The translations under genes and the position numbers were made by a program. A stretch of DNA of 64,000 bases from Candidatus Providencia siddallii (GTDB lineage Bacteria; Pseudomonadota; Gammaproteobacteria; Enterobacterales; Enterobacteriaceae), in assembly GCF_964026685.1 (NCBI RefSeq), contig NZ_OZ034688.1, forward strand, positions 372,001-436,000, in the 5' to 3' direction. The notes beneath the pieces are model-generated. The model ran no database searches. It was not told the DNA's origin and worked only from the letters and a program-made list of their open reading frames with translations. Below, one piece after another: positions 1-64,000 of the stretch (positions are counted from its first letter, which is position 1; each line of letters begins with the position of its first letter).

Positions 1-57
1 GCATTGAATTCTAAAAAAATTAACGACGTTATTGCTTTTCCTATTAATATTGCATAA
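1..57 (+). CDS. epmA: EpmA (EF-P--lysine ligase), C-terminal end only
   Basis: Only the last 18 codons and a TAA stop are inside the window; the gene runs off the left edge. The visible residues end in D-V-I-A-F-P-I-N-I-A. They match the tail of E. coli EpmA (GenX/PoxA, ending E-V-I-A-F-S-V-D-R-A) without gaps and stop at the same residue. EpmA is a paralogue of lysyl-tRNA synthetase that attaches beta-lysine to elongation factor P. Its partners epmB and efp lie at 19.8-21.4 kb. LysS and AspS have similar D-V-I-x-F-P motifs, but their tails differ in length. The short overlap makes this a good but not certain call. Confidence 0.7.
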   Translation, partial: ALNSKKINDVIAFPINIA

Positions 58-667
58 TGTTATAATAAATATATTTTTTTAATATATTATTAAAAATAAA
101 ACATTTAATTAAAATATATATTAAAAAAAACGATTTTATAAAAAATAACTTTAAATATTTATTTATATAAAATTATTTGTAATATTTAATTTTGTATAAA
201 GTATTTTTAATATTTTTTAGAAATATTTTTATATGAAAAAACAAATTTTTTATGTTATAAACAACTATATTCTTAAATATTTTTATAAAAAAATAAAATT
301 ATTTTGATTAATATATAAAATATCGTTTTTATTACATTAATAACTTATTTGTTTTTAAAATAATCAAAAATATGTTTTTTGAAATATTTTTTATAGTTTT
401 TAATAATATATAATTCTCATTAATTTAAATTTAAATATTTAAAATTAAATTTTATTTTTGTTATTTTATTATATTTTTATTCCATTTGTTATTTTTTATT
501 AAATAATATAAAATTATAATTGATCATATTAAAAATATTTTTTTAAAAAAATAATATAATTTACATATTAATAATTTTAATAAAAATATTTTAATTAAAA
601 TTTTATATCATTTTGATATATATTAATTATTTTTTAAATTAATATAAAAACAAATTTGGAGTATCAA
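58..667. other. gene-free AT-rich stretch between epmA and talB
   Basis: About 610 bases made almost entirely of A and T runs with stops in all frames. I see no conserved coding remnant, tRNA or strong hairpin. The last 12 bases contain the TTGGAG ribosome binding site of talB. In E. coli these two genes are not neighbours, so the gap probably marks a rearrangement point plus eroded genes. Confidence 0.6.
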
Positions 668-1621
668 ATGATTGATAAATTAACTTCATTACGTAATTCA
701 ACAATTATTGCAGCAGATACAATTGATACTGAAGTAATTAAATTATATAAGCCACATGACGTAACAACTAATCCTTCGTTAATTTTAAATGCTGTAAAAT
801 TTAATAAATATAATAAATTGATTAACGAAGCCATAACATGGGCTCGTAAGAAAAGTAAAAAACTCAAGCAACAAGTTATTGATGCATGTGATAAACTCTC
901 TGTTAATATTGGTTTAGAAGTATTAAAAATAATTCCAGGCAGAATTTCTACTGAAATTGATGCTAATTTTTCCTATAACGAAAAAGCCTGTATATTAAAA
1001 GCAAAACGTATAATAAAAATATATAATGATTCAAATATTAATAATGATCGTATTTTAATTAAATTAGCATCAACTTGGCAAGGAATAAAAGCAGCTGAAA
1101 AATTAGAAAAAGAAGGTATAAATTGTAATTTAACTTTATTATTTTCTTTTGCACAAGCACGTGCTTGTGCAGAATCAAATGTATTTTTAATTTCCCCATT
1201 TATAGGGCGAATATTTGATTGGTATAAAAAAAATAAACAAGAAAAATATTTTACAGAAAAAGAATCACCTGGTGTAATTTTTGTTAATGAAGTTTTTAAC
1301 TATTATAAAATGCATGGATACAAAACTTTAATTATGGGTGCTAGTTTACGTGATATTAATGATATTATTGAATTAGCAGGTTGTGATATTTTAACAATTC
1401 CACCTATTTTATTAAAAGAATTATCAGAATCTCAAGGAGAAATTGTTCGTAAATTAATATATTCATCTAAAATAAAAAAACCAACTGATAAATTAACTGA
1501 ATCTGAGTTTCATTTACAACATAATCAAAATTTAATGGCAGTTAATAAACTTAATGATGGAATTTGTAAATTTATAAATGATCAAAAAAAACTAGAAAAA
1601 TTTATAATAGATTTGATATAA
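668..1621 (+). CDS. talB: transaldolase
   Basis: Transaldolase of the non-oxidative pentose phosphate pathway. It moves a dihydroxyacetone unit between sedoheptulose-7-phosphate and glyceraldehyde-3-phosphate in the cytosol. The 317-residue protein matches E. coli TalB over its whole length: N-terminal D-K-L-T-S-L-R, the T-T-N-P-S-L loop, and the Schiff-base lysine in I-K-L-A-S-T-W-Q-G near residue 132. The ATG at 668 is chosen because it follows TTGGAG at a normal distance and aligns with E. coli Met1; an in-frame TTG twelve bases upstream overlaps that binding site. The gene stands alone, with gaps on both sides. It links sugar phosphates to the tpiA step encoded at 25.3-26.1 kb. Confidence 0.96.
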
Positions 1622-2129
1622 TGTAATTATTTTTTTGTAATAAAATACAAACGTAGTCCAAAATAGTTATTTGGATAATGTAAATATATAATAAAAATTA
1701 TAATTTAATATTATAAAATATCAAAATATACATTATTCTATATGTATAGTAGAATACAAAATTATATTTTAACTATAAATTTATTTTTTTAATAAAATAG
1801 AAAAATAATTTTAACATATAAAATGCTTTTATATTAAAAAATTTAAAAAAATGAATTAAAATTAATAATTAGTTTAAATAAAAATATAATTTTATTTAAA
1901 ATAATTTTTTAATAATTTTAAAAATATATTTTTATTAAAATAAAAGATTAATATTTAAAATTTTTTATTTATTTAAAAAATGAATATTATTTTTAATAAT
2001 ATTAATTATTATAAATATGTATATGTTAAAATAATTTGTTTTTAAAGTAAAAATCTACTTGAAAATATAATATATTAGCCTCATATGTGTTGTTATTGAA
2101 ATATTAGTAAAAAATTCGGAGGCATTTAG
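1622..2129. other. gene-free region between talB and dnaK, with weak hairpins
   Basis: About 510 AT-rich bases. A 6-bp inverted repeat (TCCAAA at 1657-1662, TTTGGA at 1670-1675, 7-base loop) lies just after talB but lacks a T tract, so it is at best a weak terminator. The right end holds the heat-shock promoter and ribosome binding site of dnaK. E. coli has other genes here (mog and others); I see no remnant of them. Confidence 0.5.
2058..2086 (+). promoter_or_regulatory. sigma-32 (heat-shock) promoter of dnaK
   Basis: CTTGAAA at 2058-2064 and CCTCATAT at 2079-2086 are separated by 14 bases. This fits the sigma-32 consensus (CTTGAAA, 11-16 bases, CCCCATnT). The C-rich -10 element stands out in sequence that is otherwise almost all A and T. 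It lies about 45 bases before the dnaK start, and a GGAGG binding site precedes the ATG. Confidence 0.8.
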
Positions 2130-4043
2130 ATGGGTAAAATTATTGGTATTGATTTAGGTACAACTAATTCGTGTGTTGCTATTATGGATGGTTCATCTGC
2201 ACGTGTTATTGAAAATAGTGAAGGAGATAGAACAACTCCTTCTATTATTGCTTATACTCAAGATGGAGAAATATTAGTTGGTCAACCAGCAAAACGTCAA
2301 GCTGTAACTAATCCAAAGAATACTTTATTTGCAATAAAGCGTTTAATTGGTCGTCGTTTTCAAGATAAAGAAGTTCAGCGAGATGTTGATATTATGCCTT
2401 ATAAAATTATTCCTGCTGATAATGGAGATACATGGGTTGATGTAAAAGGGCAAAAAATTGCTCCCCCACAAATTTCTGCTGAAGTTTTAAAAAAAATGAA
2501 AAAAACTGCAGAAGATTATTTAGGTGAATCTATTACAGAAGCTGTTATCACTGTTCCAGCATATTTTAATGATGCTCAACGTCAAGCAACTAAGGATGCT
2601 GGTCGAATTGCAGGTTTAGATGTAAAACGTATTATAAATGAACCAACAGCAGCTGCATTAGCTTATGGTTTAGATAAAGAAGTTGGAAATCGAATAATTG
2701 CTGTTTATGATTTGGGTGGTGGAACATTTGATTTATCAATTATTGAACTTGATGAAGTTGATGGTGAAAAAACATATGAAGTTTTAGCTACCAATGGAGA
2801 TACTCATTTAGGTGGAGAAGATTTCGATACAAGATTAATTAATTATTTAGTGGAAGAATTTAGAAAAGATCAAGGAATAGATTTGCGTAACGATTCACTT
2901 GCAATGCAAAGATTAAAAGAATCTGCAGAAAAAGCAAAAATTGAACTTTCTTCAGCACAGCAAACTAATGTTAATTTACCATATATAACAGCAAATGCAA
3001 ATGGACCTAGTCATATGAACATTAAAGTTACTCGTGCAAAACTAGAATCTCTTGTAGAAGATTTAGTTAAACGTTCTATAGATCCAGTGAAAATTGCTTT
3101 AAAAGATGCAGGATTAAATATAAATAATATAAATGATGTTATATTAGTTGGTGGGCAAACACGAATGCCAATGGTTCAAAAAGCTGTTGCTGATTTTTTT
3201 GGAAAAGAACCACGTAAAGATGTTAATCCAGATGAAGCAGTGGCAATTGGCGCTGCAGTACAAGGCGGTGTTTTATCAGGTGATGTTAAAGATGTTCTTT
3301 TACTTGATGTTACTCCATTATCTTTAGGTATTGAAACTATGGGTGGTGTGATGACTTCATTAATTCCAAAAAACACTACAATACCAACAAAACATAGTCA
3401 AGTTTTTTCAACAGCAGAAGATAATCAATCTGCCGTTACTATTCATGTTTTACAAGGTGAACGTAAACGTGCTAATAATAATAAATCGTTAGGACAATTT
3501 AATTTAGATGGTATACAACCGGCTCCAAGAGGAATACCTCAAATTGAAGTTACATTTGATATAGATGCTGATGGTATTTTACATGTTTCTGCAAAAGACA
3601 AAAATAGCGGACGTGAACAAAATATTACTATTAAAGCTTCTTCTGGATTAAATGATAAAGAAATTGAAAAAATGATACGAGATGCAGAAATAAATTCTGA
3701 AACTGATCGTAAATTTGAAGAGTTAGTTCAAGTTCGTAATCAAGCAGATCAATTAATCCATAGCACCCGTAAACAAGTAAAAGAAGCTAATGAAAAACTA
3801 CAAGTAACAGATAAAGAAAATATAGAAAAAATTATTAATGAATTAGAAAAATCAATGAAAAATGAAGATAAAAAAGATATTGAAGAAAAAATTTCTGCTT
3901 TAATAACAGAATCTACAAAACTTTTTGAAATTACACAACAAAATAAAAAACAAAAATGTGATAAAACATGCGAAAAAACAAAAAAAGATGATAATGTTGT
4001 TGATGCTGAATTTGAAGAAATTAATGATAAAGATAAAAAATAA
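2130..4043 (+). CDS. dnaK: chaperone DnaK (Hsp70)
   Basis: ATP-dependent Hsp70 chaperone that folds and protects cytosolic proteins with DnaJ and GrpE. The 637 residues cover the full family length. The N-terminal ATPase domain starts [13 protein letters not shown] and has the phosphate loop D-L-G-G-G-T-F-D near residue 195. The linker D-V-L-L-L-D-V-T-P is at about 388-396, followed by the substrate-binding domain and a lysine-rich C-terminal tail containing D-A-E-F-E-E. The ATG follows GGAGG. It is expressed from the heat-shock promoter at 2058-2086, and dnaJ follows after 115 bases as in E. coli. High chaperone output is typical of endosymbionts with many mildly damaging mutations. Confidence 0.98.
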
Positions 4044-4158
4044 CATTGTTTATTTTATTTATAAATATTTATGTATATAAATATATAATTAATTTAGAAA
4101 ATTAAATAAGCTATTAATTTAAAATTAAATAATAATTTGTTTGTTAATGGTTAGTTAA

Positions 4159-5277
4159 ATGGTAAAAAAAGATTTTTATGATATTTTAGGTGTCGAAAAA
4201 AATGCATCAGATAAAGAAATAAAACGAGCATATAAAAAATTGGCAATAAAATATCATCCTGATAGAAATCAGGATAAAAAAAATGAATCAGAAGCTAAAT
4301 TTAAAGAAATAAAAGAAGCTTATGAAGTTCTCTCTAATAATCAAAAAAGAGCAACTTATGACCAATATGGTCATTCTGGATTCGAACAAAATATATCTAG
4401 TGATAGCACTAGTTTTAGTGATATCTTTGGTGATGTTTTTGGTGATATTTTTGGAGGAAATAAAAAACAGAATCGTCAATTTCGTGGTTCAGATTTACAA
4501 TATAATATAGAATTAACTCTAGAAGAAGTTGTACGAGGAATAACAAAAGAAATTAGAATACCAACACTTGTTACTTGTAATTTTTGTAATGGAACTTGTT
4601 CAAGACCTGGAACTAGTGCAGAATTTTGTTCAATGTGTCATGGAATAGGACAAATTCATGTTCGTCAAAGTTTTTTTTCAATACAACAAACATGTCCTGG
4701 TTGTAATGGCAGAAAAAAAATAATTAAAAATCCATGTAATAAATGTCACGGACAAGGTAGAATTGAACGATATAAAACATTATCTGTAAAAATACCTGCA
4801 GGTATAAATACTGGAGATCGTATTAGATTATCTGGCGAAGGAGAAGCAGGGATAAATGGTGCACAATCAGGAGATTTATTTGTACAAATAAATGTATTAC
4901 CTCATAATATATTTATACGTGATCGTAATAATTTAAATTGTGATGTACCTATTAATTTTTCTATTGCAGCATTAGGAGGTGAAATCGCAGTACCAACTAT
5001 TGATGGTTGTGTAAAATTAAAAATTCCAGCGGAAACTCAAACTGGAAAAACTTTTCGAATGAAAGGTAAAGGTGTAAAATCAGTGCGAGGAAATACATAT
5101 GGTGATTTAATGTGTAGAATTGTTGTTGAAACTCCTGTTAAATTAAATGAAAGACAAAAAGAGTTACTTGAGATATTTGGAGAATCGCTTGGTGGTATTA
5201 GTGGAGAAAAAAATAGTCCGCGTTCAAAAAGTTTTTTAGATGGTGTAAGAAAATTTTTCGATGATTTAACAAAATAA
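4159..5277 (+). CDS. dnaJ: co-chaperone DnaJ (Hsp40)
   Basis: Hsp40 partner that delivers substrates to DnaK and stimulates its ATPase. The J-domain at residues 1-70 has the H-P-D motif (K-Y-H-P-D-R-N). A Gly/Phe-rich linker follows, then four zinc motifs (C-N-F-C-N-G, C-S-M-C-H-G, C-P-G-C-N-G, C-N-K-C-H-G) and the C-terminal substrate-binding domains. The length of 372 is close to E. coli (376). It lies 115 bases downstream of dnaK and is probably co-transcribed from the dnaK heat-shock promoter. The bidirectional terminator at 5311-5332 closes the unit. Confidence 0.97.
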
Positions 5278-5310
5278 TATTTTATGAACATATTAATATA
5301 TAATTAATAT

Positions 5311-5332
5311 AAAACCGGGATTAGCCGGTTTT
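5311..5332. terminator. bidirectional intrinsic terminator between dnaJ and rpsT
   Basis: The perfect 8-bp inverted repeat AAAACCGG (5311-5318) and CCGGTTTT (5325-5332) has a 6-base loop. Each strand ends in T residues after the GC core. It lies between the convergent genes dnaJ (+) and rpsT (-). The four-base GC core is striking in this AT-rich background. Confidence 0.85.
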
Positions 5333-5336
5333 AATA

Positions 5337-5597
5337 TTACATTATCTTGATTTTAGCTGATAAATTAGATTTATGACGTGCTGACTTATTTTTATGTATT
5401 ATTCCTTTAGCAGCATAACGATCAACAATACGTTGCATATCGTTAAATGCTTTTTTAGCTAATTCTTTGTTACCTGTAGATATTGCAAAGTAAACTTTTT
5501 TTATAAAAGTACGAATCATAGAACGTTGACTTGTATTTTGTTTACGACGTTTTTCTGCTTGAATAACACGTTTTTTAGCTGATTTAATATTAGCCAA
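5337..5597 (-). CDS. rpsT: 30S ribosomal protein S20
   Basis: Small basic protein that binds 16S rRNA early in 30S assembly. The 86 residues (A-N-I-K-S-A-K-K-R at the start, H-K-N-K-S-A-R-H-K near the end) align along the whole of E. coli S20. I choose the TTG start at 5597. It follows a GGAGG binding site at normal distance, gives the conserved M-A-N-I-K start, and E. coli rpsT also begins with UUG. An ATG 15 bases upstream overlaps the binding site and would add five non-conserved residues. The rare UUG start limits translation in E. coli and appears to be kept here. Confidence 0.96.
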
Positions 5598-5947
5598 AAT
5601 AACAACCTCCAAATTTTATTTGTTGTTTTATATTAAAAAACAAAATATTAATATGTTTTAAAATATAATTTTTTTTAAAAAAATCAAATAATAAATCATT
5701 TTATCATAAATAATTTATTTAATATTAAATAATATATAATATATATTATAATATATAATAATATTATTGTATTGTTTTGCTTTTTTGTTTTTTAATTATT
5801 ATTAAATATAAAATAAATATAATTTATTATAATTATTTAACAAATTAATTATAAAATTATATTTTTATATAATTTTTTTTAAAAATGTTTTTATATTTAA
5901 AATATATCATTTTTGCAATATTATAATGATTTTGGCGTTAATTTGAT
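5598..5947. other. divergent intergenic region rpsT / ribF
   Basis: About 350 AT-rich bases that must hold the promoters of rpsT (-) and ribF (+). A TATAAT hexamer at 5922-5927 about 20 bases before ribF is a possible -10 element, but no clear -35 box accompanies it. No other gene or RNA is recognisable. The order rpsT - ribF is as in E. coli. Confidence 0.45.
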
Positions 5948-6880
5948 ATGGAGATAATTCGAGGTATGCATAATATTAAAGCATACCATTCTGGTTGTGT
6001 ATTAACTATAGGTAATTTTGATGGTGTTCATAGAGGACATCAATTATTACTTAACAATTTAAAGTTAAAAGGAAAACAGTTAAATCTTCCAACTGTAGTA
6101 ATACTTTTTGAACCTCAACCACTTGAATTTTTTTCAAAAAATACAAAAACACCTGCTCGTTTAACGAGTTTTCGTGATAAAGTAAAATATTTATTAGAAA
6201 TTAATATACATTATTTGTTAATCATTAAATTTAATAAATATATTGCATCGTTAACACATTTTGATTTTGTATCTAAAATTCTTGTTAATAAATTAAATAC
6301 TAAATATCTTATTATAGGTGATGATTTTCGTTTTGGAAAAAATCGTATAGGAGATTTCAATTTTTTAAAAAAAATTTCTAAAATATTTAATTTTAATATT
6401 ATTAATACAGAGAGTTTATGTGATTCTAAAATTAGAATCAGTAGCACATTAATTCGAAAGGTAATTCAAAAAAATAATTTTATTTTAGCAGAAAAATTAT
6501 TAGGGCATCATTATTGTATTAGTGGACGAGTTATATATGGTGAACAAATTGGTAGAAAAATAGGTTTTCCTACAGCAAATTTATTATTAAAACGTTTTGT
6601 TACTCCTGTTACAGGAGTTTATATTGTAGAAATATATGGATTACATAAAAAAGTATTACAAGGTGTAGCAAATATCGGTAAAAAACCAACTTTATCATCA
6701 AAAGAAATACAATTAGAAGTTTATATAATTGATATAAATATGAATTTATATGGATGTTATATAAATGTAGTATTGCTTAAAAAATTACGAAATGAACGTA
6801 AATTTAAATCTTTAAAAAAATTAAAAAAACAAATTATAAAAGATGTAATTGCAACAAAAAAATATTTTAATAAAATTTAA
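5948..6880 (+). CDS. ribF: bifunctional riboflavin kinase / FAD synthetase
   Basis: Converts riboflavin to FMN and then FAD. The 310-residue protein has an N-terminal nucleotidyltransferase domain with T-I-G-N-F-D-G-V-H-R-G-H near residue 21. The middle G-D-D-F-R-F-G and I-S-S-T-L-I-R motifs follow. The C-terminal kinase domain has G-F-P-T-A-N near residue 205 and G-V-A-N-I-G-K-K-P-T. It begins the ribF-ileS-lspA cluster, 37 bases before ileS, as in E. coli. FAD is needed by FrdA in this window. The ATG at 5948 matches the E. coli start (K/E-I-I-R-G). Confidence 0.96.
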   Translation: MEIIRGMHNIKAYHSGCVLTIGNFDGVHRGHQLLLNNLKLKGKQLNLPTVVILFEPQPLEFFSKNTKTPARLTSFRDKVKYLLEINIHYLLIIKFNKYIASLTHFDFVSKILVNKLNTKYLIIGDDFRFGKNRIGDFNFLKKISKIFNFNIINTESLCDSKIRISSTLIRKVIQKNNFILAEKLLGHHYCISGRVIYGEQIGRKIGFPTANLLLKRFVTPVTGVYIVEIYGLHKKVLQGVANIGKKPTLSSKEIQLEVYIIDINMNLYGCYINVVLLKKLRNERKFKSLKKLKKQIIKDVIATKKYFNKI

Positions 6881-6917
6881 AAAAAATATTTTTTAACATA
6901 TAAATGGAATAAAATTC

Positions 6918-9728
6918 ATGAGTGATTATAAAGATACATTAAATCTTCCAAAAACCAATTTTGAAATGCGTGCTAATCTTGTTAAACACGAACCAGAAAT
7001 ATTAGAATATTGGTATAAAAATAAATTATATCAAAAAATACGTGAATCTAAACTTGGAAAAAAAATGTTTATTTTACACGATGGACCTCCATATGCAAAT
7101 GGTAACATCCATATTGGACATTCAGTTAATAAAATTCTTAAAGATATTATTATAAAATCTAAAGGATTAAATGGATATGATTCTCCATATATTCCTGGTT
7201 GAGATTGTCATGGTTTACCAATTGAACATAAAATCGAACAGTATTTAAAAAAAAATAAAAAACATATATCTGATACTGAATTTCGTATTAAATGTCGTGA
7301 ATATGCTCAATTTCAAATTGAAAAACAAAAAAAAGATTTTATTCGTTTAGGTGTACTAGGTGATTGGAATAAACCATATTATACAATGAATTTTAAAGTA
7401 GAAGCTGATACTATAAGAGTTTTAGGAAAAATCATCAAAAATAATAATTTAGTAAAAAAATTTAAACCTGTTTATTGGTGTACAGAATGCAAATCTTCAC
7501 TTGCTGAAGCTGAAGTTGAGTATCATAAAAATATATCTCCAGCTATATATGTTCGATTCGAAGCTTTGAATAGTGATGAAATATGCAAAAAATTTGGATT
7601 TATATGTAATAAAAGTATATCTATAATAATTTGGACAACCACACCATGAACTTTACCTGCTAATCGTGCTATTTCTATAAATCCAAAAGCACAGTATAGT
7701 TTAATTGATGTAGATAATGAATTAATTATTTTAGCTAGTGATCTTGTTATAGATTTAATGAAAACAATTGGAAAAAAAAATTGGACTATACATGGTATAT
7801 GCAATGGTAATGAATTAGAATTATTTTATTTTAAACACCCATTTATGAATTTTAATGTTCCTATAATTTTAAGTAATCATGTTGTATTAAATGTAGGCAC
7901 AGGTGCAGTTCATACAGCTCCAGATCATGGTCAAGAAGATTATATAGTTGCTTCAAAATATAAATTAAAATTAGCAAATCTAATTGATTCTAACGGATGT
8001 TTTTTATTTAATATTCATCCATTATTAAACGGGATTTTTATTTTTAAATCTAATGACATTATTATTAAAATATTAAATGAAAAACAATGTTTATTTTATA
8101 AAAATTATATTACTCATAAAGTTCCATTTTGTTGGCGTCATAAAACACTTGTTATTTTTCGTGCTACTAAACAATGGTTTATATGCATGAACAAAAACAA
8201 TTTACGTAAACAATTATTAAATGAAATTAATTATGTAAAATGGATCCCATCCACAGGTTTTTTACAGATAAAATCAATGTTAGAAAATCGTCCTGATTGG
8301 TGTATTTCAAGACAACGAATTTGGGGAACACCAATCACTTTATTTGTTCATAAAAAAACAGGAAAATTACATCCTCGTACATTAGAATTAATTGAAGATA
8401 TAGCAAATAAAGTTGAAAATAATGGCATACAAGCTTGGTGGGATCTTAATATAAAAGATATACTTGGTAATGAAGCTAATTCTTATGAAAAAATCCAAGA
8501 TACATTAGATGTTTGGTTTGATTCAGGTTCAACATATTTTACGGTTATAGATAATCGCCTAGAATATCATGGTAATTCTGTAGATTTATATCTTGAAGGA
8601 TTAGATCAACATCGTGGTTGGTTTATGTCATCACTAATATTATCTGTAATAACAAAAAAAAAACATCCTTATAATCAAGTTTTAACTCATGGTTTTGTTG
8701 TTGATGGACAAAATCGTAAAATGTCTAAATCTATAGGTAATACTATTAGTCCAAAAGATATTATTAATAAATTTGGTGCTGACATTTTACGCTTATGGGT
8801 TGCTTGTAGTAATTATAACAATGATATAGCAATTTCAGATGAAATTTTAAAAGGTGTTATAGATTCATATCGTCATATTCGTAATACAGCTCGTTTTTTA
8901 TTAGCAAATTTAAATGATTTTAATCCTGAAATAAATATTGTAAAACCAAAAAATATGATTTCAATAGATTATTGGGCTGTTGGGCAAGCATTTAAAACAC
9001 AAAAAAAAATTATAAAATCATATAATAAATATGATTTTTTTTCTGTTATAAAACATATAACTCATTTTTGTTCTATTAAAATGAGTTCTTTTTATTTAGA
9101 TATTATTAAAGATCGAAAATATACAACTAAAAGTAACAGTTTAAATTGTTATAGTTGTCAATCTGCTTTATTTCATATAATAGAATCATTAGTTCGTTGG
9201 ATTTCTCCTATTCTTTCATTTACCTCTGATGAAATATGGAAAAAGTTACCAGGTAAAAGATCTAAATTTGTTTTTACAGAAGAATGGTATGATGGTCTAT
9301 TTTGTTTAAATAATTCTATTGAAATGAATGATAATTTTTGGAAAAAAATACTAATAATTAAAACAGAAGTAAATAAAATTTTAGAACAAGCTCGTAGAAA
9401 TAAATATATAAAATCTTCATTAGAAACATCGTTAATTTTATATGCTGACAATGATATATTTAAAAAATTAAATATGTTACGTGATGAACTACATTTTGTT
9501 TTTATGACATCACAAATTAAAATTTTAAATATCAATGAATCTCCTAATGATGCAAAAAATAGCGGATTAAATGGACTTAAAATAATTTGCAATAAAGCTG
9601 AAGGTAAAAAATGTAATAGATGTTGGCATTATACAAAGGATATATCTATAAATTTACAACAAAAAGATATTTGTAATCGATGTATTAGTAATATTTTTGG
9701 TGATGGGGAGGTACGTAAATTTGTTTAA
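6918..9728 (+). CDS. ileS: isoleucyl-tRNA synthetase, with two in-frame UGA (Trp) codons
   Basis: Charges tRNA-Ile and edits mischarged valine. The open frame runs 936 codons if TGA is read as Trp; E. coli IleS has 938 residues. TGA codons occur at codon 95 (7200-7202, Y-I-P-G-W-D-C-H-G) and codon 244 (7647-7649, T-T-T-P-W-T-L-P), both invariant Trp positions in the family. The reading frame is otherwise unbroken. Visible motifs are H-I-G-H near residue 64, K-M-S-K-S near residue 601, and a C-terminal zinc site (C-N-R-C and C-N-R-C). The stop TAA overlaps the lspA ATG by one base. With the standard code this essential gene would appear as three fragments. Reading it as a pseudogene is unlikely because both TGAs sit exactly at Trp positions. 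Confidence 0.97.
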
Positions 9729-10219
9729 TGAAACTATATATTTGTTCTACTGGACTACGATTTACATGGTTAATTATTATAATTGCAACTTTTGATTTAT
9801 TAATAAAACAAATTATTTTTAATAAATTTAAACTATATGAATCATATCATATAATGAAATCATTAAAAATAGTATACACACAAAATTTTGGAATTGCATT
9901 TGGATTTTTATCTAGCGATCATGAATTACAACGTTGGTTTCTATCAATCATTGCTATAATTATCTCTATTGTTCTAATATATATAATGTATCAACAAAGT
10001 TCAAAAAAATATTTAAGTAATTTTGCTTATGGATTTATTATTGGCGGGGCAATTGGAAATATTATTGATCGTTTAATTCATGGTTTTGTTATAGATTATA
10101 TATATTTTTATATTAAAAGTTTTTGTTGGCCGATTTTTAATTTTGCAGATATATTTATTAGTATTGGAACTTTTTTAATAATATTTGATAACTATTATAT
10201 AATAAAAAATAAAAAATAA
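9728..10219 (+). CDS. lspA: lipoprotein signal peptidase (signal peptidase II)
   Basis: Inner-membrane aspartic protease that removes signal peptides from prolipoproteins after Lgt has attached diacylglycerol. The 163 residues form four predicted membrane segments. The catalytic aspartates are visible in G-N-I-I-D-R-L (about residue 113) and F-N-F-A-D-I-F-I (about residue 138). Its ATG overlaps the ileS stop by one base, so the two are translationally coupled. Its pathway partners lgt (62.6 kb) and lolCDE (47.4-50.5 kb) are also in the window. The gene fkpB, which separates lspA and ispH in E. coli, is missing. Confidence 0.95.
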   Translation: MKLYICSTGLRFTWLIIIIATFDLLIKQIIFNKFKLYESYHIMKSLKIVYTQNFGIAFGFLSSDHELQRWFLSIIAIIISIVLIYIMYQQSSKKYLSNFAYGFIIGGAIGNIIDRLIHGFVIDYIYFYIKSFCWPIFNFADIFISIGTFLIIFDNYYIIKNKK

Positions 10220-10313
10220 ATTTTTATAAAACATTATTTTTGTAATATATGATTATATATAGTTTTTTTAAAAAATAAATTTTAATTTTAAAAAATAAAT
10301 AATTTTAAAAATT

Positions 10314-11246
10314 ATGAAAATATTATTAGCTAAACCTCGTGGACTTTGTGCAGGAGTAAAACGTGCAATTAACATTGTAGAATTAGCATTAAAAAAATAT
10401 GGAGCACCAATTTATGTTCTTCATGAATTAGTGCATAATAAATATATTATAAATAATTTATTAAAACAAGGAGTTATTTTTATAGAAAATTTTTCAGAAA
10501 TACCAGACAATTCAGTTTTAATATTTTCTGCACACGGTGTATCCAAATCTATTCGTCAAGAAGCATATTCTCGTAATTTTAATGTAATATTAGATGCAAC
10601 GTGTCCATTGGTAAAAAAAAATCATATAAAAGTAACTAAAGCGAATAACAAAGGCAATGAAGTTATTTTAATTGGACATCATGGTCATCCAGAAATTAAT
10701 AGTACTATAGGTCAATATAATAATGATAAAGGAGGAATATATTTAATTAAAAATATAAAAGATGTTTATAATTTAAAAGTTAAAAATATAAATAAATTAT
10801 TGTTTATAACACAAACAACATTTTCTATTGATGACGCATCTAATATTATTAATGAACTTACAAAATCTTTTCCAAACATTATTGGCCAAATTAAATCTGA
10901 TATTTGTTATGCAACTATAAATCGTCAAAAAGCAATAAAAAAAATAGCTAAAAAATCTGATCTTATTTTAATTGTAGGATCTAAAAATTCATCAAATTCA
11001 AATCGTTTATTAGAATTAATATTAAAAATTAACAAACCAGCTTATTTAATTGATTGTGTTAACGATATTAATATTGAATGGTTGCGTAATATAAAAATAA
11101 TTGGTTTAACTGCTGGAGCATCAGTACCTAATATTTTAATATTACAAATATTAAAAAAATTAAAAAAACTTGGAGTTAAACATGTAATTGAAATGCAAGC
11201 AAATGACGAAAAAATGTTTTTTACATTACCAAAAATTTTAAAATAA
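10314..11246 (+). CDS. ispH: 4-hydroxy-3-methylbut-2-enyl diphosphate reductase
   Basis: Last enzyme of the MEP isoprenoid pathway. This iron-sulfur protein makes IPP and DMAPP from HMBPP. The 310 residues match E. coli IspH (316). The three cluster cysteines are in G-L-C-A-G (Cys12), D-A-T-C-P-L-V (about 96) and D-I-C-Y-A-T (about 197). The active-site H-x-x-H-P-E stretch is at about 121-126, and the G-S-K-N-S-S-N-S motif near residue 223. It lies 94 bases after lspA. IPP would feed quinone and undecaprenyl synthesis; quinone is the electron donor for the fumarate reductase encoded at 21.5-24.8 kb. Confidence 0.96.
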   Translation: MKILLAKPRGLCAGVKRAINIVELALKKYGAPIYVLHELVHNKYIINNLLKQGVIFIENFSEIPDNSVLIFSAHGVSKSIRQEAYSRNFNVILDATCPLVKKNHIKVTKANNKGNEVILIGHHGHPEINSTIGQYNNDKGGIYLIKNIKDVYNLKVKNINKLLFITQTTFSIDDASNIINELTKSFPNIIGQIKSDICYATINRQKAIKKIAKKSDLILIVGSKNSSNSNRLLELILKINKPAYLIDCVNDINIEWLRNIKIIGLTAGASVPNILILQILKKLKKLGVKHVIEMQANDEKMFFTLPKILK

Positions 11247-11338
11247 ATTATTTAAAATAAAGCTATAAATATAATAATTTTATATAAATAAACTTAAATT
11301 TTAGATTTATTTTTAACATTAACTACAAACAGAATAAA

Positions 11339-12145
11339 ATGAAAAAATCAATTATACGTATTGTAATTACTGGAGCTGCTGGACGAATGGGTCGTCAATT
11401 AATTAAACTTTTAAAAAATGAAAACAATATGATACTTATAGCAGCTATTGCACGAAAAGATTCTGAATATATTAAAGTTGATGTAGGAAATTTTATTAAA
11501 ACAAAAAAACTTGGAGTAATTATTACCGATTCATTAAATGAAATTATTGATGATTTTGATGTTCTTATAGATTTTAGTATTCCAAAATTTACTTTAGAAT
11601 GCTTGTCTTTTTGCATAAAAAAATTAAAACCAATGATTATTGGAACAACTGGTTTTAATGATCAAGAAAAACAAATAATTATTAATGCTAGTAAAATTAT
11701 ACCAATTGTATATTCTTCAAATTTTAGTATTGGAGCTAATTTATTATTAAAATTAGCAGAAAAAACTACCAAAATAATTGGAATTAATAGTGATATAGAA
11801 ATTATAGATCTACACCATCGCAATAAAATTGATTCACCTTCAGGAACAGCATTAACTATTGGAGAATCAATAGCTAATGCATTAGGAAAAAACTTAAAAA
11901 ATTGTATTTCTGATATAAAAAATCGAAAAAAAGGTACAATTAATTTTACAACGATTAGAGCTGGAGATATTGTTGGTGAACATACTGTAATATTTGCGAA
12001 TATTGGTGAACAAATCGAAATAATACATAAAGTATCAAATAGAGCAACATTTGCTAAAGGTGCAATAAAAGCTTCTAATTGGATAATAGATAAAAAAATA
12101 GGTTTATATAACATGAAAGATGTATTAAATATAAATGATTTATAA
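11339..12145 (+). CDS. dapB: 4-hydroxy-tetrahydrodipicolinate reductase
   Basis: NAD(P)H-dependent step of diaminopimelate and lysine synthesis, needed for peptidoglycan. The Rossmann motif G-A-A-G-R-M-G-R is at about residues 12-19. The catalytic stretch H-H-R-N-K-I-D-S-P-S-G-T-A is near residue 160. The length of 268 compares with 273 in E. coli. The gene lies between ispH and carA as in E. coli, where only genes of unknown or dispensable function have been lost. A likely terminator follows at 12159-12187. Confidence 0.96.
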   Translation: MKKSIIRIVITGAAGRMGRQLIKLLKNENNMILIAAIARKDSEYIKVDVGNFIKTKKLGVIITDSLNEIIDDFDVLIDFSIPKFTLECLSFCIKKLKPMIIGTTGFNDQEKQIIINASKIIPIVYSSNFSIGANLLLKLAEKTTKIIGINSDIEIIDLHHRNKIDSPSGTALTIGESIANALGKNLKNCISDIKNRKKGTINFTTIRAGDIVGEHTVIFANIGEQIEIIHKVSNRATFAKGAIKASNWIIDKKIGLYNMKDVLNINDL

Positions 12146-12158
12146 TTATCTTTCGTAT

Positions 12159-12187
12159 AAAAATTATTATATTTTTATAATTTTTTT
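12159..12187 (+). terminator. probable intrinsic terminator after dapB
   Basis: The 9-bp inverted repeat AAAAATTAT (12159-12167) and ATAATTTTT (12177-12185) has a 9-base loop and runs into a T tract ending at 12187. The stem is pure A/T and therefore weak. Its place 14 bases after the dapB stop supports a terminator role. Confidence 0.45.
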
Positions 12188-12317
12188 GTAAAAACTTTAT
12201 CAATTTATATTTTTATTTTATTTTCACTTACTTATTCAATTTAAATAAAATTAATATTGCTTTTATAAAGAATAAAATTAAAAATCTAAAGTATAATCAT
12301 TATTTTGGAGGACCATT

Positions 12318-13475
12318 TTGAATAAGTTAGCTACATTAATTTTAGAAGATGGTACAGAATTTCACGGTTACAGTATAGGTATTGAAGGAATCACAATTGG
12401 AGAAATAGTTTTTAATACATCAATGACTGGATATCAAGAAATAATTACAGATCCTTCTTATTCTAATCAAATTATTACTTTTACATATCCACATATTGGT
12501 AACGTTGGTGTTAATAATAATGATGAAGAATCACAAAAAATACATATAAAAGGTTTAATAATTCGTGATTTATCAATAACATATAACAAACTTAGAGGAA
12601 AAGAAAGTCTTAACAAATATCTCAAACGGCACAAAATTATTGCAATTTCAGATATAGACACTAGAAAATTAACTCGTTTATTAAGAAATAAAGGAACACA
12701 AAATGGATGTATTTTTACTGGTAAAAAACAAAAAAAAAAAATAATTTTAGAAAAAATAAATTTTTTTTCAAAATCAAAAAATGTAAATTTATCACAAAAT
12801 ATTGGTACAAATAAAATTTATAATTATAAAAAATGTTTTTTGCCATTAAAAAATAATAAATTAAGCACAAATAAAAAAAAATTATTACATGTTGTTACCT
12901 ATGATTTTGGTGTTAAAAAAAATATTTTACATATGTTAATTAATCGTGGTTGCAATATAACACTTGTCCCATCTATAACATCAACAGAAAAAGTATTATC
13001 AATGAATCCAGATGGTATTTTTTTATCTAATGGCCCTGGTGATCCATCTTTATGTATTAATGTAATTAAAGAAATAAAAAAATTTTTAAAAAAAAATATA
13101 CCTATATTTGGTATATGTTTAGGTCATCAATTATTAGCATTAGCTAATGGAGCTAATACTGTAAAAATGAAATTTGGTCATCATGGTGCAAACCATCCTG
13201 TTAAAGATTTAGATAATGATACAATTATAATTACATCACAAAATCATAACTTTATAGTTGATGAGCTTACATTACCAAAAACATTACGAATAACTCATAA
13301 ATCATTATTTGATGGAACATTACAAGGTATTCATCATATAAATAAACCTTTTTTTAGTTTTCAAGGACATCCTGAAGCAAGTCCTGGACCACATGATGCT
13401 AATAAATTATTTGATCACTTTATTAATTTAATTAATAATTATAAACAAAAACATATCATATCAAAATGCAAATAA
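12318..13475 (+). CDS. carA: carbamoyl-phosphate synthase small subunit
   Basis: Glutaminase subunit that supplies ammonia to CarB for carbamoyl phosphate, the precursor of pyrimidines and arginine. The 385 residues match E. coli CarA. The N-terminal CarA domain is followed by the class I amidotransferase domain with nucleophile Cys in F-G-I-C-L-G-H-Q and His/Glu in G-H-P-E-A-S-P-G. The TTG start at 12318 follows GGAGG and matches E. coli carA, which also starts with UUG. carB follows after 13 bases. No arginine or pyrimidine operator is recognisable upstream, so the classical dual regulation may be lost. Confidence 0.96.
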
Positions 13476-13488
13476 TACAGGAGTAAAA

Positions 13489-16400
13489 ATGACAAAACGT
13501 ATAGATATAAAAAGCATTTTGATTTTAGGAGCTGGGCCAATCACAATTGGTCAGGCATGTGAATTTGATTATTCCGGGGTACAAGCATGTAATGCAATAA
13601 AAGAAGAAGGATATCGAGTTATTTTAGTTAACTCAAATCTAGCAACCATTATGACTGATCCGGATATTGCAGATGTAACTTATATTCAACCAATTAATTG
13701 GGAAATTGTTAGTAAAATTATCGAAAAAGAATTACCAGATGCTATTTTGCCTACTATGGGTGGGCAAACAGCACTTAACTGCGTTATTGATCTTGAACGC
13801 AATGGTATTTTAAAAAAATTTAATATTAAAATGATTGGGGCAACTGTGGATGCTATTGATAAAGCAGAGAATCGATATCGTTTTAATAACGCTGTAAAAA
13901 AAATTGGATTAAATACTACTCGTTCAGGTATAGCACATAATATACATGAAGCATATTATATAGTAAAAAAAATTGGATTTCCATGTATTATTCGTCCATC
14001 GTTTACAATGGGTGGGGCTGGTAGTGGAATTGCTTATAATAATAACGATTTTAAAGAAATTTGTTTTTCTGGATTTAATTTATCGCCAAATAATGAATTA
14101 TTAATTGATGAATCATTAATTGGTTGGAAAGAATATGAAATGGAAGTGGTACGTGATAAAAAAGACAATTGTATTATTGTTTGCTCTATAGAAAATTTTG
14201 ATCCAATGGGCATACATACTGGAGATTCTATAACAGTTGCTCCAGCTCAAACTTTAACTGATAAAGATTATCAAATAATGAGAAATGCTTCTATTTCTGT
14301 ATTGCGAGAAATTGGTATAGAAACTGGTGGGGCTAATGTTCAATTTGCACTTAATCCAAAAGATGGTAGATTAGTTATTATAGAAATGAATCCACGTGTT
14401 TCACGATCATCTGCATTAGCATCAAAAGCCACAGGTTTTCCTATAGCAAAAATATCAGCAAAATTAGCTATAGGATATACACTTGACGAATTAACAAACA
14501 GCATTACCGGTAATAAAACACCTGCATCTTTTGAACCATCCATAGATTATGTTGTAACAAAAATTCCACGTTTTAATTTTGAAAAATTTTTTGGTACAAA
14601 TGATAGATTGACCACTCAAATGAAATCTATTGGTGAAGTAATGGGAATTGGACGCACATTTCAAGAATCAATACAAAAAGCATTATGTGGATTAGAGGTT
14701 GGTGCTGCCGGTTTTGATTCTAAAATTTTAAAAAATGACAAAAATACGTTAAAACATATTATTTACGAATTAAAAAATCCTGGCGCAGAACGCATTTGGT
14801 ATATTGCAGATGCTTTTCGTATAGGTTTATCAATTAATTTTATTTTTAATTTAACAAATATTGATTGTTGGTTTTTATCTCAAATAAAAGAATTAATAAA
14901 ATTAGAGCAATTAATAGCAAAAAAATCTATTAATAAAATAACAAAAAAATTTTTACGAATATTAAAACGTAAAGGCTTTTCTGATGCACGATTAGCTTAC
15001 TTAATTAGAACGGATGAAAAAACAATACGTAAATTACGTCAAAATTATAATCTATATCCAGTTTATAAACGTGTTGATACTTGTGCTGCAGAATTTATAA
15101 CACATACAGCTTATATGTATTCTACTTATGAAGATGAATGTGAATGTAATCCTAATAATAAAAAACCAAAAATCATAATATTAGGTTCTGGACCAAATCG
15201 CATTGGTCAAGGTATAGAATTTGATTATTGTTGTGTGCATGCTTCTATTGCTTTAAGAGAAGATGGTTACGAAATAATTATGATTAATTGTAATCCAGAA
15301 ACTGTTTCAACAGATTATGATATATCAGATCGTCTATATTTTGAACCAATTACTCTTGAAAGTATAGTAGAAATTGTTCGTATCGAAAAACCTAAAGGAG
15401 TAATAGTACAATATGGTGGGCAAACCCCATTAAAGTTATCAAAATCATTAGAAGAAGCTGGCGTTCCAATCATAGGAACTAGTTCTGATTCAATAGATAG
15501 AGCAGAAAATAGAAAACGTTTTCAACAAGTAATTAATCATTTACATTTAAAACAACCAAAAAATATAACAGTAACAAACGTAAAAGAAGCAATTGATAAA
15601 TCATATAATATTGGATATCCATTAGTAGTTAGACCATCTTATGTATTAGGTGGAAAGGCTATGGAAATTATATATAACGAAAAAGATTTACGTAATTATT
15701 TTAAAAATATATTTAATATTTCTAGTAATGAACCAGTTTTATTAGATCGTTTTTTAGAAAATGCGATAGAAGTTGATGTAGATATTGTTTGTGATAAAAA
15801 AACAGTGTTAATCGGTGGAATTATGGAACATGTTGAACAAGCAGGGGTTCATTCAGGCGATTCTGCATGTTCATTACCAGCTTATACTTTAAGTAATGAA
15901 ATACAAAATTTAATACGTAAACAAGTACATAATCTTGCTGTTGAATTAGGTATTTGTGGACTTATGAATGTACAATTTGCAATAAAAAATAATGAAATTT
16001 ATATTATAGAAGTAAACCCACGTGCTTCAAGAACTATACCTTTTGTGTCAAAAGCAACAGGTGTTTCTTTAGCTAAAGTTGCAGCGCGTATTATGGTTGG
16101 TAAAACATTAAAACAATTGAATATTACAAAAGAAATCATACCGCCATATTTTTCTATAAAAAAAGCAGTATTACCGTTTAATAAATTTCAAGGTATAGAT
16201 CCAATTCTTGGTCCTGAAATGAGATCAACAGGAGAAGTTATGGGTGTTGGTAATACCTTTGCAGAAGCTTTTTCTAAAGCAATGTTAAGTAGTAATTCTA
16301 TTATAAAAAAACCTGGACGTGTATTATTATCTGTTCGTGATGAAGATAAAACACGTGTTATCAATTTAGCTATTGAATTATTAAATCAAGGTTTTAAATT

Positions 16401-16710
16401 AGATGCAACTAAAGGTACGTCATTAGCTTTAAAAAAAGCAGGAATTTTTTCAAGATTGGTAAATAAAGTAAATGAAGGCAATCCACATATTCAAGATATG
16501 ATTCAAAATGGTGAATATAATTATATTGTTAATACAACTTCTGATAAACAAGCAATTAAAGATTCAAAATTAATACGTTATAATGCATTAAAATATAACG
16601 TTTATTATGATACTACTTTAAATGGTAGTTTTGCTACAATAATATCATTAAATATAAACCCAATTAAAAATATAATTTCATTACAAGAAATGCATGCATT
16701 GATTAGATAA
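13489..16710 (+). CDS. carB: carbamoyl-phosphate synthase large subunit
   Basis: ATP-grasp enzyme that makes carbamoyl phosphate from bicarbonate, ammonia and two ATP. The 1073 residues equal the E. coli length. Two homologous ATP-grasp halves are visible. Each has a glycine-rich start ([11 protein letters not shown] near residue 12; [11 protein letters not shown] near 563) and an E-x-N-P-R metal site ([18 protein letters not shown]). A C-terminal allosteric methylglyoxal-like domain begins at about residue 935. The binding site AGGAG precedes the ATG. It forms an operon with carA. Confidence 0.97.
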
Positions 16711-16816
16711 TATACTACAAAATATTAATATTTATATTTTATATAAAAATTACGCATATTTTATATAAAAAATTTTAATTAAGTTAAAAAATAATTTAAA
16801 AAATATTTTATTTATA

Positions 16817-16844
16817 CTTGAAATATTAAAATAAATTCTTATAT
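16817..16844 (+). promoter_or_regulatory. possible sigma-32-like promoter of ibpA
   Basis: CTTGAAA at 16817-16823 is a perfect -35 match to the heat-shock consensus. Twelve bases later TTCTTATAT is only a loose match to the -10 element and lacks the run of C. It lies about 55 bases upstream of a small heat-shock gene. It is the weakest of the three heat-shock sites in the window. Confidence 0.4.
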
Positions 16845-16899
16845 ATATTATATATAATAAAATGATATATTATATAATAAATAAAATCGAGAGGTATTT

Positions 16900-17352
16900 A
16901 TGGATAAAATTAAACCTTTTTCTTTTTTTCCTTTAATTTCTGATAATGTTTTATCAAATAGATTTGATCAAATAGATCGTTTGTTTAGTCAATTAACAGG
17001 AACAAAACCAATTTCAAGACCATTACAAACATATAATCTTAAACAAATTAATGAAAGTCATTATGAATTAACAGTTAGTGTACCAGGATATAAAGAAAAT
17101 GAATTAGATATTTCATTAAAAAGTGGACTTTTATCAATAAAAGGTGAAAAAAAAGAAAAAAAACAAGATAATGAAAAATGGATACATCGTGAAATATTAC
17201 AAGGACAATTTTCATTAAAATTTGATTTAGGAAAAAACGTAAAAATAGAAAAAGCTAATTTATCAAACGGGCTTTTAACAATTACTATAGAATATGAATT
17301 ACCAGAAGAGGAAAAAATACAAATAATATCTATAGAAGAAAAAGATAAATAA
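16900..17352 (+). CDS. ibpA: small heat-shock protein, IbpA type
   Basis: ATP-independent holdase that keeps unfolding proteins in a refoldable state for DnaK and ClpB. The 150 residues have an N-terminal hydrophobic part. An alpha-crystallin domain follows from about residue 45 (Y-E-L-T-V-S-V-P-G-Y) to about 130, including the conserved L-x-N-G-L-L-T-I motif. An acidic and lysine-rich tail ends the protein. A GAGAGG binding site precedes the ATG. Only one Ibp-type gene is present here, where E. coli has the ibpA-ibpB pair. The location between carB and groES is not the E. coli one. IbpA and IbpB cannot be told apart safely. Confidence 0.85.
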   Translation: MDKIKPFSFFPLISDNVLSNRFDQIDRLFSQLTGTKPISRPLQTYNLKQINESHYELTVSVPGYKENELDISLKSGLLSIKGEKKEKKQDNEKWIHREILQGQFSLKFDLGKNVKIEKANLSNGLLTITIEYELPEEEKIQIISIEEKDK

Positions 17353-17562
17353 AAAAATAAAAAATAAATAATTTATTATAATTTTTACATAAAGATAAAA
17401 ATTAAAAACATTTATTAAATATTAATATTTTAGTATAGTATTCTTATTATAATTAAATCATTTAGAATTTAAAATTAATATAATTCTTTAAAATTAAGAA
17501 TACTATTTTTTTATAAAAAATAAAAATAATTATATAAAAATAAAAAAAATAATAACACCCCA

Positions 17563-17591
17563 CTTGAAAACTGTTTGTATAACCCCCAAAT
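17563..17591 (+). promoter_or_regulatory. sigma-32 (heat-shock) promoter of groES-groEL
   Basis: CTTGAAAA at 17563-17570, a 12-base spacer, and CCCCCAAAT at 17583-17591 give a near-consensus heat-shock promoter. The run of C in the -10 box is one of the few C-rich spots in the intergenic DNA of this window. The start codon of groES is about 80 bases downstream. Confidence 0.85.
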
Positions 17592-17602
17592 GTTATCAAA
17601 CA

Positions 17603-17628
17603 TGATACTAATTTTTCTTATAGTATCA
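17603..17628 (+). promoter_or_regulatory. perfect hairpin at the 5' end of the groESL message
   Basis: TGATACTA (17603-17610) and TAGTATCA (17621-17628) form a perfect 8-bp stem with a 10-base loop. It begins about a dozen bases after the -10 element, so it would lie at or near the very 5' end of the transcript, well before the binding site AGAGG. A 5'-terminal stem-loop commonly protects an mRNA from decay. No T tract follows, so it does not look like a terminator. Confidence 0.55.
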
Positions 17629-17671
17629 GTTCTTTTTAAGTAAAAACTTTGTTTATTTAGAGGAATTGTTA

Positions 17672-17965
17672 ATGAAAATTCGCCCATTGTATGATCGTGT
17701 TATTGTAAAACGTAAAGAAGTTGAATCTAAATCAGCTGGTGGAATTGTATTAACTGGAACAGCAGCAGGGAAATCAAATCATGGCGAAGTACTTGCTGTA
17801 GGTAATGGACGTGTTCTCGAAAATGGTGAGATTAAAATACCAGATGTAAAAGTTGGCGATATCGTAATTTTTAACGATGGTTATGGTGTAAAAGTCGAAA
17901 AAATTAATAACGAAGAAGTATTAATAATGTCAGAAAGTGAAATTTTAGCGATTGTTGAAGCATAA
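17672..17965 (+). CDS. groES: co-chaperonin GroES
   Basis: Heptameric lid of the GroEL folding chamber. The 97 residues equal the E. coli length: [12 protein letters not shown] at the start, the mobile loop [10 protein letters not shown] around residue 20-30, and a final A-I-V-E-A. The ATG at 17672 follows AGAGG at good spacing; a TTG six bases upstream is unlikely. It is co-transcribed with groEL from the heat-shock promoter at 17563-17591. Confidence 0.97.
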
Positions 17966-17997
17966 TTTCTTAATAAAATAAAAGTTAAAAGGAATAG

Positions 17998-19650
<1,653 letters not shown>

Positions 19651-19682
19651 TATATTTATATAATTAATATTTTTAAATTTTT

Positions 19683-19723
19683 AAATATCGGTATTAACAT
19701 TTTAGTTGTACCGATATTTTTTT
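19683..19723 (+). terminator. intrinsic terminator of groESL
   Basis: AAATATCGGTA (19683-19693) and TACCGATATTT (19709-19719) form an 11-bp perfect stem with a 15-base loop, followed by a run of T to 19723. The stem has an internal CGG/CCG core. It sits between convergent groEL (+) and epmB (-) and could act in both directions because A residues flank its left side. Confidence 0.85.
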
Positions 19724-19773
19724 CAAAAAATATTTTTAAAAAATCAAATATTTAAAACAAAAAAAATAATTCA

Positions 19774-20796
19774 TTAATTTAAATTAATATCTAGTAAAAT
19801 TTTACTTAATTTACCGGCTTTTTCTTTTACAAGTTTTGGTACAAGATACCCAGATAGCTTAGTTAATAATTCTCTTATTAATCTTTTTGCTTTAGCATCT
19901 GTAACTAAAAAATGATATGTTCCTTGAACTTTATCTAATACATGCAAATAATAAGGTAAAATTCCAACATCAAATAATGAATTACTTAAATTTAATAATG
20001 TATTAGTATTATCATTTATTCGTTTTAATAAAACACTTTGATTAAGTAAGATAATATTAGATTGTTTTAATTTCTTCATTGCGAAAGCGAATTCTTCATC
20101 AATTTCATTAGCATGATTAATATGAGTAACAAAAATTATTTGCAATCGTGAATTCGATAATATTTTACATAAATTATCAGTGATACGTTCCGGTATTACA
20201 ATTGGAAACCTAGTATGTATTCTAAGACGTTTTATATGTGTAATTTTTTCAATTTTTTTTATTATTCAATATATTTCGTGATCTTTCGCAATTAATGGAT
20301 CACCTCCTGATAAAATAACTTCATCTAACATAATATGTTTTTTTATATAATTTATTGCAAACAACCAATTTTTTTTATTTCCTTTGTTATTTTTATATGG
20401 AAAATTTTTACGAAAACAATAACGACAATTTAATGCACATCTTCCTTTTACTATAAGTAAAACTCTATTATAATATTTATGTAATAATCCTGGTATTTTA
20501 TTAAAATGTTCCATATTAGGATCAATTGAAAAATTAATTTTTGTTTTTAATTCGTTTTTTACAGATAAAATCTGCAATAATAATGGATCTAAAGGATCTC
20601 CTTTTTTTATTTTATTTAAAAAATGTAATGGTACGTACAAAGGAAATGTTTTATCATTATTAATGATTTTATTTAAAACTTGATTATTTTTTAAATTAAG
20701 TAATTCTAGTAATTTATTTGAATCAGTAACTACTTCAGTTAATTTTTGCATTCAATTTTCTTTATATATTTTTTTATTATTTATAATATTATTCAT
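19774..20796 (-). CDS. epmB: EpmB, EF-P-specific lysine 2,3-aminomutase, with two in-frame UGA (Trp) codons
   Basis: Radical SAM, PLP-dependent enzyme that turns lysine into (R)-beta-lysine, which EpmA attaches to EF-P. With TGA read as Trp the frame has 340 codons (E. coli 342). The TGAs lie at codon 15 (20752-20754, E-N-W-M-Q-K-L against E-D-W-L-T-Q-L in E. coli) and codon 177 (20266-20268, H-E-I-Y-W against H-E-L-D-W). The radical-SAM motif C-R-Y-C-F-R-K is near residue 120, with S-G-G-D-P-L near 164. The C-terminus keeps H-I-N-H-A-N and the Y-Y-L-H-V-L-D-K-V-Q-G segment. The ATG at 20796 is the first in frame. It is divergent from efp, with only 33 bases between the starts, as in E. coli. 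Confidence 0.94.
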
Positions 20797-20829
20797 TTTA
20801 AATTATTTTCTATAAAATCAGGAGAATCT

Positions 20830-21399
20830 ATGATCACTTATAATACTAATGAATTTTGTTCCGGACTTAAAATTATATTAGATAAAGAACCTTCTGTAAT
20901 TCTTAATGCCGAATTTGTTAAACCTGGAAAAGGTCAGGCATTTGTACGTGTACGTATTAAAAAATTAATTTCTAAAAAAATTTTAGAAAAAATATTCAAA
21001 ACAACTGATTATGTTGAATCTGCTAATATTACGGAAATAAATTTAACTTATTTATATAATGATAATGAATTATGGTATTTTATAAATAATAAAACTTTTG
21101 AACAATTATCAGCAGATAAAAAATCTGTTGGTTCTAATGCTAAATGGCTTATTCATCAAATAGATTGTTGTATAACATTATGGAATGGACATCCAATTAT
21201 AGTAACACCTCCAAATTTTATTGAATTAAAAGTTATTAGTACAAGTCCTTATATAAAAGGTAACACAGTAAATGGATCTAGTAAACAAGCAATTTTAAAT
21301 ACAGGAGCAATTGTCAAAGTTCCTTCATTTATTAAAAAAAATGAAATAATTCGTGTAGATACTCGTTCTGGAGAATATATTTCACGTATAAAATCCTAA
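20830..21399 (+). CDS. efp: elongation factor P
   Basis: Relieves ribosomes stalled at polyproline stretches. The 189 residues match E. coli EF-P (188). The modified lysine is Lys34 in P-G-K-G-Q-A-F, and the three beta-barrel domains end in V-D-T-R-S-G-E-Y-I-S-R. The ATG at 20830 is chosen because it follows AGGAG and aligns with the E. coli start; upstream in-frame codons lie in A/T repeat sequence. Genes for both modifying enzymes, epmB next door and the end of epmA at the window edge, are also present. Confidence 0.97.
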   Translation: MITYNTNEFCSGLKIILDKEPSVILNAEFVKPGKGQAFVRVRIKKLISKKILEKIFKTTDYVESANITEINLTYLYNDNELWYFINNKTFEQLSADKKSVGSNAKWLIHQIDCCITLWNGHPIIVTPPNFIELKVISTSPYIKGNTVNGSSKQAILNTGAIVKVPSFIKKNEIIRVDTRSGEYISRIKS

Positions 21400-21421
21400 A
21401 AAAATAACTATAATTATTTTT
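21400..21421 (+). terminator. possible A/T-only terminator after efp
   Basis: AAAAATAA (21400-21407) and TTATTTTT (21414-21421) form an 8-bp stem with a 6-base loop directly after the efp stop, ending in T residues. The stem is pure A/T and such repeats arise easily by chance here. Its position between convergent efp and frdD is the main support. Confidence 0.4.
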
Positions 21422-21441
21422 AATAAAAAATATTTTTTTAC

Positions 21442-21469
21442 AAAATTATAAAATTATAAAATTATAAAA
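21442..21469. repeat. short tandem repeat, period 8
   Basis: Three exact copies of AAAATTAT (21442-21465) plus a partial fourth lie in the gap between efp and frdD. It is a simple A/T microsatellite that probably arose by replication slippage. No function is suggested. Confidence 0.7.
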
Positions 21470-21520
21470 AATAAATACCAAACAACAATTAAAATTGTAT
21501 GATATTTATCAAAAATAATT

Positions 21521-21874
21521 TTATAAAATAAATAAAGAAAAAAACGCAATTACATTCACAATTATTGTTATACCATAAAATATTATTTTAGATCTAGGTA
21601 TATAAAATTTTATATCATTCAAAGTGTGATAAATGCGATGCATTCCACACCATATAGGTAAAACAATCATAAAAAAAATAAAAAAACTACCTATAATACT
21701 TTTACAAAAAATTAAATTTCTTTCATAACAAGATAATTTAGGTATCAAATCAAATGGGATTAAAAATCCTACTAAAATAATAATTATAGGACTAATAAGA
21801 GAACTCCACATTCCACCAAAACTAAATAACAACCAAAAAATAGGTTCATTAGAACGTTTATAATTTAAATTCAT
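21521..21874 (-). CDS. frdD: fumarate reductase membrane anchor FrdD
   Basis: Small inner-membrane subunit that, with FrdC, anchors the catalytic FrdAB dimer and binds menaquinone. The 117 residues have three hydrophobic segments. They match E. coli FrdD in K-R-S-N-E-P-I-F-W near the start, F-G-G-M-W-S, and I-V-L-P-I-W-C-G-M-H-R in the middle. It is the last gene of the frdABCD operon, 15 bases after frdC. Confidence 0.94.
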   Translation of the reverse strand: MNLNYKRSNEPIFWLLFSFGGMWSSLISPIIIILVGFLIPFDLIPKLSCYERNLIFCKSIIGSFFIFFMIVLPIWCGMHRIYHTLNDIKFYIPRSKIIFYGITIIVNVIAFFSLFIL

Positions 21875-21889
21875 TAAAAATCTCCAATA

Positions 21890-22285
21890 TTAAAATATAA
21901 ATGATATGATTAAAATCATACTAGTGATTAAAATCATTAATATCCAAAGAATTTTAACAATAGTTAACTCAGAAATTTTTTTATCTTTTATAACAATATT
22001 AATTGCTTTTGGAATTAAGTTAAACCACGTAATACTATGAAAAAAAGCAGCAATAATCGTAAAAATATTTATTATAATTACAATTGGGTGTTTTAAAAAA
22101 TTAATAAAATCAATCCAAAATTCATTACCATTTTTTAACATTAAAATCCCAAATAATAATAAAATACTAAACCAAACTTGAAAAATTGATGCAAATTCAC
22201 GTATAATATATCTTTTATAAAAATTATTTGTTTTCCACCAATTACTTTTTATTTTATTTATATATGGTTTACGTTTTGTTATCAT
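21890..22285 (-). CDS. frdC: fumarate reductase membrane anchor FrdC
   Basis: Second membrane anchor of fumarate reductase. The 131 residues equal the E. coli length: T-K-R-K-P-Y at the start, W-W-K, V-W-F-S-I, and a histidine in the second membrane segment (F-H-S-I-T-W-F). Three membrane segments are evident. The start overlaps the frdB stop by 17 bases, which suggests translational coupling. All six Trp codons here are TGG. Confidence 0.94.
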
Positions 22286-23036
22286 AATTTTTATTTTCCT
22301 TATTATATGGTTTTATTATTGATATTGCAAAATCTTGAGCACTAGTTATTTTGCATTGTTGTATAGCAGAAGCTGGATCTATATTTTTAGGACATACTTC
22401 AGAACAATAACCTACAAAAGTACAATTCCACACACCATTATTATCATTTAAAATATGACTTCTTTCCTTAATACCATAATCACGATCATCTTTATTATAT
22501 CGCTCTGCTAATGTTATTGCTGCAGGACCTATAAAATTTAAATTCAAACCAAATTGAGGACATGCAGAATAACAAAGACCGCAATTAATACATCCAGAAA
22601 ATTTATGATATTTATTCATTTTAGTTGAAGTTTGAATATTTACACCATCTGATATTTTACGATTATTTCCAATGATATAAGGTTTTATCTTTTCTATATG
22701 TTTAATAAGTATTTTAATATCAACGATAAGATCTCGCTCAATTGGAAAATTAGTTAATGCTTCAACGTTTATATTATCATTATAATCACGTAAAAATGTT
22801 TTACATGCTAATTTAGGAATATTATTAACCATCACGCCGCAAGAACCACATATCGCCATACGACAAGACCAACGATAAGAAAAATCATTTGAAAAATTAT
22901 CTTTTATATAATTCAATGCATCCAATAATGATGTTTGTTCATCATAAGGAACTTTATATGTTATAAAATATGGTTTTTTATCTTTTTCAGGATTATAGCG
23001 CATAACTTTTATTTTTGAATATTTTGTATTAATCAT
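22269..23036 (-). CDS. frdB: fumarate reductase iron-sulfur subunit FrdB
   Basis: Carries electrons from quinol to the FAD of FrdA through three Fe-S clusters. The 255 residues have the N-terminal ferredoxin domain with [10 protein letters not shown] and a further Cys in L-A-C-K-T, for the [2Fe-2S] cluster. The C-terminal domain has [12 protein letters not shown] and C-S-E-V-C-P-K for the [4Fe-4S] and [3Fe-4S] clusters. It lies 24 bases downstream of frdA and overlaps frdC. Confidence 0.97.
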
Positions 23037-23060
23037 TATTAACCTACTTTTATTTTTTTA

Positions 23061-24824
23061 TTATTCAGATAATTCATTACCATAAACACGTTTAGCAGGA
23101 TTTAATTTAGTAATTTTTACATCTGAATACTCAATTCGTGGAATTTCGTTATTATTATAAAATGCTAATGTATGTTTTAAAAAATTTTTGTTATCACATA
23201 AAATATAATTTTCATCTAATCTCTGATGAGCACCACGAGATTCTTTGCGATTAATTGCAGAATGTACTATACATTCAGCTATATCTAAACCAAAACCTAA
23301 TTCTATTACGCAAAATAAATTAGTATTATATACACTACTTTGATCAATAATTTTTATATGTTTAAAACGTTCTTTTAATTCAGATATTTTATATGATAAT
23401 TTTTCCATTAAATTTGCTGTACGATAGATTCCACAATATTCTTCCATTGAAAAACAAAGTTCATTACGAATTTTAACAAAATTTTCTGTTCCATTTTGAT
23501 TTAATAATTTATTAAATGTATTTTTTATATCAGATACATATGATTTTGTTATATAATTATTTACTACATTAACTTCTTCTATATAGCTAACTGCTTCTTC
23601 ACCAGCAAGTCTACCAAATACAACTAATTCAGCTAATGAATTAGAACCTAAACGATTTGCACCATGCAATCCAATAGATGAACATTCGCCAACTGCAAAC
23701 AAACCATTAATACGAGTTTTAGTTAAATTATTAGTTTCAATCCCACCCATTGTATAATGAGCAGTTGGACGAACAGGAATTGGGCTATTTACTGGGTTTA
23801 TACCAATATAAGATTTAGCAAGTTCACAAATAAATGGTAATCTTTCATATAGTTTTTTTTCACCAATATGTCTTAAATCTAAATGAACTACATCACCTAA
23901 ATTAGTATTAATAGTTTTACCTGCACGCCATTCATGCCAAAATGCTTGTGATATTTTATCACGAGGACCTAATTCCATATATTTATTTTCAGGTTTTCCT
24001 AATAGTGTTTCTGGTCCTAAACCATAATCTTGTAAATAACGATATCCATCTTTATTTATAAGAACCCCACCTTCACCACGACAACCTTCTGTTATTAATA
24101 TACCTGTACCAGGTAGACCTGTTGGGTGATATTGTATAAATTCCATATCACGTAATGGAATACCATGACGAAAAGCAATACACATACCATCACCTGTTAC
24201 AATCCCACCATTTGTATTATAATGATACAAACGACAAGCCCCACCAGTTGCTATTATTATAGCTTTAGCATTAATTTGAATTATTTTCCCTTCCATCATA
24301 TCAATTGCAATTAAACCATGTATTTGATTTTCATCTACAATAATATCTAAAACAAAAAATTCATCAAATCTTTTAATTTGAGAATATTTTAAAGATGTTT
24401 GAAACAATGTATGAAGTATATGAAATCCTGTTTTATCTGCAGCAAACCATGTACGTTCAATTTTCATTCCTCCAAAACGACGAACATTAATTTCTCCATT
24501 TTTTTTTCTACTTCATGGACACCCCCATAATTCAAGTTGAGTCATTTCTATTGGACAATGTTTAACAAAATATTCAACGACATCTTGTTCGCATAACCAA
24601 TCTCCTCCGGAAACAGTGTCATTAAAATGATAATCATAAGAATCATGAGATTGAATAACAGCTGCTGACCCTCCTTCTGCTGCAACAGTATGACTACGCA
24701 TTGGGTATACTTTTGAAATTATAGAAATTTTAATGTTATTATTCTTTTCAGCAGCAGCAATAGCTGCACGTAATCCAGCTCCACCAGACCCAATAATTGC
24801 TAAATCAGTATTTATTATATTCAT
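23061..24824 (-). CDS. frdA: fumarate reductase flavoprotein FrdA, with one in-frame UGA (Trp) codon
   Basis: Catalytic subunit that reduces fumarate to succinate. With TGA read as Trp the frame gives 587 residues (E. coli 602, slightly longer tail). The TGA is codon 104 (24513-24515) in L-W-G-C-P-W-S-R, an exact Trp position in E. coli FrdA, and the frame continues straight on as N-V-R-R-F-G-G-M-K. The FAD motif [10 protein letters not shown] is at residues 11-20, and the flavin-linked His is in M-R-S-H-T. Substrate-side residues are in T-E-G-C-R-G-E-G-G and H-Y-T-M-G-G. One oddity: the E. coli G-G-A-G-R motif reads G-G-A-C-R here. A GGAGG binding site precedes the ATG. Sequence matches FrdA better than SdhA. 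Confidence 0.97.
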
Positions 24825-25306
24825 TTTAAACCTCCAAATATTTAAAAATAAATTAAAATTTTAATTTTTAATTTATATATTTATTTTATTTTTTTGTTTT
24901 TTTTTTTAAATATTTATTTTAAGCAAAATAAATAATTATGAATATATATTATGATTTTTGATGATTATTTAAATTATATTATTATTTATAATAAAATATA
25001 TTATTTTAAAATATTTTTTTTAATTTTAATTAATATCTATTACATATAAATAATTTAAAATTTTTAAAAAATTCATAATAATATGTAAAATAATTAATTT
25101 TAAATTAAAATTAATTATTTATAAATGTATTTATGTTTCTTATAAAGAATAAAATATATAAATAATATTTTATATAAAATTTTTTTTAATTATTATTAAT
25201 ATAATTATTTATAAAATTTTTTTTTAAAATTAATAAATAGTTATATGTAAAAATAAAAATCTAACGTTTTAACATAATAAAAATAATTTAAAAGATATGA
25301 TTATTT
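24825..25306. other. gene-free region upstream of frdA, downstream of tpiA
   Basis: About 480 AT-rich bases. They should contain the frdA promoter (minus strand) and the 3' end of the tpiA message. I looked for an FNR-type TTGAT-N4-ATCAA site and found no convincing one. No coding remnant or RNA gene is seen. Confidence 0.5.
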
Positions 25307-26071
25307 TTAATATTTTGCTTTTTTTGCACATTGTATAATTGTAATAAATGCATCTGTATCTAATGAAGATCTACCAATTAACGCCCCATCAACATCTTTT
25401 TGTGAAAATATTTCAAAAGCATTATTAGTATCTACAGAACCACCATATAGAATAAGTATTTGTTCTGCTATAGTATTATCTCTTTTAGCAAAATAAGAAC
25501 GAATAAAATAATGAACTGATTGTATTTGCGTTGGGGTTGCTGATTTATTTTTACCTATCGCCCAAATTGGTTCATAAGCAATTACTGAATTCTTAAAAAC
25601 TTCTATTCCTAATAGTTTTATTATAGCATTAATTTGATATTCACATTTTTCTTTTGTTTTTCCAGTATTCTTTTCAATTTCTGTTTCTCCTATACATAGG
25701 ATAGGTATTAAACCTTCATTTAATACTATAGAAAATTTTTTAGCGATAATTTCATCAAATTCATTATGAAAAAAACGACGTTCTGAATGTCCTATAATTA
25801 CATATTTTACACCTATATCATTAAGCATTTTAACTGAAATTTCACCTGTAAATGCACCTGATAAATTTACATCAACATTTTGCGAAGCTAATGAAATATA
25901 ATTATTATAAATTGCATATTTAGCATTAGTTAAATAAACAACTGGCGGTGCTATTGCTATATTACACTCGTTAGTATTTTTAACTTTTTTACATACATTT
26001 GTAATAATATCGTTAACAGTATTTTTATTACCATTTAACTTTCAATTTCCAACTATTAAAAGATTACGCAT
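25307..26071 (-). CDS. tpiA: triosephosphate isomerase, with one in-frame UGA (Trp) codon
   Basis: Interconverts dihydroxyacetone phosphate and glyceraldehyde-3-phosphate in glycolysis. With TGA as Trp the frame gives 254 residues (E. coli 255). The TGA is codon 10 (26042-26044), the Trp of the family motif V-G-N-W-K-L-N-G, whose Asn and Lys bind substrate. The catalytic His is in I-I-G-H-S-E-R-R and the catalytic Glu in A-Y-E-P-I-W-A-I-G. The flexible loop and L-Y-G-G-S-V follow. Under the standard code the only methionine start after the TGA would lose about 80 residues, including the catalytic Lys. The start at 26071 is the first ATG and gives the usual N-terminus; its binding site (GAGAAA) is weak. 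Confidence 0.96.
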
Positions 26072-26393
26072 ATTTTTCTCAGAGTTTATTTTTTTAAGAT
26101 CATTTTTTTATATAAATAATATAATTTATTAAAAAAATTTACATTAATTTAAACAAATTATATTTAAATACTAATAACTTTTATAATATAAAATTAAAAT
26201 AATATATATAAAAAAATTTATGTTTTTTTAAATTTTAAAATAATTTATAAAGAATATTATAATATATTTAATAATTTATATAAATAATATTTTATAAAAT
26301 TATTATTTTATATTTTTATATAACTATTATAATTATTTTTTTATATTATTAAATAACTATTTTTTAATTCAAATATAAAATATTAAAAACATT
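26072..26393. other. gene-free region between tpiA and trkH
   Basis: About 320 AT-rich bases with only the tpiA promoter region and the trkH 3' flank to be expected. No hairpin with a GC core and no coding remnant is visible. Confidence 0.5.
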
Positions 26394-27845
26394 TTATTTT
26401 TTCCAAAAAGTAGGTGTTAATAATACTAATATAGTAAAAATTTCTAAACGACCAAATAACATTGTAAATATTAATATCCATTTACCAATGGGGTTCATAG
26501 TTGAGAAGTTATCAGTAAATAAACCTAAAGCTGGACCTAAATTATTTAATGTTGTTGTAACTGCAGAAAAAGCTGAAATTTCATCTACATTTATTGAAAC
26601 TAATGCTAAAAAACTAGTTATAAAAACTAATAAATATGCAGAAAAAAACCCCCATACAGCTTCAATTATTCTTTCTGGTAAAATTCTTGATCCAATTTTA
26701 ATTGGATATATTGCATTAGGATGAACTAATCTTTTTAATTCACGAAAACATTGTAATAAAAGTAATAAAACACGAATAACTTTTAATCCCCCACCTGTTG
26801 ATCCAGCACAACCTCCAAAAAATGACATACATATTATTAGCAATGGTAAAAACAATGGCCATTCTGCAAAATTACAACTGGTAAAGCCTGCGGTAGTTGT
26901 CATTGATACAATTTGAAAAAAAGATTGATTTAAAGTTTTCCAAAAACTATCATAAACTGAATGATAATAAAGAATTAATGTACAAATCAATGCAAACACA
27001 AATTGAAAAATAATAAATGTTTTAAATTCAAGATCTTGTAAATAAATACGTAAATTACGATTACTTAATGCTGCAAAATGTAAACTAAAATTACATCCTG
27101 AAACAATTAAAAAAAATATAACTATAATATTTATTTTTGAACTATTAAAATAACCTAAACTTGCATCATGAGTTGAAAAACCACCGTTTGCAACTATTGC
27201 AAAACTATGTGTAATAGCATCAAATACACCCATCCCCGCAAACCATAAAGATATTGAACAAGAAATAGTTATAAAAACATAAATTATCCAAAGTGTTTTA
27301 GCGGTTTCTGCAATTCTTGGTCTAATTTTATTTTCTTTTAATGGACCAGGCATTTCAGCTCTATAAAGCTGCATTCCACCAACACCTAATAATGGTAAAA
27401 TAGCAACAGTTAATACTATTATCCCCATACCTCCAAACCATTGTAAAATTTGGCGATAAAACAAAATAGCTTTAGGTAAAAAATCTAATCCTACAAAATT
27501 TGTTGCACCTGTAGTTGTTAATCCAGAAAAAGACTCAAAAAAAGCATCTGTAATAGATATATTAGGTGTTTTTAAATAAATAAAAGGCAATGCACCAATA
27601 CTACCTAAAACTAACCAAAACAAAACAACTATTAAAAATCCGTCTTTTACTCTAAATTCTTCTTTATTTTTACGTGTTGGAAACCATAAAAAAAAACCAA
27701 TTAATATAGTTGTTAAAAATGTTTTTCTAAAAACTTGCGTTGAACCATCAGAATAAATAATTGCTATAATAGTAGGCACTATCATAGTAAAAGAAAACAT
27801 TATAATAAGAAGTCCAACAACACGTATAATTGCACGAAAATGCAT
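26394..27845 (-). CDS. trkH: potassium uptake protein TrkH
   Basis: Inner-membrane channel-like subunit of the Trk potassium system. The 483 residues equal the E. coli length. It has the four-repeat pore architecture: T-T-T-G-A-T near residue 111, A-N-G-G-F-S near 219, T-T-T-A-G-F near 315, and T-T-L-N-N-L-G-P near 430. About ten hydrophobic segments are evident. Its regulatory NAD-binding partner TrkA is not in the window. It stands alone between two large gene-free gaps. Confidence 0.95.
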   Translation of the reverse strand: MHFRAIIRVVGLLIIMFSFTMIVPTIIAIIYSDGSTQVFRKTFLTTILIGFFLWFPTRKNKEEFRVKDGFLIVVLFWLVLGSIGALPFIYLKTPNISITDAFFESFSGLTTTGATNFVGLDFLPKAILFYRQILQWFGGMGIIVLTVAILPLLGVGGMQLYRAEMPGPLKENKIRPRIAETAKTLWIIYVFITISCSISLWFAGMGVFDAITHSFAIVANGGFSTHDASLGYFNSSKINIIVIFFLIVSGCNFSLHFAALSNRNLRIYLQDLEFKTFIIFQFVFALICTLILYYHSVYDSFWKTLNQSFFQIVSMTTTAGFTSCNFAEWPLFLPLLIICMSFFGGCAGSTGGGLKVIRVLLLLLQCFRELKRLVHPNAIYPIKIGSRILPERIIEAVWGFFSAYLLVFITSFLALVSINVDEISAFSAVTTTLNNLGPALGLFTDNFSTMNPIGKWILIFTMLFGRLEIFTILVLLTPTFWKK

Positions 27846-28790
27846 TATAAAAAACTCATTTTAATTAAAATTTACTTTTAAATTTTTTTTGCAAAATAAT
27901 CCAAAATAATTATTATATATTATTATGATATATTTAATACTAATTAAATATTTTAAAAAATATAAAAATTAAAATAATAAAAATCTATAGTAATAATCTT
28001 AGATTATAAAAAAATTAAATTATATAATTTAATTTTTTAGATATTTTATATTTTTATATAAAATTTATTAATTTTATTAAATATCAATTTATGATAAATT
28101 TATTAAATAATTTAAAATAATTATTTTATTAAAAAATAATTATAAAATAAATATTATATTACATAATTTTAAAAAAAATTTTAAAGATTAACAAATAATA
28201 TTACATAAATATTATATTTAAATTATTTTTTTTTGTATATTAATAATAAAATTATTTATTTTTACATATAATAAAAAACTAATTTTTATATAAAAAAAAC
28301 AAATATAATTTAATTAAAACATTTAATTAAATTATATTTGTTAATAGTTATTTTGAATATAAAAAATTTAATATTTATAATTTTAAATTTTCTAAAATTA
28401 TAAAGTATTGTATAATAATTATAATTATTTTATAAAAATAAATAAATTTGTATTAAAATATATATAATATTATTATATTTTATAATTTTTAAAAGATAAA
28501 TAATCTTAATATAAGTATAAATATATATTTTATTTTAATAATATATTTCATATAAAATATATTTTAATTTCATAATCCAATATTACATAATTAATTTTTT
28601 ATTTAATATTTATTTAAAATTAATTTTTTATGTAATTTAATATTGAAAATTATATTTTTTTAAAAACTCCTTAAAAATTAAATTAAATATTATTTTTTTA
28701 TTAATTGTATTTTATATTATTATTAATATTTTATTATTAATATTATTATTTTAAATAATATAATTAATAATCATTATATTATTAATATAA
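27846..28790. other. large gene-free stretch between trkH and the DedA-family gene
   Basis: About 945 bases, the longest gap in the window, with almost no G or C. Stops are dense in all frames and no protein remnant is recognisable. The only notable structure is the perfect 21-bp inverted repeat at 28298-28342. Otherwise I see nothing beyond A/T runs; a very decayed gene cannot be excluded. Confidence 0.6.
28298..28342. repeat. perfect 21-bp inverted repeat with 3-base loop
   Basis: The left arm (28298-28318, beginning AACAAATATA) and right arm (28322-28342, ending TATATTTGTT) are exact reverse complements separated by only ACA. Such a long perfect stem is beyond what A/T composition gives easily in a short window. 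It could be a bidirectional transcription stop, an RNA hairpin, or the footprint of a replication error (palindrome formation). No gene is adjacent: the nearest coding ends are about 450 bases away on each side. Confidence 0.75.
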
Positions 28791-29309
28791 TTAACGAAAC
28801 CAATGTATCCATAATAATCCAGGAGATAATATACTAAATGCCCATATAACAGAAGAAAAAATATTTATAAATTGAAAGTAATATTTTGGCATATTATAAA
28901 TCCCAGCTATCAATGGGACTATAGCTCTAAATGCTCCAAAAAATCGACTAAAAAAAACACACCATATACCCCAACGTTTAAAAAAAATATATCCTTTATC
29001 AATTATTTTAGAATTATAAGAAAATGGCCATATATTTCTAATATTTTCTTTATAACGAAATCCAAACCAATAAGAAAACCAATCACCAAAAAATGCACCT
29101 AATGATGTCGATATTAAAACTGGCCAAAATAAAGTATTACTTTTACTAATAAAAACACCTAAACAAATCAATATTATCGTTGCTGGAAATAACAAAGAAA
29201 TAAATACTAATGATTCACAAAACGCAAGAAAAAAAACTATAAGTACAAGTAACATTTTATGTTCTTGATTATATTTTAATATAATTATTGTTATTTCATT
29301 AAAATTCAA
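28791..29309 (-). CDS. DedA-family inner-membrane protein
   Basis: Integral membrane protein of the DedA superfamily (172 residues). Known members affect membrane lipid and proton balance, and some are undecaprenyl-phosphate or phospholipid flippases. Visible family features are F-C-E-S-L near residue 30, F-P-A-T around 42, the G-D-W-F-S-Y-W-F-G-F-R-Y segment near 75, and the F-F-S-R-F-F-G-A-F-R-A-I-V-P basic motif near 120. The F-x-G-D-W stretch is closest to E. coli YabI. However, YabI has about 250 residues, and this protein ends after the fourth hydrophobic segment, so it may be a shortened YabI or another DedA paralogue. I give no gene symbol for that reason. Confidence 0.8.
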   Translation of the reverse strand: MNFNEITIIILKYNQEHKMLLVLIVFFLAFCESLVFISLLFPATIILICLGVFISKSNTLFWPVLISTSLGAFFGDWFSYWFGFRYKENIRNIWPFSYNSKIIDKGYIFFKRWGIWCVFFSRFFGAFRAIVPLIAGIYNMPKYYFQFINIFSSVIWAFSILSPGLLWIHWFR

Positions 29310-29815
29310 ATTATTATTCCTATAATAAATGAAATATTCTAAAATTAATTTATTAAAAAAACAATAACTATTATATAAAACACTTATTTTTTTTGATCAA
29401 ATTATTTTAAAATACTTAATAGATTAATTGTATATTAATTTAACGTAAAATATCAATTATACAATTTATTTTCTAACAGTTTAATTATTATAATCTTTAT
29501 ATTATAATATCTTTACTAAAATTATTTAATATTTTAATAATTAAATATTTTTTAAAAAACATATAAAATTATATTATCTTTAATATTAAAAAAATAAAAA
29601 AAATAACTAATTATTTTGTTATTAATAAACATTACAAAATATAATAGTTATTTTTATAACTATTTAATTTTTTAAATATTTTATACAAAAAATTGTTTAA
29701 AATACATTAATTTTACATCTTTATTTATATAAAAATATTAATTAATATATAAAATAATTTAATTTAGTAAAAAACATATTTTTTTATAAGATATATTTAT
29801 TTTATTGTTAAAATA
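29310..29815. other. gene-free region between the DedA gene and rne
   Basis: About 505 AT-rich bases. It contains the hairpin at 29643-29664 and a looser inverted repeat (AATTGTATA at 29426-29434 with TATACAATT at 29458-29466). No coding remnant was recognised. Confidence 0.5.
29643..29664. terminator. possible terminator hairpin downstream of rne
   Basis: AATAGTTAT (29643-29651) and ATAACTATT (29656-29664) form a 9-bp perfect stem with a TTTT/AAAA loop. It lies about 150 bases beyond the rne stop on the minus strand. The T-rich tract is better on the plus side than on the minus side, so its direction is unclear. Confidence 0.4.
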
Positions 29816-32800
29816 TTAAAGATGTTTTGCAATTTCTGATGTAGCAATATTAGATGCAACATGCCCACCAGCCCCACCTTTGCCTTTAAAAGTTGATATT
29901 TTTCGTTGATATTCAGTAATTTCAAATAATGGTTTAATATAATTTAATGTTGGAACTTTAGTCATTGGTGAATAAGCATATTTTTTAGATATTTTATTAA
30001 TATCGTCAATTGGTTTAACAGGAATATTTTTTGTTTTTAAATAATTTTGTTTTTTATAAAAAAAATTATTATTTTTTATTTTTTGATTTTGTATTTCTTT
30101 TAAAAAAACATCTTTTTTTAAAAAACAATTTTTTAAATCAGATATTGGTTCTATTTTTTTTAAAAAAAATTTTGTTTTATTTATATTATTATCAATTATA
30201 TTTTTATTAATATTAGTATTAATAGATTTATTATAATTTGCATTCAAAGAAAATTCAGATATTTTTGCAACTTTTATACCATTAGATTTTATTACAGTTT
30301 TTAAAAATTTATTTTCAGTGTTTTTAATAATCGAACTTTTAATAATAGCTTCTGAAATTTTTGTTTTATTTTGTTTTATATCATTTTGTTCAATAGATTC
30401 TTTATTAGAAAAAAAATCTTTTTGTTTATATTTTGATATTGGATAATTAATTAAAACATCATTTGAATTAAAATCAAATGATGTTATAGAATTAGATAAT
30501 GACATTTTAGTTTTATTTAAATTACGTTCATCACGAAAACGACTACGATTATTACTTATGCGCAAATAACGAGATGAACGTTTTAAAGGTCGAAAAATGA
30601 TTTTATCTTGTTTAAATTCATTGCATATTTGATGATTAGTTTTTTTTATTTTATGTTTTTGAGATTCAAATTTTACTGGTATCGATATACTATTAATTGA
30701 AGATTCAATTAACTTTTCAGTATTATTAAATTGTTTAACAATAGTAAACGTTTCTTTATTAGTATTTTTTATACTATTATTTTTTTCTATTTTTTGATCT
30801 TTAAATTTTTTATTTAAATTTTGTTGAAAATCTTTTTTGTTATCTAATAATGTAAAATTTTTAATATATTTATTTGTCTTTTGTTGGTTTTTATTTTGTT
30901 GGTTATATTTTTTATATTGATAATCTTGATTATAATTTTTATAATTTGATTTTATTTGTTCATTTTGTTTAATTATATCGTTATTTTTACAATTATTACA
31001 ATTATTATCAAATTTAATATTTTTATTATATTTTTTTTTATTTTTATTATTATAAAAATTATAATTTTTGATTATTTTGTGACGATAATTATTAATTATA
31101 TATTTAAAAAACGAAAATATTTTATTAAAAAAACTTAATCCATTATTTTTATTTTTTAACTTGACTTTAATTGTTACATTTGAAGAAAGTTTCTTTGTAT
31201 CAAAAATAGATTTTTTAATAGATTCTTTAATAAAAATAGTTGAATCAACTGATGTTTTATTTAAAGATTTACGATCAATTGTTGATTCTTCAATATAATT
31301 TAAAGTTTCAATTTCATGATATTCTGCTAATTTATAACTTAATTCATTAATTTCTTCTCCTTTACGAATACGTATTATATGAAAATGAGGAGTTTGCATT
31401 TGATCATTTGGAACAATAATTACACGAACATTTTTTTGTCGTTGTTCAATATCACTTATAAATGTACGTTTTTCATTAAGTAAATAAGAAGCAATTTGAA
31501 CTGGAACAATTGTATGTACTTCATGAGTATTTTCTTTTAAAGCTTCTTCTTCAATCAAACGCAAAACAGATAGAGACAATGATTCATTATCACGAATTGT
31601 TCCAGTACCTAAACAACGCGGACAAATATGATGACTTGATTCACCAAGTGATTGACTTAATCTTTGTCTTGACATTTCTAATAAACCAAAACGAGAAATT
31701 CGTGCAATTTGAATTCTAGCACGATCTTGACGAACAGCTTCACGAAGACGATTTTCAACTTCACGTTGATGTTTAATTGGGGTCATATCAATAAAATCAA
31801 TAACAACTAAACCACCAAGATCTCTTAATCTCAATTGACGTGCAATTTCATCAGCTGCTTCAAGATTTGTTTTATATGCTGTTTCTTCAATATCGCATCC
31901 TCTAGTAGATCGAGAAGAATTAATGTCAATCGCAGTAAGTGCTTCAGTCGTATCTATAACTAATACCCCACCAGAAGGCAATCGTACTTCGCGTTTAAAT
32001 GCTGATTCAATTTGCGATTCTATTTGGTAGTAACTAAATAATGGTATATCACCACAATAATATTTAATTTTTATTACAAAATCATTTCTACCAATGTCTT
32101 TTATATAATTACGTGCCATATCTACTATTTTTGGATTATCTATAAGAATTTCACCAATATCAGGATATAAATAATCACGAAATGCTCTTACAATTACATT
32201 ACTTTCTTGATGTATTAAAAAAGGTGCTTGATGATTTTCAGCAGTTTTTTTAATAGCTTCCCAATGACGCAATCTATAAAATAAATCTTGTTGTAATAGT
32301 TCTGAAGTTTTCCCAACACCTGATGTACGAACTATTAAACCCATTCCATTTGGAAGTTTTAAAGTTGATAATACTTCTTTTAAATCTATACGATCATCTC
32401 CTTCAATACGACGAGAAATACCACCAGCTTTAGGATTATTTGGCATTAATACTATATAAGTTCCAGCTAAACTAATAAAAGTTGTCAACGCAGCTCCTTT
32501 ATTTCCGCGTTCTTCTTTATCAACTTGTACAATAACTTCTTGTCCTTCTTTTAAAATATCTTTTATATTAGGGCGATTTAAATATTTATGATTATTTAAA
32601 TAATATTCTTGAGAAATTTCTCTAATAGGTAAAAATCCATGTTTTTCAGCACCATAATCAACAAAAGCAGCTCCAAGACTTGGTTCAATACGAGTTATTT
32701 TGCCTTTATATATGTTAGCTTTTTTTTGTTCATGACCAGGAGTTTCAATATCTAAATCATAAAGACGTTGACCATCAACAAGAGCAACACGTAATTCTTC

Positions 32801-32833
32801 GTGTTGCGTTGCATTTATTAACATTCTTTTCAT
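29816..32833 (-). CDS. rne: ribonuclease E
   Basis: Essential endonuclease for mRNA decay and rRNA/tRNA processing. The 1005 residues fall into two parts. The N-terminal catalytic half (1 to about 530) is nearly identical in pattern to E. coli. It has the S1 domain, catalytic Asp residues in T-A-I-D-I-N-S and V-I-D-F-I-D-M-T, and the zinc link C-P-R-C-L-G-T-G. The C-terminal half is an Asn/Lys-rich, low-complexity scaffold that has diverged. An arginine-rich patch near residue 760 remains. The last 50 residues keep [10 protein letters not shown], the terminal site that in E. coli binds PNPase. The ATG gives [10 protein letters not shown], the E. coli start. Confidence 0.97.
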
Positions 32834-33292
32834 ATTATAATTAACTTATTATTTTATTTTAAATAAACAGTAGAATAATTTATCTACTATAAAGTAGTAC
32901 TTTTATAATTTTACGTAAAATTTAAATTTTTAATAATTTTATTTATTATAATAATGTTTTTAATAAACGTTATTTTTTTTAAATTTAAATATTATTTTTA
33001 TGAAATATTTTATATTTTTTTATTAATTTATTTAAATAAATAATTTAATAAAAATATTTATTATTTAACGATATATTTTGCTTAATATTTATATATTTTT
33101 TTTAAAAAAATATATTACTTTTTAAAAAAAATATATTTGTTAATTATAATAACAAATTAATAAATAAGATATACGCAAAAATTATTTTTAAATATGATAA
33201 CATATAATACATTTTTATTTTATGTATTCTTTTTTAGAATAATATAAAAAACATAAAATATATAAGTAAAAATTAAAATTAAATTATTTTAT
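32834..33292. other. divergent intergenic region rne / rluC
   Basis: About 460 bases between two divergent starts, as in E. coli, where rne has a long structured leader used for self-control. Here a small hairpin (CTACT at 32884-32888, AGTAG at 32893-32897) lies about 50 bases upstream of the rne ATG, and another CAGTAG copy sits next to it. Whether it corresponds to the E. coli leader hairpins cannot be told by eye. The rest is A/T runs. Confidence 0.45.
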
Positions 33293-34252
33293 ATGAATAT
33301 AAAAAATGGGGTTCAATTTATTTGCATAGATGATGACGAATTTGAACAACGTATAGATAATTTTTTATTTACTAAATTTAAAAATGTTCCTAAAAATATG
33401 ATTTATCGTATCATACGTAAAGGAAATATTCGAGTTAATAAAAATCGAATTAAACCTAAATATAAATTAAAAAAAAATGACATTATACGAATTCCTCCAA
33501 TAAGAATTAAAAAAAAAATAATACTATCATCTTTATCAGATAAAAAAAATTTTTTAAAAAAATCTATTTTGTACGAAGATGAATCAATTTTAGCAATTAA
33601 TAAACCATCAGGTATAGCTGTTCATGGTGGAAGTGGTTTAAGTTTCGGTGTAATTGAAGGATTACGTGCTATTTTTAAAAAACATCATTTTTTAGAGTTA
33701 GTACATCGTCTTGATAGAGATACTTCAGGAATTTTATTAATTGCAAAAAAACGATCTGTATTAAAAATATTACATGAGCAACTACGTTCAAATAAAATTA
33801 GAAAAGAATATATCGCACTAGTTCATGGTAAATGGTCATCTAAAATTAAATCTATACAAATACCATTAATAAAAAATATTTCAATTAATAATAAAAAAAT
33901 AATAAAAGTTAATAAAAAAGGTAAATTCTCAGAAACTCATTTTGAAATAAAAGAGTATTTTGATAACGTAACGTTAATTAAAGCTATCCCATTAACAGGT
34001 AGAACTCATCAAATTCGTGTTCATACTATGTATGCTAAGCATCCAATCGTATTTGATGTATTATATGGTAATAAAAAATTAGATGAACAATTAAATAATA
34101 TTGTTTTAAAAAGATTATTTCTTCATGCCAGTACATTAGATTTTATACATCCAAAAAGTGGTAAAAAAATACAATTACACGCACCTTTAAATGCAGAATT
34201 AATCAATTATTTAAAAAAAATACGTAATTACAAAAATAATTATAATTTATAA
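33293..34252 (+). CDS. rluC: 23S rRNA pseudouridine synthase C
   Basis: Makes pseudouridines at positions 955, 2504 and 2580 of E. coli 23S rRNA. The 319 residues equal the E. coli length. The N-terminal S4 RNA-binding domain (R-I-D-N-F-L, I-R-K-G-N-I-R-V-N) is followed by the catalytic domain with Asp in H-R-L-D-R-D-T-S-G and the G-R-T-H-Q-I-R-V-H motif. The divergent arrangement with rne is as in E. coli. RluD is the main alternative, but the genome position favours RluC. Confidence 0.93.
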   Translation: MNIKNGVQFICIDDDEFEQRIDNFLFTKFKNVPKNMIYRIIRKGNIRVNKNRIKPKYKLKKNDIIRIPPIRIKKKIILSSLSDKKNFLKKSILYEDESILAINKPSGIAVHGGSGLSFGVIEGLRAIFKKHHFLELVHRLDRDTSGILLIAKKRSVLKILHEQLRSNKIRKEYIALVHGKWSSKIKSIQIPLIKNISINNKKIIKVNKKGKFSETHFEIKEYFDNVTLIKAIPLTGRTHQIRVHTMYAKHPIVFDVLYGNKKLDEQLNNIVLKRLFLHASTLDFIHPKSGKKIQLHAPLNAELINYLKKIRNYKNNYNL

Positions 34253-34506
34253 CTATTTAAATTAAAATTTAAATAATTAAATTAATAATAATTTATATAA
34301 AATATTATTATAGTTGTACGTATATATTATATAATATAAAATATTATTATAAACTATAATAAACAATTTCATTATAAATTATTTGTATATTTAATATTAC
34401 TAATAAACTTTAAAATTAAATATATTAGCTATAATAAATTATAATTTTTATAATTTATTATTCAAAATATCAAATAATAATATTACATAAAAAAAAGGAA
34501 ATAAAA

Positions 34507-34677
34507 ATGGCAGTACAACAAAATAAACCAACTCGTTCAAAAAGAGGCATGCGTAGATCACACGATAAAATTAACATTGCTTTAATATCTGTTGATAGAA
34601 CTTCTGGTGAAACACATTTACGTCATCACATAACTAAAAATGGATATTATCTTGGACAAAAAGTTATAAATAAATAA
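34507..34677 (+). CDS. rpmF: 50S ribosomal protein L32
   Basis: Small ribosomal protein of 56 residues (E. coli 57). It begins [17 protein letters not shown] and ends with [10 protein letters not shown]. It is unmistakable despite its small size. An AAGGAAAT binding site precedes the ATG. It heads the rpmF-plsX-fabHDG-acpP cluster as in E. coli; yceD, which comes before it there, is missing from the 254-base gap after rluC. Confidence 0.96.
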
Positions 34678-34689
34678 TGCATTTTTATT

Positions 34690-35730
34690 TTGAGAAATAA
34701 TATAATTATTGCATTGGATATTATGAGCGGTGATATTGGTCCTAGCGTTACTTTACCTGCAGCTTTACAAGCTTTAACATCTAATCCAAGATTAAAATTG
34801 TTACTTGTTGGTAAAACAAAAATTATTCAAAAATTACTTAAAAAAGCTAATTCTGAACAAATATCTCGCATTGAAATTATTCATGCTGAACATATAGTTT
34901 TAAATAATATAAAACCATTAAGTGCAATACGGCAAAGCAAAGAAACTTCTATGCGAATAGCAATAGATTTAGTTAAAAATGGATATGCTAAAGCTTGTGT
35001 AAGTTCTGGAAATACTGCTGTATTAATAGGATTATCAAAATTAATGTTAAAATTAATTAATGGTATTAAACGTCCTGCATTAATGACAATAATACCAAAT
35101 ATTAAAAAAAAACAAACAATACTATTAGATTTAGGAGCAAATATTAATTGTACTAGCGAAATGTTAATACAATTTGCAATCATGGGTTCAGTTGTTGCAG
35201 AAGAAATAATTAATATTATAAAGCCTAAAGTAGCATTACTTAATATTGGTAAAGAAGAAAATAAAGGGTTAGATAATATTCAAAAAGCTGCAGCAATACT
35301 AAAAAAAATTACTTCAATTAACTATATTGGATATGCTGAAGGTGATGATTTATTAATAGGCAAAACTGATGTTTTAGTTTGTGATGGTTTTATAGGTAAT
35401 GTTTTATTAAAAACTATGGAAGGTGTTATTCGAGTTATTTTTTCTTTTTTTAAATCAACAGATAAAACAACTAATAATAATTATTTTATACAATTAATTA
35501 AAAAAATTTTAATAAAAAAAATAACAAAACATTTTTTTAATTTAAATCCAGATCAATACAATGGTGCTATTATTTTAGGATTAAAAAATATTGTTATAAA
35601 AAGTCACGGTTCAGCAAATGAAAAAGCATTTAAATCAGCTATTGATTATACAATAAGAATTATTCAAAAACAAATTCCAGAAAAAATAACAGATAAATTA
35701 AATATACTTTCACTTAGGAGTATCAAATAA
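34690..35730 (+). CDS. plsX: phosphate acyltransferase PlsX
   Basis: Transfers acyl groups from acyl-ACP to phosphate, giving acyl-phosphate for phospholipid synthesis. The 346 residues carry A-L-D-I-M-S-G-D near the start, S-S-G-N-T-A-V near residue 100, D-L-G-A-N and V-C-D-G-F-I-G-N-V. The start is the TTG at 34690, the only good in-frame start candidate: no ATG or GTG lies between the rpmF stop and the conserved N-terminus. It is 12 bases after rpmF and 3 bases before fabH. Confidence 0.93.
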   Translation: MRNNIIIALDIMSGDIGPSVTLPAALQALTSNPRLKLLLVGKTKIIQKLLKKANSEQISRIEIIHAEHIVLNNIKPLSAIRQSKETSMRIAIDLVKNGYAKACVSSGNTAVLIGLSKLMLKLINGIKRPALMTIIPNIKKKQTILLDLGANINCTSEMLIQFAIMGSVVAEEIINIIKPKVALLNIGKEENKGLDNIQKAAAILKKITSINYIGYAEGDDLLIGKTDVLVCDGFIGNVLLKTMEGVIRVIFSFFKSTDKTTNNNYFIQLIKKILIKKITKHFFNLNPDQYNGAIILGLKNIVIKSHGSANEKAFKSAIDYTIRIIQKQIPEKITDKLNILSLRSIK

Positions 35731-35733
35731 CCT

Positions 35734-36690
35734 ATGTCTATGTACAGTAAAATAATAGGAACAGGAAGTTATTTGCCTACACAAGTAAGAACTAATACAG
35801 ATTTAGAAAAAATGGTTGATACTTCCGATGAATGGATTGTATCACGCACAGGAATTCGTGAAAGAAGAATAGCTAATGATAATGAAACTGTATCTATAAT
35901 GGGTTCGTATGCTGCAAAAAATGCAATAAAAATGGCAAATATACATTTTAACGAAATTAGTTTAATAGTAGTTGCTACTACATCTGCAACACATGCATTT
36001 CCAAGCGTATCTTGTCAAATTCAACATATATTACAAATTAAAAATTGTGCAGCATTTGATGTAGCTGCTGCTTGTGCAGGTTTTACTTATGCAATTAGTA
36101 TTGCAGATCAATTTATTAAAACAGGGATGATGGAAAATATATTAGTTATAGGTGTTGATGCATTATCTAAAACATTAGATCCAAACGATCGTGAAACAAT
36201 TATTTTATTTGGCGACGCTGCTGGTGCTATAATTATTAGCAGATCGAATAAACCTGGAATAATTTCAACACATATACATGCAGATGGTAATCACGGAAAT
36301 CTTTTAACATTACCGAATCGTAATCGTCATTCGAATGAACCAGCTTATCTAAAAATGATTGGAAACGAAGTATTTAAATTTGCAGTTCGAGAATTAACTC
36401 ATGTCGTTGATGAAACATTATTAAAAAACGGAGTAGCAAAAGAACAACTTGATTGGTTGATCCCACATCAAGCTAATTTAAGAATAATTTCTGCAATGGC
36501 AAAAAAATTAAATATGACAATGGATAAAGTTGTTGTTACACTTGATCGTCATGGAAATACTTCTGCAGCATCAATCCCAACCGCACTTGATGAAGCAGTA
36601 CGTGATGGACGTATAAAAAGAGGAAAACTTATACTATTAGAAGCATTTGGTGGTGGGTTTACTTGGGGTTCTGCATTAATAAAATTTTAA
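35734..36690 (+). CDS. fabH: 3-oxoacyl-ACP synthase III (KAS III)
   Basis: Starts fatty-acid synthesis by condensing acetyl-CoA with malonyl-ACP. The 318 residues match E. coli FabH (317). The catalytic triad is Cys in A-A-A-C-A-G-F, His in P-H-Q-A-N-L-R, and Asn in G-N-T-S-A-A-S. The ATG at 35734 is 13 bases after AGGAG; the next ATG at 35740 would match the E. coli N-terminus exactly but is further from the binding site. Either is possible. It lies in the fab cluster between plsX and fabD. Confidence 0.96.
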
Positions 36691-36709
36691 TTTAATGAGA
36701 ATATTAAAA

Positions 36710-37645
36710 ATGAAAGAATTTGCTATGATTTTTCCTGGACAAGGTTCTCAATCATTAGGAATGTTATTAGAATTAGCTAAAGAAAATTATATAGTTGAAG
36801 AAACATTTAAAGAAGCATCTGATGTTTTAAGTTATGATCTTTGGAAATTGATACAACATGGGACAAAAGAAGAATTAAATAAAACACATAAAACTCAACC
36901 TGCTTTAGTAGCAGCATCTACATCAATTTTTCGTATTTGGAAAAAAAATAATTTTAAAAATCCTGTTTTTATGGCAGGACATAGTTTAGGTGAATATTCT
37001 GCATTAGTATGTGCTAATGTTATAAAATTTAAAGATGCAATTAAATTAGTTGATTTACGTGGAAAATTAATGCAATCTGAAATTCCTGAAGAAATTGGAG
37101 CTATGCATGCAATTATTGGTTTAAACAGTAATATAATTAAAAATGCATGCAAAAAAGCATCACAAGGTCAAATAGTATCTATTTCAAGCTTTAATTCATA
37201 TGATCAAATTGTAATTTCTGGAGAAAAGAGCGCAGTAGAACGTGCTTCTATTATATGTAAAAAAAATGGAGCAAAACGAATAATAAAATTGCCAATTAGC
37301 GTTCCTTCTCATTGTGAATTAATGAAACCTGCATCAAAAAAATTAGAAAAAATATTAAATAAAATTATTTTTTTTGAATCAAAATATCAAATAATTAATA
37401 ATGTTGATGTAAAAATAGAAAAATGTCCTAATAATATACGTAATTCATTAGTACGACAATTGTACAATCCAGTTCGTTGGACTGAAACTATAGAATTAAT
37501 AGCAAAACAAGGAATTAAATATTTCATTGAAATTGGTCCAGGAAATGTTCTAAGTTCTCTTACTAAACGTATTATACATGATTCAACTGCTATATCTATA
37601 AATAATCCTACGTCATTTAAAAATTTTGTTTTAGGAATTAATTAA
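36710..37645 (+). CDS. fabD: malonyl-CoA--ACP transacylase
   Basis: Loads malonate from malonyl-CoA onto acyl carrier protein. The 311 residues have F-P-G-Q-G-S-Q near residue 8, the nucleophile Ser in G-H-S-L-G-E-Y and the catalytic His in V-P-S-H-C. The ATG at 36710 gives the family N-terminus (M-K-E-F-A-M-I-F-P). An ATG 15 bases upstream adds five unmatched residues and is less likely. It lies 19 bases after fabH and 6 bases before fabG. Confidence 0.96.
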   Translation: MKEFAMIFPGQGSQSLGMLLELAKENYIVEETFKEASDVLSYDLWKLIQHGTKEELNKTHKTQPALVAASTSIFRIWKKNNFKNPVFMAGHSLGEYSALVCANVIKFKDAIKLVDLRGKLMQSEIPEEIGAMHAIIGLNSNIIKNACKKASQGQIVSISSFNSYDQIVISGEKSAVERASIICKKNGAKRIIKLPISVPSHCELMKPASKKLEKILNKIIFFESKYQIINNVDVKIEKCPNNIRNSLVRQLYNPVRWTETIELIAKQGIKYFIEIGPGNVLSSLTKRIIHDSTAISINNPTSFKNFVLGIN

Positions 37646-37651
37646 AATATA

Positions 37652-38386
37652 ATGAACCATAATAAAAAAATTGCATTAGTAACTGGTGCTAGTCGAGGTA
37701 TTGGTAAAGCAATCGCTTTAAAATTAATGAAACTTGGAATAATTGTTGTTGGAACATCTACAAATAAAATAGGAGCTGAAACAATTTCAATTTTTTTAAA
37801 AGAAAAAGGAAAAGGATTAATATTAAACGTAACAGAATCTATATCAATTAAAAATACTTTAACAAAAATACGAGAAACATTTGGTGAAATTGATATTTTA
37901 ATTAACAATGCAGGTATAACACATGATAATTTGTTAATTCGTATGAAAGAATATGAATGGTATGATGTTATCAATACAAATCTTTCATCAGTTTTTCATT
38001 TATCTAAATCTGTGTTGCGTAGTATGTTAAAAAAACGTTATGGACGAATTATTTCAATTTCATCTGTTGTTGGTATTATTGGGAATATAGGACAAACTAA
38101 TTATGCAGCTGCTAAAGCTGGATTAATTGGTTTTACTAAATCATTAAGTCAAGAAGTAAGTTCTCGTGGAATAACAGTAAATGTTGTCGCTCCTGGTTTT
38201 ATAGAAACTGATATGACTAAAACATTATCAGATTTACAAAAATCAAACATTTTATCTAAAATTCCTATAAATAGGTTAGGTTATACAAACGAAATTGCTA
38301 ACGCTGTAGCATTTTTGGTTTCTGATGAAGCTGCTTATATTACTGGTGAAACATTACATGTAAATGGTGGTATGTACATGGCTTAA
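37652..38386 (+). CDS. fabG: 3-oxoacyl-ACP reductase
   Basis: NADPH-dependent reductase of the fatty-acid elongation cycle. The 244 residues equal the E. coli length. Features of the short-chain dehydrogenase family are T-G-A-S-R-G-I-G near residue 11, N-N-A-G-I near 86, the catalytic Ser in S-I-S-S-V and the Y-A-A-A-K motif near 151. It is followed by the acpP leader and acpP. Confidence 0.97.
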   Translation: MNHNKKIALVTGASRGIGKAIALKLMKLGIIVVGTSTNKIGAETISIFLKEKGKGLILNVTESISIKNTLTKIRETFGEIDILINNAGITHDNLLIRMKEYEWYDVINTNLSSVFHLSKSVLRSMLKKRYGRIISISSVVGIIGNIGQTNYAAAKAGLIGFTKSLSQEVSSRGITVNVVAPGFIETDMTKTLSDLQKSNILSKIPINRLGYTNEIANAVAFLVSDEAAYITGETLHVNGGMYMA

Positions 38387-38470
38387 AATTGAAATTTTAC
38401 ATCACTAAATTAATATTATACAATTATACTTTTAATATCTATAATTAAATTATCTTTTTTTATATTTTAA

Positions 38471-38520
38471 AAAACTACGAAAACTATCGCGAAAGCGAAT
38501 TTTGATAGGAATTTAATATT
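38471..38520 (+). promoter_or_regulatory. conserved acpP leader with GNRA hairpin
   Basis: The 50 bases before acpP nearly copy the E. coli acpP leader as I recall it: ACTACGAAAAC..ATCGCGAAAGCGA then TTTTGATAGGAA. A short hairpin, TCGC (38487-38490), GAAA loop (38491-38494) and GCGA (38495-38498), has a stable GNRA-type tetraloop. A second pairing, CTATC (38484-38488) with GATAG (38504-38508), would partly cover the AGGA binding site. This level of non-coding conservation stands out strongly in the window and suggests a selected translation or stability element. Confidence 0.65.
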
Positions 38521-38757
38521 ATGAGCACTATCGAAGAACGTGTTAAAAAAATCATAGTTGAACAACTTGGTGTAAAAGAAGAAGAAGTTGTTAACACAGC
38601 TTCATTTGTTGATGACTTAGGAGCTGATTCTCTTGATACAGTCGAACTTGTTATGGCTCTTGAAGAAGAATTTGATTGCGAAATTCCTGATGAAGAAGCT
38701 GAAAAAATTACAACAGTACAAGCTGCAATTGATTATATTAAAAATACTTCTAAATAA
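38521..38757 (+). CDS. acpP: acyl carrier protein
   Basis: Carries growing acyl chains on a phosphopantetheine arm. The 78 residues equal E. coli AcpP. The attachment Ser is in [10 protein letters not shown] (about residue 37), and the protein is acidic throughout. The coding sequence is much less AT-biased than its neighbours, as expected for strong purifying selection and high expression. A strong terminator follows at once. Confidence 0.98.
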
Positions 38758-38771
38758 CTATGAAGTTATTA

Positions 38772-38820
38772 CTAGACGTGAAATATTTCACGTCTAGAAT
38801 TTTATTTATTTTATTTTTTT
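38772..38820 (+). terminator. strong intrinsic terminator after acpP
   Basis: A perfect 26-base palindrome at 38772-38797 (arms CTAGACGTGAAAT and its complement) is followed by a T-rich tract to 38820. It is the longest GC-containing hairpin in the window and isolates acpP from pabC. Loss of fabF, which follows acpP in E. coli, leaves this terminator directly before the gap. Confidence 0.9.
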
Positions 38821-38953
38821 AAAATTAAAACATCAAAAAAATATATTTTATATGAAAATAAATCTTTTAAATTAATTTTTAAAATAAATATTTTTTAAAG
38901 TTTTTTAAATTTATTTATAATAAAATTATTAAATATAAAATTAACTAAATAAA

Positions 38954-39778
38954 ATGTCATGTTGGATTAATGGTCATAAAAATAACCAAATTAATATTAC
39001 TGATAGATCAATATCTTTCGGCGATGGATGTTTTACTACAATTTTTTGTTTTAATCAAAAAGCTATCATGTTAAAAGAACATATCATTCGATTAAAAAAT
39101 GATTGCAAATGTTTAAAAATATCACAACCAAATTGAAATAAATTAAATAAACATATAAAATATATATGTAAATTACAAAATAAAAACAAATTTATAATAA
39201 AAATAATTATTAGTCGTGGAAATGGAACTCGTGGATATAGTTCTAAATTAATTAATAATTGCACTACAATTATTATGATTATGCCTTTTCCTAAACATTA
39301 TAAAAAATTACAAAATAACGGTGTAAAACTTTTTATTAGTAGTATTTCGTTATCTCGAAATAAATTACTATCAGGAATAAAACATTTAAATCGATTAGAA
39401 CAAGTTTTAATTTATCAAGAAATTGATAAAAAAGGTTATGATGAAGCTATAGTATTAGATACATCTGGGATTATAATAGAATGTTGTACTTCAAATATAT
39501 TTTGAAGAATAGGTTTAAAAATTTATACACCTATTTTATCACATTCAGGTATAAATGGAATAATGAGACAAAAAATAATAAAAATTTTATCTAAAAGTTA
39601 TTTTCATTTAGAAGAGATTAAAGCTTTTCCAAAAATATTATTAAAATCTGATGAAGTTATAATTTGTAATTCTTTAATGCCAATATTTTATGTTAATTAT
39701 ATTAAATTTAAATCTTTTAAAATAACTAAAAAATACTATTCTAAAAAATTATTTAATTATTTAAATTTTTATAAATAA
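38954..39778 (+). CDS. pabC: aminodeoxychorismate lyase, with two in-frame UGA (Trp) codons
   Basis: PLP enzyme that releases pyruvate from aminodeoxychorismate to give p-aminobenzoate for folate. With TGA as Trp the frame has 274 codons (E. coli 269). TGA codons at 61 (39134-39136, Q-P-N-W-N-K-L) and 184 (39503-39505, S-N-I-F-W-R-I-G) both match Trp in E. coli (D-F-W-P-Q-L; A-N-L-F-W-R-K-G). Other conserved segments are I-N-G-H-K, F-G-D-G-C-F-T-T, I-S-R-G-N-G-x-R-G-Y, the PLP lysine in G-I-K-H-L-N-R-L-E-Q, and G-I-M-R-Q. Under the standard code it would be three pieces. It forms a tight run with mltG, tmk, holB and tatD. Confidence 0.95.
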
Positions 39779-39795
39779 TATATACTTATTAAAAA

Positions 39796-40815
39796 ATGAA
39801 ATTTTTTAAAAAAAATATTTTTTTTGCAATAACATATATATTTTTGTTAATAATAATAACTATATATATTTATTTATTAGTATATGCAAAAAAAACTATA
39901 AAACTATCAGAAGAAAAAATTTTTATTGTACCTCCAGGTACAAATAGATTTTCTTTGGAAAAAATATTAATTAATGAAAAAATTATTTATAAAAAAAATA
40001 AATTTCAACTGTTATTAAGATTATACCCGTATTTATCTAAAATAAAAGCAGGTACATATAAAATAAAAACCAACATGACATTGGAAGATATTTTACTATT
40101 AATATCAAACGGAAAAGAATTTCAATTTAATATCCGTTTTATTGAAGGAAGTTGTTTTAACGATTGGATAAAAATTTTAAAAAAAACACCATATTTAAAA
40201 CATGAATTACAAAAAATAACATACTCAGAACTTTGTTCTTTAATTGATTCAAAAAAAAAAATAAAATTAGAAGGATTATTATATCCTGATACTTATTTTT
40301 ATACTGCAAATACATCTGATATAGAAATTATAAAGCGCGCTTATAATCGTATGAAACTAATCGTTAATAAAGAATGGAAAAACCGTGATAAATTAATACC
40401 TTATAAAAACAATTATGAATTATTAATAATTGCATCAATAATTGAAAAAGAATCAAAAATATATAATGAAAAATTAAAAATATCTTCTGTTTTTATTAAT
40501 CGTTTAAAAAAAAATATGCGTTTACAAACCGATCCAACTGTTATTTACGGACTTGGTGATAAATATAAAGGAAAGCTTTATAAAAGTAATTTAAAATATT
40601 ATACACAATATAATACTTATAAAATTATTGGATTGCCGCCAACCCCGATTTCGATGCCTAGTATTAAATCAATTAAAGCAGCTGCACACCCTGATAAAAC
40701 AGATTATTTATATTTTGTTTCTGATGGTAAAGGAGGACATATTTTTGCTAAAAATTTAAAAGAACATAATTTATCAATCAGAAATCTCAATAATTCAATT
40801 AAAAAATTAAAATAA
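39796..40815 (+). CDS. mltG: endolytic murein transglycosylase MltG
   Basis: Inner-membrane enzyme that cuts new glycan strands and so sets their length. The 339 residues match E. coli YceG/MltG (340). There is one N-terminal membrane segment (about residues 8-30), a LysM-like region, and the catalytic Glu in I-A-S-I-I-E-K-E-S near residue 218. The segments L-Q-T-D-P-T-V-I-Y-G and S-M-P-S-I follow. The gene lies 17 bases after pabC and 1 base before tmk. Confidence 0.95.
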   Translation: MKFFKKNIFFAITYIFLLIIITIYIYLLVYAKKTIKLSEEKIFIVPPGTNRFSLEKILINEKIIYKKNKFQLLLRLYPYLSKIKAGTYKIKTNMTLEDILLLISNGKEFQFNIRFIEGSCFNDWIKILKKTPYLKHELQKITYSELCSLIDSKKKIKLEGLLYPDTYFYTANTSDIEIIKRAYNRMKLIVNKEWKNRDKLIPYKNNYELLIIASIIEKESKIYNEKLKISSVFINRLKKNMRLQTDPTVIYGLGDKYKGKLYKSNLKYYTQYNTYKIIGLPPTPISMPSIKSIKAAAHPDKTDYLYFVSDGKGGHIFAKNLKEHNLSIRNLNNSIKKLK

Positions 40816-40816
40816 T

Positions 40817-41449
40817 ATGAAAAATCATTTTATAGTTGTTGAAGGTTTAGAAGGTTCCGGTAAAACAACAGCAATTAATACAATAAAAAAAACTTTAAAT
40901 AATATAGGTATATCAGATATTATATTCACTCGTGAACCAGGAGGAACACGACTTGGTGAAAAAATAAGAAAATTAATAAAATATAATTTTAAAAATGATC
41001 AAATTACTCATAAAAGTGAATTGCTAATATTATATGCAGCAAGAAATCAATTAATTGAAAAAGTAATTAAACCAGCTTTAATGAAAGGTAAATGAATAAT
41101 AAGTGATCGTCATGACTTATCATCACAAGCCTATCAAATAGGAGGACGTGGGTTAAATAAAAAATTAGTACAATTATTACGTTATTTAGTATTAGGAAAA
41201 TTTCAACCATCATTAACATTGTATCTCGATATACCTCCAGAATTAGGATTACAACGTATCTATTCTCGTAATAAAATAGATAGAATAGAAAAAGAACCTT
41301 TATCTTTTTTTATTAAAACTAGAGAATATTATTTAAAAATTATATCAAAAAATAAAAATATTTTACTTATAAATGCAAATCAAAAAATAGAACAAGTTCA
41401 AAACGATATTAATTTAATTTTAAATAAATGGTTAATAAAAAATATTTAA
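40817..41449 (+). CDS. tmk: thymidylate kinase, with one in-frame UGA (Trp) codon
   Basis: Phosphorylates dTMP to dTDP for DNA synthesis. With TGA as Trp the frame gives 210 residues (E. coli 213). The TGA is codon 93 (41093-41095) in K-G-K-W-I-I-S-D-R-H-D; E. coli has G-T-W-V-I-G-D-R-H-D. The P-loop E-G-L-E-G-S-G-K-T-T is at residues 9-18, the T-R-E-P-G-G-T motif near 38, and the lid R-I-E-K-E near 155. ThyA at 63.4 kb makes its substrate. It starts 1 base after the mltG stop. Confidence 0.96.
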
Positions 41450-41461
41450 GAACAATATAAA

Positions 41462-42451
41462 ATGATAAATTTATATCCATGGTTAAATGATATTTATAAA
41501 CAATTAATTATAAATTATAAAAAAAATATGATGCATTATGCATTATTATTACATTCAATTTCTGGTAATGGATGTGAATTACTTTGTAATTCAATTATTA
41601 ATTGGTTATTCTGTAAAAATAAAATTAATGAAAAATCTTGTAATAAATGTCATAATTGTAATTTAATTTTATTAAAAAATCATCCAGATTTTTATACTTT
41701 AGAATCTGAAAGTAAAAATACCAAAATTAACATAGATTTAACAAGAAAAATAATAGAAAAATTTAATAATTACCAACACCAAGATAACTTTAAAATTTTA
41801 TATATTCCATATATAGAAAAATTAAATGATGAATGTATAAATATATTGCTAAAAATGTTAGAAAATCCAAAAAAAAATATTTTTTATATATTAAAATGTG
41901 AAAAAAAAAATAAACTATTTAAAAATATACGTAATAGATGTTTTTATTTTTTTTTAAAAACCCCAAATCAAAAAAATACATTTTATTGGCTAAAAACAAA
42001 ACTAACAAATATAAATAAGATTAATGCAATAACAGCTATAAAACTTAGCAATAACGCACCATTTGCAGCATTAAATTTACTTCAATCAAATAATTGGTTA
42101 AAACGAAAAGAATTGTGTTGTAAATTAAAAAATATTATACAACAAGGTGATTTATTAGATTTATTAAATATATTAAATACAAATAATCCTATAAAAATGA
42201 TAAATTGGTTATTAACTTTATTATTAGATGCCATAAAATTACACAATAGAATTAATAAATTTTGTATAAATTATGATCAAAAACAATTATTGTTATTACT
42301 TGTAAATAAAATAAATAAATCACAATTAATTATTTTATATAAACAATGGCAGATTTGTAATTATCAATTACTAACAATTCCTGGATTAAATCAAGAATTA
42401 ATTATAATAAATCAATTAATAAAATGGAAAAAATTAAATTATAAAATATAA
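41462..42451 (+). CDS. holB: DNA polymerase III delta' subunit
   Basis: Non-motor ATPase-fold subunit of the clamp loader. The 329 residues match the size of E. coli HolB (334). It begins Y-P-W-L-N-D, has a degenerate P-loop region (S-I-S-G-N-G-C), the zinc cysteines C-N-K-C-H-N-C near residue 60, and H-P-D-F-Y-T-L. The segment L-L-K-M-L-E-N-P-K is the sensor-type motif. The C-terminal collar domain is divergent and Lys/Asn-rich. The location between tmk and tatD is as in E. coli. Confidence 0.92.
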   Translation: MINLYPWLNDIYKQLIINYKKNMMHYALLLHSISGNGCELLCNSIINWLFCKNKINEKSCNKCHNCNLILLKNHPDFYTLESESKNTKINIDLTRKIIEKFNNYQHQDNFKILYIPYIEKLNDECINILLKMLENPKKNIFYILKCEKKNKLFKNIRNRCFYFFLKTPNQKNTFYWLKTKLTNINKINAITAIKLSNNAPFAALNLLQSNNWLKRKELCCKLKNIIQQGDLLDLLNILNTNNPIKMINWLLTLLLDAIKLHNRINKFCINYDQKQLLLLLVNKINKSQLIILYKQWQICNYQLLTIPGLNQELIIINQLIKWKKLNYKI

Positions 42452-42455
42452 TATT

Positions 42456-43244
42456 ATGTTTATAATAGATTCACACTGTCATATTGACTGTTTAAATTAT
42501 AAAAAAGTACATATAGATGTTAATGATGTTGTTATAAAAGCATATAAACATAATGTTAAATTTATGTTATCCGTTTCAACAACATTACAACATTTTAAAA
42601 ATATGAAAAAATTGATTGGAAAACGAGATGATATAGCATTTTCATGCGGAATTCATCCATTAAATTTAAAAAAAAAATGTAATTTTGAACATCTAGAAAA
42701 ATTATCAGAAAAAAAAGAAGTAATAGCATTAGGAGAAACAGGACTTGATTATTACCATAAATATAATTGTGATATAAAATTACAACAAGAAGCTTTTCGT
42801 AAACATATTCAAATTGCTAAAAAACTAAAAAAACCGATTATTGTTCATAATCGTTCAAGTACTAAAGATGTAATAACTATTTTACGTGAAGAAAAAATTA
42901 TGGATTGTGGTGGTATATTACACAGTTTTACTGAGGATGAAAATATTGCAAAAATATTTTTAGATTTAGGAATGTATATTTCTTTTTCAGGAATTATTAC
43001 ATTTAATAATGCAGAACATATACGTAAAGCTGTAAAAATAATACCATTAGATAAAATTTTAGTTGAAACAGATTCACCATATTTAACACCAGTTCCTTTT
43101 AGAGGAAAAGAAAATCAACCAGCTTATACATATAATATAATTAAATATATAAGTGAATTAAAAAATATTGATATTGAAATCTTATCGGAAATCACAACAA
43201 ATAATTTTAATCGTTTATTTTGTTTAAAATTAAATAATAATTAA
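42456..43244 (+). CDS. ycfH: TatD-family metal-dependent hydrolase (YcfH type)
   Basis: TIM-barrel metallohydrolase of 262 residues; relatives act as 3'-5' exonucleases or D-aminoacyl hydrolases, and the exact substrate of YcfH is not firmly known. Metal-binding motifs are D-S-H-C-H-I-D at the start, the Glu in G-E-T-G-L-D-Y near residue 93, H-N-R-S near 128, H-S-F-T near 153, and E-T-D-S-P-Y near 204. Its position directly after holB follows E. coli ycfH, which distinguishes it from the paralogues tatD and yjjV. Confidence 0.9.
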   Translation: MFIIDSHCHIDCLNYKKVHIDVNDVVIKAYKHNVKFMLSVSTTLQHFKNMKKLIGKRDDIAFSCGIHPLNLKKKCNFEHLEKLSEKKEVIALGETGLDYYHKYNCDIKLQQEAFRKHIQIAKKLKKPIIVHNRSSTKDVITILREEKIMDCGGILHSFTEDENIAKIFLDLGMYISFSGIITFNNAEHIRKAVKIIPLDKILVETDSPYLTPVPFRGKENQPAYTYNIIKYISELKNIDIEILSEITTNNFNRLFCLKLNNN

Positions 43245-43287
43245 AAATATAAAAATCAATATAAACATATTAATTTAATTAATTAAA

Positions 43288-43632
43288 ATGAAAATAAAAG
43301 AAACAATATTTAGTAAAATAATAAAACATGAAATTAAAGCTGATATAATTTATCAAGATAAATTAGTTACAGCTTTCCATAATATCAACCCGAAAGCCAA
43401 ATATCATATTTTAATAGTTACTAATAAAATAATTCCAACAGTTAACTGTGTTACTAATAGTGATGAATTAATGCTAGGAAGATTATTTACAGTAGCTGCT
43501 AAAATTTCTAAAGAACTTGGAATATCTAAAAATGGATACAGATTGATAGTGAATTGTAATGCAGATGCTGGACAAGAAATTTTTCATATTCATATGCATT
43601 TACTTGGTGGTAATTTATTAAAAGATATATAA
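43288..43632 (+). CDS. hinT: HIT-family purine nucleoside phosphoramidase
   Basis: Hydrolyses AMP-lysine and related phosphoramidates. The 114 residues (E. coli HinT 119) contain the C-terminal histidine triad H-I-H-M-H-L-L-G-G and an N-terminal region with A-F-H-N-I-N-P-K-A that is typical of the family. It follows ycfH after 43 bases and is convergent with mfd. No terminator with a GC core is visible in the gap. Confidence 0.94.
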
Positions 43633-43738
43633 TCATTTTTATTTTTATATAAATAATTATATTATTAAATTAATTATATTAAATCAATAAATATCAAATA
43701 ATTTATAAAATTAAAAAATGATATTATAAATATTTAAA

Positions 43739-46700
43739 TTAATTTAATTTATTTTTTTCGAAATCATCAATCAATTGTTTTACAAAATTAATTCTTTTAT
43801 TTTTATCAATTAAATTATAAAAAAATTTTATCTTAAAAGGACCATCTAAACAATAAATATTAGAATTATTTAAAGGTAAACTAATTAAAAATTTTTGATT
43901 AATATTATTTTTTTTATTAAATTCAATAAAACCACCATTTTTACAAGCTTCTATACGTTTTATACCTAAAGACTTTGCTTTTAATTTAATTTTAGAAAAA
44001 ATAAATAAATATTCACTTTCATCCGGTAAAATTCCAAACCGATCTATAAGCTCAGCTCGTAATTCATTAATTTCATATTCGCTTTTAATATTAGCAATTC
44101 GTTTATAAAATGAAAGTCTAATATTTACATTTTGTATATATTTCTCTGATAATATAGAAGATATATGTAATTCAAGTTCTGTTTGTTGAGATATTAAATC
44201 TATTAATGAAGGTTCTTTACCTTTTTTTAATGATTTTATTGCGTTTTTTAATAATTTAATATATAAGGTATGACCTATAGTATTAATTTGACCACTTTGT
44301 TCTTCACCTAATAATTCACCAGAACCTCTAATTTCAAGGTCATGCATTGAAATCGTAAAGCCAGAACCCAATTCATTAAAAGAAGAAATTACTTCAATTC
44401 GTTTTTTAGCATTCATTGTCATATTTTTTGGATTAGGAATTAACAAATATGCATATCCTTGATAATGAGATCTACCTACACGACCTCTAAGTTGATGTAA
44501 TTGAGCAAGACCAAAATTATCTGCTCGTTCAATAATAATTGTATTTGCAGTAGGTATGTCAATACCTGTCTCAATAATAGTAGTACATATTAATACATTA
44601 AAACATAAATTACAAAAATCTATCATTACATTTTTAAGTTTTTTCTCACGCATTTGGCCATGAGCAATTAAAAAATTAGCTTCAGGAACTAGTTTTTCTA
44701 ATTGTATTTTAACATTTTCTATATAATCTACATTATTATAAAGATAATAAACTTTTCCACCACGTGATATTTCATGTAAAATTGCTTCTCTAATAATTTT
44801 TTCATTATATTGATATACAAAAGTTTTTACAGATAAACGATTAACTGGCGGTGTAAAAATAACAGAAAGATCTCGAATTTCATTTATTGCCATATCCAAA
44901 GTACGTGGTATTGGTGTAGCAGTTAATGTTAAAACATCAATATTTGAACGCATAGAATTAATAAGTACTTTATGACGAACACCAAAACGATGTTCTTCAT
45001 CAATTATAAGTAAACCAAGATTTTTCCATTTTATATTTTTTTGCAATATTTTATGGGTTCCAATAAGTATATTAATTTCACCTTCTGATATTTTTAAAAG
45101 TATTTTTTGTTGTTCTTTAATTGTTTTAAATCTAGATAATACTTCAATTTTAACAGAAAAATCTAAAAATCTTTTTTTAAAATTATCATAATGTTGTTGA
45201 GCAAGCAACGTTGTTGGAACTAATATTGCAACTTGTTTGTTATTAGTTACAGAAATAAATGCAGCTCTCATTGCTACTTCGGTTTTTCCAAAACCAACAT
45301 CACCGCAGATCAATCTATCCATTGGTGTTGTTTTACACATATCTAATATAACAGAATTAATTGCATTTTTTTGATCTTTAGTTATTTCAAACGAAAAATT
45401 TTTACAAAATTTTTTATAAATATTCTCTTTTATTTTATAAGAAAAACCTACTTTTAATTTACGTTTTGCATAAATATCAAGTAATTCTACAGCAATATCT
45501 CTAGTTTTTTTAAACGCTTTTTGTTTTGCTTTTATCCAATTATCACTTCCAAGTTTATTTAATGTAATATTTTTATTAGAATTACTTACATATTTACTAA
45601 TTAAGTTTAAAGATAAAATTGGAACATATAATTTAACATTATCTGCATACATTACAATAATATAATCAGCTTTAATATTGTTGGTTTTTATAGTAATTAA
45701 TCCTTGATACCTACCTATTCCATGTTCTATATGTACTACAGCTTGATTAAAATATAATTCATCAATATCATTGATATATGTATTTATATTTTTTTTATAA
45801 TAATTATTTAAATAAAAATCAATATTTTGTTCACCAAATAAATCATTTTCACAAATTACAGCAATATTATCTAACTTATTAATAAAACCATATTTACCTG
45901 TACAAATTATAATCGTAAAACGATTTTTTAAATAATCTTTATAATCATTAACTAATTTTACTATAACATTTATACTAGCTAATAATTCAATAATAATTTG
46001 ACTACTGAATTTACTTTTTGCAAAAAAAATAATTTTTCCATTAAATTGTTCAATAAATAAACGTAATTTTTCTAATGATTTTTTATTTTCTATTTGTACT
46101 TTTATATTTGGTAATGATAAATAATTTAAATTTATAATATTTTTTTTATTTATCAATTTTTTATTTGAAAAATAAATACGAGGCCATTTATTTAAAAATT
46201 CTTTAAGGTTATCAACACTTAACCATAAAATATCAGGATAAAGCAAAGGACTTTTTAAATTATTATTATTTTCATAACGTTGTTTTATATCTTTTTGAAA
46301 ATTTTGAGCAATTTTCATTAATTTTTGTAAAATAAAAAGAGTATTTTTAGGTAAATAATCAAAGATTGAAGATAGAGAATCAGAATAAAAAAAAGGATAC
46401 CAATATTCAATTCCAACTTGTTTTTTCTTTTTATTAATTTGTTGATAAATATATTCAAAATTCTCATAAGTTTTAAAATGTTTTTTCCATTGATTACAAA
46501 AATTTTCAATTGATTTTTCATTGATTATAAATTCATGAATTGGCAATAAAATAATATTATCAACTTCTTTTACTATATGTTGTGAATTAATATTTAAAGT
46601 GTATAAAATAGTGATTTTATTTTTAAAAAAAATAATTCGAAATGCTATTGTATTTCCCATTGGAAATAAATCTATTAATGTTTCACGAACAATATACTCT

Positions 46701-47179
46701 CCATATGTTGAAATTTGTATAACATGACTATAACCAATTTTTTCTAATTTTTTTTTAAAATCATCAATAGATATTTTATCACCTTTATTTACAATTAATG
46801 TATTTTCTATTAAAAAATTTTTAGGGCAAATTTTTTGCATTAAAGTATTAATTGAAATAATTAAACCTCCTTTTTTTATTTTTAATAATTTATATAACAC
46901 TAATAATCTATTAGATATTATTTCTTGACTTGGTGAAAATTTATCGTACGGCAATGTCTCCCAATCATGAAATATTTCAACAGGATGTTTTGTAAAACAT
47001 TTTATTTCTTCGCATAAACGTAATTTATCTTGTGTTTTTTTTACAACTATAACTACTAATCCTTTATGTTTATTAATAATATCTCCATATTCAAATAAAC
47101 TAGAAACACCAATTAAACATCCTAAATAAAGTATGTCATTATTATAAATAGGAAATTCATAATTAAACTTTGATAACAT
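43739..47179 (-). CDS. mfd: transcription-repair coupling factor
   Basis: Translocase that removes stalled RNA polymerase and recruits UvrA to the lesion. The 1146 residues match E. coli (1148). The N-terminal UvrB-like part (D-W-E-T-L-P-Y-D near residue 70) is followed by the RNA-polymerase interaction domain (V-V-H-I-E-H-G-I-G-R-Y). The helicase motor has Walker A G-D-V-G-F-G-K-T-E, the D-E-E-H-R-F-G box and the motif V-I near Q-L-R-G-R-V-G-R. A C-terminal inhibitory domain ends the protein. The ATG at 47179 is chosen because it follows CAGGT; a TTG 24 bases upstream adds unmatched residues. A large repair gene like this is often lost in very small symbionts. Confidence 0.95.
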   Translation of the reverse strand: MLSKFNYEFPIYNNDILYLGCLIGVSSLFEYGDIINKHKGLVVIVVKKTQDKLRLCEEIKCFTKHPVEIFHDWETLPYDKFSPSQEIISNRLLVLYKLLKIKKGGLIISINTLMQKICPKNFLIENTLIVNKGDKISIDDFKKKLEKIGYSHVIQISTYGEYIVRETLIDLFPMGNTIAFRIIFFKNKITILYTLNINSQHIVKEVDNIILLPIHEFIINEKSIENFCNQWKKHFKTYENFEYIYQQINKKKKQVGIEYWYPFFYSDSLSSIFDYLPKNTLFILQKLMKIAQNFQKDIKQRYENNNNLKSPLLYPDILWLSVDNLKEFLNKWPRIYFSNKKLINKKNIINLNYLSLPNIKVQIENKKSLEKLRLFIEQFNGKIIFFAKSKFSSQIIIELLASINVIVKLVNDYKDYLKNRFTIIICTGKYGFINKLDNIAVICENDLFGEQNIDFYLNNYYKKNINTYINDIDELYFNQAVVHIEHGIGRYQGLITIKTNNIKADYIIVMYADNVKLYVPILSLNLISKYVSNSNKNITLNKLGSDNWIKAKQKAFKKTRDIAVELLDIYAKRKLKVGFSYKIKENIYKKFCKNFSFEITKDQKNAINSVILDMCKTTPMDRLICGDVGFGKTEVAMRAAFISVTNNKQVAILVPTTLLAQQHYDNFKKRFLDFSVKIEVLSRFKTIKEQQKILLKISEGEINILIGTHKILQKNIKWKNLGLLIIDEEHRFGVRHKVLINSMRSNIDVLTLTATPIPRTLDMAINEIRDLSVIFTPPVNRLSVKTFVYQYNEKIIREAILHEISRGGKVYYLYNNVDYIENVKIQLEKLVPEANFLIAHGQMREKKLKNVMIDFCNLCFNVLICTTIIETGIDIPTANTIIIERADNFGLAQLHQLRGRVGRSHYQGYAYLLIPNPKNMTMNAKKRIEVISSFNELGSGFTISMHDLEIRGSGELLGEEQSGQINTIGHTLYIKLLKNAIKSLKKGKEPSLIDLISQQTELELHISSILSEKYIQNVNIRLSFYKRIANIKSEYEINELRAELIDRFGILPDESEYLFIFSKIKLKAKSLGIKRIEACKNGGFIEFNKKNNINQKFLISLPLNNSNIYCLDGPFKIKFFYNLIDKNKRINFVKQLIDDFEKNKLN

Positions 47180-47392
47180 AAAATACCTGCTAATCAAAAA
47201 CAAATTTTTAATTATTTTGTATTAAAATAATTATTTATAAAAAAAATGATATTAAATTTTAAAAAAATAAAATAATATTAATAAAAAATCTTATAAATTA
47301 AATTATACTTAATTAAATATAAAAAATAACTAAATATTTTATTTATAAAAAATATCACGTGCAATATTAAAAATAAAAGAATTAACAATCTT

Positions 47393-48595
47393 ATGAATCA
47401 ATCAGTTTCTCTTTTTATAGGTTTACGTTATATACGTGGTAATTCAATTGATAAATTTAGATTATTCATATCAATTTTATCAACTATTGGGATAACAATT
47501 GGTGTTACATCATTAATTATAATCACATCAGTAATGAATGGTTTTGAAAAATTATTACAAAAAAATATTTTTACTTATATTCCTCATGCAATATTAACAA
47601 CTACATCAAGACATATTAATCCTAAAAATTATTCAATTAAAAAATTAAATAAAATAAAAGGAATTAATAGAATTGAAGAAATTATAACAGATGATATTTA
47701 TTTACAAAGTAAAAATAATGTTATGCTTGCAATAATTACAGGAATTGATTCATCTAAAAAATCATTATTATTAGATAAATTAATAATAGGTAATCGCAAC
47801 TCTTTAATTAATGGCAAATATAATGTTTTTATAGGTATAAAACTAGCAGAAAATTTAAATATAAAATATTTTGACAAAATACGTTTAATCGCACCAAATG
47901 TGAATACATTAACACCATTAGGACGAATACCAAATCATAAAATATTTACTGTTTCTGGAATATTTAAAACTGACAGCGATTCTGATGAAAATGAATTACT
48001 TGTTTCTAAACAGGATGCAATCAAAATATTACATTATCCTAATGAACATATTACAGGATGGCGTTTGTTTCTTGATGATCCATTAAAAGTAGATATTTTA
48101 AGTAAACAACATTTACCAGATAATTTAATATGGATTGATTGGAGAGAAAAAAAAGGAAATTTATTTCAATCTGTAAAAATGGAAAAAAATATGATGTTTT
48201 TGTTATTAAGTTTAATTATTATTGTAGCAGTATTTAATATTATAAGCTCACTTTTTTTACTTGTAATAGAAAAAAAGAAAGAAATAGCTATTTTAAAAAC
48301 TTTAGGGTTAAATAAAAAAAATATTTTAACTATTTTTATATTTCAAGGTAGTATTCTTACGATTATTGGATCGTTACTTGGAGTTATATTAGGTGTAATA
48401 TTTTCTTTTCAAATAAATACATTTATGCATATATTTAAAATAACATCTACATATATTACAATACCTGTTGTAATTGATTATTTCAATATTTTTATTATTT
48501 TATTTTTTACAATATTATTTTCAATGTTTGCAACAATATATCCTTCTTTTATCGCTTCAACAATTGAACCAATTAAAATTTTGCGATATGAATAA
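47393..48595 (+). CDS. lolC: lipoprotein-releasing system permease LolC
   Basis: Inner-membrane permease of the LolCDE transporter, which extracts mature lipoproteins and passes them to LolA. The 400 residues (E. coli 399) have an N-terminal membrane segment after L-R-Y-I-R-G, a large periplasmic domain, and three C-terminal membrane segments with the P-I-K-I-L-R-Y end. The stop overlaps the lolD start by eight bases. The order lolC-lolD-lolE is complete. Confidence 0.95.
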   Translation: MNQSVSLFIGLRYIRGNSIDKFRLFISILSTIGITIGVTSLIIITSVMNGFEKLLQKNIFTYIPHAILTTTSRHINPKNYSIKKLNKIKGINRIEEIITDDIYLQSKNNVMLAIITGIDSSKKSLLLDKLIIGNRNSLINGKYNVFIGIKLAENLNIKYFDKIRLIAPNVNTLTPLGRIPNHKIFTVSGIFKTDSDSDENELLVSKQDAIKILHYPNEHITGWRLFLDDPLKVDILSKQHLPDNLIWIDWREKKGNLFQSVKMEKNMMFLLLSLIIIVAVFNIISSLFLLVIEKKKEIAILKTLGLNKKNILTIFIFQGSILTIIGSLLGVILGVIFSFQINTFMHIFKITSTYITIPVVIDYFNIFIILFFTILFSMFATIYPSFIASTIEPIKILRYE

Positions 48596-49268
48596 ACAAA
48601 TCCTTATATGTGAAAATTTAAATAAAATTTATAAAAACAAAATTTGTTCATTACAAGTATTAAAAAATATTAATTTTTCAATTAATAAAGGTGAATTAAT
48701 AACAATTATTGGTAGTTCAGGTTCTGGTAAAAGTACATTATTACATATGTTAGGTGGGTTAGATACACCATCAAGTGGAAATATAATTTTTTGTGGAAAA
48801 TATATTAATAAGCTTTCATCAAATGAACGAGCTATTATTCGAAATAAAAAAATAGGTTTTATATATCAATTTCATCATTTATTGCATGATTTTACATCTT
48901 TAGAAAATGTTGCAATTCCTTTATTAATAGGAAAAAATACAAAAAAAAAATCATTTATAATAGCTTCTGAAATGTTAAAGATAGTTGGTATGAATAAAAA
49001 ACTTAATTGTTTTCCATCAGAATTATCTGGAGGTGAAAGTCAAAGAGTAGCTATAGCAAGAGCGTTAATAAATAAACCAATTTTAGTTTTAGCAGATGAA
49101 CCCACAGGAAATCTTGATTTATACAATAAAAATATTGTTTTTGATTTATTAAAAACAATCAATAATAAATTAAAAACAACAATTTTAATTGTAACTCATG
49201 ATAATTCTATAGCAAAACAAACAGATCGACAATTTGAAATATATGATGGTTATTTAAAACAAAAATAA
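48588..49268 (+). CDS. lolD: lipoprotein-releasing system ATPase LolD
   Basis: ABC ATPase that powers LolCE. The 226 residues show Walker A G-S-S-G-S-G-K-S-T, the Q-loop Y-Q-F-H-H-L-L, the signature L-S-G-G-E-S-Q-R, Walker B L-V-L-A-D-E-P-T-G and the switch His in V-T-H-D. I choose the ATG at 48588, inside the end of lolC, because it gives the family N-terminus (M-N-K-Q-I-L-I-C-E-N-L); the frame is open further upstream but matches nothing there. Confidence 0.96.
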   Translation: MNKQILICENLNKIYKNKICSLQVLKNINFSINKGELITIIGSSGSGKSTLLHMLGGLDTPSSGNIIFCGKYINKLSSNERAIIRNKKIGFIYQFHHLLHDFTSLENVAIPLLIGKNTKKKSFIIASEMLKIVGMNKKLNCFPSELSGGESQRVAIARALINKPILVLADEPTGNLDLYNKNIVFDLLKTINNKLKTTILIVTHDNSIAKQTDRQFEIYDGYLKQK

Positions 49269-49284
49269 TCTTGGAAATAATTTA

Positions 49285-50523
49285 ATGTTATTTTTTTCAT
49301 TATTTACAGCTATACGTTTTAGTAATATTTTTCGTAAAATCAATATTTTATCTTTTATGTCAATTATTGCAATTTTTGGCATAATCTTAGGTATTACTGT
49401 TATAATAATTGGACTAAGTGCAATTAATGGATTTGAACAAGAACTAAATAATCGCATTATTTCAGTAATTCCACATGGACAAATTTATTCAATTAAACAA
49501 CCATATAAAAATTGGTATTTAGCAAAAAATAAAATTAAAAAAACACCAGGAGTCTTAGGTGTTAGTGAATATATAAATTTTATAGGAATAATTGAAAATG
49601 GTATAAAATTAAAAACAACACAAATAATGTGTATTTCACCAGAAAAACAAAATCAAATTACTAATTTACATCATTTTGTTTTAAATGATGGATGAAAACA
49701 TTTTATGCAAAATAATCAATCAATTATTCTTGGAGAAGGATTAGCTAAATTATTAAATATAAAATTAAATGATTGGATTACAATAATAATACCAAATATA
49801 AAAAAAATAACAAATATACAACAAAATAATCGTATTCGTGTTCATGTTATTGGTTTTTTACGTTTAAATGGTTTTTTAGATCAACAATTTGCATTAATTA
49901 CAATAAAAAATGCACAAGAATTTCTTAATTATAATAATGCTATAACTGGTTTTATAATAAAAGTAGAAGATCCTTTTAAAGCTAGTAAAATAGTTTTTAA
50001 TGCTGGATTAAGAACAATGCAAAATGTTGTTGTGAAAAGTTGGATTGATGATTATGGATACATGTATAATGATATACAAACTATTCGTGGTATTTTATAT
50101 TTATCAATGTTTTTAATAATAGGAGTTGCATGTTTTAATATTGTTTCAATATTAATGATAACTGTAAAAAATAAAATTATAGATATTGCAATTTTAAGAT
50201 CTTTAGGTATTAAAAATAATCATATTTATAAAATTTTTTTATGGTATGGATTAATTTATGGATTAATTAGTTCATTTATTGGTATTATATTGGGTATTTT
50301 AATATCATTAAATATTACTAAAATAATAAAAAAAATAGAATTTTTAACAAAATATAATTTTCTTTCTAGTGATGTTTATTTTATAAATTTCTTACCTTCT
50401 AAGTTAAAAATAATAAACATTATTTATGTATTAGTAACAACTATCATTCTTAGTTTATTAGCTAGTTTATACCCAGCATATCGTGCAAATAAAATAAAAC
50501 CTACGCATATTTTAAAAAAATAA
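49285..50523 (+). CDS. lolE: lipoprotein-releasing system permease LolE, with one in-frame UGA (Trp) codon
   Basis: Partner permease of LolC that receives the lipoprotein. With TGA read as Trp the frame has 412 codons (E. coli about 414). The TGA is codon 137 (49693-49695) in L-N-D-G-W-K-H-F, which aligns with Q-G-D-A-W-R-N-F in E. coli. Conserved segments on both sides are A-I-N-G-F-E-Q-E-L-N-N-R-I, I-P-H-G, S-W-I-D-D-Y-G-Y-M-Y and S-L-Y-P-A-Y-R-A. It follows lolD by 16 bases. Confidence 0.95.
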
Positions 50524-50614
50524 TATAAAGATATATTATATATTATTTTCCTAAAAATATTTAAATAAAAAATAAATTTTATTTAATTTAATAATTATAT
50601 ACAAAAAAATATAA

Positions 50615-50658
50615 AATTATATATATTTTTTTTTTTTTTTTTTGAAAAATATATAATT
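50615..50658. terminator. possible bidirectional terminator with an 18-base T tract
   Basis: AATTATATAT (50615-50624) and ATATATAATT (50649-50658) can form a 10-bp stem. Between them is an uninterrupted run of 18 T (50626-50643), part of which can pair with the following AAAA. It lies between convergent lolE (+) and purB (-). The T run is the longest homopolymer I noticed in the window. Confidence 0.5.
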
Positions 50659-50721
50659 AAAAATATTACAAATATTTAAATAACAAAAAAATATTTATAA
50701 ATATAAAACATTCTATATAAA

Positions 50722-52092
50722 TTATTTTAAATAATTTAAAAAATCAGAAGCATAACCTATATAGTTTGCTGGTGTTATTTTTTTTAATCGTTCTTTTTCA
50801 TATTCTGGTAAATTTAAATTATTAATAAAATTTTTTATAATTCTAGGAGTTATTTTTTTGCCGCGAGTTAATTTTTTTACTTTTTCATATGATTTATCTA
50901 TTCGATAACGACGCATAACAACTTGAAGAGCTTCACCTAATATAATCCAATTTTGTTCTAATTCATTAAGTAAATTTTTTTTATTAACTTTTAATTTATT
51001 CAAACCAATTAAAGTTGATTGGTAAGCTACCAAAGAATATCCTATAGCAACACCTATATTACGTAATACAGTGGAATCGCTTAAATCTCTTTGCCAACGA
51101 GAAATAGGTAATTTATTTGACAAGTGTTTTAAAATTGAATTTGATATTCCTAAATTTCCTTCAGAATTTTCAAAATTAATAGGATTAATTTTATGAGGCA
51201 TGGTCGACGACCCAATTTCATGTATATATTTTTTTTGTTTAAAATGATTTAACGCGATATACCCCCAAATATCTTGATCAAAATTTAAAATTATAGTATT
51301 AAAACGAATTATACAATCAAAAAATTCAGACATATAATCATGCGGTTCAATTTGCGTTGTAAATGGATTCCATTTTAATCCTAATGACGTAATAAATTCT
51401 TCGCTTATTTTATGCCATCTTATATCAGGGTAAGCAATCATATGAGCATTATAATTGCCAACAGCACCATTTATTTTCGCCAAAATTTCAGTTTGTTCAA
51501 ATTGAACATATTGTCGTTTTAAACGATATACTATATTTGCAAATTCTTTACCAACTGTAGATGGTGTAGCAGGTTGACCATGAGTACGAGATAATAATGG
51601 TATATTTTTATATTTTAACGCCATAGTTTTTATTGTATTAATAATTTGCTGCCATTTTGGTAATAAAATTTTTTCACGTGTAATTTTTAACATTAATGCA
51701 TATGATATATTATTAATATCTTCAGATGTACAAGCGAAATGAAAAAAATCAGAAATTTTACATAATTCATTAATAGAAGAAACTTTTTCTTTTAAAAAAT
51801 ATTCTACTGCTTTTATATCATGATTAGTAATACGTTCGATTTCCTTAATACGTATAGCATCTTGTTCAGAAAAATTTGAAATAATTTTATTTAAATATAA
51901 AATTGCAGATTTACTTAATAAAGAAACTTCTTTTATTTTTTCTATTTCTGAAATTTTTTTTAACCAAAAAATTTCTACTTGAACACGAAATTTTAATAAA
52001 CCAAATTCACTAAATATAGGACGTAATACACTTACTTTATCAGCATATCTACCATCAATAGGAGAAATAGCACTAAGTGAAGATAATTTCAT
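50722..52092 (-). CDS. purB: adenylosuccinate lyase
   Basis: Acts twice in purine synthesis, releasing fumarate from SAICAR and from adenylosuccinate. The 456 residues equal E. coli PurB. It begins L-S-S-L-S-A-I-S-P-I-D-G-R-Y, has the catalytic His in R-T-H-G-Q-P-A-T and the family signature G-S-S-T-M-P-H-K-I-N-P. The ATG at 52092 follows GAGGC; a TTG 12 bases upstream overlaps that binding site. Fumarate made here can serve as substrate for FrdABCD. hflD, next to purB in E. coli, is missing, and mnmA follows directly. Confidence 0.96.
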   Translation of the reverse strand: MKLSSLSAISPIDGRYADKVSVLRPIFSEFGLLKFRVQVEIFWLKKISEIEKIKEVSLLSKSAILYLNKIISNFSEQDAIRIKEIERITNHDIKAVEYFLKEKVSSINELCKISDFFHFACTSEDINNISYALMLKITREKILLPKWQQIINTIKTMALKYKNIPLLSRTHGQPATPSTVGKEFANIVYRLKRQYVQFEQTEILAKINGAVGNYNAHMIAYPDIRWHKISEEFITSLGLKWNPFTTQIEPHDYMSEFFDCIIRFNTIILNFDQDIWGYIALNHFKQKKYIHEIGSSTMPHKINPINFENSEGNLGISNSILKHLSNKLPISRWQRDLSDSTVLRNIGVAIGYSLVAYQSTLIGLNKLKVNKKNLLNELEQNWIILGEALQVVMRRYRIDKSYEKVKKLTRGKKITPRIIKNFINNLNLPEYEKERLKKITPANYIGYASDFLNYLK

Positions 52093-52154
52093 TAAAAGCC
52101 TCAAAATTATTTTTATAATTATTTAAATCTTTGTTTAATGAAAACATTAAATAT

Positions 52155-53252
52155 CTAATGAATAATAGAATCAATAACCCCGCCGCCAATACAAACTTCA
52201 TTTATATAAAAAACTGCAGATTGCCCGGGAGTAACAGCTGACACAGGATAATCAAAATTTACTTTTATATTATTTTTATTAATTTTAATAATTGTACAAG
52301 GTATATCAGATTGTCTATAACGTGTTTTTACAACACAACGTAATTGTGTTATTTCTTCTCTGTTCACCCAATATAACTGTTGTGCGATTAAACCTGACGA
52401 CATTAAACGAGGATGTTTATTATCTTGTGCAACAATAAGTTGGTTTTTTTTTATATTTTTATCAATTACATACCAAGGTTTTTCTAAAGCGTTTTTAATA
52501 CCTCCTATTCCAAGTCCTTTGCGTTGCCCTAGAGTATAATACATTATACCATTATGTTGTCCAATAATTTTACCATCATCAGTAATAATTTCCCCTGGTT
52601 TTATTTTTAAATAATAACTTAAAAAATTAAAAAAATTACGTTTACCAATAAAACATATTCCTGTAGAATCTTTTTTTTTAGCTGTAATTAAATTAATTTT
52701 TGATGCTATATATCGTACTTTTGTTTTATTAAGATTTCCTATAGGAAAAATACATTTAGATATTTGTTTATAGCTAAGTGTATATAGAAAATAACTTTGA
52801 TCTTTATTTTTATCTGATCCGCGTAATAATTGACTTTTTCCATTAATATTTCTATTACGAACATAATGTCCAGTTGCGATATAATCTGCTTTAAAGTTTT
52901 TAATAGCAAAATTAAAAAAATCTTTAAATTTAATTTCCTTATTACATAAAATATCAGGATTTGGTGTTCTACCAGTTTCATATTCTGATAAAAAATGTTT
53001 AAATACTTTATTCCAATATTCTGATGAAAAATTTATTGTATGCAATTCAATATTTAATTTATCACAAACAGAAATAGCATCCGCTAAATCAATTGATGAA
53101 GAACAATAATTAACATTATCATCTTCTTCCCAATTTTTCATGAATAAACCTATAACTTCATATCCGTATTGTTTTAATAAATAAGCAGATACAGATGAAT
53201 CAACACCACCAGACATAGCTATAACAACTTTTTTTTGTTTTTTATTAAACAT
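52155..53252 (-). CDS. mnmA: tRNA-specific 2-thiouridylase
   Basis: Puts sulfur on U34 of tRNA-Lys, -Glu and -Gln. The 365 residues (E. coli 368) start with the PP-loop A-M-S-G-G-V-D-S-S. The two catalytic cysteines are in D-I-L-C-N-K near residue 103 and T-G-I-C-F-I-G near 199. It is the only gene in the window that I see ending in TAG; the others end in TAA. The gap to purB is 62 bases and a very large gene-free stretch lies upstream. Confidence 0.95.
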
Positions 53253-54117
53253 AATATATTAAACTAAAATTTTAGATTTTTTTATTATGAAAACACTTTA
53301 AAAAATATTTTTTTTTAATTGTTAATATTAATAATCAAATAAATAAAAATAATAATATTTTTTTATAAAAGAACATTATTATAATAAAAATATTTTAAAT
53401 GAATTATATAAAAAAATATATTTTAAAAACAATTATAAAAATAATTAGTAATAAAATAAAATTAATTATATTTATTTTATAAATATACCAAATAAAAAAA
53501 TAAAAAAATAATTTTTGTGAATTTTAATTAAATTAAACAAATAACTATTAATTAAATATTTTTTATATAAATATTTAATTAACGAAAATCATATTTCATA
53601 ATTATAAAAATTACTTTTTACAAAAATAACTTCATATATAAAACAATTTATTTTTATAAAAAAATAAAACAATAATTAATTAAAAATAATGAAAAAAAAT
53701 TTTATAAAATAATAAAATTAAAAAAAATCGTTTTATTATAAATTATTTACATTAATCAATATGATTTGTTATTTTATTTTCAAAATGTATATAAATTAAA
53801 ATAATTAATTTTATAAAAATAAATATATATTTAAAAAAATAATTTATTTATTAGATTTCTAATTATATATAAGTATTATATAATAATTAAATAGAATATA
53901 TAATAAAAACATTTAAAAATTTTATATATAAATATTTTTTAAAAATTAAATAACATAAAATTAATAAACTATTAATATTAATATTTTTTTATAATTATTT
54001 AAAATATTTTAAATTATAAATTTAAAATATTTTAAAAACAAAAAAAAATAATAAATATATTATATATATAATAATATAAAATACAATTATTTTGTATAAA
54101 AATTAAGGAAAATATAT
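53253..54117. other. large gene-free stretch between mnmA and folB
   Basis: About 865 bases of nearly pure A/T. The left part must hold the mnmA promoter and the right end the folB promoter and its AAGGAA binding site. I see no remnant of a protein and no RNA gene. It marks the border between a block that follows the E. coli 24-25 minute region and one that follows the 1-minute region. Confidence 0.6.
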
Positions 54118-54477
54118 ATGGATATTATTTTTATTGAACAATTATTAGTTTTTACTAAAATCGGTATATATGATTGGGAACAAAAAATAGAACAAAAATT
54201 AATTTTAAATATTGAACTTGGATATATAAAAAATCATTTTTTTTTCAAAAAAAAAGCTAAACATTATTTGGATTATGAAAAAGTAAGTAAATTAATTATT
54301 TTATATTTAAAAAAAAATAAATTTAATTTAATAGAAGAAGTAGCAGAAAAAATTGCAAATTTATTAATTATAAATTTTAAAAGTCCTTGGGTTCGTGTCA
54401 AAGTTTTAAAACCACATGCTATAGCATATGCAAATCAAGTTGGAGTTATTATTGAAAGAAAAAAAATATATAAATAA
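54118..54477 (+). CDS. folB: dihydroneopterin aldolase
   Basis: Makes 6-hydroxymethyl-dihydropterin in folate synthesis. The 119 residues match E. coli FolB (122): M-D-I-I-F-I-E-Q-L at the start, G-I-Y-D-W-E-Q with the active-site Glu, L-D-Y-E-K-V, the catalytic Lys in V-R-V-K-V-L-K-P and G-V-I-I-E-R at the end. In E. coli folB lies far from folA; here it is the isolated neighbour of folA in a pair of folate genes separated by gene-poor DNA. Confidence 0.95.
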   Translation: MDIIFIEQLLVFTKIGIYDWEQKIEQKLILNIELGYIKNHFFFKKKAKHYLDYEKVSKLIILYLKKNKFNLIEEVAEKIANLLIINFKSPWVRVKVLKPHAIAYANQVGVIIERKKIYK

Positions 54478-54740
54478 TATTTTTAAATTAGATTTTTAAT
54501 GTTTTTAATTAATAGTTATTTTTTTTAAAATTATAAAAAATTCTCTTTTAAAAAATATATTCATAAAAAAATACTTTTAAAATACTTTAAAATTTAAATT
54601 AACTAACATATATTATAATTAACATAATAATTTATTTATATAAAAATTATTCTTTTTAATTATAATATATAAAATTTTAATAAAATAATAATAATTTTTA
54701 TTAATATTTTATATTTTATAAAAATATTTTTGGTGAAAAA

Positions 54741-55244
54741 ATGAATATTAGTTTAATTACAGCAATGTCTATCAATAAAGTAATTGGTATAAAAAAAAAA
54801 ATACCATGAAATTTAACAAATGAGTTAGCTTGGTTTAAAAAAAATACATTAAATAAACCAATAATTATGGGACGGGTTACTTATGAATCTATAGGACATC
54901 CATTAATAAAACGCATTAACATAGTCATAAGCAATAAAAAACATATTAATAAAAAAAATATTTTTTGGGCATCTTCTATAAGAAAAGCATTAGAAATTGC
55001 AAACAAAGCTAAAAATCATAAAGAAATTATGATTATTGGTGGTAGTAAAATATATCAACAATTTTTACCATTAGCAAATAAACTTTATTTAACTCAAATT
55101 AATATTAAAATTCCTGGTGATACATTTTTCCCTTCATATAATATTAATAATTGGGATTTAATATATAATAAATATCATAAGGCTGATAAAAATAATACAT
55201 ATAGTTATTATACAAAAATATTTAAAAAAAATATTTTTAAATAA
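54741..55244 (+). CDS. folA: dihydrofolate reductase, with one in-frame UGA (Trp) codon
   Basis: Reduces dihydrofolate to tetrahydrofolate with NADPH. With TGA as Trp the frame has 167 residues (E. coli 159). The TGA is codon 23 (54807-54809) in I-P-W-N-L, the position of active-site Trp22 in E. coli. The acid residue that is Asp27 in E. coli is Glu here (N-E-L-A-W-F-K), a change found in many other DHFRs. Further motifs are N-T-L-N-K-P-I-I-M-G-R and I-I-G-G-S-K-I-Y. An A11 tract sits just before the TGA and keeps the frame. It is convergent with apaH with only eight bases between, as in E. coli apart from the shrunken gap. Confidence 0.95.
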
Positions 55245-55252
55245 AAAATATT

Positions 55253-56071
55253 TTATTTTTTTTGATAAGATTTTTGATAATAAAATTTTTTTTTATCCCA
55301 ATGATATAATGCTAAATACCCACCCCAACAGCAACCTCTATCCATAGCAAATATATTTTCTGGTGTGTATTTTCCATCTAATGAAGCTCAATGTCCAAAA
55401 AATAATGAATATTCTTTAGGTATTTTTCTTATAAAATAAAACCAAGGTTTAATAAATGAAAAATATTTTTTAGGAGTATCTTTATGAAACATATCAAGTT
55501 GTCCATCCAAAAAACAATAACGTAACTTTGTTAATGCATTTACAATAAAACATAACTCAGATAAACCTGATAGTTTTTTTGACCAATTAATTGATTCATA
55601 ATCATATATTGAATTCACAAATAATTGATAATTATCACTAGATAATATATTTTCTATTTTTTTTGCACATATACATACAGTTTCAAGATCTCATTTAGGA
55701 AAAATTCCTGCATGAGTCATTATTATTTTTTTTTCTTTATCAATTTGTAATAACGGTTGACAACGTAACCAATTTATTAAATCATTAAAATCAGATGAAT
55801 ATATTATTTTATTAAAATTATGTTTATTTTTTATACAATTAATTTTAGAATATTTTTTTATCAAATGTAAATCATGATTACCAAGAACAATACGAACAGA
55901 AGATTTAAGTGATTTTATATAACGCAATACATTAAGTGATTCAGGTCCTCGTGAAACTAAATCACCTGTTAACCATAATGTATCTAATTGTGGATTAAAT
56001 TTAACAAAATTTAACAATGCACATAATTCATTATAACAACCATGAACATCACCTATAATATATGTAGACAT
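55253..56071 (-). CDS. apaH: diadenosine tetraphosphatase, with two in-frame UGA (Trp) codons
   Basis: Splits Ap4A into two ADP. With TGA as Trp the frame gives 272 residues (E. coli 280). TGA codons at 127 (55691-55693, F-P-K-W-D-L) and 228 (55388-55390, F-G-H-W-A-S-L) match Trp in E. coli (P-Q-W-D-L; F-G-H-W-A-S-L-E-G). The metallophosphatase motifs are [21 protein letters not shown] and T-H-A-G near residue 121. The Trp residues in N-W-L-R, N-W-S, C-C-W-G-G and others are TGG, so both codons occur in one gene. apaG, which separates apaH from rsmA in E. coli, is missing. Confidence 0.95.
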
Positions 56072-56088
56072 AATATTTCATGTAAAAT

Positions 56089-56892
56089 TTATATAACATC
56101 AAGATAATTAGACATTTTACAATACTCTTCAAAAGAAATATTTTCAGCACGTAATTCTGGATTTATATTTAAATTAATAAGCTGATTGACATTAAAATAC
56201 TTTTTTAAGCTATTTTTTATAGTTTTACGACGATTATTAAATGCTTGTTTTGTAATAAATTTTAATAAATTAATATTTTTAACAAAATATTGTTTTTTTT
56301 TATGAGGAACTAATTTAACAAAAGAAGAATAAACTTTTGGTATAGGAATAAAAGATGTAGGTAAAACTTCTAATATTGGAATAACATTACAATAATACTG
56401 TATGATTACGCTTAAACTACCATAATTTTTATTACCAGGTTTTGCTATTAATCTATTTACTACTTCTTTTTGTAACATAAAATGCATATCAAAAATTAAA
56501 TTATTAAATTTAAATAAATAAAAAATTAATTGTGTAGATATATTATAAGGTAAATTACCAAAAATACGAATAGATTGCCCTTTTTGTTTTGCAAATAAAC
56601 CAAAATTAAACATCATAGCATTTTTATGAATAACTGTTATTTTATTTTTTAAGAAACTATTTGATATTAAATATTTTACTAAATTAGAATCAATTTCTAT
56701 AACTGTTATATTATTTATTTTATTGCATATAACTTTTGTCAAAGATCCAAAACCAGGTCCAATTTCAATAATAGATTGATCAGGTTTCGGATCTATAATA
56801 TTAACTATATTTTTTATAACAAAATTATCAATCAAAAAATTTTGTCCAAAACATTTACGAATTAAATGTCCTTTATAAATTTGATTTTTCAT
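56089..56892 (-). CDS. rsmA: 16S rRNA dimethyladenosine transferase
   Basis: Dimethylates two adjacent adenosines in the 3' end hairpin of 16S rRNA (KsgA). The 267 residues (E. coli 273) show the S-adenosylmethionine site E-I-G-P-G-F-G-S-L-T and the catalytic N-L-P-Y-N-I-S motif near residue 113. The start H-L-I-R-K-C-F-G-Q-N-F-L is typical. The start overlaps the pdxA stop by 20 bases, as in a coupled operon. The order lptD-surA-pdxA-rsmA-apaH follows E. coli. Confidence 0.95.
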   Translation of the reverse strand: MKNQIYKGHLIRKCFGQNFLIDNFVIKNIVNIIDPKPDQSIIEIGPGFGSLTKVICNKINNITVIEIDSNLVKYLISNSFLKNKITVIHKNAMMFNFGLFAKQKGQSIRIFGNLPYNISTQLIFYLFKFNNLIFDMHFMLQKEVVNRLIAKPGNKNYGSLSVIIQYYCNVIPILEVLPTSFIPIPKVYSSFVKLVPHKKKQYFVKNINLLKFITKQAFNNRRKTIKNSLKKYFNVNQLINLNINPELRAENISFEEYCKMSNYLDVI

Positions 56893-57874
56893 TGATATTG
56901 AATACGATTTGAATCGCTAAATTTAATGCATTTAAAAAACTTTTAGAACTAGCTTTAGAAGTTCCTGCAAGATTAAGTGCTGTACCATGATCAACAGAAG
57001 TTCTAATAACTGGAAGACCTAAAGTAATATTTACTAATTCTCCAAAATTTTTATATTTTAATGCAGGAATACCTTGATCATGATACATAACCAAAATAAC
57101 ATCAGAATAAGTAAAATTTTTATATAAAAATAAAGTATCAGAAGAAATAGGTCCAATTAAATTAATACCATTAGTTTTTAATTTATTTAAAACTGGTTTT
57201 ATAATATCTATTTCTTCTGTACCAATATAACCATCATCACCTGCATGTGGGTTTAACCCACAAACATAAATTTTAGGTGATTTTATATTAAATTTTAATT
57301 TTAATTCATTATTTAGAACAGTAATTATTTTAAATAAATTTTCTTTAGTAATAGCTTTAGATACATCTTTTAATCTTAAATGCGTTGTAACTAAAGCAAC
57401 TTTTAAATATTTTGAAACAAACATCATAACAACATGTTCACAACAACTATACTTAGCAAAAAATTCTGTATGACCAGTAAAATTTATACCTGCTTTATTA
57501 ATAATACCTTTATGCACAGGCCCAGTTACAATAGCAGAAAATTCTCCATTTAAACATCCATCATAAGATCTTAATAAAGTTTTAATTACATATGCACTAT
57601 TTTTTACATCTAAAATACCAGTTTTTACTGGAACATTTAATTTAACAGGTAAAACGAATAATGTTTTAGCAATATGATTTTCATAAATAATATCAGATGA
57701 ATATTCTTTTATTTTTATTGATAAATTTAATTGTTTACTTCTAATAAATAATAATTCGGGATCAATACAAGCTACTATTGGTACTGTTAATTTTTTTTGA
57801 ATAATTTGTATAAGTAAATCTGGACCAATACCAGCTGGTTCTCCAGCTGTTATTATAATAGGTTTAATTTTCAT
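56873..57874 (-). CDS. pdxA: 4-hydroxythreonine-4-phosphate dehydrogenase
   Basis: Oxidises 4-phosphohydroxy-threonine in the DXP-dependent route to vitamin B6. The 333 residues (E. coli 329) carry I-T-A-G-E-P-A-G-I-G-P at the start. The three metal-binding histidines are in G-H-T-E-F, L-N-P-H-A-G and Y-H-D-Q-G. T-S-V-D-H-G-T-A-L is near the end. It starts 3 bases after the surA stop. Retention hints at B6 supply, but other pdx genes are not in this window. Confidence 0.95.
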   Translation of the reverse strand: MKIKPIIITAGEPAGIGPDLLIQIIQKKLTVPIVACIDPELLFIRSKQLNLSIKIKEYSSDIIYENHIAKTLFVLPVKLNVPVKTGILDVKNSAYVIKTLLRSYDGCLNGEFSAIVTGPVHKGIINKAGINFTGHTEFFAKYSCCEHVVMMFVSKYLKVALVTTHLRLKDVSKAITKENLFKIITVLNNELKLKFNIKSPKIYVCGLNPHAGDDGYIGTEEIDIIKPVLNKLKTNGINLIGPISSDTLFLYKNFTYSDVILVMYHDQGIPALKYKNFGELVNITLGLPVIRTSVDHGTALNLAGTSKASSKSFLNALNLAIQIVFNINEKSNL

Positions 57875-57877
57875 TTT

Positions 57878-59140
57878 TTAAATAAAATTATTAAAAATTT
57901 TTATGTATGAAGTGGAAACTTGTTCTTGAATCCAGTTTTCTACTTCATCATTTAATTTACGATTAAATAATATATTATATGCTTCTTCATAATTGACAAA
58001 TTTTGTTTTATTAATACTACGTATATCTTCTAATTGAATTAAATGCCAACCTATATTTGTATTAATAGGTTTACTTAATTCACCTTTTTTTAATTTTATT
58101 AATATATCAAAAAATTTTGGATGATATATTTCAATCATATTCCAACCTAATTCACCTCCTTTTGACGAAGTATTTAAATCTTCAGAATATTTTTCCGCAG
58201 CATTTGAAAAAGAAATATTACCATTCAAAATTTCATTAGAAATTTTGAATAATTTTTCTTTTACTTGTTCATCATTAATTATCGGGGATACTTTTATTAA
58301 AATATGACGTACTTTTGCTTCAGTAACAAATATATTTTTATCAACAAAAAATATATTATTAATACGAAAAATACTATATCCAGCATTTGAAAATATTGGA
58401 CCGATAATTTCACCATTTTTTGCTTTTTTTATTTTCTCTAAAATTTTAATAGGTAATTTTTCTAATTCTAACAAATTAATTTTTTTTATTTTTAACACAT
58501 TAGGATTTTTATAAAAAATAATTCTTAATTTATTTAAATCAATATTATTTTTTAATTTATTTAAAATATTTTTTAATAATATAGTATTCAATCGTTTTTT
58601 ATCTGTTTTTTTTGAAAATGAAATTAAAATATGATCAATATCAAGTTTTATTTTATTATTTTTTTTAAAAATAATTTGTTTTATAACAGTATCGACTTCT
58701 TTTGGAGAAATTATAATTTTATGTTTAACTGCATCAGTTTGTGTTTTATAAATTAATATTTCTTTACGAATTTCTTCAGTATATTTATTTAAATCGTTTT
58801 GTTTTTTATTTATTATACTATTTTTATTAAATAATCTTTTTATAATAGAATCAATTTCTTCTTGAAGAATATTAATTTGCATTTGTTTTGCTTTTTGTAA
58901 AATAATACGTTCTTTTATAAGTTTATCAAGAATTTGACTACGTAAAATATATAAATTATAATCCTTTTGATTTATATTTTTCATAGTTATTTTAGATGTA
59001 TTAATTATCTTATTAAGTTCGCTTTCTAATATAACTTCATTATTAACAATTGCAATAATTTTATCTATTTGTTGTGGTGAACCAAACGTTTTACAACTTA
59101 TTAATATTAATATAAAAAAAACAATTATATAATTATTCAT
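57878..59140 (-). CDS. surA: periplasmic chaperone / peptidyl-prolyl isomerase SurA
   Basis: Escorts outer-membrane proteins, including LptD, through the periplasm. The 420 residues (E. coli 428) begin with a signal peptide of about 20 residues ending near T-F-G-S, then Q-Q-I-D-K-I-I-A-I-V-N-N-E-V-I, the N-terminal chaperone domain. Two parvulin domains follow; the second (V-R-H-I-L-I, S-K-G-G-E-L-G-W) is well kept, the first more degraded and Lys/Asn-rich. The C-terminal helix (W-I-Q-E-Q) remains. It lies between lptD and pdxA as in E. coli. Confidence 0.94.
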   Translation of the reverse strand: MNNYIIVFFILILISCKTFGSPQQIDKIIAIVNNEVILESELNKIINTSKITMKNINQKDYNLYILRSQILDKLIKERIILQKAKQMQINILQEEIDSIIKRLFNKNSIINKKQNDLNKYTEEIRKEILIYKTQTDAVKHKIIISPKEVDTVIKQIIFKKNNKIKLDIDHILISFSKKTDKKRLNTILLKNILNKLKNNIDLNKLRIIFYKNPNVLKIKKINLLELEKLPIKILEKIKKAKNGEIIGPIFSNAGYSIFRINNIFFVDKNIFVTEAKVRHILIKVSPIINDEQVKEKLFKISNEILNGNISFSNAAEKYSEDLNTSSKGGELGWNMIEIYHPKFFDILIKLKKGELSKPINTNIGWHLIQLEDIRSINKTKFVNYEEAYNILFNRKLNDEVENWIQEQVSTSYIKIFNNFI

Positions 59141-59186
59141 TATAATCCTATAAAATTATCAACAAAAAAATATTATTTTATTTTTT

Positions 59187-61601
59187 TTAAAAAAGTAAAC
59201 GATATGGAATTATACCTTTATTGAATAATTCTTGTTTATTTAAATTTTTTTTATTATCAAATCCTTTAAGTTCTACATTTATTAATATTTTATTATAATA
59301 TTCACTATTAAAATTTTTATTTTTCCAAACAATTTTATTTTCATATCCTAAATTGATTAATAAACACGAAGTGTTATATTGTAAACCAAATAATTTACTA
59401 GATAATTGTTTTTGTTTTGTGTCAAAATAATAAGATCCAAAAAAATTCCAAAATTTATTTAAAGGATAATTTAATATTATTCCAAGTTGTGAAATATTAT
59501 TTAAATACTTTTTTTTAACAAAATTATGATAATTATCATTAGTTGAATTTAAAAATATATTTTGAATATAATTATGATTAATAAAACGATAATTTAATTG
59601 TATTAATTGATTTGAATTTACATAATATTCAGCTGCTGAATTACCAAATGTTATATTACCTATATTTGAATCATATTGTAATTCTCCACGAATACCAAAG
59701 TTTTTATTTAATCTCCACATTAAATTACTTACTAATAAAATAGAATTCATATTATTATTATTTTTATTTTTTATAAAATTATTTAAATTTTCAATATCAT
59801 ATGTTTTTAGATTGTAAATTTGACCAATAGAAAAATTAAATTTTTCAAAAAAATATTTATCATATAAAGTAGTTTTTAAACCAGTAATAATTTTATTAGC
59901 AGAAGCTATTCGATCTAAACCGCTATAAATTTTATCACGAAATATACCAATATAGTCTAATGATAATAATGTTGAATCAAAATTATTTATTTTATTTTGA
60001 TTTTTATATGGAATATAAATATATTGAATATGAGGTTCTAGTATATATATATATTTACTTCCATTAAAAAAATCACGTTCTAAAATCATTTTGAAATCAC
60101 TTTTTAACATCGGTAAAATTCGAAATATATTTTTATTAAATTTTTTATTTAAATATATATATGATGAACTATTATTATATTTTGTAGTAAATAATTTAAA
60201 AGTATTATTTATAGTAACATATTTATTAGGAACAGTTATATTTAATTCTGGTTCTAAATGTAATCTTGTTGTATATATATCCTTATTACTAACATTAACA
60301 AATTTAGTTGCTTGCATATAAGTTTTAACGTTAAATATATTTAAATTATTTTTATAAAAATTAAAATCTATTTGAGGTTCAGTTTTATATACATATTCAT
60401 CCGTATTTTCTGTAAATATTTGAAATTGTTTTTTTATAATTTTCGCGTTTAAATTATAATTAGAATAACCAATTACAAATTTTTGTTTAGTATAACCGTC
60501 TGTAGTGTCACCATACAAAGAACTAAAGTCTACAAAATATTGAAAATCACTAACTTTTGTATAATCTACAAAAAAAAATAAATTCTTTGAATAATTATCT
60601 TGGTTATCTAAATGCAACAACCATCTACTATTGTTATCACGAATATTACATTTTTCATATCCTTTATCTTTTATATATTTATAATCGTACTTTAAAAAAT
60701 CAAAAACAATATTTCCTGTTTCTGTTTTTGTTAAATAATTAAATTTATTATTTATTTTAATACCACGATTAGTAATAAATTCAGGTGTTATAGTAGCATT
60801 AAAATTCTTAGAAAAATTTATATAATAAGGCAAAGAAAATTCTAAACCATTATTACTTGAATACTTTTCTATTGGAATCAAAAAACCAGTTCTATTTTTA
60901 GATATTGAAAATTTTATATAAGGACTATAAAAAATTGGCAAATAACCAATACGAAACTGTGAATTCCAAATTTTAACTAATTCTTTTTTATGGTCAATAA
61001 TTATTTTTGAACCTAATATACTCCAATTATTATCTTTTTCTAAACAAGTAGTAAAAGTACAATTATCCATTATTGCAAATCTATTTTTATCACGTATTTT
61101 TATTTTTTTAGCTTTTCCTCTTATTTTATTATTTATAAATAAATATTCACTATTATTAATATCAAAATTTTTATTATTTAAATTATAAAAAGCAGATAAA
61201 CCTTTTAAAAAAATTTGTTTATCGTAATAAATAACATTACCTGTTGCAAATGCTTTTCTAACAGGATTTAATTCTATTGTTTGTGTTAATTTTACGCTAT
61301 CAGCTATTAATACTTGATTTTCTTTTTTTATATTAACATCACCTTTATAATTAAAAAAATTAGGATATTCGAAAATAAAATTTTTAGATGTTATATATAT
61401 AGGTGAAATATTATTATCATTATTAATATTTTCTTTTGTTAATAAAGGAAATAACATACTTTCTTGTTTTACATTAGCGTTAGCATTTTGTAAAAGAAAT
61501 ATTCTTATAAAAAAAATAATCATAATAAATAAAATAAATATTTTTTTTTTAAAAAAAATCATATAATTCATAATATTAAATATTAAAAAATTTAAATTCA
61601 T
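59187..61601 (-). CDS. lptD: LPS-assembly protein LptD
   Basis: Outer-membrane barrel that inserts lipopolysaccharide into the outer leaflet with LptE. About 804 residues from this start (E. coli 784). After a Lys-rich hydrophobic signal segment ending A-N-A-N, an LptA-like beta-jellyroll domain is visible, with T-F-T-T-C-L matching T-S-C-L in E. coli. The barrel follows with Y-S-P-Y, G-F-L-I-P, T-I-T-P-E-F and G-L-D-R-I-A-S-A-N. The start is uncertain: ATG codons at 61601, 61571 and 61562 all precede the signal segment and none has a clear binding site; I list the longest. A periplasmic Cys pair (T-S-C near the end) may be kept only in part. It implies that LPS or a reduced form of it is still made. 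Confidence 0.93.
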   Translation of the reverse strand: MNLNFLIFNIMNYMIFFKKKIFILFIMIIFFIRIFLLQNANANVKQESMLFPLLTKENINNDNNISPIYITSKNFIFEYPNFFNYKGDVNIKKENQVLIADSVKLTQTIELNPVRKAFATGNVIYYDKQIFLKGLSAFYNLNNKNFDINNSEYLFINNKIRGKAKKIKIRDKNRFAIMDNCTFTTCLEKDNNWSILGSKIIIDHKKELVKIWNSQFRIGYLPIFYSPYIKFSISKNRTGFLIPIEKYSSNNGLEFSLPYYINFSKNFNATITPEFITNRGIKINNKFNYLTKTETGNIVFDFLKYDYKYIKDKGYEKCNIRDNNSRWLLHLDNQDNYSKNLFFFVDYTKVSDFQYFVDFSSLYGDTTDGYTKQKFVIGYSNYNLNAKIIKKQFQIFTENTDEYVYKTEPQIDFNFYKNNLNIFNVKTYMQATKFVNVSNKDIYTTRLHLEPELNITVPNKYVTINNTFKLFTTKYNNSSSYIYLNKKFNKNIFRILPMLKSDFKMILERDFFNGSKYIYILEPHIQYIYIPYKNQNKINNFDSTLLSLDYIGIFRDKIYSGLDRIASANKIITGLKTTLYDKYFFEKFNFSIGQIYNLKTYDIENLNNFIKNKNNNNMNSILLVSNLMWRLNKNFGIRGELQYDSNIGNITFGNSAAEYYVNSNQLIQLNYRFINHNYIQNIFLNSTNDNYHNFVKKKYLNNISQLGIILNYPLNKFWNFFGSYYFDTKQKQLSSKLFGLQYNTSCLLINLGYENKIVWKNKNFNSEYYNKILINVELKGFDNKKNLNKQELFNKGIIPYRLLF

Positions 61602-61908
61602 AAAGTTTATAAAAATATAATTTATCAATGTAAATTAATTTATAATCAAAAATATTTTATAAAAAATATTAACATATAAAATAAAGTATACTTTATAAAC
61701 ATAAAAGCAAAATAATTTTTTATAAAAATATTTCATTTTAATAAATAATTAATATTTTTTAAAATAAAATATTTACATTAATGAATTAAAATATTATACT
61801 GATTAATGATTAATATAATATTTTTACAATATCTATATAAAATATTTTTTTATTTATTCAGTTATATAATAACAAAAATAAAAAATATTTTTTTTTAGAG
61901 ATAATTCA
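61602..61908. other. divergent intergenic region lptD / rppH
   Basis: About 300 AT-rich bases between two divergent starts. It should contain the promoters of both genes, and an AGAGATAA binding site lies before rppH. No structured element or coding remnant is seen. Confidence 0.5.
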
Positions 61909-62400
61909 ATGATTGATAATAATGGTTTTCGTAAAAATGTAGGAATTATAATCTGCAATCGTTATGAACAAGTATTATGGGCTCGTAGATATGGTAAATA
62001 TTCATGGCAATTTCCACAAGGTGGGGTTGATTATGGTGAATCTAGTAAACAAACAATGTATCGTGAATTGTATGAAGAAATTGGGTTATTACATAATAAT
62101 GTAAAACTTTTAGCATTTAACAATCATTGGTTATGTTATAAATTACCTAAGCATTTAATACGTTGGAATAAAAAACCTATTTGTATTGGACAAAAACAAA
62201 AATGGTTTTTACTTGAATTTAAATGCAATGAATCTGATATCAATATGCAAAATAATAAATCTCCAGAATTTGATAGTTGGAAATGGGTTAGTTATTGGTA
62301 TCCTATCAGATATATAGTTTCATTTAAACGAGAAGTTTATAGATTAATTATGAAAAAATTTTCTTCAATTGTTATATCTTTAAAAACAAATATAAATTAA
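61909..62400 (+). CDS. rppH: RNA pyrophosphohydrolase RppH
   Basis: Removes pyrophosphate from the 5' end of mRNA, which lets RNase E start decay. The 163 residues (E. coli 176) show the complete Nudix box: G-G-V-D-Y-G-E at the start, seven residues, then R-E-L-Y-E-E-I-G-L. The N-terminus [12 protein letters not shown] is typical. Eight Trp codons are all TGG. It works with RNase E, encoded at 29.8-32.8 kb. ptsP, which lies between rppH and lgt in E. coli, is missing. Confidence 0.95.
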
Positions 62401-62569
62401 AAAACAAAAAAAATTTTTATTTAAATTTAATTCGCTAAATTACAAAATTTTTTATGATAATTAAATTAAAAATTTAAATTCTTGATTTAAGTATCATATA
62501 TATCTTTTTTTAACTTAAATTATTTTAATATAAAATAAATATCTTATTTTTTAAATATTAATATAAATA

Positions 62570-63427
62570 ATGGATAATAAATATTTAGAATTTCCTAATA
62601 TTTCTCCAATAATTTTTTCAATTGGCCCAATATCTATTTATTGGTATGGATTAATGTATCTATTTGCTCTTTTATTTGCATTATGGCTTGCTAATCGACG
62701 TTCTGAGAAATATGGTTTTAAAAAAAATGAAATTGAAAACATAATTTATCTTGGATTTATAGGTATTTTTATAGGTGGGCGTATTGGTTACGTTTTATTT
62801 TATAATATCCAAGATTTTTTAAATGATAAATTTTATATATTTAAGGTGTGGAATGGTGGAATGTCTTTCCATGGTGGATTAATTGGAGCAATTTTATCAA
62901 TTATGTGGTATTCTTATTATAAGAATAAACACTTTTTATATATTTCTGATTTTATTGTCCCACTTGTACCATTTGGTTTAGGAATTGGACGTATAGGTAA
63001 TTTTATTAACGGAGAATTATATGGACGTTTTACACTTAATACACCATGGGCAATTTTATTTCCTAATTCAATAATTAAAGATATTGAACTTGCAATAAAA
63101 GATAATTCTTTATTTAAAGTTATCGATCAATATGGTGTATTACCAAGACACCCATCGCAACTATATGAAATGTTTTTAGAAGGAATTTTATTATTTTTTA
63201 TACTAAATTTATTTATTTTAAAACAACGTCCAACTGGAAGTGTTTCAGCTTTATTTTTATTTAGCTATGCTTTTTTTCGTTTTATTGTTGAATTTTTCAG
63301 AGAACCTGATATACAATTAGGTTTATTTAATGGGATTAGTATGGGACAAATACTATCTATTCCAATGATTATTATTGGAATAATAATGTTTATTTTAAGT
63401 TATAAAAATATTTTATATAAAAAATAA
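62570..63427 (+). CDS. lgt: prolipoprotein diacylglyceryl transferase
   Basis: First enzyme of lipoprotein maturation; transfers diacylglycerol to the lipobox Cys in the inner membrane. The 285 residues (E. coli 291) have about seven membrane segments. Motifs are Y-W-Y-G-L-M-Y near residue 24, the catalytic His in S-F-H-G-G-L-I-G near 104, and the Lgt signature G-R-I-G-N-F-I-N-G-E-L-Y-G-R near 144. R-H-P-S-Q-L-Y-E follows. thyA begins 14 bases downstream, as in E. coli. Confidence 0.96.
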   Translation: MDNKYLEFPNISPIIFSIGPISIYWYGLMYLFALLFALWLANRRSEKYGFKKNEIENIIYLGFIGIFIGGRIGYVLFYNIQDFLNDKFYIFKVWNGGMSFHGGLIGAILSIMWYSYYKNKHFLYISDFIVPLVPFGLGIGRIGNFINGELYGRFTLNTPWAILFPNSIIKDIELAIKDNSLFKVIDQYGVLPRHPSQLYEMFLEGILLFFILNLFILKQRPTGSVSALFLFSYAFFRFIVEFFREPDIQLGLFNGISMGQILSIPMIIIGIIMFILSYKNILYKK

Positions 63428-63441
63428 AAATTTAAAAAAAT

Positions 63442-64000
63442 ATGAAATCATATCTTGATTTATGTAAAAAAATTATTAATGAAGGACAATGGATTAAAAA
63501 TAATAGAACAGGAATGCGTTGTTTAACAATTATAAACGTTGATTTAGAATATGATGTTAAAAATAATCATTTTCCACTTATTACAACACGAAAAAGTTTT
63601 TATAAAACAGCCATTGCTGAATTAATCGGTTATTTACGTGGATATGATAGTGCAGCTCAATTTCGAAAAATTGGTTGTAACACTTGGAATGCTAATGCAA
63701 ATAAAAATAAGGCATGGTTAAAAAATCCTAATCGTAAATATAAAGATGATATGGGTCGCGTTTATGGTGTTCAAGGTCGAAAATGGCAACGAGTAGACGG
63801 GACAAAATACGATCAATTAAAAAAAGTAATTAATAATTTAAAAAATGGAATTGATGATAGAGCTGAAATCATTACTTTTTTTAATCCAGGAGAAATTGAA
63901 CTAGGCTGTTTGCGTCCATGTATGCATACTCATACTTTTTCTTTACTTAAAGATACTTTGTATTTAACATCATATCAAAGAAGTTGTGATGTTCCTATTG
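63442..64000 (+). CDS. thyA: thymidylate synthase, N-terminal part (runs off the right edge)
   Basis: Methylates dUMP to dTMP using methylene-tetrahydrofolate and so links the folate genes to DNA synthesis. About 186 codons are visible. The substrate and catalytic region [10 protein letters not shown] carries the nucleophile Cys, and Q-R-S-C-D-V-P binds dUMP. The sequence differs from E. coli ThyA. Features such as [15 protein letters not shown] and I-T-F-F-N-P-G-E belong to the ThyA subgroup that I recall from Vibrio, Pasteurella and Proteus/Providencia. The remaining part, with the C-terminal third, lies outside the window. Confidence 0.94.

What the first reader, a model, noticed from the sequence alone, without database searches (positions are those of the whole stretch)
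38471..38520. Strongly conserved acpP leader with a GNRA hairpin
The 50 bases upstream of acpP resemble the E. coli acpP leader almost base for base (from memory), in a genome where other intergenic DNA has decayed to A/T. It contains TCGC-GAAA-GCGA and an alternative pairing CTATC/GATAG next to the ribosome binding site. This could be an RNA element that tunes translation or stability of acpP mRNA.
Basis: partly seen in the sequence, partly recalled or inferred. Interest (0 to 1): 0.6.

Follow-up and report, generated by a model that had tools for sequence, protein, structure and literature searches.

The report
Conserved hairpin before the acpP gene
The messenger RNA for acyl carrier protein, which cells need to make fatty acids, carries a tiny hairpin at a nearly fixed distance before the ribosome's landing site; it is kept in many related bacteria, including shrunken symbiont-like genomes, so it is probably a working RNA part, though what it does is untested.

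Summary
The window leader matches the E. coli K-12 acpP leader at 43 of 48 bases with one gap, and TCGC-GAAA-GCGA (38487-38498) occurs once in the 755,758-bp genome. Among 90 family genera with genomes of at least 3 Mb, 56 share all 50 bases. Across 77 genera of 25 other families a short hairpin of changing sequence persists: 61 of 77 against 20.8 expected; upstream control stretches are enriched too, but less. A chosen 15-family subset shows covariation. The hairpin ends 6-10 nt (mode 8) before the Shine-Dalgarno core in 39 of 75 leaders against 4.6 in shuffles; other genes show little of this. I read it as a real 5'-UTR hairpin in register with the ribosome binding site; function untested. 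Same-genus G394, where searches found no Hfq or RppH and one RNase E/G copy, keeps a 9-bp stem. Against: folds that include coding sequence are not unusually stable. No Rfam match. Separately, this genome appears to read UGA as tryptophan.

The parts
38487..38498 (+). core hairpin: TCGC (38487-38490), GAAA tetraloop (38491-38494), GCGA (38495-38498)
38480..38503 (+). possible lower stem AAAA (38480-38483) with TTTT (38500-38503), internal loop CTA/A; in E. coli AAAAC/GTTTT with a 2-nt bulge
   Evidence: fold of the leader alone; not in the RNAalifold consensus; its C-G pair is unpaired in 13 of 46
38475..38508 (+). possible outermost stem CTA (38475-38477) with TAG (38506-38508); overlaps the expected promoter/start region
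   Evidence: pairs 6-44, 7-43, 8-42; not in the RNAalifold consensus
38499..38506 (+). 8-nt gap between hairpin and Shine-Dalgarno core
38507..38510 (+). Shine-Dalgarno core AGGA
   Evidence: sequence; AGG invariant in the 46 rows of A1
38500..38536 (+). possible Shine-Dalgarno-straddling helix TTTTGATAG (38500-38508) with codons 3-6 CTATCGAAG (38528-38536); not seen beyond near relatives
38521..38757 (+). acpP, acyl carrier protein, 78 aa
38772..38797 (+). terminator-like hairpin after acpP (11 pairs, then a T-rich tail)
38417..38445 (+). promoter-like match TATACA-17-TATAAT; consensus match only (9 such matches in the stretch, 4.3 in shuffles)

Best explanation
It is a small, conserved RNA hairpin in the 5' untranslated leader of acpP mRNA. 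Shown by comparison: a hairpin is kept while its bases change, and its 3' base lies most often 8 nt upstream of the Shine-Dalgarno core. Inferred: it folds the upstream leader into a compact knob just outside the ribosome binding site, leaving an open single-stranded landing stretch for the 30S platform and keeping upstream RNA from pairing with the binding site, so that this essential mRNA is translated at a steady high rate. A side effect on RNase E access to the same stretch is likely but also inferred.
For: Near-invariance over 90 genera with genomes of at least 3 Mb: 56 identical over 50 nt, 89 within 6 mismatches; -45..-1 mean pairwise identity 0.968 against 0.651 for -150..-101, ungapped; the most variable hairpin column is the N of GNRA, 0.79. 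Stem in 61 of 77 leaders of other families against 20.8 expected (z 11.5), and in 18 of 26 one-per-family leaders against 7.6. Covariation on 47 chosen leaders from 15 families: 90.2% paired against 79.6% shuffled, score 0.256 against 0.115, doubly changed cells 14 against 3.9, 0 of 500 for each; pairs with double changes 3 against 1.5, 34 of 500. RNAalifold on the family alignment finds the 4-bp core. Gap to the Shine-Dalgarno core 6-10 nt in 39 of 75 against 4.6 (sd 2.1, maximum 11 in 200 shuffle rounds); gap IQR 8-10 against 7.25-11.75 for the distance to the -10 box. Leaders of other genes: 12 of 137 against 7.9 (sd 3.4) in G469, 2 of 14 against 1.7 in E. coli. By the standby formula As = 15 + P + D - H (PMC3936740, passages), the 4-bp form with P 8, D about 4, H 6 gives about 21, nearly open (my arithmetic, start site inferred).
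Against: No expression, probing or ribosome data. With 40 nt of coding sequence the folds are no more stable than shuffles in E. coli (z -0.01) and little more in the window (z -0.76), and the E. coli minimum-energy fold lacks the core hairpin while its centroid keeps it. RNAalifold finds no fold on the 15-family alignment. Family covariation is weak. Forbidding the core hairpin leaves predicted Shine-Dalgarno accessibility unchanged in E. coli (0.63) and the window (0.48); it falls in G394 with a longer leader (0.67 to 0.53) but rises in G042 (0.66 to 0.76). Upstream stretches are stem-enriched too: other families -122..-92 42 of 77 against 23.9, -162..-132 31 against 19.6, -82..-52 33 against 25.7; family -162..-132 48 of 124 against 28.5. 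10 of 57 stems in other families have a gap of 12. PMC11087576 (passages): single upstream hairpins alone did not raise translation, in another layout. The set (79 leaders, mostly gammaproteobacteria, some inside the order) shows no folding excess: mean z -0.30, control -0.32.
Confidence: 0.48

Rival explanations
1. 5'-end guard or processing element: the hairpin lies close to the mRNA 5' end and sets how pyrophosphate removal, RNase E or RNase G attack acpP mRNA.
For: Inactivation of RNase G leaves a 5'-monophosphate RNA whose end is the acpP start site (PMC4191395, one passage); six possible RNase E sites in the Salmonella acpP 5' UTR (PMC8096218, passages). In 41 reduced genomes a scored hairpin goes with RppH: 16 of 21 with RppH, 3 of 20 without, Fisher p 1.3e-4.
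Against: No RppH was found in G394, G062, G480 and G498, yet all four have a stem. RNase E/G is in one copy in G000 and G394, read as RNase E. Half-life is about 3 min in Salmonella and 4.4 min in E. coli as quoted in PMC8096218, which I take as ordinary. The gap to the Shine-Dalgarno core varies less than the distance to the -10 box.
Confidence: 0.25
2. DNA-level constraint: promoter, start region and Shine-Dalgarno are conserved and the inverted repeat is incidental or an operator.
For: Conservation runs on into the -35/-10 region (0.933), where E. coli has its promoter; stems are also enriched further upstream.
Against: Stem bases and loop lengths differ between families while pairing holds, unlike an operator. 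In the window the leader is better kept (43 of 48) than the promoter stretch (20 of 32).
Confidence: 0.11
3. Shine-Dalgarno-occluding switch: GATAG pairs either with leader CTATC or with codons 3-6 CTATCGAAG.
For: The codon helix is 9 of 9 in 91 of 134 family genomes, stronger than leader shuffles in E. coli, the window and G394 (p 0.013, 0.003, 0.000) and in single genera of f5, f11, f22 and f26; it appears in E. coli folds.
Against: Early-codon identity (9 of 9, E. coli and G469) is shared by yceD (8 of 8), plsX (5 of 5) and mfd (5 of 5).
Confidence: 0.08
4. Binding site for a trans factor (sRNA with Hfq, a ribosomal protein, or AcpP/fatty-acid enzymes in feedback).
For: Extreme sequence identity in free-living genera; RgsA acts on the AcpP mRNA in Pseudomonas aeruginosa (PMC6890931, passage).
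Against: Sequence is free between families. No Hfq was found in G394, which keeps the stem.
Confidence: 0.08

Closest known systems
Standby-site modules in bacterial 5' UTRs (Espah Borujeni, Channarasappa and Salis; PMC3936740, passages seen)
   Same: one hairpin flanked by single-stranded stretches upstream of the Shine-Dalgarno sequence
   Different: the passages describe 62 synthetic leaders with hairpins of 9-18 bp; here a natural 4-bp hairpin with a near-constant 8-nt gap in many genera; function untested
5' stabiliser hairpins such as that of ompA (recalled)
   Same: hairpin near the 5' end of an mRNA
   Different: no sign of a long half-life in the one paper seen; spacing follows the Shine-Dalgarno core
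Rfam cis-regulatory leaders
   Same: conserved structured leader
   Different: no Rfam 15 match for acpP leaders: window 38000-39200 searched to E 10 (one unrelated weak match), seven related loci at gathering (none)

Membership tests
GNRA-capped hairpin | closed stem with GNRA loop | tested here: met
   GAAA in the window; GNRA in 99 of 112 family hairpins with TCGC/GCGA, out of 134 genomes; not general in other families
Conserved RNA secondary structure | compensatory changes above shuffled controls | tested here: met
   15-family alignment, (0 of 500 on three of five measures, 34 and 19 of 500 on the other two); 12 family rows and 35 of 77 other genera chosen, 11 families left out. Against: family-only alignment weak, RNAalifold finds nothing on A2
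Standby-site module | hairpin with single-stranded flanks upstream of the Shine-Dalgarno sequence | tested here: inconclusive
   geometry fits, but the flanks are predicted partly paired with coding sequence in E. coli and the window
Standby-site module | geometry sets translation rate | not testable with these tools
   needs reporters
5' stabiliser hairpin (ompA type) | prolongs mRNA half-life | not testable with these tools
   half-life about 4.4 min in E. coli, quoted in PMC8096218
5' stabiliser hairpin (ompA type) | hairpin within a few nt of the 5' end | tested here: inconclusive
   start site inferred from the promoter only: hairpin starts a median 10 nt after the -10 box
Shine-Dalgarno-occluding switch or thermometer | conserved pairing that covers the Shine-Dalgarno sequence | tested here: not met
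Any Rfam 15 family | score at or above gathering | tested here: not met

The most novel reading that the evidence does not exclude
An undescribed leader element of acpP, kept across the order, with two length states: RNA started at the acpP promoter carries only the 4-bp hairpin and an open 8-nt landing stretch, whereas read-through RNA from fabG also carries the upstream A-run, forms the longer stem that swallows the UUUU of that stretch, and is translated less well, so that promoter use sets acyl carrier protein output per message.
Probability: 0.12. Interest if true: 0.6.

Novelty: new member of a known kind. Interest (0 to 1): 0.42.

Why it matters
acpP is essential and growth reacts strongly to small drops of its mRNA (PMC2698124, passages); its start region is a standard antisense target. 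A conserved structure next to the start would bear on how its level is set. It is also a natural test of standby geometry: spacing kept while sequence was rewritten, and a stem still present in a genome where searches found neither Hfq nor RppH and one RNase E/G copy.

Tried and rejected
Shuffle folding alone is only modestly in favour (mean z of -45..-9: family -1.03, other families -1.17; control stretches family -0.22 and 0.02, others -0.64 and -0.69). Of 61 upstream pairs between the two same-genus genomes acpP ranks 5th by gapped score (41 identities) but is below the median without gaps (21 against 24 of 50) because of a 1-nt shift; two of the four above it look like internal starts of coding frames (my reading). 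E. coli against the Providencia-like G469: acpP 47 of 50, first of 13 genes with at least 45 nt of non-coding upstream. Synonymous conservation of codons 2-10 looked special but is shared by other genes. Paper searches aimed at this leader (listings only unless a passage is cited) showed no description of the hairpin; most subscription papers are not held, so absence from print is not shown. Rows dropped: G428 and G462 (no start codon by my rule) out of 136 family genomes with a match; 17 of 63 distinct leaders too unlike the consensus for A1; 42 of 77 other genera, 11 of 25 families, for A2.

Full report
What is there. The window belongs to a single-contig genome of 755,758 bases. acpP is at 38521-38757. 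The stretch 38471-38520 holds TCGC-GAAA-GCGA at 38487-38498 and AGGA at 38507-38510. From ACTACG to the start it equals E. coli K-12 at 43 of 48 bases with one gap. The hairpin word TCGCGNAAGCGA is found once in the genome. The leader alone folds at -7.6 kcal/mol, z -2.09; E. coli -10.2, z -2.48; same-genus G394 -6.2, z -2.29. With 40 nt of coding sequence z is -0.76, -0.01 and -1.81, and the E. coli minimum-energy fold then lacks the core hairpin, though its centroid keeps it; from an inferred start at -39 with 60 nt of coding sequence the E. coli fold does contain it.

Conservation. 'Family' is the tool's group f1, that of the window. Of 149 family genomes searched 136 had a match and 134 gave a start codon by my rule; they are one per genus, except that G000 and G394 share one. 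Ninety have genomes of at least 3 Mb: 56 carry the same 50 bases and 89 lie within 6 mismatches. Mean pairwise identity is 0.968 for -45..-1, 0.857 for -100..-46 and 0.651 for -150..-101; the counts are ungapped, so upstream values are understated. I infer a start about 37-41 nt before the codon; I found no mapped coordinate.

Reduced genomes. G394 has changed bases (ACAAAAATTATCACAAAAGATAGTTTTGATAGG) yet folds a 9-bp stem AAAATTATC/GATAGTTTT. G042 has TCAT-GAAA-GTGA: one G-C to A-U and one C-G to U-G change. By my rule (TCGC/GCGA or at least 4 pairs with 2 G-C) 19 of 41 reduced genomes score a hairpin; the rule misses G394. Between G000 and G394 the acpP leader ranks 5 of 61 upstream stretches by gapped score and has 14 G+C of 50 against a median of 5.

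Other families. In 77 genera of 25 other families the same place often holds a hairpin of other sequence: ACGC/GCGT, CGCC/GGCG, CGCT/AGCG, GCAATTT/AAATTGC and others. A stem of at least 4 pairs with at least 2 G-C occurs in 61 of 77, 20.8 expected (z 11.5), and in one-per-family leaders in 18 of 26, 7.6 expected. Controls in the 77: -82..-52 33 against 25.7, -122..-92 42 against 23.9, -162..-132 31 against 19.6; one per family: 7 against 6.9, 16 against 8.2, 8 against 6.3. So stems are also enriched upstream, less strongly. On a structure-blind alignment of 47 chosen leaders from 15 families the stem is paired in 90.2% of cells against 79.6% shuffled and the covariation score is 0.256 against 0.115, none of 500 shuffles reaching either; the outer pair is U-A in 28, A-U in 10, G-C in 2 and unpaired in 7. 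Related sequences inflate such tests, rows were chosen, and RNAalifold reports no fold there. Within the near family covariation of the whole structure is weak, and RNAalifold keeps only the 4-bp core.

Register. The stem's 3' end lies 6-10 nt before the Shine-Dalgarno core in 39 of 75 leaders of other families, 4.6 expected, mode 8 (22 of 57 stems), with a second group at 12 (10 of 57); in the family 32 of 37 stems, from 59 distinct leaders, have exactly 8. The distance to the -10 box varies more in the other families (IQR 7.25-11.75 against 8-10). Other genes' leaders show little excess: 12 of 137 against 7.9 (sd 3.4) in a Providencia-like genome, 2 of 14 against 1.7 in E. coli (frames called mechanically). 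This ties the hairpin to the ribosome binding site rather than to the promoter, and is my main reason for preferring a translation role.

Factors. RNase E/G occurs in one copy in G000 and G394, read as RNase E from length and place. Hfq is found in G000 and not in G394; RppH likewise. Absence rests on search cut-offs and on an assembly of about 96% completeness. So the stem in G394 probably does not depend on these.

Verdict. That a conserved RNA hairpin exists I hold at about 0.8. That it acts mainly by shaping the ribosome's landing site I hold at 0.48; 5'-end decay control at 0.25. No Rfam family fits, and my paper searches (listed under Tried and rejected) showed no description of it.

Aside. 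While checking the next gene I found in-frame UGA codons at tryptophan positions: of 38 in-frame UGA within alignments to G394 in 224 kb, 32 face W, while UGG faces W 377 times; among 80 genes with both ends aligned the stops are TAA 75, TAG 3, TGA 2. Two release-factor-family genes are present in both genomes. I recall a report of an alternative genetic code in a leech Providencia symbiont, but could not open it; the nearest named AcpP is from Providencia rustigianii (96%).

Noticed in passing
window 39134, 39503 (pabC-like frame 38954-39778), 41093, 7200, 7647, 49693, 54807, 20268, 24515, 4478, 26044, 55390, 55693: In-frame UGA codons facing tryptophan in the same-genus genome G394: 32 of 38 in-frame UGA in 224 kb; the pabC-like frame is open over 274 aa if UGA is read as tryptophan. 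Suggests UGA read as tryptophan, perhaps at an early stage, since UGG still dominates (377) and TGA ends 2 of 80 aligned genes. Possibly known for a leech Providencia symbiont (recalled, not seen).
   Followed up: partly
G000:C1:618146-618472 and 704723-705049: Two genes of the release factor 1/2 family are present in G000 and in G394, unexpected if UGA were fully reassigned; whether one is a working release factor 2 was not checked.
   Followed up: partly
about -105 to -80 before acpP in the family (consensus, 106 rows chosen by likeness): Conserved TGGTTTGACCA resembles the FadR operator core (motif recalled); I do not see it in the window by eye. The stretch -122..-92 is enriched for stems in leaders of other families.
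   Followed up: no
window 38757-38954: acpP is followed by a strong terminator-like hairpin (38772-38797) and then a pabC-like frame; fabF, next in E. coli, is not there. It was not looked for elsewhere.
   Followed up: no
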